From a virus, in the IMG/VR virus record IMGVR_UViG_3300045049_000035, positions 1 to 24,634 of that record: a stretch of 24,634 bases of DNA, one strand, 5' to 3'. Position numbers and translations under genes: made by a program. A model generated the notes under the pieces. The model did no database searches, had not been told where the DNA came from, and worked only from the letters and a program-made list of their open reading frames with translations. This document shows positions 1-24,634 of this stretch, piece by piece (positions within the stretch are counted from its first letter, which is position 1; each line of letters begins with the position of its first letter).

Positions 1-1
1 A

Positions 2-166
2 TACACGCCGATGTCGATTGTGATCCGCAAGCAGCGGCACGGCACTGGTTACCTGGGCGCTGTCACGGGTTGGTATCACCGCCCCATGAAGCAATTTCAT
101 GTCGAGCAGTTCCCGCCAGCGCCGACGCGCTACCTACCGGAGGATGCCTATCGTGCGTTTCGATAG
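2..166 (+). CDS. Small hypothetical protein, probably 5' truncated by the window edge
   Basis: The second reading frame is open from the first base to a TAG at 164-166. It encodes a basic, Tyr/His-rich stretch with a plausible folded-protein composition, ending in EDAYRAFR. The frame is still open at the window edge, so the true start may lie outside. An internal ATG at position 11 would give a 51-residue protein. It overlaps the start of the next gene slightly, as do most of its neighbours. I recognise no family. The competing frame in this interval is Cys/Pro-rich and looks like a shadow. Coding status is inferred from composition and context only. Confidence 0.5.
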   Translation, partial: YTPMSIVIRKQRHGTGYLGAVTGWYHRPMKQFHVEQFPPAPTRYLPEDAYRAFR

Positions 167-365
167 GGTTGGTCAATGGCACGAAATTTCCGAATGCGGT
201 GCGTACACCGTGGCCGCGTCTCGTGTCGGTGACCGGTTCAAGTTCCAGGCGTGGAAGCTCGCGGCTGAAAAAGGGAAATCGGCCACGTTGTTGGCCACTC
301 GCGATGATGCAGAGGCCGCACGGCAGGCTTGCCGCGATCACAAGGATGGGAGGTTGGCTGCATGA
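144..365 (+). CDS. Small hypothetical phage protein
   Basis: A 73-residue protein starting MPIVRFDRVGQWHE and ending KDGRLAA. The N-terminal half is strand-like with aromatic residues, and the C-terminal half is helical (TRDDAEAARQACRDH). This is the look of the small two-layer proteins common in phage accessory regions. GGAGG at 139-143 abuts the ATG at 144 with no spacer. It is 9 bases from an in-frame GTG at 153, so GTG 153 may be the real start. The stop overlaps the next start as ATGA at 362-365, indicating translational coupling. Function unknown. Confidence 0.6.
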   Translation: MPIVRFDRVGQWHEISECGAYTVAASRVGDRFKFQAWKLAAEKGKSATLLATRDDAEAARQACRDHKDGRLAA

Positions 366-544
366 GTTGGAATCACTGCCCCCGCGTGCGCTTCACCCCG
401 CAACTCTGGGAGAAGTGGCAGCAGCGTCAAGTCGTGGACGAGAAAACCCTTCGCCTGCGTGAAGGGATCGCTCAGTTCCGCCGGGCGCTGAATGCGACGG
501 ATGCGAATCGGTTGGACGTGCTGCCCCCGGTGAGGAAGCCATGA
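362..544 (+). CDS. Small hypothetical protein
   Basis: A 60-residue protein starting MSWNHCPRVRFTPQLW. It is rich in Trp, Arg and Gln and largely helical in its second half. The start is chosen because the ATG at 362 overlaps the preceding TGA (ATGA). The same arrangement links its own stop to the next gene at 541. The coupled overlaps on both sides are the best argument that it is translated. No membrane segment, signal peptide or known motif is visible. It sits just before a small nuclease, but nothing in the sequence shows a direct functional link. Confidence 0.6.
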   Translation: MSWNHCPRVRFTPQLWEKWQQRQVVDEKTLRLREGIAQFRRALNATDANRLDVLPPVRKP

Positions 545-804
545 GGCGCGCGGCCAAACGAGACCTGGCCGAGCAGCCGATCGTCCAGGCGCTGAAGCAG
601 ATTGGCGCGCAGGTTTGGCTGCTCGACTATCCCGTAGACCTGCTCGTGTACTTCCGCGAGCGCTGGTTTTTGCTCGAGGTGAAGACCGGAAAAGGCAAGG
701 TGCGCAAAGAGCAGACGGCTCAGCGCAATTTCATCGAATCAACGAACGCGCCGATCGTGCGCACGCCTATCGAGGCGTTGCGAGCGATTGGAGCAACCCC
801 GTAG
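541..804 (+). CDS. Minimal PD-(D/E)XK nuclease (VRR-NUC / Hjc-like fold)
   Basis: An 87-residue protein with the core of the PD-(D/E)XK nuclease fold. An N-terminal helix carries Glu11. It is followed by a strand with Asp33 (YPVDLLVYF), then a strand with the E-x-K signature Glu46-Val-Lys48 (FLLEVKTGKGK), then a helix (EQTAQRNFIE). These acidic residues and the lysine normally coordinate magnesium and cleave phosphodiester bonds. Family knowledge places small phage enzymes of this kind in branched-DNA resolution or DNA-end processing. Substrate specificity cannot be read from the sequence. The ATGA overlap fixes the start. Its position upstream of terminase would suit processing of replicative DNA before packaging, but that is inference. 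Confidence 0.75.
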   Translation: MRRAAKRDLAEQPIVQALKQIGAQVWLLDYPVDLLVYFRERWFLLEVKTGKGKVRKEQTAQRNFIESTNAPIVRTPIEALRAIGATP

Positions 805-812
805 GAGATCCC

Positions 813-1205
813 GTGAGCACACCGAACCCCATGACTTTCCCGCCGCTGAAGAACGGCTTCACTTGGCAGGACTCTGCCGTCGATGAGCAGGGCAACGCTC
901 TGCCGCCCGGTGAGGCTCTGCAGAGCACGACGCTGGGAATCCGCGCCGATGGCGATGCCACTCACAGCTCGGGCAACTACAAGTGGCTGGTGGTCGTCCC
1001 CGGGCCCGCAAGCTCCGAGACGCTGGCGGCTCTCACCGCCGCCTTGGGTGCCGCTCTGCCGCCCGGCAACTACTGGGTCAACGCCACACAGACGGATGCG
1101 CTGAGCGGTGCATCCTCGACCAGCGCCTGGGGTACGGAGGTGCCCTTCAGCATCCCTTTCCCGGTGGTTCGGCCGGCGGCTCCAACTCAGCTCTCTGTAA
1201 GCTGA
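813..1205 (+). CDS. Hypothetical beta-rich protein, Ig-like in character
   Basis: A 130-residue protein starting with GTG at 813 behind GGAG (804-807); an internal ATG at 831 is the alternative. The sequence alternates hydrophobic and polar residues, with repeated Gly/Pro/Thr/Ser turns and strand-like segments such as YKWLVVVPG and NYWVNATQTD. This is typical of a beta-sandwich or Ig-like domain. The C-terminus is Pro-rich. There is no signal peptide. Such domains in phages usually decorate virions, but this gene lies upstream of terminase, away from the structural genes, so its role is open. The same interval read in other frames gives Arg/Cys-rich shadow proteins. Confidence 0.65.
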   Translation: MSTPNPMTFPPLKNGFTWQDSAVDEQGNALPPGEALQSTTLGIRADGDATHSSGNYKWLVVVPGPASSETLAALTAALGAALPPGNYWVNATQTDALSGASSTSAWGTEVPFSIPFPVVRPAAPTQLSVS

Positions 1206-1221
1206 TTTGCTGGCTGCCAGC

Positions 1222-1401
1222 ATGGATCAGGCGTCATTGCAGCCTCTGCGCGCGGTGCCAGTGCCCCTGAGAGGGGGCAGCAACCACCTGCGCCGCTGGC
1301 TGGCTCGAGAGCGCAAGAAGGCCATGAAGCCTCGTTACATCGCAACCATGGTCGTGGAGACGAGCTTTGGACGGTACGCGGTCGGAGGCACGAGGGTATG
1401 A
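1222..1401 (+). CDS. Small basic hypothetical protein
   Basis: A possible 59-residue protein starting MDQASLQPLRAV, with a strongly basic middle (LRRWLARERKKAMKPR) and a strand-like tail. Third codon positions are mostly G or C, as in neighbouring genes. There is no clear ribosome-binding site before the ATG at 1222; an in-frame TTG at 1207 is an alternative. It ends just before the convergent minus-strand lipoprotein gene. Positively charged small proteins of this kind can bind nucleic acid, but I see no recognisable motif. Moderate to low certainty that it is expressed. Confidence 0.45.
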   Translation: MDQASLQPLRAVPVPLRGGSNHLRRWLARERKKAMKPRYIATMVVETSFGRYAVGGTRV

Positions 1402-1403
1402 GG

Positions 1404-1607
1404 TCAGTAGCAAGCGCTGGGGTGGGTATTGCAGATCGCTGGGCGGGCAATGTGCACAGGGTCGCGGTTGTCACGGCGGTACGCATTGATTGCCGCAACG
1501 GCGATGGCCGCCCCAGCCGCTCCAACGACGGCGCATCCAACCGGATGCTCTCGGCAGGTAGCGCAGCCGGCGAGAGAGAGGGAGATCAGCAGCACGATGG
1601 TCTTCAT
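1404..1607 (-). CDS. Small phage-encoded lipoprotein on the opposite strand
   Basis: A 67-residue protein with a textbook lipoprotein signal: MKT, a hydrophobic stretch (IVLLISLSL), and lipobox Leu12-Ala-Gly-Cys15. The mature part has further cysteines (18, 25, 59 and 66) and a Gly/Ala-rich hydrophobic segment (AVVGAAGAAIAVAAI). That segment could lie along or in a membrane and is followed by a basic, polar tail. The start is chosen because only this Met gives a proper signal peptide; AGGGA lies a short distance upstream. It is the only well-supported minus-strand gene inside the late region. Comparable short lipoproteins occur in other phages without known function. Surface modification of the host or lysis assistance are possible but unproven. 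Confidence 0.8.
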   Translation of the reverse strand: MKTIVLLISLSLAGCATCREHPVGCAVVGAAGAAIAVAAINAYRRDNRDPVHIARPAICNTHPSACY

Positions 1608-1681
1608 GTTGGTCCCTGTGCCCATTCCAGGCTGGACTGTATCCTGACGCATCGCCACAAAGCCAGTTGGAGTCCGAAGTA

Positions 1682-2002
1682 ATGAGAGAAGTATCACTGG
1701 AATCAATCGTCCAGCAGCACGGGTGCGAGATTCTGAGCCTATGGAATAGCCTGAGCACACTGCGGCAAATCAACTCAGACAATATTACTAAGATTGCCAA
1801 CCTCGCGCGTTTGTATCAGGGACTGAGTGGCCAGTCTCCCAGTGGCCGTGACATTAACGGTGAATTGGAGGCGCTGCGGAAAAGGCTGCGGACCTGCGAA
1901 GACGCACTGGCATGGGCATTTACTGCTCCTCCGCCGCTCCCGCGCCGTAGATCTCGCAAAAAGAAGCCGAGCAAACGGAGCAAACGGTCAGGTCTGAAGT
2001 AG
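1682..2002 (+). CDS. Hypothetical protein with helical body and very basic C-terminal tail
   Basis: A 106-residue protein. Residues 1-80 are predominantly helical with heptad-like spacing (ITKIANLARLYQGL, ELEALRKRLR). A Pro-rich hinge (APPPLP) follows, then a tail of about 19 residues, roughly 88-106, dominated by Arg, Lys and Ser (RRRSRKKKPSKRSKRSG). ATG at 1682 is chosen over the upstream TTG because GGAG at 1669-1672 sits 9 bases before it. The gene lies 10 bases before the terminase small subunit. A non-specific DNA-binding tail next to packaging genes suggests a nucleic-acid role, but no family is recognised. Confidence 0.65.
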   Translation: MREVSLESIVQQHGCEILSLWNSLSTLRQINSDNITKIANLARLYQGLSGQSPSGRDINGELEALRKRLRTCEDALAWAFTAPPPLPRRRSRKKKPSKRSKRSGLK

Positions 2003-2012
2003 ACGTAAGTAG

Positions 2013-2351
2013 ATGGCTCAAGGCAAGAAAACAGGCGGACGGGGCAAAGGAACGCCCAACAAGGCCACAGCTGACGCACGAGCGGCGATCGCGCTGTTCG
2101 TGGATGGGAATGCGCACCGGCTCCAGGGCTGGCTGGACAGCATTGCAGACGGTTTGAGAGACGAACCGGACAAGGAAGGGAATCCAGGGAAGTGGATTGT
2201 CGAACCCAACCCTCAGAAGGCGTTCGAGCTATTCCAGTCCGTGATCGAGTATCACGTCCCGAAGCTCGCGCGCATGGAAGGCGACGTGAACGTGAAGGCC
2301 AAGGGAGACATTAACGTCAACGTGAGGTTCCACGACCCGAATGGACGTTGA
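2013..2351 (+). CDS. terS: Terminase small subunit-like protein
   Basis: A 112-residue protein that begins with a basic Gly-rich segment (GKKTGGRGKGTPNKATAD). This GGRxKGTPNK pattern is widespread in phage small-terminase-like proteins. A helical region (residues 20-50 and 66-85) follows, and a strand-like tail rich in Asn, Val and Asp (DVNVKAKGDINVNVRF) ends the protein. Small subunits recognise the packaging site and regulate the large-subunit ATPase; the basic N-terminus would contact DNA. The gene directly precedes and overlaps the large subunit by 11 bases, the classical order. No strong ribosome-binding site is visible at the start. Identification rests on the N-terminal motif and position. 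Confidence 0.75.
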   Translation: MAQGKKTGGRGKGTPNKATADARAAIALFVDGNAHRLQGWLDSIADGLRDEPDKEGNPGKWIVEPNPQKAFELFQSVIEYHVPKLARMEGDVNVKAKGDINVNVRFHDPNGR

Positions 2352-3627
2352 CGCCGACTTCCCGGCCAAGCTGCGTCCGCTGTTCGAGCGTGCGCCGTAC
2401 AAGGCGCTTCGCGGTGGTCGCGGCGGCGGCAAGAGTTGGGGAGTCGCTCGAGCGCTACTCATCATCGGTCTGCAGCGTCCTATCCGCGTTCTGTGCACTC
2501 GAGAAACGCAGAAATCGATTCGAGATTCAGTCCACAAGCTGCTGGTTGACCAGATTGCCCGCATGGGGCTCGCGGCTCATTACTCGGTGCAGCAGGTGCA
2601 GATCACCGGCAACCGTGAGTGGATCATTGACGGCATTCCCTACCGGACCGAGTTCGTATTCGCGGGCTTGTCTGACCTGACGGCCGATAGCATCAAGTCA
2701 TTCGAGGGAGCAGATATCGTCTGGGTGGAGGAGGGCCAGGTTGTCACCGATCGTTCCTGGACCATTCTGATCCCGACCATCCGCAAGGAGGGGTCCGAGA
2801 TCTGGATCACCTTCAACCCCGAGCTCGATACCGATCCGACCTGGGAGCGGTTCATCGAGCACCCACCGAAAGGCACGATCAACATCGAGCTCAATTGGCG
2901 TGACAATCCCTGGTTCACGCAGTCGATGAACGAGAAGCGGTTGCACGATAAGGCCGTACTGGCGCCGTACGAATACGACTGGATCTGGGAAGGGAAGTGC
3001 AAGCCGGCGGTCACCGGCGCGATCTACGCGGACCAGATGGCGCAGCTCTTCGCGGAAGGCCGGGTGGGCGACTATCCGGTGAACGCCTTCTCGCCGGTCT
3101 ACGCGGTCTTCGACCTCGGCTGGAACGACGCGACCGCTATCGTGGTGTGCCAGCGTGAGGTATCCGCTCTTCGGGTGATCGACTACGTTGAGGACCATCA
3201 CAAGACGCTCGACCATTACTCGGGGCTCCTGCGCGCGAAGGATTACGTGGTCACGGAGCTCTATCTTCCGCACGACGGAGCTCACAGCCATCTCACGGGT
3301 CCGAGCGCTCAGCGAACGCTCGAGGATCTCAAGTGGCGGGTGAACATCCTGCCCAACCAGGATGTGGAGGACGGCATTCGCACGCTGCGGATGTCGTTCA
3401 AGTCGCTCTACATCGATAAGCGCTGCACCCGGCTGATCGAATGCCTGAAGCGCTATCGCCGGGTGATCCCGCCCTCCACGATGGAGCCGGCGAAGCCGAA
3501 GCACGACGAGTACTCGCACGGCGCGGATGCCATGCGCTACGCCGCGCTGGCGGCTCCTCAATTCACTTCCGGCGGGTTTGAAGGAGGAATGAAGCTCCCG
3601 AAGCTCGACTATCGCTGGAAGCCGTAG
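2341..3627 (+). CDS. terL: Terminase large subunit (DNA-packaging ATPase and nuclease)
   Basis: A 428-residue protein with both motor and nuclease domains. Walker A is at about residues 25-32 (GGRGGGKS). Walker B with catalytic acids is at about 125-131 (DIVWVEE), and a coupling-type segment WITFNPE lies at 155-161. The C-terminal RNase H-like nuclease starts at about residue 254 with Asp258 in VFDLGWND and ends with the conserved HGADAMRY, whose Asp is residue 396. Length and layout fit the Terminase_3/PBSX-like group. The protein docks on the portal, pumps DNA into the prohead using ATP and cuts concatemers. The start overlaps terS by 11 bases. All key motifs are intact. Confidence 0.95.
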   Translation: MDVDADFPAKLRPLFERAPYKALRGGRGGGKSWGVARALLIIGLQRPIRVLCTRETQKSIRDSVHKLLVDQIARMGLAAHYSVQQVQITGNREWIIDGIPYRTEFVFAGLSDLTADSIKSFEGADIVWVEEGQVVTDRSWTILIPTIRKEGSEIWITFNPELDTDPTWERFIEHPPKGTINIELNWRDNPWFTQSMNEKRLHDKAVLAPYEYDWIWEGKCKPAVTGAIYADQMAQLFAEGRVGDYPVNAFSPVYAVFDLGWNDATAIVVCQREVSALRVIDYVEDHHKTLDHYSGLLRAKDYVVTELYLPHDGAHSHLTGPSAQRTLEDLKWRVNILPNQDVEDGIRTLRMSFKSLYIDKRCTRLIECLKRYRRVIPPSTMEPAKPKHDEYSHGADAMRYAALAAPQFTSGGFEGGMKLPKLDYRWKP

Positions 3628-3640
3628 GTTGCAACATCCC

Positions 3641-3865
3641 ATGCCGCGGAAAGACGACCATGTCCGACCAGAAAGCGATCGCCGCGAGATGACCCGGCTG
3701 ATGCAGATTCACGTCGACACGCATCCTGAGCGGATTGCACGCCGATATGGCGTGACCGCGCAGTACGTCCGTCAGTTATGGCGGGAGCGGCTTCAGCAGG
3801 ATATGGCCACCTACGAAGAGGCCTTCCGCGCGTTCGCTGCCCGTGTTCTCAAACGCATGCCCTGA
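3641..3865 (+). CDS. Small helix-turn-helix protein
   Basis: A 74-residue basic protein. Residues about 29-51 (PERIARRYGVTAQYVRQLWR) fit a helix-turn-helix: a first helix, a Gly-Val turn, then a recognition helix. A C-terminal amphipathic helix follows. ATG at 3641 is preferred; a TTG at 3629 is an in-frame alternative. Neither has a clear ribosome-binding site. It follows terL by 13 bases and precedes the basic low-complexity genes. It could be a small DNA-binding regulator or a packaging accessory factor. The helix-turn-helix reading is from pattern only, without a family match. Confidence 0.65.
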   Translation: MPRKDDHVRPESDRREMTRLMQIHVDTHPERIARRYGVTAQYVRQLWRERLQQDMATYEEAFRAFAARVLKRMP

Positions 3866-3878
3866 CACTGGAGTTCCC

Positions 3879-4175
3879 ATGGCATTTCGCAAGAGTCGCA
3901 TGACGTCCCCGGAAGAGAGCGGTGAGGGGGCGCGCGCTTCCCGTGGTGGCAAGCCAGCACGCGAGGAGGGTGGCTTTTCGGATGGTGAATTCGGTCGCGG
4001 CTCGACGCCGTATCGCAAGAGCCACAGCGCATCCCCGGGGACGCTGAAGCAGCACGACGCGACTGCCGGTCGCGGAGCTTCCGGCATCTTCGGGGGCGCG
4101 GATCAGCACAAATCCCACTCCGAGGATCTCGAGCATCCACAGTCACATGCCGAGTTCGAAGAGCTGGGCCGATGA
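3879..4175 (+). CDS. Low-complexity basic protein with a shared C-terminal module
   Basis: A 98-residue, Gly/Ser/Arg/His-rich, probably disordered protein (MAFRKSRMTSPEES...). ATG at 3879 is chosen because TGGAG at 3869-3873 precedes it; the upstream extension lacks support. From about residue 51 to the end it resembles the C-terminus of the next gene. Both contain SPG, then TAGRG (62-66 here), then DxHK, then SED (81-83) and a closing SH-x-x-FE-x-LG. This suggests duplication of a C-terminal module. The stop overlaps the next start as ATGA. Function unknown. Position between terminase and a structural gene suggests a virion or DNA-associated role. Confidence 0.7.
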   Translation: MAFRKSRMTSPEESGEGARASRGGKPAREEGGFSDGEFGRGSTPYRKSHSASPGTLKQHDATAGRGASGIFGGADQHKSHSEDLEHPQSHAEFEELGR

Positions 4176-4753
4176 AACTCAAGCGCGCGAATCAGCCGCA
4201 TCATGGCCAGGGTGAGCACGGCCGCGTCCGTACCCACCATGGCCTGATGGGCGGTCCCTCGAGCGCGCACATGCCCCAGCGCAAGAACAGCGGGTTCGAC
4301 GATCGCAAGGGCTACAAGGGCTCGGCTCAGGCTGAGTTCGGCTCGAAACACTCGGGCCGCGCGCCGCTCGTTGATCGTGAGGCGGGCCACTACCACCCGA
4401 TCGGCCACGGCTCCTCGCGCCAATTCGGTGAGGACAGCCGCGAGACTCGCCGTATGAACGGCGAGGTCACCGATCGCGAAGGAAGCGCCCGCCGCGATGG
4501 TTACCATACTGGCAAGCCATCCCGAGGGGACACCAATGTTCGCCGCGGCGAGGTGGGAAACGGTAAGGGTTCGGCTGCGCCAGGCCTCGGGAAAGGGCCA
4601 GGCGTACGTGGCTCGCCAGGTTCGCATCTGGGTACGGCTGGACGGGGCGGCGCAGGCCGACTCGGCATGCACGACGGTCACAAGGGCCCGCAGCCGAAGA
4701 AGCTGTCCGAGGATATTAGCCACGAATCCTTCGAGCGCCTCGGGGCCGACTAA
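4172..4753 (+). CDS. Gly/His/Arg-rich low-complexity protein, partial paralogue of the preceding gene
   Basis: A 193-residue protein with many Gly, His, Arg, Ser and Asp residues and almost no hydrophobic core, so it is probably disordered or folds on a partner. Short basic/Gly segments recur (HHGQGEHGR, GNGKGSAAPG, GTAGRGGAGR). Residues 147-193 resemble the end of the preceding protein: GSPG, TAGRG (155-159), SED (179-181) and SHESFERLG (183-191). The start is an ATGA overlap, and the stop overlaps the next start (TAATG). The high positive charge fits contact with packaged DNA, but function is unknown. The high-GC repeats could also create alternative frames, yet only this frame keeps the coupled starts. 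Confidence 0.7.
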   Translation: MKLKRANQPHHGQGEHGRVRTHHGLMGGPSSAHMPQRKNSGFDDRKGYKGSAQAEFGSKHSGRAPLVDREAGHYHPIGHGSSRQFGEDSRETRRMNGEVTDREGSARRDGYHTGKPSRGDTNVRRGEVGNGKGSAAPGLGKGPGVRGSPGSHLGTAGRGGAGRLGMHDGHKGPQPKKLSEDISHESFERLGAD

Positions 4754-4932
4754 TGCCGAGCAAGAGCGGCAAACAGCATCGCCTGATGGAGATGGTCGCT
4801 CACGATTCGGCGGCAGCTAAACGAGTCGGTATCCCTCAATCAGTCGGTCGCGACTTCGTCGAGGCTGATAAGTCCGAAGGCAAGCATTTCCGCGGTCCCA
4901 AGAAGGGCCGTACACGTCATCGATTCGCGTGA
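4753..4932 (+). CDS. Small basic hypothetical protein
   Basis: A 59-residue protein starting MPSKSGKQHRLMEMVAHD and ending in a Lys/Arg/His tail (PKKGRTRHRFA). The centre contains AAKRVGIPQSVGRDFVEAD, which looks like a compact helix-turn segment. The start overlaps the preceding stop as TAATG. The reading frame is open and composition-balanced for its whole length, and GAGG follows immediately for the next gene. Short proteins of this style (MPSKSGKQHRLM-like beginning) sit near head genes in some podophages, to my knowledge without an assigned role. A virion-associated DNA-binding function is a guess. Confidence 0.65.
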   Translation: MPSKSGKQHRLMEMVAHDSAAAKRVGIPQSVGRDFVEADKSEGKHFRGPKKGRTRHRFA

Positions 4933-4941
4933 GGTAGAGCG

Positions 4942-5826
4942 ATGTATCTGCAAGGTGGATCTGCATTCACAGGCCGGGGCGGCACGAGCTATTCGGCCAC
5001 GGTCCCGACCGACTTCCCGCCGAGTGACATGGCGCTCGCCTTCGCGAATGGTTGGCAGCAGATGTCACTCGCAACCTTCCCGGGGCTGATCGATGTCCCG
5101 CAGAACGGCGTCGCGAACCCCCTTGGGGCTGTCCCGCAGACGAAGCTCGCGCAGACCGCAATTCCTTTCATCATCGCGCCCACCGGCACGATGGCGAACA
5201 ACGGTGCCGTGACGCTCGGCGTCGCCCTTCCGGCGACCTATTCGAACGGCTGTTACCTGTACCTGCCGGCCAACGCCATTTCGGCCAGCTCTGCTGCGGG
5301 CTGGTACTACACGGTCATGTCGTCCACGACGGTGGGCACGGTGTACAACCTGACATACACCGCCGGTCAGCCGTATGTTCCGAGCTCCACCACGGGATTG
5401 GGCTTCACCACCACGGGGCCCGGTGCCTTCACCGGCGTGTCAACAGCGGTCACGGGCCCCAACTGGACGCTGCCGGCCAACACCATGGGTCCGAACGGCG
5501 TGCTCGAGATGGCGGCTGTGTACGGCTGCTCCGGCACCACCAGTAGCAAGACGGTCGCCATCAAGCTCGGGTCCGCGACGATCTACTCCCAGGCGACTAC
5601 GACGGCTGCGAACGTTGCCGCCCTCGCGTTGCTCACCTGTCAGAACCAGGGTCTGACCAACGCGCAGGTTTCGAACCAGACCGGCTCGGTGGGATTCTCC
5701 GCAACCGGCCAGACATACTCAACGCAGGACACCACGACCAACCTGACTCTGGCGCTGGTGGGAACGAAGGTGGCTGCCGACTTCTTGATCTTCGACGCCT
5801 TCTCGGCGACGGTGACGCCCGGCTGA
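4942..5826 (+). CDS. Beta-rich virion structural protein (decoration or fibre-like)
   Basis: A 294-residue Thr/Ser/Gly/Ala-rich protein made of alternating strand-like segments. The N-terminus (MYLQGGSAFTGRGGTSYSA) is flexible. The C-terminal third (about 180-294) looks like a jelly-roll: VLEMAAVYGC, SKTVAIKLGSATIYSQ, and a closing TNLTLALVG followed by ADFLIFDAFSATVTPG. That ending is typical of phage surface or receptor-binding-type domains. GAGG at 4931-4934 precedes ATG 4942. It lies upstream of the portal rather than with the fibres, so a head fibre or decoration role is as likely as a tail role. No enzymatic motif is visible. Confidence 0.65.
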   Translation: MYLQGGSAFTGRGGTSYSATVPTDFPPSDMALAFANGWQQMSLATFPGLIDVPQNGVANPLGAVPQTKLAQTAIPFIIAPTGTMANNGAVTLGVALPATYSNGCYLYLPANAISASSAAGWYYTVMSSTTVGTVYNLTYTAGQPYVPSSTTGLGFTTTGPGAFTGVSTAVTGPNWTLPANTMGPNGVLEMAAVYGCSGTTSSKTVAIKLGSATIYSQATTTAANVAALALLTCQNQGLTNAQVSNQTGSVGFSATGQTYSTQDTTTNLTLALVGTKVAADFLIFDAFSATVTPG

Positions 5827-5836
5827 TGTTCCGCGT

Positions 5837-5871
5837 GGATCAAACATGAGTAGCATTTGGGCGGATCAAAC
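5837..5871 (+). repeat. Short direct repeat GGATCAAAC flanking a start codon
   Basis: GGATCAAAC occurs at 5837-5845 and again at 5863-5871, 26 bases apart. Both copies are followed within two bases by TGAG. The first copy lies immediately before the ATG at 5846, the second inside the new gene. In the second copy it encodes Asp-Gln-Thr; a seven-codon mini-frame starting at 5826 encodes the same residues from the first copy. This may be a small imperfect tandem duplication. Confidence 0.45.
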
Positions 5872-6001
5872 CCTGAGAGAACTGCTTGAGCGCGTGAAGC
5901 GTCTTGAGGATGAGGTCGCGCGACTGCGCGCTGAGAACGTCGAACTGAAAGGCGCGATCCTTGGCCCGGAGCCAAAAAAGCAAGTCAACGCTCGTCGATG
6001 A
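5846..6001 (+). CDS. Small coiled-coil protein
   Basis: A 51-residue protein whose residues 10-38 form an almost ideal coiled coil (LRELLERVKRLEDEVARLRA) with Leu or Val at heptad positions. A basic tail ends it. The ATG at 5846 has no Shine-Dalgarno sequence; instead a seven-codon frame beginning at 5826 terminates across it (ATGA), so translation may be coupled. It overlaps the following small gene. Possible roles include oligomerisation partner or head-assembly helper. No family is recognised, and the short length limits certainty. Confidence 0.6.
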   Translation: MSSIWADQTLRELLERVKRLEDEVARLRAENVELKGAILGPEPKKQVNARR

Positions 6002-6155
6002 GCGCGTCCAGCGCAAGCGGGAATTGCGGGAAGCCTTGAAAAGCATGATTTCCCGCGAGCATCGCTTCGGGATCCGCGAGGATTGCCGCGCCGAGTTGGA
6101 CCAGGGTTGGGACCGGGTGCTCGACCTGATGGAGGCGTTCGTCCGTGGCGTATGA
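5961..6155 (+). CDS. Small charged helical hypothetical protein
   Basis: A 64-residue protein with a basic N-terminal half (RVQRKRELREALKSM) and an acidic, helical C-terminal half (DQGWDRVLDLMEAFVRG). The longest start is TTG at 5961, with AAAGG about 9 bases upstream. In-frame TTG 6024 and ATG 6045 would give shorter products. It overlaps the previous coiled-coil gene by 41 bases and the portal gene by 11 bases. The GGAGG that serves the portal lies within its 3' end, supporting coupled translation. Function unknown. Confidence 0.55.
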   Translation: MARSQKSKSTLVDERVQRKRELREALKSMISREHRFGIREDCRAELDQGWDRVLDLMEAFVRGV

Positions 6156-8403
6156 AGGCCCGACCAACGGCGCCGATTCGCCGAGTCCGAATCGCAACAG
6201 CAAGATGACCGATGAGGAGTTGCTGGCCCTCATCGCTTCCTACGAACGCGCGTCTCTCGGCTCACAGGTAGCCGCTGGCGCCACGATCTCCACGACGGTC
6301 TACCCGTCGAATGCGGTTATGACGACGTTGGAGATCGATCGCTACAACGCCTTGAACGCCTTTCTCGCGCGCCCGCTCGGGAATGAGATCGAGAATCGCT
6401 CCCAGGTCGTGATCCCCGTCGTGCGCGATACGGTTATGTGGATGCTTCCACAGCTCATGCGCATCTTTGCGGCGGCTAAGTCTGTCTGCCGGTTCGATCC
6501 TGAGAATCAGGCCGATGTCGCACAGGCGGAAGCTGAGACCACCGTCGTCAATCACATTTTTATGCAGCAGAATGACGGTCTGCTGATCCTCCACGATCAG
6601 TTCTGGGATGCGCTCCTGATGCGCAACGGATATGTGGAGGTGTACACCAAGGAGGAGAAGCAGGTTTCCGAGGAGCGGTATACCGGTCTCAGCGAGATCG
6701 AACTGGCTGCGCTCCTGCAGGATAAGGATGACGAGAAGCTCGAGGTGATCGAGCAGAAAGAGTATTCCGCCGACGTTCCGGCCCCGACGCTGATGCAAGG
6801 GCAGCCAGCATACTCGCCGACAGCGACATTCGATATCAGGATCCGACGCACCGCGAAGGTCAAACGCACGTGCGTAGAGTGTCTGCCACCGGAGGAAATG
6901 CGCGTTACCCCGCGCGCTCGGCAGGGGATGGAAGGCATCGTATTTTCGATGCATCAGACATCCAAGGCGCGGTCTGATCTGCTGACAGACGGGTATGACC
7001 GCGACTGCGTGTTGTCGGCTGCCGCCGGCCGCCCGAATTGGCTCGAGATCGATGCGCTGGCCCGCAACCAGGTCGTGGACCAGCTTTCGGTCGAGAACCC
7101 ATCAGACTTCGCCATGCAGGAGATCGAAGTCCGCAAGGCGATCATCAAAGTGGACTTCGACGGTGACAAAATCGCGGAGCTTCGCCGTGTGGTGATCCTG
7201 GGCGACAAGATCGCAGAGAACGAGGTGATCGAGGAGACGCCGTTCGTCTCCATGTCGGCCGTGCGAATGCCGCATCGTCATACGGGCATTTCGGTCTATG
7301 ACCTCGTGATGGACCTGCAGGTCATCCAGACGGATCTCTGGAGGCAGGGTCTCGACAACCTCAAGATCGCTAACAATCAGCGGGTCGCAGTCGATTGGCA
7401 GAACGTCAACATGGACGATCTGCTCTCGAGCCGGCCGGGTGGCGTGGTGCGCGGTCGTGGGCCGCCGAGCACCTGGATTGCGCCAATCGTTCAGCCGTCC
7501 AATGTGGTCGATCAGGTGATTCCCGCGCTCGAGTACATCGATCAGATGCGCTCGAACCGCACCGGCATCGGCAAGGGCACGATGGGGCTGGACGCGGATG
7601 AGCTCCAGAACGTCACCAAGGGCGGCCAACTGGCCGCGATGTCGGCGGCGAGCCTGATCCTCGAACTGATTGCTCGGCTGCTCGCCGAGGGCGTGAAGGG
7701 GATCTTCCTCAAGATCCATTCCGAGTTGATGCGGCACCATGACAAGCCGCTTGAGTTCGAGATCGCCGGGAAGTGGATTACGGTCGATCCGTCCCAATGG
7801 CGGCGCCGGTCGAAGGTGACGCCGAATGTTGGGCTCGGGTCGGGCAACCGCGAGGAAATGCGAGCCAACGTGCAGATTCTCGGCCAGGCGCAGCAGATGG
7901 TCGCGCAGATGGGGCTGGTGGGCCCGAAGCAGGGCTGGGAACTGTTCAAGATCATCTGCGAGGCGCTCGGTTTCAGTACGCCTGAGCGGTTCGCTATGGA
8001 TCCGGCAAGCCCTGAGTACGCCCAGCACTTGCAGCAGATGCAGCAGTCTCAGCAGATGATGCCGCCGGCCCCCCAGGTCCAGGCTGCTCAGATTCGCGCT
8101 CAGACGGAATCCCAGAAGCAGGTGAACGAAACGCAGCGCGCGGCCATGAAGCTGAACGCCGAGATGCTCCACGCTCGGCAGCAGTTGCTACAAGACCAGA
8201 CGCAGCACGTTCAGACGATGAATCATGAGGCGATTCAAGGTCACGCGGATCGCCAGATCCAGCTCAATGATCAGCACTTGCAGATTCTGCTCGCGCTGAT
8301 CAAAACGTTCTCCGCGATCGAGGCGGCGAAGGCGAAATCAGAGGCAGTCGGAGGCGCGGAAGTGGGCGCAGATATCACTGCAGCCGATAGGGCAATCGAA
8401 TGA
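6145..8403 (+). CDS. Portal protein (P22-like)
   Basis: A 752-residue protein, close to the length of P22-family portals. Residues about 50-330 form the clip/wing part with conserved-looking segments (TVVNHIFMQQNDGLLILHD, FWDALLMRNGYVEVY). The stem and crown region follows. The C-terminal ~120 residues are Gln/Ala/Met-rich helix (HLQQMQQSQQMMPP), like the long barrel domain of P22-type portals. Portals form the dodecameric ring at one capsid vertex, bind terminase during packaging and later the adaptor. GTG at 6145 is chosen because GGAGG at 6131-6135 is 9 bases upstream; ATG 6205 is the alternative. The gene ends with an ATGA overlap to the next. Confidence 0.88.
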   Translation: MAYEGPTNGADSPSPNRNSKMTDEELLALIASYERASLGSQVAAGATISTTVYPSNAVMTTLEIDRYNALNAFLARPLGNEIENRSQVVIPVVRDTVMWMLPQLMRIFAAAKSVCRFDPENQADVAQAEAETTVVNHIFMQQNDGLLILHDQFWDALLMRNGYVEVYTKEEKQVSEERYTGLSEIELAALLQDKDDEKLEVIEQKEYSADVPAPTLMQGQPAYSPTATFDIRIRRTAKVKRTCVECLPPEEMRVTPRARQGMEGIVFSMHQTSKARSDLLTDGYDRDCVLSAAAGRPNWLEIDALARNQVVDQLSVENPSDFAMQEIEVRKAIIKVDFDGDKIAELRRVVILGDKIAENEVIEETPFVSMSAVRMPHRHTGISVYDLVMDLQVIQTDLWRQGLDNLKIANNQRVAVDWQNVNMDDLLSSRPGGVVRGRGPPSTWIAPIVQPSNVVDQVIPALEYIDQMRSNRTGIGKGTMGLDADELQNVTKGGQLAAMSAASLILELIARLLAEGVKGIFLKIHSELMRHHDKPLEFEIAGKWITVDPSQWRRRSKVTPNVGLGSGNREEMRANVQILGQAQQMVAQMGLVGPKQGWELFKIICEALGFSTPERFAMDPASPEYAQHLQQMQQSQQMMPPAPQVQAAQIRAQTESQKQVNETQRAAMKLNAEMLHARQQLLQDQTQHVQTMNHEAIQGHADRQIQLNDQHLQILLALIKTFSAIEAAKAKSEAVGGAEVGADITAADRAIE

Positions 8404-8714
8404 CCCTCGAAGAAGAAATCCGCCGCGCCGGTGAAGCGCGCCAAGTCCTCGACGCTCCCGTGTTCCAGGCTGCTCGGAAGGATATCGAGGCGCAGCTCGC
8501 GCAGCTTCGGCGAACCGTCCCGATCCGTGAGACCGAGATGCATACGCGTCTCATCCTCATGGAGCAACTCTGGGCGAATCTCCTGGGATACTTCGAACAG
8601 ATCGCGCAGACCGGCAAGATGGCTGAACTGCAGATCCAAGAGGCGCGCCGAAAACAGTCGCTCGTTGAGCAGGGGCTCGCGATCTTCCGCACGGGAGGGC
8701 GGAACGCGATCTAG
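8400..8714 (+). CDS. Coiled-coil hypothetical protein between portal and scaffold
   Basis: A 104-residue, almost entirely helical protein (TLEEEIRRAGEARQVL, KDIEAQLAQLRR, HTRLILMEQLWANLLGYFEQ). It has high Glu, Arg, Gln and Leu content and no membrane segment. The start overlaps the portal stop as ATGA (8400-8403). Its place between portal and scaffold suggests a head-assembly accessory, perhaps a chaperone or scaffold partner. No family recognised. It is followed by one of the few untranslated gaps in the operon, 41 bases with a hairpin. Confidence 0.7.
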   Translation: MTLEEEIRRAGEARQVLDAPVFQAARKDIEAQLAQLRRTVPIRETEMHTRLILMEQLWANLLGYFEQIAQTGKMAELQIQEARRKQSLVEQGLAIFRTGGRNAI

Positions 8715-8731
8715 TTTGCAACATTCGCGGG

Positions 8732-8757
8732 ATGCCGGATACCTAGATTTCCGGCAT
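8732..8757 (+). promoter_or_regulatory. RNA hairpin overlapping the scaffold start codon
   Basis: ATGCCGGA at 8732-8739 is perfectly complementary to TCCGGCAT at 8750-8757, with a 10-base loop. The right arm contains the first two bases of the scaffold ATG (8756-8758). No purine-rich ribosome-binding site is visible upstream, unlike at most starts in this operon. There is no T-run after the stem, so it is not an intrinsic terminator. A role in limiting or timing scaffold translation is inferred. Confidence 0.4.
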
Positions 8758-9838
8758 GTCGCTCGAAAGTGCAGGCGCCGAGAGCGCCCCTCAAAATCCC
8801 CTCGGCGGCGCGCAAGCGCTCGAGAATCGTTTCGAGAATCTCTGGCAGGGCGGGGCGTTCGATTCCCAGGACCCTCGCGAGGCGGCGCAGCTTCGCGCCG
8901 AGCGCGGCCAGGCATCCGCGCCGGAACAGCAACAGCCGGTCAACGGAAAGTTACCGGCTCAGCAGCCCACGCAGGCCGTTCCCGAGCAGCAGACCGAACA
9001 GCCTGAGGAAGGCCCGGAATACGCCGATCTCGATGACTACCTGACCCGATCGAACATTGAACGCGAGTCGTTCATGTCGATGCCGGTCAACGTCAAGATT
9101 GACGGCAAGACCGAGCGCGCGACCCTCGCGGATCTCGTCAAGAACTACGGCCTTGAACGGCACTTCCAGGCCAAATCCATTGCCTTCGCCGAGCAACAGC
9201 GCGCCTGGGAAGGTGAGCGCGAGAAGGCCAAGCAGGCGCTCGGCCAGCATCTGAACAGCGCCGAGACGCTCGCGAAGCTCGCTCATCAGCAGCTTCTCGG
9301 CGAATACCAGGGAATTGATTGGAACAAGTTGCGTATGGAAGACCCGATCCAGTGGTCGGTGCGCAATCAGGAGTTCCAGAACCGGGCGAATCAGATCCAA
9401 CAGCATCTCGCCCAAGTTCAGCATCAGCAGCAGCAACTTGCCCAGCAAGCCGAGCAAGAGCGTCTCGCCAAGCTCCCGCAGGAGCGCGAGAAGATGTTGG
9501 ATGCGCGCCCTGAGTGGCGCGATGACACCAAGTTTCAAGCCGCGCGAGCCGAAATGACCGGTTACGCGCGCAAGTTGGGGTATTCAGACGCCGAGATAGG
9601 CAGCATCTTCGACCACCGCTTCATGCTGATTCTGCATGACGCGGCGCGATTTGCTCAGCTCCAAGCGCAGGCACCCCAGGCGGCCAAACGCGTGCGCGCC
9701 GCGCCTCAAATGGCGAACCCAGGCGCACGTATCCAGCGCGACCCCAATCAGGCCGCGCTATCCCAAGCCAAAGAGCGGTGGAAGCGCAACCCGCGCGATC
9801 AAGACGCAGCGGTGGCGCTCTTCGACCGGCTTGCCTGA
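8756..9838 (+). CDS. Capsid scaffolding protein
   Basis: A 360-residue acidic/Gln-rich helical protein placed directly before the major capsid gene, the normal position of a scaffold. The N-terminal ~90 residues are disordered and Gln/Pro/Glu-rich. A compact segment follows at about 100-145 (SMPVNVKIDGKTERATLADL). A long coiled coil (about 140-260, with runs such as QHQQQQLAQQAEQERLAK) leads to a basic C-terminal region (RWKRNPRDQDAAVALFDRLA) that may bind the capsid protein. An in-frame TAG at 8744-8746 excludes a longer start. Scaffolds guide prohead assembly and leave before or during packaging. The assignment rests on composition, architecture and order. Confidence 0.8.
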   Translation: MSLESAGAESAPQNPLGGAQALENRFENLWQGGAFDSQDPREAAQLRAERGQASAPEQQQPVNGKLPAQQPTQAVPEQQTEQPEEGPEYADLDDYLTRSNIERESFMSMPVNVKIDGKTERATLADLVKNYGLERHFQAKSIAFAEQQRAWEGEREKAKQALGQHLNSAETLAKLAHQQLLGEYQGIDWNKLRMEDPIQWSVRNQEFQNRANQIQQHLAQVQHQQQQLAQQAEQERLAKLPQEREKMLDARPEWRDDTKFQAARAEMTGYARKLGYSDAEIGSIFDHRFMLILHDAARFAQLQAQAPQAAKRVRAAPQMANPGARIQRDPNQAALSQAKERWKRNPRDQDAAVALFDRLA

Positions 9839-9853
9839 CCCTGGAGCATTCCC

Positions 9854-10831
9854 GTGACCGTTCCGACAAACACCCTGCAGGTCTACACGCAGACGAATAT
9901 CCGTGAAGACCTGATCGATGCGATCTACAACGTTGATCCGTTCAAGACCCCGCTCTTCAACATGGCCAAGAAGGCCGAGGCTCGCCAGACCTACCACGAG
10001 TGGGATGTCGATGCCCTCGCCGCACAGAACCTGAACAACGCGGCGGTCGAAGGTGACAACCCGACGAATATCGCCATCACGGCCACCGGCCGCATGGGAA
10101 ATTACACGCAGATCTCGACCAAGACGATCCAGATTTCGGGAACGTCTCAGAGTGTTGTGGCTGCCGGTGGCTCGAACAAGATGGGCTACCAGCTGCTGAA
10201 GAAGTCCAAAGAGCTGAAGCGCGACATCGAAGGTATTTTGACGGCGAACACTGCACGGGCCGCCGGCACTTCTTCGACCGCTCGCTTGCTCTCGGGCTGG
10301 CCGTGCTGGGTCTGGACCAACTCGATTTCGGTCGGTACTGGCACCGCGCCGACGGGCACCACGACCGTTGCCGGCCAGACGTTCTACAACGGTACCGCCG
10401 CCATGACGCACGGCGGCTCGGCTGGTGTGACTGAAGCGAACGTCAAAACTGTCCTCCAGAACATCTACAAGAGCTCGGGCGAGTCTCCCGAGTACTGCCT
10501 GCTCTCGCCGAAGAACAAGCAGAACGTTTCGGGTTTCAGCGGCCCCGGCACCCGTTTCATTGAAGTCGAGGACAGCACGCTCCTGACGAAAGTGGACGTG
10601 TACGAGAGCGACTTCGGCGAAGTGAAGATGATCCCGGACATTTTCCTCGCGACTTCGGGTGATATGGATTTCGTGAACCCGAACTACATCCGGGTGGCAT
10701 ATCTACGCCCGTTCCAGACGATTCCGCTCGCGAAGACCGGCGATAGCGATCAGAAAATGTTGCTCGTCGAGTACACCCTCGAGATGGGCAACGAGCACGC
10801 ACACGGCTCGATCTACGACACCAACGGCTGA
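9854..10831 (+). CDS. Major capsid protein (SU10 / DUF5309 family)
   Basis: A 325-residue protein. The N-terminus (VPTNTLQVYTQTNIREDLID) and the following IYNVDPFKTPLFNM match the characteristic opening of the SU10/DUF5309 capsid family. Central ISTKTIQISGTSQSV and the helix KKSKELKRDIEGIL correspond to the HK97-like spine helix region. The C-terminal half includes the P-domain-like sheets and MIPDIFLATSGDMDFV. GTG at 9854 is chosen, with TGGAG at 9842-9846. It forms the icosahedral shell. No protease gene is visible, which agrees with a separate scaffold rather than processed delta domains. Confidence 0.9.
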   Translation: MTVPTNTLQVYTQTNIREDLIDAIYNVDPFKTPLFNMAKKAEARQTYHEWDVDALAAQNLNNAAVEGDNPTNIAITATGRMGNYTQISTKTIQISGTSQSVVAAGGSNKMGYQLLKKSKELKRDIEGILTANTARAAGTSSTARLLSGWPCWVWTNSISVGTGTAPTGTTTVAGQTFYNGTAAMTHGGSAGVTEANVKTVLQNIYKSSGESPEYCLLSPKNKQNVSGFSGPGTRFIEVEDSTLLTKVDVYESDFGEVKMIPDIFLATSGDMDFVNPNYIRVAYLRPFQTIPLAKTGDSDQKMLLVEYTLEMGNEHAHGSIYDTNG

Positions 10832-10834
10832 GCC

Positions 10835-11155
10835 ATGAGCAAGGGCTACACAGTCGCCCCTTGGCGGATCATCGACGGGACTGGTCAGTCTTTGTCCGTC
10901 CCGAACGGTGGCACTGTGACCTCGGCTGCGGTCGGCGGTGAGACGCGAGCGGTACATCTCGCTCTCCAGCCGACCGCTACCGCGACCGGGTGTTTGGTTC
11001 GCATTACCCAGGGCGGTACGGCGGCGACGGCGAGCAAGGATTACCTTATCAAGACCACGGATCCGCCGTTGGTCCTCGCGTGCAGCCCTGGAGATAAGGT
11101 GAGTGCATACGGATTGGCCGCGTGCACACTGCAGATGTGCGAGTTGAGCAGTTAA
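10835..11155 (+). CDS. Small beta-rich protein, possible capsid decoration protein
   Basis: A 106-residue protein starting MSKGYTVAPWRIIDGTGQ. It has short strands separated by Gly/Thr turns (GGTVTSAAVGGETRAVHLAL, GCLVRITQGGTAATASKDY), consistent with a small beta-sandwich. It begins 4 bases after the capsid stop and its TAA overlaps the next ATG by one base. Small beta-sandwich proteins directly after the capsid gene often stabilise the shell, but no defining motif is present. Four cysteines are scattered along the chain without a metal-site spacing. Confidence 0.65.
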   Translation: MSKGYTVAPWRIIDGTGQSLSVPNGGTVTSAAVGGETRAVHLALQPTATATGCLVRITQGGTAATASKDYLIKTTDPPLVLACSPGDKVSAYGLAACTLQMCELSS

Positions 11156-11505
11156 TGGGCGGCGAGATCGAACGCGCCGCCCAGATCCTCGACCGCGCGG
11201 TGCGCCAGACCTACAAGGAAGAGGACGGCAAAGCCCTAGTCAACACGTACCAGGACGTAGAACCGCATCTTGAGTACGCCGCGAAGTGTCGGCGTGCGGA
11301 TGCGGAGGAGCGTGGAGCATTTGGCCGGCGGGGCGAGCTGCGCCGAACGATGAGCGTGCCGTTCAACGTCTTGCTCGGTATTGCACAAAAGCTCGGGATT
11401 CCCGCCGGCCAAATTTTCGACAAGGAGCATCAGAAGCGCCTCGCCAAAGAGTTGAAGAGCTCGGAATACCGGCACTTCAGGACCACGATCGACAAGCACA
11501 TCTGA
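11155..11505 (+). CDS. Helical head-associated hypothetical protein
   Basis: A 116-residue protein starting MGGEIERAAQILDRAV. It is mostly helical and charged, with an Arg-rich middle (CRRADAEERGAFGRRGELRR) and a well-formed C-terminal segment (VPFNVLLGIAQKLGIPAGQI, then KEHQKRLAKELKSSEYRHF). ATG at 11155 shares one base with the previous TAA, favouring it over the longer upstream start. Similar proteins accompany DUF5309-type capsid genes in other phages, as I recall, without an assigned role. Its position between capsid and adaptor genes suggests a head-completion or neck component. Confidence 0.65.
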   Translation: MGGEIERAAQILDRAVRQTYKEEDGKALVNTYQDVEPHLEYAAKCRRADAEERGAFGRRGELRRTMSVPFNVLLGIAQKLGIPAGQIFDKEHQKRLAKELKSSEYRHFRTTIDKHI

Positions 11506-11514
11506 GGAGGCGCC

Positions 11515-12423
11515 GTGGCGACAATCGTCGATTACGCAAGCCTTACTCAGGCCATCAGTGATTTCCTCCACCGCTCAGACCTGCAAACGAGCGGCTTCAC
11601 GGACTATCTGATCCAGGGAGCCCAGGAGAAGATTCAGGACGACATCTTCGACCTGAACTTCGGTAACGGCATTCGTCTGATGGAGAACGGCTACCCGGCC
11701 ACGGCCATCAGCGGCGGCGTGGCCCCGGTGCCGTCCGACTGGCTCGCTCCGAAGCTCATGCAGATCGTGGACAATGCGGGGAATATCTTCCCGCTGATCT
11801 TCAAGGCGGCAGCGTGGATCTACGATCGCTACCCGGTTCGCCAAGCTCAGGGACTGCCTGCGTACATCGCGCGCGACACCAATGCGACGGGATCATTCCC
11901 GTCCGTCAGCGCATCACTGAAATTCACTGCGACCGCCAGTCAGACGGTATTTTCGCTCGCTGCGGGTCCGCTCGGCGCTCAGGTGCTGTTTGTCGCGCTG
12001 GATGGCGCAATGCTGATCCCGACTACCGATTATACGATCAGCGGTACGACGTTGACGCTGGTGAACGGCGCTCTGGCCGGTCAGACGCTGTTTGTACAGT
12101 ACCTGGCTTCGGGCGTTGCCCTGGCTGCTTCTGGAACGTCGGCTTTCATCTTCGGACCCTACCCAGACTCCGCGTATACGGTGCAGGGAACCTACTACCA
12201 GGCTGCGCCGCTGCTCTCGAATTCACAAACCACCAACTGGATGGTATCGAACGCGCCGACCCTGCTGCATGCGGCCTGCATGATCAAGGCCGGCGAGTTT
12301 CTAACGGACGATGAAGTCATCGCACGCTGGACGAAGCTTTACGAGCCTCGGCTGTTGGCGCTCGTGAATCGCGACAAGGCTGAGCGCTGGGCTGCCTCTA
12401 CCATGCAGGTGGAAGTGGGATGA
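11515..12423 (+). CDS. Head-tail adaptor protein (SU10-type) with an internal fibre-like domain
   Basis: A 302-residue protein that starts with GTG at 11515 after GAGGAGG (11504-11510). Residues 1-125 match the adaptor pattern: an N-terminal helix (YASLTQAISDFLHR), IQGAQEKIQDDI, then PVPSDWLAPKLM. Residues about 208-300 match its C-terminal half (FIFGPYPDSAYTVQGTYYQ, NWMVSNAPTLLHAACMIKAG). Between them, about 128-205, lies a beta-rich segment (FTATASQTVFSL, LDGAMLIPTTDYTISGTTL) that resembles small tail-fibre domains. The adaptor forms the ring between portal and tail. It overlaps the next gene by ATGA. Confidence 0.8.
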   Translation: MATIVDYASLTQAISDFLHRSDLQTSGFTDYLIQGAQEKIQDDIFDLNFGNGIRLMENGYPATAISGGVAPVPSDWLAPKLMQIVDNAGNIFPLIFKAAAWIYDRYPVRQAQGLPAYIARDTNATGSFPSVSASLKFTATASQTVFSLAAGPLGAQVLFVALDGAMLIPTTDYTISGTTLTLVNGALAGQTLFVQYLASGVALAASGTSAFIFGPYPDSAYTVQGTYYQAAPLLSNSQTTNWMVSNAPTLLHAACMIKAGEFLTDDEVIARWTKLYEPRLLALVNRDKAERWAASTMQVEVG

Positions 12424-13910
12424 GCAAGCCCACCACAGTGATATTCGGACCGTGGGTGCCAGATGGATCGGATGTTGCATTCGAGGTAGCAGGCCCTGGG
12501 CCGCAGACGATACCGCTCGCGGACTGCTTAAACATGTACTGGGCCAATAACACCTACCAGAGCACGCCCACCGTTGCGAACTATGGTCTATTTGCAGGGC
12601 TCGGAGCGCAGTGTCTCGGGGCGTTCACCGCGATCGATGCGAACGGCAACCCGCAGCGCTACGCGGGCACCTCGACTGACCTCTTCCAGTGGAATGGCGG
12701 CTGGTCGAATGTCAGCAAGAGCGCCGGAGCCTATGCAACGACTGCCCATTGGAGCTTTGCCGAGTTCGGTGGCTGCATCTGCGCGGCAAATGGTGTTAGT
12801 CCGTTGCAGGACATGGCGATCGGTGGCACGGCCTTTGCTGACATCGCGTCCGCTCCGATCGGAAGCGTGCTCGGTGTAATCAACCAGTCCTTGCTCGTCG
12901 GAGACCTGACTAACTTTCCGTACCGGGTGCAATGGTCCGCGATCGGTGATCCCACCACCTGGCCGACCCCGCTCACGGATGCCGCGATTGCCGTGCAGTC
13001 GGGATACCAAGACCTGACGCAGGACTGGGGCAACGTGATGTTCATCGCTTCAGGTCCGCAGTTTGGCATCATCTTCCAGCGTTTAGGCATCACCCGCGCG
13101 ACCTACGTCGGCGGTGATGTCGTGTTCTCGTTCGTTCCGTTCGAGCGCCGGCTCGGGCTCGTAGCCCGATATGCCGCAGTCCAGTGGTCCGCGATGACTT
13201 TCTTCCTGTCGGATGACGGATTCCATGCCACGGATGGATCAACCACGTCCGACATCGGTCGCTCCAGCGACGGGTCAGTCGGCATGGACCAGTGGTTCTG
13301 GGCGAACGTCAACAAAAGCGCACTGTCGACGATTACTGCCGGGTACGACGCGGATAAGAAGTCTGTCGCATGGGCCATCCCGACCGGCTACAACACGCTG
13401 CCAGACACACTTCTCGTCTTCCACCCGTCATCAGGCCGCTGGACTCGACAGTCGATCGCCACGGAATTTGTATTCACGGACGCGGATGGCAAGCGCCATT
13501 TGTTCGGGGTCTTCGATCAGTCTCACAAGTACGGCTCGCTCACTGGGCCGCCGCAGTCGGGATATCTGGAGACCTACGATCTCACCTACAACGACGGGCG
13601 TCATCGGGTCATCACTGGGATCCGGCCGAACATCGATTTCGCCTCGAGCATCACGGATTCGAACGGCAACCCGATCACGAATACGGGCGGCGCGTTTCTC
13701 GTGGGTGACATCCCAACCTGCCGGGCGGGTACGCGGGAGAACTCCGAGAGCGACACGCTCGTCTATACCGCAGATGCCGTTCAAGACGCCTTCAGCAAGG
13801 TCTCTCCGGTGTTGGCCGAGGGCGCATTCGTTCGCGCCCGGGTGACCGCCAAGGCGGCCTCCAAAGCGCCGGGAGCCGCGCTGCTCCTCGAGCTCGGGAG
13901 CGCGGTATGA
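12420..13910 (+). CDS. Tail hub/nozzle-like beta-propeller protein (P22 gp10-like role)
   Basis: A 496-residue protein dominated by repeated four-strand units with aromatic residues: RYAGTSTDLFQWNGGWSNVS, HWSFAEFGGCICAANG, YRVQWSAIGDPTTWPTPL, AVQWSAMTFFLSDDGFHATD and GRWTRQSIATEFVF. This fits a beta-propeller. The C-terminal ~100 residues are a separate strand-rich region. Podophage nozzle and P22 gp10-type stabilisation proteins have this architecture and follow the adaptor gene. They close the portal channel and hold the packaged DNA. The start is an ATGA overlap with the adaptor. The precise family is not certain. Confidence 0.65.
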   Translation: MSKPTTVIFGPWVPDGSDVAFEVAGPGPQTIPLADCLNMYWANNTYQSTPTVANYGLFAGLGAQCLGAFTAIDANGNPQRYAGTSTDLFQWNGGWSNVSKSAGAYATTAHWSFAEFGGCICAANGVSPLQDMAIGGTAFADIASAPIGSVLGVINQSLLVGDLTNFPYRVQWSAIGDPTTWPTPLTDAAIAVQSGYQDLTQDWGNVMFIASGPQFGIIFQRLGITRATYVGGDVVFSFVPFERRLGLVARYAAVQWSAMTFFLSDDGFHATDGSTTSDIGRSSDGSVGMDQWFWANVNKSALSTITAGYDADKKSVAWAIPTGYNTLPDTLLVFHPSSGRWTRQSIATEFVFTDADGKRHLFGVFDQSHKYGSLTGPPQSGYLETYDLTYNDGRHRVITGIRPNIDFASSITDSNGNPITNTGGAFLVGDIPTCRAGTRENSESDTLVYTADAVQDAFSKVSPVLAEGAFVRARVTAKAASKAPGAALLLELGSAV

Positions 13911-14860
13911 CCGACATGTTCGCCGGCGGCCCGGGCGGGGATCCCTACATGGGGCTTTTGGGGATGTCAGACCCCCGCATGACGGTCTCTCCAGGGCTCA
14001 TGAACCCCCAGCCGCAGCCCATGGGGCAGTGGTCGCAGCTCGCCTATCAGATGGCCGGCAGTCCGCAGGCTCCGCCCTATGCGTCGGTCCCTGTGCCGAC
14101 TGCGACTCCCGGCTCGATTCCCTCGGGTTCGGGGTCTGGTGGCGGATCGGGCATTCTCGGTGGGTTGTTGGGCACGATAGCCAGAAATCCCAAGGCGATC
14201 AGCCAGGCGTACAACTGGATCAGCGGCCTCCTGGGTGGCGCTCCGACAGAGGCATCTGCTGCAGCCGCCGGTGCGCCTGCACTGGCAGGACTGGGCGCCG
14301 ATACGGCTGCAGCGACTGGCGCCACCTCGGCAGACATTGCCGCCTCTAATAGCGCCTGGCTCGCATCTCAGCCCGCAGCGAGCAGTGCGCTCTATGCAGG
14401 CGCTCCCGCCGCAGCCGATGCTGCAGCACCTGCCGCTGCAGCCGCCACGGATGCCGCTCCGGCCGCCAGTTCCGCGACGGCCGGTGGCGCGCTCGCAGTG
14501 GCTGCTCCTTTGGCCCTGGCGCTGTACGCCTCGAGCACGGCACCGGTGGATTACGGCGCGCAGTGGACGGGCAATTTGTCCAATGCCGCGCAGCAGGCGA
14601 TCGGCCTACTCAACTCCGGCGCTCCAGGCGCAGCCGATGGCGTCTCGGGCCTCCTGCAGTCTCTCAATGGCGTGCCGGGCATGAGCGGACTCGAATCCCA
14701 GCTCAGCAGCGCCCTCGATGCATACTCCAATAATTTGATGCTGCAGCGGGCGCTGGCTGCCGGATATCCGTCCGTCGATGCGATGAATGCGGCTGCGAAT
14801 GCAAGCGGGGATCAGAGATCAGGTCGTGGCGGACCCACGAAGGGCACGGTACGGGTATAG
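13907..14860 (+). CDS. Ala/Gly-rich virion protein, candidate DNA-ejection protein
   Basis: A 317-residue protein. The first ~75 residues are Pro/Gly/Met/Gln-rich and flexible. A Gly/Ser linker then leads to an amphipathic segment (GILGGLLGTIARNPKAISQA) and long Ala-rich helices with Pro breaks (residues about 110-195). A hydrophobic segment follows at about 200 (ALAVAAPLALALYASS), then a Gly/Ser/Leu-rich end and a basic tail (GRGGPTKGTVRV). Membrane-active Ala-rich proteins after the nozzle are typical of the internal proteins that podophages eject to build a channel across the periplasm. The ATGA overlap sets the start. The role is inferred from composition and order. Confidence 0.6.
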   Translation: MTDMFAGGPGGDPYMGLLGMSDPRMTVSPGLMNPQPQPMGQWSQLAYQMAGSPQAPPYASVPVPTATPGSIPSGSGSGGGSGILGGLLGTIARNPKAISQAYNWISGLLGGAPTEASAAAAGAPALAGLGADTAAATGATSADIAASNSAWLASQPAASSALYAGAPAAADAAAPAAAAATDAAPAASSATAGGALAVAAPLALALYASSTAPVDYGAQWTGNLSNAAQQAIGLLNSGAPGAADGVSGLLQSLNGVPGMSGLESQLSSALDAYSNNLMLQRALAAGYPSVDAMNAAANASGDQRSGRGGPTKGTVRV

Positions 14861-14863
14861 AAC

Positions 14864-15604
14864 ATGGCGACTCCAGCAACTACCACTACTCAAGCGCCCT
14901 CGTGGCTGGTGCCGTTCCAGCAGTACGGGCTCGATCAGAGCCTGTCCGCGTACCAGAACCCCGGTCAGTTGGTGGCGCCCTTCGCGCCTCAGCAGGAACA
15001 GGCGATCTCCGGTATCACGGGGCTCACCGCCAACGGCGGCGGCGCGCCTTTCACGGCCGCCGGCAACTACCTGTCGGGTGTGCTCAACGGTAATCCGGCG
15101 ACGAATCCGTTCTTGGATTCGATGTTCAATCAGGGCGCGAACGCCGTCCAGAACCGCCTGTCGAGCGAATTCGCAGGCATGGGCCGCAACGTCGAATCGT
15201 CTCTCCCTGTTCAGGCGGATCAGCTCAATAACCTCGCGACCCAACTCTATGGCGGTGCGTACAACACGGGCGTGCAGCAGCAGATGGGCGCTGCCCAGAT
15301 GTCCCTGCCATATACCCAGCAGGCGTACCAGAATTTCAACAACCTGTTCGGCGTCGGGCAGCAGGTGCAAGGGCAGTCGCAGCGGTATATCCAGGCTCCG
15401 CAGGACTTCCTGAATCAGTATCTGAACCGGGTGAACGGTTACAACCTGGGCCAGACGACGACGGCGACACCGGCCTTCAACCCGTTGGCGGGAGCGATTG
15501 GAGGGGCTGGGATCGGCTACAACATCGGGAACAGCATCAACAGTGACTATGGTGGATTGCTCGGTAGCGTAGCGGGCGGCCTGCTGGGAGCGTATGGTGG
15601 CTGA
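14864..15604 (+). CDS. Candidate internal virion/ejection protein
   Basis: A 246-residue Gln/Asn/Ala-rich protein. It starts MATPATTTTQAPSWLVPFQQ and continues with segments typical of podophage internal proteins (PQQEQAISGITGLTANGG, NPFLDSMFNQGANAVQNRL, YTQQAYQNFNNLFGVGQQ). The C-terminal ~40 residues are Gly-rich and hydrophobic with glycine-zipper spacing (GAIGGAGIGYNIGNSI, LLGSVAGGLLGAYGG), so this end probably enters a membrane. It begins 4 bases after the preceding stop and overlaps the next gene by 11 bases. This fits DNA-ejection machinery that forms a trans-envelope conduit. No enzymatic domain is visible. Confidence 0.65.
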   Translation: MATPATTTTQAPSWLVPFQQYGLDQSLSAYQNPGQLVAPFAPQQEQAISGITGLTANGGGAPFTAAGNYLSGVLNGNPATNPFLDSMFNQGANAVQNRLSSEFAGMGRNVESSLPVQADQLNNLATQLYGGAYNTGVQQQMGAAQMSLPYTQQAYQNFNNLFGVGQQVQGQSQRYIQAPQDFLNQYLNRVNGYNLGQTTTATPAFNPLAGAIGGAGIGYNIGNSINSDYGGLLGSVAGGLLGAYGG

Positions 15605-17264
15605 TCTCCAAGGGGGGCTCCTCGGGCTGATGAGCGACCCCAGCAACCAGTTCTATCTCTCGCTCCTGGCAAATTCCAACACGCCAGGCGGGATCGGCTC
15701 GATCATCGGAAAGAGCGCGCAACAGGGCAGTGCGAACTGGCAAGATTTCATGACGAAGCAGCTCGCGCTTCAGCAGGCGCAGAGCAATTTCGGCGTCACG
15801 CAGGCGATGAATGACGCCTATACGCGCGCACTCCAGCAGCCTGGAGGGCCTGGCGCACCTCAAGCGCCCCAACAGCCACAAGGGCTCTTATCTGCAGGTC
15901 CTGCACAGGCTCCACAACCTGCTCCACAGCAGGCAGCGGCGCAGCCCACTACTCAGCCAGCGCCACAACAGCAGCAGGATTCGCAAGACCCAGGCGTCCC
16001 CTCGCCGATGACGCCTGATCTGGTGCATCAGATTCCGGTGGGCGGCGTGTCTCCCACGCTCTCGATCCTGGCGAAAGCTCGGGCGAATGGCGGGGACTTT
16101 GCGGCGGGCCAGAAGGAAGTAGAGGCTCTGCAGTACGAGCAGGCCCAGCGGCGTTATATGCCGGCCATTACGACGTTCGACAACCTGATCAAAGCAGCGA
16201 ATCCAGCGGCACTCATGAGCCGCAACATGACGCTTTCGGCTGCATGGCCGAAGATTGCAGCAGCTGCGGGCGTGGATCCCAATGACAAGTCTGATGACAA
16301 CGTGCGTGAGGCTCTCGGGGCGTACCGCAATTCACTCGCAGCCGGCGTGAATCTGCCGCAGGTCGATGTTCGCAAGCAGTCGAAGGAAGAGCAGGAAGAC
16401 CTGGAGAAGGTCGTCGGCTCAAACGGTAGACCCGTGCTGGTGCCGAAGTCGAAGGCTGCCGGCAGGGAGCCCTTCAATCAGTCCATCTTCGGTGCGTCCA
16501 GCATGTCGGATCAGGCGATCCAGTTCGCTGCGGACACCTATCGTACGACGGGCAAGATGCCTGCCGGCTTCGCACGCAATCCGGCCATGCAGGCGAAGGT
16601 GTTGGACCGAGTGGCGCAGGATGCGGATGCGACGGGCGATACGGCGGCATCGATCGCGGCTCGCGAGCAATCTCGCAAAGCCAGTGGCATGGCACTCGAC
16701 CAGATCACGAAGCTCGAGAGCAATACAATGGCCGCGGCCGATACTCTCGACCGCAACATCAAGAGTCTGCGCGAGTACGCCGGCAAGGTAGATAGCTCCG
16801 GCGTGCCGCTGCTCAACAAAGCGTACCGTTACTGGCAGCAGGGCGTGCAGGGCTCTCCAGACGTGGCGAAGCTCGTCACGATGCTGAATGCGGTGGAGGG
16901 CGAATACGCGAAGATCAGCTCCGGCAACTTCAGCTCCGGAGGTGTGACCGAAGGTGCGAAGCGCGACGCCAAGGACGTCATCAACAAGTACATGAACAAC
17001 GGCCAGATCGATGCGGTGGCCGAGGCAATGACGCAGGAGAAGGAAAACCGCCTCGCCGCGATCCGTCAGCAGAAGGAGTCTCTGCAAGGGCAACTCTCGA
17101 CTGGCGCTCCCAAGCCGGGAGCCCAAACACCGCAAGCGAGCAGCACGCCAGCAGCAGGGAAGGTAATGCCGAGTGGGGAAAAGTTGCAGGCGTACGCTGT
17201 CGCTCACTTTGGTGGCGATGCAGCCAAGGCGGCGGCGTTCCTGAAGTCGCAGGGGTATCAGTAA
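15594..17264 (+). CDS. Large internal virion/ejection protein
   Basis: A 556-residue protein with three parts. Residues 1-80 form an N-terminal helical region. Residues about 80-145 are a low-complexity Pro/Gln/Ala linker (PAPQQAAAQPTTQPAPQQQQ). A long helical body (about 150-510) includes KVDSSGVPLLNKAYRYWQQG and YAKISSGNFSSGGVTEGAKR. A short C-terminal segment (KLQAYAVAHFGGDAAKAAAF) resembles the small helical motifs at the ends of phage and secreted proteins. GGGAG at 15586-15590 precedes ATG 15594. The gene is joined to its neighbours by overlaps. A role as a structural ejection protein is inferred from size, helical content and position; no lytic transglycosylase motif is seen. Confidence 0.65.
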   Translation: MVADLQGGLLGLMSDPSNQFYLSLLANSNTPGGIGSIIGKSAQQGSANWQDFMTKQLALQQAQSNFGVTQAMNDAYTRALQQPGGPGAPQAPQQPQGLLSAGPAQAPQPAPQQAAAQPTTQPAPQQQQDSQDPGVPSPMTPDLVHQIPVGGVSPTLSILAKARANGGDFAAGQKEVEALQYEQAQRRYMPAITTFDNLIKAANPAALMSRNMTLSAAWPKIAAAAGVDPNDKSDDNVREALGAYRNSLAAGVNLPQVDVRKQSKEEQEDLEKVVGSNGRPVLVPKSKAAGREPFNQSIFGASSMSDQAIQFAADTYRTTGKMPAGFARNPAMQAKVLDRVAQDADATGDTAASIAAREQSRKASGMALDQITKLESNTMAAADTLDRNIKSLREYAGKVDSSGVPLLNKAYRYWQQGVQGSPDVAKLVTMLNAVEGEYAKISSGNFSSGGVTEGAKRDAKDVINKYMNNGQIDAVAEAMTQEKENRLAAIRQQKESLQGQLSTGAPKPGAQTPQASSTPAAGKVMPSGEKLQAYAVAHFGGDAAKAAAFLKSQGYQ

Positions 17265-18706
17265 TGCCCGTCGATATCAGTGACCTGCCAGCGCCGAATG
17301 ACATCAGCGACCTTCCGGTCCCTCCGAAGGCCACGCAGGCAGCTCCGCAATCCTCTTCGTTCATGGACACCCTGAAGAATCTCGGGAGCGCCGCGGTGCG
17401 GCCGGTGGCTAAAGCAGTCTCGAGCCTGCCGTTGATGGTGATGGACGCGGGCGTCGGTGCGCGCAACCTGATCGAAGGGCGTAATGCGCAGGGCCAGTAT
17501 CCGTACGAGTTGCCCTCGACGATGTTCAACCGGGCGCTCGATACCTACACCCGGCCGCCAACCGGCGCCGGCAAGGTCGGAGAGTTCATCAGCACGGCAC
17601 TCCTGAGCTCGAGGCTGCCGAATCCGGAAGCCGCTCAGCAGGCGCCCGCCGGCTTCACGTCTCAGGCTGTCCGCCCGGCGCCCAGTGAGTTGACGCCTGC
17701 CCAGCAGCATGCGCAAGCGGTTGGAGAGTCGATCGGCATGCGGCAACTCCCAGGGCAGGCCACCGGCAACAAAGCGCTCCAGCAGTTTGAAGCGAAATTG
17801 GAGTCATCGCCCTGGACATCCGGGCCGATCAATGCGGTGAAAGCCGGAAACCAGTCCGCTTTGAATCGCACGGCTGCAGCATCGATCGGCGAGAAGGCGG
17901 ATGTGCTCGATTCGAGCGTGCTGAGTCGAGCCGCTGACCGACTCGGCCAGGTGTTCGAGAACGTCCGAGACCCGGCCCGGATGACGATTGTCGATCCGCA
18001 GCGGACCAAAGCGGCTCTCGATGCGATCGACCAGGATGCGGAAGGGCTGATCGATGGCAGCATCCGGGACAACAAGCTCGTCGCGCGGCTCGAGAACCTC
18101 GCGAATACGGGGGGAATCAATGGCGAGCAGCTTGGAAAGCTCTCGAGCAAACTCGGGCAGGCCGCCTATAAGCAAATGACCAGCCCGAGCGGTGACCGGG
18201 ATCTCGGCCGCGCGCTCTATGCCGTCAAGGATCACGTTGACGATCTGGTTGAGTCGGGGCTGACAGGCGAGGAACAGGCCGCCTATGGCGCTGCGCGCCA
18301 GCAGTACCGCAACCTGATGACGCTCACGTCTCGGGTGGGCATCACGAACCCGAGCACCGGGAATGTCTCGGGTGCAGCACTGGCCTCAAAGCTCCAGCAG
18401 GCTGACCGATCGGGGTTTCTGTACGGTCGGAACCAGTCGGACCTCTACAACGCCGCGCGTTTCGCCCAGGCGTTCAAGCCGGTGGTGGGGGATTCGGGGA
18501 CTGCGACTCGGACCCTGAGTCTCGGGGATCTCATGAACGCACACCTGGGCATTCCGGCCCATTTGCTGTCGCGCGCGTACGTATCGCGTCCGGGCCAGGC
18601 GGCCGTGCGGGGAGCTTTGGCGGGGTATCAGGCGGTGCCGGGTCTTCTGTCCAACCCCAGCCCTTTGGCAGCGCCGGTCATCGGCGGCCTACTGGCGGCG
18701 CAGTAA
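17264..18706 (+). CDS. Large internal virion/ejection protein
   Basis: A 480-residue protein that begins with two short repeats (DISDLPAPND and DISDLPVPPK). A hydrophobic/helical segment follows at about 40-70 (RPVAKAVSSLPLMVMDAGVG), then a Pro/Ala-rich spacer and a long helical body (about 165-370: DRLGQVFENVRDPARMTI, LGKLSSKLGQAAYKQM). The C-terminus is Gly/Ala/Leu-rich and hydrophobic (AAPVIGGLLAAQ). TAATG coupling to the preceding gene fixes the start. This is the last of four consecutive ejection-type genes. Similar large proteins in podophages travel into the host with the DNA. The 3' end overlaps a possible minus-strand gene. Confidence 0.65.
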   Translation: MPVDISDLPAPNDISDLPVPPKATQAAPQSSSFMDTLKNLGSAAVRPVAKAVSSLPLMVMDAGVGARNLIEGRNAQGQYPYELPSTMFNRALDTYTRPPTGAGKVGEFISTALLSSRLPNPEAAQQAPAGFTSQAVRPAPSELTPAQQHAQAVGESIGMRQLPGQATGNKALQQFEAKLESSPWTSGPINAVKAGNQSALNRTAAASIGEKADVLDSSVLSRAADRLGQVFENVRDPARMTIVDPQRTKAALDAIDQDAEGLIDGSIRDNKLVARLENLANTGGINGEQLGKLSSKLGQAAYKQMTSPSGDRDLGRALYAVKDHVDDLVESGLTGEEQAAYGAARQQYRNLMTLTSRVGITNPSTGNVSGAALASKLQQADRSGFLYGRNQSDLYNAARFAQAFKPVVGDSGTATRTLSLGDLMNAHLGIPAHLLSRAYVSRPGQAAVRGALAGYQAVPGLLSNPSPLAAPVIGGLLAAQ

Positions 18707-18850
18707 CCGCATGAGCGCATCCCGCCAACCCTTCCGACTCTCCGCCTCGTACCGGCGCTCCCACCATTGGGAGTTGCAGAGCTTGTCCATCAGCGGCTTG
18801 ATGGCGGCTCCGACAGCGACGGCGACGGGTGTCCAGGGTTCCCAGCTCAT
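18689..18850 (-). CDS. Possible small antisense gene in the gap before the fibre gene
   Basis: The minus strand is open for 53 residues from ATG at 18850 to TAG at 18689. It has a protein-like composition: a short hydrophobic segment (PVAVAVGAAIKPLM), then a charged Trp/Arg/Glu-rich stretch (WWERRYEAESRKGWRDALMR). The plus strand has no gene between 18707 and 18868, so this is not simply a shadow, except for its last 18 bases. AGGA lies about 13 bases upstream of the ATG, which is a little far. It could be a genuine small membrane-associated protein, antisense to the operon, or a chance ORF. No family recognised. Confidence 0.4.
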   Translation of the reverse strand: MSWEPWTPVAVAVGAAIKPLMDKLCNSQWWERRYEAESRKGWRDALMRLLRRQ

Positions 18851-18868
18851 TGGCCGGGAGTCTTCCTG

Positions 18869-20023
18869 ATGCCGTGCCAAGTAGTCAACTCGCAGTCCCA
18901 GGTGCAGCGCCGGCTGCCGGCCTTCCCCCAGCAGATCCCGCAGTCCCAGCAGGACTGGAACTACTTCCTGACCGTGCTCAACGAGTGGGGGCAGTCCCTG
19001 CAGGCGAATCCGTCGAGCGTGAACGTCATCCCCTCTCAGTTCGCGGTGTTCCAGGGGGCGAGCCTCCCGAACCTGACGACTGCGGGTTGCACGGTCTCGC
19101 TCGACAACGGCCAGACCTTCTACGGCAATAACGCGCTCAAGGTAGTCGTGAGCGCGCCCGGCGCGACGTTATCCTTCACCGGCTTCCCGATCGCGCTCCC
19201 CGCCGCGCAACGCTGGTACAACGCATTCCAGATCTACACCGCGGCGCCGCTCGCTGGCTCACTCGCGGTGAGCACGAATGGCAGCCATTCGGCCTCTGAG
19301 ACGTTCTCGCTGGCTGGTGTGGCATCCTGGCAGCAGGTGTGGGGGCTATTCGACCTGCGCAAGTACGCCGATACCCAGGCGACCTGGACATTCACGTTCA
19401 GTCAGACGGGCACGTTTTGGCTCGACGGCCTGCAGATGGTCGCCGCTGGGTCGATCTTCACCGGGCCGCCGCCGTTCGGAAACAGCGGCGCACCTGGCAG
19501 CGTGGACGCTCTCCCGGACGGCACCACGTACGCGCGCATCCTGAGCTCGGGTCTCACGAACAGCATCGTCAACACCAACGGACTGGTGGCAAATGCGGCA
19601 ACGGATACGGGCTCGAATACGGTCAGCTCGGCAACCGTCACGAATGTTCAGCACACCCCTGACGGTCAGGGCTTCAATACGCTGCTCGATTCGATCTCAT
19701 ACACCGCGCCGATCGCCTGTACGGTTTATGTGACTGTGACGGCAACGATGTCGTACACGGAAGTGAATCCGGCGGATCTCTTCGCCGATTTCCGCTATTC
19801 GATCCAGCAGGATACAAATTTCAATGGATTCAATTTTCAGGAGTGGTTCTGGAAGGCTCCCACAGCAAGCCAAGGGTTTCTGGTACCGCTCACGATCCGT
19901 ATTCCCTTCTCGATGTCTGCCAATCAGACATCAACATTCAAATTCATGGGGGCGAAGTACAACGCAGGTGACACGGTGGTGCTCTCGAATATCACCATGC
20001 AGTACGAAGTGGTGAAGAGATGA
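18869..20023 (+). CDS. Tail fibre or spike structural protein
   Basis: A 384-residue protein. The N-terminal ~45 residues are Gln-rich and helical (RRLPAFPQQIPQSQQDWNYF, then FLTVLNEWGQSLQ) and resemble a virion-anchoring segment. Residues about 55-200 look like a beta-sandwich of carbohydrate-binding style (CTVSLDNGQTFYGNNALKVV, QTGTFWLDGLQMVAAGSI). A Gly/Pro linker and a second strand-rich domain (about 260-384) end the protein. GGGAG at 18856-18860 precedes ATG 18869 by 8 bases. Together with the two following strand-rich genes it probably forms the host-recognition apparatus. No catalytic motif is visible. Confidence 0.65.
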   Translation: MPCQVVNSQSQVQRRLPAFPQQIPQSQQDWNYFLTVLNEWGQSLQANPSSVNVIPSQFAVFQGASLPNLTTAGCTVSLDNGQTFYGNNALKVVVSAPGATLSFTGFPIALPAAQRWYNAFQIYTAAPLAGSLAVSTNGSHSASETFSLAGVASWQQVWGLFDLRKYADTQATWTFTFSQTGTFWLDGLQMVAAGSIFTGPPPFGNSGAPGSVDALPDGTTYARILSSGLTNSIVNTNGLVANAATDTGSNTVSSATVTNVQHTPDGQGFNTLLDSISYTAPIACTVYVTVTATMSYTEVNPADLFADFRYSIQQDTNFNGFNFQEWFWKAPTASQGFLVPLTIRIPFSMSANQTSTFKFMGAKYNAGDTVVLSNITMQYEVVKR

Positions 20024-20172
20024 GTAGTGACTCCACCCAGGAAGCACCGGAAGTTGTGGAGGCTCGCCCCCGGAATGAGCTGATCCGCGCAGCTCTCGCT
20101 GAGGATGCAGATGCCATCGCTCATCTCGAGCGGCATGGTGACGATATCACGAAGTTGATGGCAAAGGCATAA
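20020..20172 (+). CDS. Small acidic protein between fibre genes
   Basis: A 50-residue protein starting MSSDSTQEAPEVVEARPR, acidic at the N-terminus and helical at the C-terminus (ELIRAALAEDADAIAHLERH). The start overlaps the fibre stop as ATGA, and it ends 4 bases before the next gene. It is too short for a structural domain of its own. Small acidic helical proteins beside fibre genes sometimes help fibre folding or attachment, but that is speculation here. Tight coupling on both sides is the main support. Confidence 0.6.
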   Translation: MSSDSTQEAPEVVEARPRNELIRAALAEDADAIAHLERHGDDITKLMAKA

Positions 20173-20176
20173 CGTT

Positions 20177-20974
20177 GTGGCCAACACTACTTATCAGGCG
20201 TATGTTCAATCTCTCGGGGCCGCGAGCGCACTGACAGGCGCGGAACTGATCGCGCTCATTCAAAGCGGTAACCCGGTCCAGATCGCGCTGAATAATCTGA
20301 ACATCGCGCTCAATTCTACGACAGCGCCGCCGAATGGGATCTATGTCCCAGTCGCGAATACCATCGGCTTTTCCAATAACAGCATCCAGACTGGCACGTT
20401 GACTTCCGCTGCCATGACGATGCCAGCCTACGCCGTAACGGGCTCAAGCGTTCCGGCCAATGGGATCTATCTTCCGAGTGCGAATACGGTCGGGTTTTCT
20501 ACGAATAGCGCCCAGGCCGGCTCCATCTCTGCGGCGCGCCAGTGGCAGTTGTACGAGCCGAATTTCTCGGTCGCGGCATTAAAAAATGCGGCCACGATGG
20601 ATAGCGGTACGTTCACTGGAACTTTGACAGGATGTACGACGGCACCGACGCAGACATTCAATTGGATTCGTGTCGGAAGCTCAGTGTTGGTCTATCTGAA
20701 TGGGGCGCTCAGTGCGACGTCGAACGCTACCACCATGACGGTTACTGGCGTACCAGCAGCAATCCAGCCAGCAAACGGTCAAAGCGGGAAGACAGTCGTT
20801 ACCGACAACGGTAGCTCTCTGCTGGATGGTCTCTGGAGTATCTCCGCGGGCACTTTGACGTTTTATCTGGCAAAAGTGGTGGGGAGCGTCCTTCAATACG
20901 CCAACACCAATTTTACTGCGAGCGGTACAAAGGGCCTCAATCAAGGCACTGTAATGACATGGAGTCTCGTCTGA
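20177..20974 (+). CDS. Tail fibre-like protein with a duplicated segment
   Basis: A 265-residue Ser/Thr/Ala/Asn-rich protein. The N-terminus (ANTTYQAYVQSLGAASALTG) looks like a virion-binding helix pair. Two copies of a motif follow at about residues 51-77 and 93-119, beginning PPNGIYVPVANTIGFSNNS and PANGIYLPSANTVGFSTNS and spaced 42 residues apart. The C-terminal half is a beta-rich head (FNWIRVGSSVLVYLNGALSA, GLWSISAGTLTFYLAKVVG) ending in MTWSLV. NGIY...ANT.GF units are common in phage fibre shafts. GTG at 20177 has AAAGG 9 bases upstream. Likely part of the receptor-binding complex. Confidence 0.7.
   Translation: MANTTYQAYVQSLGAASALTGAELIALIQSGNPVQIALNNLNIALNSTTAPPNGIYVPVANTIGFSNNSIQTGTLTSAAMTMPAYAVTGSSVPANGIYLPSANTVGFSTNSAQAGSISAARQWQLYEPNFSVAALKNAATMDSGTFTGTLTGCTTAPTQTFNWIRVGSSVLVYLNGALSATSNATTMTVTGVPAAIQPANGQSGKTVVTDNGSSLLDGLWSISAGTLTFYLAKVVGSVLQYANTNFTASGTKGLNQGTVMTWSLV
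20327..20533 (+). repeat. Two diverged 126-base repeat units in a fibre gene
   Basis: AATGGGATCTAT occurs at 20333-20344 and 20459-20470, 126 bases apart, each at the beginning of a segment of about 80 bases encoding the NGIY...ANT.GF motif. The second part of each unit has diverged. In-frame duplication of a shaft repeat is the simplest reading. Confidence 0.65.
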
Positions 20975-21008
20975 TGAGCCCACGCGTCCTTTGGATCAGG
21001 TGAGCTAA

Positions 21009-22661
21009 ATGCCCATCAGTAACGAGCAGATTCTCTCCGAAGTTGGTCTGAGCCTGAAGCAGACCGCCGCCGAGATCGCCGCCGGGGTGACGCCTACGAA
21101 CTATGCATATATGCCGGGAGATGTGCGGCGGTATGGCGTAAAGGGCGACGGATCGACGGACGATACGACGGCCCTGCAGAATTGCTACAACGCAAATCCC
21201 GGCCTGGATGTCTATCACGCTCCAGGGTTGACGATTCTGGTATCCGCTGGGATCACGCTCAAGAGCGGGACGCGATATCGCGGTCAAGCGATCATCAAGC
21301 AGAAAGCCGGCACGAATCTCAACGCTCCGCTACTTCTGGGCACGAGCGTTTCCAACGTGCTCATTGAGGGCCTGGAGATCGATGGCAACGCCGCGAACAA
21401 TGCCACAGGGTTGACTTATGGCATCCAGTTCATCACTGGCACGAACAATCAGGTCCGTCGCTGCAACATTCACGACACGACGCAGGCCGGTATCTACCTC
21501 GCCTCCGAGACCGATTCCAAGATTCTTGGTTGCCACGTCATCAACGCGGGCCGGAACATCGGGACCGACAATCACGGGATCATGATGATCTCGAACATCG
21601 CTACGCCCCTCGCCAACATTGTAGTTCAGGGGAATACGGTCATCGGAGCCTACCGAAAGGGCATCACGACGTACTCGCTCTCGCCGGGATCTGTCTCCAA
21701 TATATCCATCGTCGGAAACGTGGTCACGGGGGCGGGGCTCGGCGGAATCTATACCGGCAACGGCTCAGCCGGCACCACTCGACAGACAGGCATCGTCATT
21801 GCAGACAACACGGTCTCGGGTTGCTATTCGAACATCGAGGCCGACTATATTAACGGTGGTTCGATCACTGGTAACGTCTGTTCTTCCTCAAACGGTTTCG
21901 ATGGAATCACCTGCGATACGGCTGATAATCTGGAGATCTCCGGCAATCAGGTCAACAACAGTACAGTACACGGTATTGAGCTGACCAATACCAACGGTGG
22001 GAACAATACCGGAATCAGCATCGTCGGTAACACGGTATCGAATTCTAATACGAGCAATGCGGGCTTTGCTGCCGGAATCTTGCTACACAACACAATTCAG
22101 AGCCAGGTATCCGACAACACAGTCACTGACGCCAATGCCAAGATGGTCTATGGCATCTTCGAGGACGGCACCAGCAACAATAATATGATCGTGGACAACA
22201 ACGTCGTCACGGCCGTCACCGCGAAGTATTCCACCTCTGGAGCTGCTACGTTCCTGCGTACAACCGCAAGCACGTTCACAGGTTTTGGCGTGGTCACGCC
22301 AACCAAGGAATTGGATATTGCTGGAGGCATTCGCAGACGTAGCCAGCAGTTAACGCTTTCAGCCGGCGCGAACAACAATGTCTCGCTGCCATCCAAGACA
22401 GGGACGCTTTACACGACTGGTCTCGGCGGCGTCTTCAATATTTCCGGGTTCGTGGCGGGGAATGATGGGGATGAGTTCACGCTTATCAACTACAACTCGT
22501 TCACGATGACGATCAACAATAATTCCGGTTCAAGTTCTGCGGGGAACAAGATCCTGATCGGCGGCGGAGCGGATATCACGGTGTCCTCTCAAGGGTCTGT
22601 GGACTTTATCTATCTCGGCGGCTCGATCAACGCATGGTTTGTGCGGGCTCTGAAGGCGTAG
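21009..22661 (+). CDS. Tailspike with right-handed beta-helix, probable polysaccharide depolymerase
   Basis: A 550-residue protein. A short N-terminal anchor (residues 1-35) precedes the pectate-lyase-3 opening VRRYGVKGDGSTDDTTALQN (about 39-58). At least ten beta-helix coils follow up to about residue 400, visible as repeats such as NVLIEGLEIDGNA, NISIVGNVVTGAG, LEISGNQVNNS and SQVSDNTVTDAN. A C-terminal strand-rich domain (about 430-550) probably trimerises. Spikes of this fold bind and often cleave capsule or O-antigen. Catalytic residues cannot be pinned from sequence. AGGTGAG at 20998-21004 is the strongest ribosome-binding site in the region, suggesting high expression. Confidence 0.85.
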   Translation: MPISNEQILSEVGLSLKQTAAEIAAGVTPTNYAYMPGDVRRYGVKGDGSTDDTTALQNCYNANPGLDVYHAPGLTILVSAGITLKSGTRYRGQAIIKQKAGTNLNAPLLLGTSVSNVLIEGLEIDGNAANNATGLTYGIQFITGTNNQVRRCNIHDTTQAGIYLASETDSKILGCHVINAGRNIGTDNHGIMMISNIATPLANIVVQGNTVIGAYRKGITTYSLSPGSVSNISIVGNVVTGAGLGGIYTGNGSAGTTRQTGIVIADNTVSGCYSNIEADYINGGSITGNVCSSSNGFDGITCDTADNLEISGNQVNNSTVHGIELTNTNGGNNTGISIVGNTVSNSNTSNAGFAAGILLHNTIQSQVSDNTVTDANAKMVYGIFEDGTSNNNMIVDNNVVTAVTAKYSTSGAATFLRTTASTFTGFGVVTPTKELDIAGGIRRRSQQLTLSAGANNNVSLPSKTGTLYTTGLGGVFNISGFVAGNDGDEFTLINYNSFTMTINNNSGSSSAGNKILIGGGADITVSSQGSVDFIYLGGSINAWFVRALKA

Positions 22662-22676
22662 CGCCGACACAATCAG

Positions 22677-22970
22677 ATGACACAAGTACCAAATGATGTG
22701 CCGGGGTGGTTGAGCTGGGTCGCGCCGATCGGAGGCATTGTGGCAACGGTATGGGCGATTGCTCGACGACTATTGGTGAGCGTGACCCGCGATGAACTCG
22801 CAGAGATCCTGGAGGCCAGAGAACGGGCGCGCGAAGAGCGCCATCAGGAACGACACCAAGAGAACCTCACAAAATTCGACGACCTGTTCGAACGGATGGG
22901 CGGCGTCGAAACCACGGTTGCGGAAATGAAGGGCGTCTTGTCGGAGAGGTTCCCGAGGGCACAGAGATGA
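22677..22970 (+). CDS. Membrane-anchored coiled-coil protein, possible holin-family or antiholin component
   Basis: A 97-residue protein with one membrane segment at about 11-29 (WLSWVAPIGGIVATVWAIA). A long charged helix follows (LAEILEARERAREERHQERH), then a heptad-like tail (FDDLFERMGGVETTVAEM). The N-terminal segment could be periplasmic or cytoplasmic. The stop overlaps the endolysin start as ATGA. A single-pass protein with a cytoplasmic coil next to an endolysin fits a lysis regulator or holin, but some phages carry such proteins with unknown function. No clear ribosome-binding site before ATG 22677. Confidence 0.65.
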   Translation: MTQVPNDVPGWLSWVAPIGGIVATVWAIARRLLVSVTRDELAEILEARERAREERHQERHQENLTKFDDLFERMGGVETTVAEMKGVLSERFPRAQR

Positions 22971-23311
22971 GCCTGCTGCAGGAAGAATTCGCGCAGTCTG
23001 CTGCAAAGCTGATCCAGAAGGCTGCCGATCTCGGCTACACGGTCACGTTCGGCGAGGCTTGGCGCACCCCTCAGCAGTGCGCTTGGGATGCCCAGCACGG
23101 CTCCGGGATCTCCCACAGCTTGCACGCCGAGCGGCTGGCCATCGACCTCAACTTCTTCCGAGATGGGAAGTACATCGATGACGGCTCCCAGCTCAAGGAC
23201 ATCGGAGAATGGTGGAAATCGCTGGGCCCAAAGTATCGATGGGGTGGCGATTTCAAATCGCTGCCTGATGGGAATCACTTCAGCCTGACGCCAGATGGGG
23301 TACGAGCATGA
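22967..23311 (+). CDS. Endolysin, M15-family L-alanyl-D-glutamate-type peptidase
   Basis: A 114-residue protein with the complete compact M15 (Peptidase_M15_4) fold. The probable zinc ligands are His53 and Asp60 in SLHAERLAIDLNFF and His104 in DGNHFSL. WRTPQQCAWDAQ and RWGGDFKSLPDGNHF are family hallmarks. These enzymes cut the peptide stem of peptidoglycan. There is no signal peptide, so access to the wall needs a holin. Start (ATGA with the upstream membrane gene) and stop (overlap with the holin-like gene) are both coupled. The length is typical for single-domain phage M15 endolysins. The exact bond specificity is inferred from the family. Confidence 0.88.
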   Translation: MSLLQEEFAQSAAKLIQKAADLGYTVTFGEAWRTPQQCAWDAQHGSGISHSLHAERLAIDLNFFRDGKYIDDGSQLKDIGEWWKSLGPKYRWGGDFKSLPDGNHFSLTPDGVRA

Positions 23312-23514
23312 TGGCCAAAATCAAGCAGTGGTGGCACGACCACGGTACGAAGATCCTGGGCTACGTCGTGATGGGCATCGGGGCGGCCGGTGACTGCCTC
23401 TCGCTGATCCAGGCCGTGGATCCGAAGCACGCGGCTCTCTGGTCGCTAGTGGTCGGGTTGGGCGGGGCGATCGTCCGGCGCGGCTACACAAACAGCGCCC
23501 GGGCGACGGTATGA
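23308..23514 (+). CDS. Holin-like small membrane protein
   Basis: A 68-residue protein with a charged N-terminus (AKIKQWWHDHG), two membrane segments (about 15-34, ILGYVVMGIGAAGDCLSLI, and about 42-56, AALWSLVVGLGGAIV), and a short basic tail. This is the layout of a class II-like holin. It opens the inner membrane to let the endolysin reach the wall at a set time. It sits directly after the endolysin with an ATGATG overlap, so initiation could use 23308 or 23311. The choice of two in-frame starts is of interest because dual starts tune holin timing in lambda. Its stop overlaps the spanin gene by ATGA. Confidence 0.75.
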   Translation: MMAKIKQWWHDHGTKILGYVVMGIGAAGDCLSLIQAVDPKHAALWSLVVGLGGAIVRRGYTNSARATV

Positions 23515-23963
23515 CCCCGGGTCAGATCATTGCCCTGGTGCGCGATGTCGTAATCCTGATCGCGCTCTCCGCGCTGATCTGGCTCCTCATCAGCTACGGC
23601 AAGGACATCACCAAGGTCCGAGACTTCGAGGCAGTGCAGAAGCAACTCGCCCAGAACGCAACCACAGAGGCGCAGTGGCGCCAGGAAGCCCAAGATGCAC
23701 AGAACCAGCTCACCGCGGATATGGCTGACCTGCGGGCTCGTGTCAGCGCTCAGCGCCTGCCTATCGTCCTGCGCGGATCGGCCAGTTCCTGCCCCGTGCC
23801 CAGCGCCGCCACCGGTACCCCAGGTGATCATCCCGGCGCCAGGCCAGATGACGCAGGATCTCGAGGCGATATTGACGTCCGGGCGGCCATCAACGCCTTC
23901 GAGCTCTACTACGAAGGGAAATTCGCCGAGTGCCGATCAGCACTGAGGCAGTGGCCTCGATGA
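23511..23963 (+). CDS. Rz: Inner-membrane spanin subunit (Rz-like)
   Basis: A 150-residue protein. An N-terminal membrane segment at about 5-29 (IIALVRDVVILIALSALIWL) is followed by a periplasmic coiled coil (about 33-80: VQKQLAQNATTEAQWRQEAQ). This is the classical i-spanin layout. Rz joins its lipoprotein partner to span the periplasm and fuse the membranes at the end of lysis. Residues about 82-123 look non-native (Gly/Pro/Ser-rich) because they overlap the functional part of Rz1 in another frame. The last ~27 residues again look coding (RAAINAFELYYEGKFAECRS). The start is an ATGA overlap. The 3' end converges with minus-strand genes after 2 bases. Confidence 0.75.
   Translation: MTPGQIIALVRDVVILIALSALIWLLISYGKDITKVRDFEAVQKQLAQNATTEAQWRQEAQDAQNQLTADMADLRARVSAQRLPIVLRGSASSCPVPSAATGTPGDHPGARPDDAGSRGDIDVRAAINAFELYYEGKFAECRSALRQWPR
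23695..23946 (+). CDS. Rz1: Outer-membrane lipoprotein spanin subunit (Rz1-like), nested in Rz
   Basis: An 83-residue reading frame wholly inside Rz in another frame. Residues 1-26 form a lipoprotein signal with two candidate lipoboxes, LSAC (19-22) and LSSC (23-26). The mature part starts with a Pro-rich segment (ADRPVPAPCPAPPPVPQVII), the hallmark of Rz1 proteins. The segment to about residue 62 (QMTQDLEAILTSG) looks coding. The remainder is Ser/Thr-rich and probably reflects constraint from the Rz frame. Rz1 is sorted to the outer membrane and binds the C-terminus of Rz. No separate ribosome-binding site is obvious. Confidence 0.75.
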   Translation: MHRTSSPRIWLTCGLVSALSACLSSCADRPVPAPCPAPPPVPQVIIPAPGQMTQDLEAILTSGRPSTPSSSTTKGNSPSADQH

Positions 23964-23965
23964 GC

Positions 23966-24166
23966 TCAGGCTGAAATCTCCCGCTGCAGTTCCCTCCATC
24001 GCTGGCGGATCTCATCCATCCGAGTGAACAGCTTGCGGGCCTTTCGGTGATTGCCGGCCCGGAGCGCCTCGATGCACTCGTCGATCATCTCGAGCAGCCG
24101 ATCGCGGCACTGGATCTCGAGCCGGATCAGCTCGGTGTAGTCGATTCGTCGGGCGGTGCTGCGCAT
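23966..24166 (-). CDS. Small charged helical protein, convergent with the lysis genes
   Basis: A 66-residue, almost entirely helical protein read from the minus strand (IDYTELIRLEIQCRDRLLEM, KLFTRMDEIRQRWRELQREI). The Arg, Glu, Ile and Leu pattern is typical of a soluble helical bundle and unlike the plus-strand shadow of the region. It overlaps the next upstream minus-strand gene by 40 bases, and no strong ribosome-binding site is visible. It ends two bases from the Rz stop, so the two operons converge here. Function unknown. Confidence 0.65.
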   Translation of the reverse strand: MRSTARRIDYTELIRLEIQCRDRLLEMIDECIEALRAGNHRKARKLFTRMDEIRQRWRELQREISA

Positions 24167-24345
24167 GCACCAGAGGATACGTCCGAGGCTGCCTTGGCCC
24201 GGAGCGCGACGACGGGCCGCAACTCGCGCTTTCTAGCTCCGCAGGTGCTGCAGCGCCAGATCTGCTTGTTCAGCTCCCACTCCTTCGCCGGAACCCGGTG
24301 CTCGTGGCGCTGCGGCAGGCACCACACGATGATCATCGCTTCCAT
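24127..24345 (-). CDS. Small protein with a possible zinc ribbon
   Basis: A 72-residue protein starting MEAMIIVWCLPQRHEHRVPA. Cys9 and His14 or His16 together with the pair C-S-T-C (residues about 31-34, WRCSTCGARKR) could form a single zinc ribbon. The C-terminal half is Ala/Ser/Pro-rich and flexible and overlaps the next minus-strand gene. The start is uncertain: ATG at 24345 and ATG at 24336 are close, and the frame stays open to 24489. Small zinc-ribbon proteins in phage early regions often bind nucleic acids or host proteins. Function unknown. Confidence 0.55.
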   Translation of the reverse strand: MEAMIIVWCLPQRHEHRVPAKEWELNKQIWRCSTCGARKRELRPVVALRAKAASDVSSGACAAPPDESTTPS

Positions 24346-24391
24346 GCGCCAGATTTTGGCCCACCGGTGGCCACTTTGGCGAACTCGGACG

Positions 24392-24634
24392 TCAAATAGG
24401 GGTAGAGGGCGATTCGGACGGTTCGTCCGGTGAGCGCGCATCACCATGGCGCCGCGCAAGCCATGCGGCTTTGGCTGGCTGGCCCTCATCGCATTCGTTC
24501 ACCATGGCTTGAATCAGAGCCCGCAGCCGCTCGATCTCGCGGTCCTGCGCCGCAAGCTGCTCAGTCAGCCGAGCCACGATTGTCTTGGGCCGAGACTGAT
24601 TGAACTCGTCCTGCTGTACCCGCTCGTTTGTCAT
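24392..24634 (-). CDS. Small coiled-coil protein at the right window edge
   Basis: An 80-residue protein whose ATG is the last codon of the window (24632-24634). It may therefore begin exactly here or be an internal Met of a longer gene. Residues about 16-45 form a coiled coil (KTIVARLTEQLAAQDREIER). The C-terminus is Pro/Ser/Glu-rich and flexible. It is the most upstream of three minus-strand genes, with 46 bases before the next. This unit probably belongs to a different (early or accessory) transcription program from the late operon. No family recognised. Confidence 0.6.
   Translation of the reverse strand: MTNERVQQDEFNQSRPKTIVARLTEQLAAQDREIERLRALIQAMVNECDEGQPAKAAWLARRHGDARSPDEPSESPSTPI

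Follow-up and report, generated by a model that had tools for sequence, protein, structure and literature searches.

The window, a 24,634-base IMG/VR virus record, belongs to a phage with an SU10-type head. PHROGs and Pfam identify, all on the plus strand, a terminase large subunit (2341..3627), an SU10-type portal (6145..8403), a head scaffolding protein (8756..9838) and an SU10-type major capsid protein (9854..10831). Between the terminase and the portal sits a cassette of small genes, also on the plus strand. It opens with a 74-amino-acid HTH-like protein (3641..3865), taken from the ORF list, which has a weak match to phrog_836 (E 0.03) and look-alikes, judged by eye, at the equivalent place in the related contigs L003, L005 and L013. 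Protein 1 (3879..4175, 98 amino acids) and protein 2 (4172..4753, 193 amino acids) follow, the start of the second overlapping the stop of the first; both are predicted to be disordered, and both end in the tail described below. Then come protein 3 (4753..4932, 59 amino acids), a member of the phrog_16759 family and a relative of phiKZ PHIKZ165.1, and a 294-amino-acid protein (4942..5826) with an N-terminal block, F.G..G.SY, that recurs on other proteins of relatives. The cassette follows the terminase in the window (3641-5826) and in L013, whereas in L003 (1299-3894) it precedes the terminase large subunit, and it therefore seems to be mobile as a unit. In the phage collection the closest portals are up to 36% identical, and none of six inspected records there with the same portal type has the cassette between terminase and portal. 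Terminase and portal adjoin in five of these (L021, L023-L026); in the sixth, L022, six small genes lie between them, none with a window-type tail. The tailed proteins are thus not essential to this head type.

An earlier note on this DNA had described two adjacent, basic, probably disordered proteins, and the two genes are indeed present at the positions given. Disorder agrees with AlphaFold pLDDT values of 55 for protein 1 and 47 for protein 2. Basic applies to the Gly/Arg/His-rich protein 2 (pI 10.4) and to the 59-amino-acid protein 3 (pI 11.0) but not to protein 1, which has a pI of 6.6 in the window and of 5.5-7.1 among relatives and is thus neutral to acidic. The suggestion that these proteins condense DNA would call for strong positive charge on both tailed proteins; at pI 6.6 and 10.4 they do not share it, and for protein 1 the idea is unsupported. 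In L013, protein 2 has 139 amino acids rather than 193, with much of the middle gone and the N-terminal block and tail retained. Pfam assigned no family to proteins 1-3 and PHROGs none to proteins 1 and 2. Protein 2 had no match at E <= 0.01 in the phage collection, protein 1 and the L013 form of protein 2 gave only chance-level matches in the named collections, and the tail alone gave none there. No relative was found in bacterial genome contigs by profile A5 or profile A4, and a DNA pattern for SED-x-SHxxFExLG returned no contigs beyond those already found.

The tail is laid out as a Gly-rich linker, TAGRGGxGxxGKxDxFKG, followed by SED and then by SHxxFExLG. In protein 1 the linker and SEDLEHPQSHAEFEELG occupy 4059..4169, with the core tag SHAEFEELG at 4143..4169; in protein 2 the linker and LSEDISHESFERLG occupy 4631..4744, with the core tag SHESFERLG at 4718..4744 (all plus strand). 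Profile A6 matches the two copies at E 1.0e-21 and 8.5e-21, values to be read with the fact that it was built from sequences that include both. AlphaFold gives the tail no confident structure in either protein; in protein 2 it models a short, low-confidence helix at residues 185-191, over the core tag. Aligned with BLOSUM62 and gaps of 11/1, residues 51-98 of protein 1 and 147-193 of protein 2 score 77, against 27.1 +/- 5.6 when shuffled, and the full-length proteins score 101, against 46.3 +/- 7.4; in each case 0 of 5000 shuffles reached the observed score. The similarity, first noticed by eye, stands out against the shuffles but goes unseen by composition-adjusted BLASTP of this single pair, whose best match (E 0.047) lies elsewhere in the sequences. 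That blindness is what an artefact of Gly/His/Arg-rich composition would predict, but the shuffle controls refute such an artefact, the similarity returns in four lineages, and the core SHxxFExLG is not low-complexity. We consider this explanation almost certainly wrong.

Six other contigs carry relatives, and together with the window they form four lineages (window/L002, L003/L004, L005/L006 and L013), in all of which the genes for proteins 1 and 2 are adjacent. Within the window, L003, L005 and L013, tail matches tail at p <= 7e-4 (3000 shuffles each), whereas body against body gives p = 0.06, 0.46, 0.29 and 0.09. When the two families, each represented by four sequences, are compared profile against profile, the probability is 96.5% and E 9.6e-10, with the match ending in the tail; the bodies alone give E 0.3 and a probability of 0.2%. 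Searched with the tail profile, each of five whole records yields two copies, no more and no fewer. Ten columns are invariant in the eight aligned tails: G, G, G, G, D and K, then F, E, L and G. The expectation that both SED and FE-x-LG would be conserved therefore holds for the second, invariant in 8/8, and not for the first, which drifts: it is SET in L013, and its offset differs between the protein 1 and protein 2 families. In one relative GSEWFEKLG replaces SHxxFExLG. By shuffles, lineages and profiles alike, a C-terminal module shared by different bodies is borne out.

Plain tandem duplication would make proteins 1 and 2 sisters whose bodies have diverged and whose tail is the best-kept stretch, with no role as a tag. 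Adjacent, overlapping genes would be expected of such sisters, the profile match begins somewhat upstream of the tail, and by pairwise alignment protein 1 could correspond to the C-terminal half of protein 2. The bodies alone are nevertheless unmatched, and the reading is weakened further by L197, a contig whose portal (54-56% identity), scaffold (39%) and capsid (62-67%) resemble those of the window and whose terminase matches in its C-terminal half only, at 34%. Neither protein 1 nor protein 2 was seen in the L197 stretch examined. A DUF6582-like protein there (named by eye, with no Pfam match) and an MPWSPKDA-type protein end in PRSHDEFEKLGGK and PKSHAEFEKLGK; the tails of this pair match at p 3e-4 and the bodies at p 0.14, and all four comparisons with the window tails give p <= 0.0033. 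The name ChaB, considered for MPWSPKDA-type proteins, was dropped; those of L003 and L197 have no Pfam ChaB match, and the sole match, in an L071 protein, is sub-threshold. Within one phage clade, SHxxFExLG is thus found on four or more small proteins that are otherwise unrelated (protein 1, protein 2, the DUF6582-like and the MPWSPKDA-type), and similar sharing between unrelated families occurs elsewhere. The earlier description of a duplicated tail on different bodies understated the sharing, which extends to two more families, and its duplication finds no match in the bodies; we regard simple duplication as unlikely.

Such sharing was then sought in other phages, with ORFs called mechanically and non-genes included. 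Eighty phage loci were fetched with the L013 DUF6582-like protein and its last 18 residues compared with every nearby ORF; the family protein was recognised in 70 of them, reduced to 56 by removing near-identical tails. Eight of 884 ORF pairs score >= 33, where 0.2 are expected by swapping tails between loci and 0.3 by shuffling. In L028, L034 and L040 a DUF6582-like and a DUF6496 protein share about 20 C-terminal residues (the L028 DUF6496 protein has a Pfam E of 5.6e-9); a lower-scoring, His-rich pair in L033 looks like a composition match. DUF6582 matches are below the Pfam cut-off, and the tag lies outside the stretch that the Pfam models match. A first, all-versus-all version of the test gave 18 of 17820 same-locus pairs at >= 35 against 36 of 59292 cross-locus pairs, an excess kept modest by the related proteins among the cross-locus pairs. 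Replication from other starting points was mixed. With DUF6496 as the starting family, four of 268 pairs score >= 33 against 0.45 expected by swapping, three of the four coming from contigs already in the DUF6582-like set or sharing its tag. With the MPWSPKDA type, one of 87 pairs does so against 0.85 by swapping and 0 by shuffling, and only L197 counts. The two scans used 9 of 13 and 27 of 28 loci, reduced to 5 and 19, and add new pairs such as L214, along with L197, with much overlap with earlier contigs.

A second set of 80 loci, near-duplicates included, was fetched with protein 3 (P0003 family); the family protein was recognised in 79, or 33 once near-identical tails were removed. Six pairs score >= 33, against 0.2 expected by shuffling and 4.7 by swapping. 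The swap control failed here, one tag being common to many of the phages in the set, which leaves the shuffle control and the position of the tag as the support for sharing in this family. That tag, ADGIA..GKT, falls in the last 45 amino acids in 133 of 133 occurrences in the protein 3 loci, never within a protein or on the opposite strand, and starts exactly 14 residues from the end in 78 of the 133 ORFs. Its carriers form 27 body clusters, although kinship between short bodies may go undetected, and 47 of the 80 loci hold at least two carriers. L119 (1589-4200) has a run of five small genes whose products differ in body but share an ADGIA.KGKT.GK-type tag at the end. Variants among environmental phages include DRRNDxWGP...ARMK and ADGIAxxGKTxGK, the latter on up to five consecutive genes. 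In L060, L028, L131 and L182 the genes with tags have a portal, scaffold, capsid or terminase gene nearby. The ADGIA tag alone and an ADGIA-tagged 80-amino-acid protein had no match in the named collections, where a longer tagged protein was matched in its body only. Open PMC text, outside which most subscription journals lie, yielded no description of SHxxFExLG, RHRFA or ADGIA..GKT-type tags, and no literature on DUF6582 or DUF6496 in a phage context. A docking or packaging tag would fit such widespread sharing in unrelated phages.

Recombination could also keep tails alike by swapping or converting neighbouring 3' gene ends, a concerted evolution with no selection on the peptide. Some pairs have the codon identity that this would leave: the L028 pair is alike in 52 of 63 bases and 11 of 17 codons (7.6 expected), the L034 pair in 10 of 14 codons (7.2 expected) and the L005 linker in 8 of 10 (4.8 expected), so that some recent exchange is possible there. 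In the window tails, by contrast, identical synonymous codons number 1 of 6 and 2 of 10, where codon usage predicts 3.0 and 4.3, and the L119 tag copies agree near the codon-usage expectation. The likeness of the window tail codons thus does not exceed what codon usage alone would give, which favours selection on the protein over recent copying. The tail is also retained across deep divergence while the bodies change, at 73% against 51% identity among relatives for protein 1 and 54% against 40% for protein 2. Conversion without selection strikes us as very improbable.

Protein 3 may carry a second tag. Its residues 1-43 match phrog_16759 (E 1.8e-18), which places it in that family, and its C-terminus is RHRFA (4915..4929, plus strand). 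In L003 and L004 the DUF6582-like protein ends in SRHRFA and the MPWSPKDA-type protein in RRHRFA; in L013 the DUF6582-like protein ends in GQRFA. RHRFA is thus possibly a second tag of the window's phage, a suggestion from sequence to which we give less weight, the match being short. The phrog_16759 module is found, too, at the N-terminus of proteins of jumbo phages that carry a virion-structural annotation, among them the 847-amino-acid gp322 of Pectobacterium phage CBB (L109 3001-5544). In phiKZ it is the stand-alone gene PHIKZ165.1. Protein 3 of the window likewise stands alone and ends in RHRFA, whereas in CBB the module heads the much longer gp322. The text of the CBB paper yielded no mention of 322 or 321, and open PMC text no literature on PHIKZ165.1.

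Two further observations concern candidate docking modules of other kinds. The F.G..G.SY block, a candidate module at the N-terminus, occurs in the window (4942-5826), in L005 (2429-2647 and 2815-4512) and in L013 (7056-8636), on proteins of 294, 72, 565 and 526 amino acids, some of them tailspike-like. In L013 the terminase large subunit (333-1712) ends in PALKFPKNL and a neighbouring 81-amino-acid protein with a CPIG motif (1899-2144) in APLKFPRNL, so that the small protein may have received a copy of a portal-docking tail; L197 (2050-3390 and 3779-4135) holds a looser echo of this repeat.

The position of the tag and its carriers bears on what it might bind. Across loci totalling 1.35 Mb, with repeat copies of a contig counted once for matches, all 12 matches to SHxxFExLG lie 10-20 amino acids from a C-terminus, and no match is internal or falls on the opposite strand; a 67-amino-acid L003 protein ends in a looser form, SGKEFEGLG. 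The SHxxFExLG carriers are encoded among the head or packaging genes. Among 20 tagged records, the five with SHxxFExLG all match the window's portal (54-99%), capsid (62-100%) and scaffold (39-99%), and the 15 with other tags match none of the three, a correspondence that is confounded by common descent and in which the 15 unmatched records include many fragments. Shared ancestry could produce the same pattern.

Two known systems offer analogies. The capsid targeting sequence of phage T4 is N-terminal and is cleaved by the prohead protease. No protease was found among the eight window proteins, or the two small ones, scanned against PHROGs. In the passages available, the T4 internal proteins IPI-IPIII are described as diverse, small and united only by that sequence, which targets them into the prohead core (PMC3012670). 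The likeness is a short peptide common to otherwise different small proteins of one genome; the difference is that the window tag sits 10-20 amino acids from the C-terminus. Encapsulin cargo, according to the available passages of PMC7355545, is bound to the inner face of an HK97-fold shell through short C-terminal peptides on different proteins, with genes adjoining the shell gene. Here too a C-terminal peptide is conserved on different proteins encoded with shell genes. However, its sequence is unrelated, the head is a true phage head, and the genes of its carriers, although within the head region, do not directly adjoin the capsid gene. We claim membership in neither system.

The simplest reading of these observations is that the carriers all need one partner, most likely a prohead component, and that the tail they share serves as a portable docking tag at the C-terminus; we give this about an even chance. 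The short end is kept, at the protein level, on otherwise unrelated, flexible small proteins, all of which would bind that partner through it. The scaffold, the inner face of the capsid or the portal, the candidate partners in the window, might then load the carriers into the head, possibly to be ejected with the DNA; a virion role for the tagged proteins remains inference. Other phages would use other sequences for the same purpose, and the differences between tags fit each matching its own phage's partner. A partner in the head is made more likely than one elsewhere by the location of the carriers in the head or packaging region, and because SHxxFExLG tracks the window-type portal, scaffold and capsid and persists where the terminase is distant. 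The tag might instead recruit its carriers to a host protease or adaptor, or to a phage complex acting in the cell, as C-terminal peptides are often degradation or adaptor signals. Yet a host partner would favour a single tag per host group, whereas the tags vary by phage, track the head genes and sit on products of the head or packaging region, and we judge a non-virion partner rather improbable.

Extended beyond the window, the docking-tag reading would mean that many tailed phages still uncultivated use an address code at the C-terminus, in which each head type reads its own short peptide and loads into the virion the product of any small gene that acquires it, whatever the body; we offer this tentatively, as the less probable part of the proposal. 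Under such a code, and with the same reserve, the window phage would use SHxxFExLG, possibly with RHRFA, and others ADGIAxxGKTxGK or DRRNDxWGP...ARMK. DUF6582-like and DUF6496 small proteins are frequent carriers in related and other phages, although neither is present in the window cassette. If true, the tag would supply a reason why DUF6582-like, DUF6496 and phrog_16759 small proteins turn up in head regions, as well as off-the-shelf peptides with which foreign cargo could be packed into phage heads. It would also provide a sequence rule for finding phage proteins carried into the cell with the DNA, which are otherwise hidden among hypothetical small genes.
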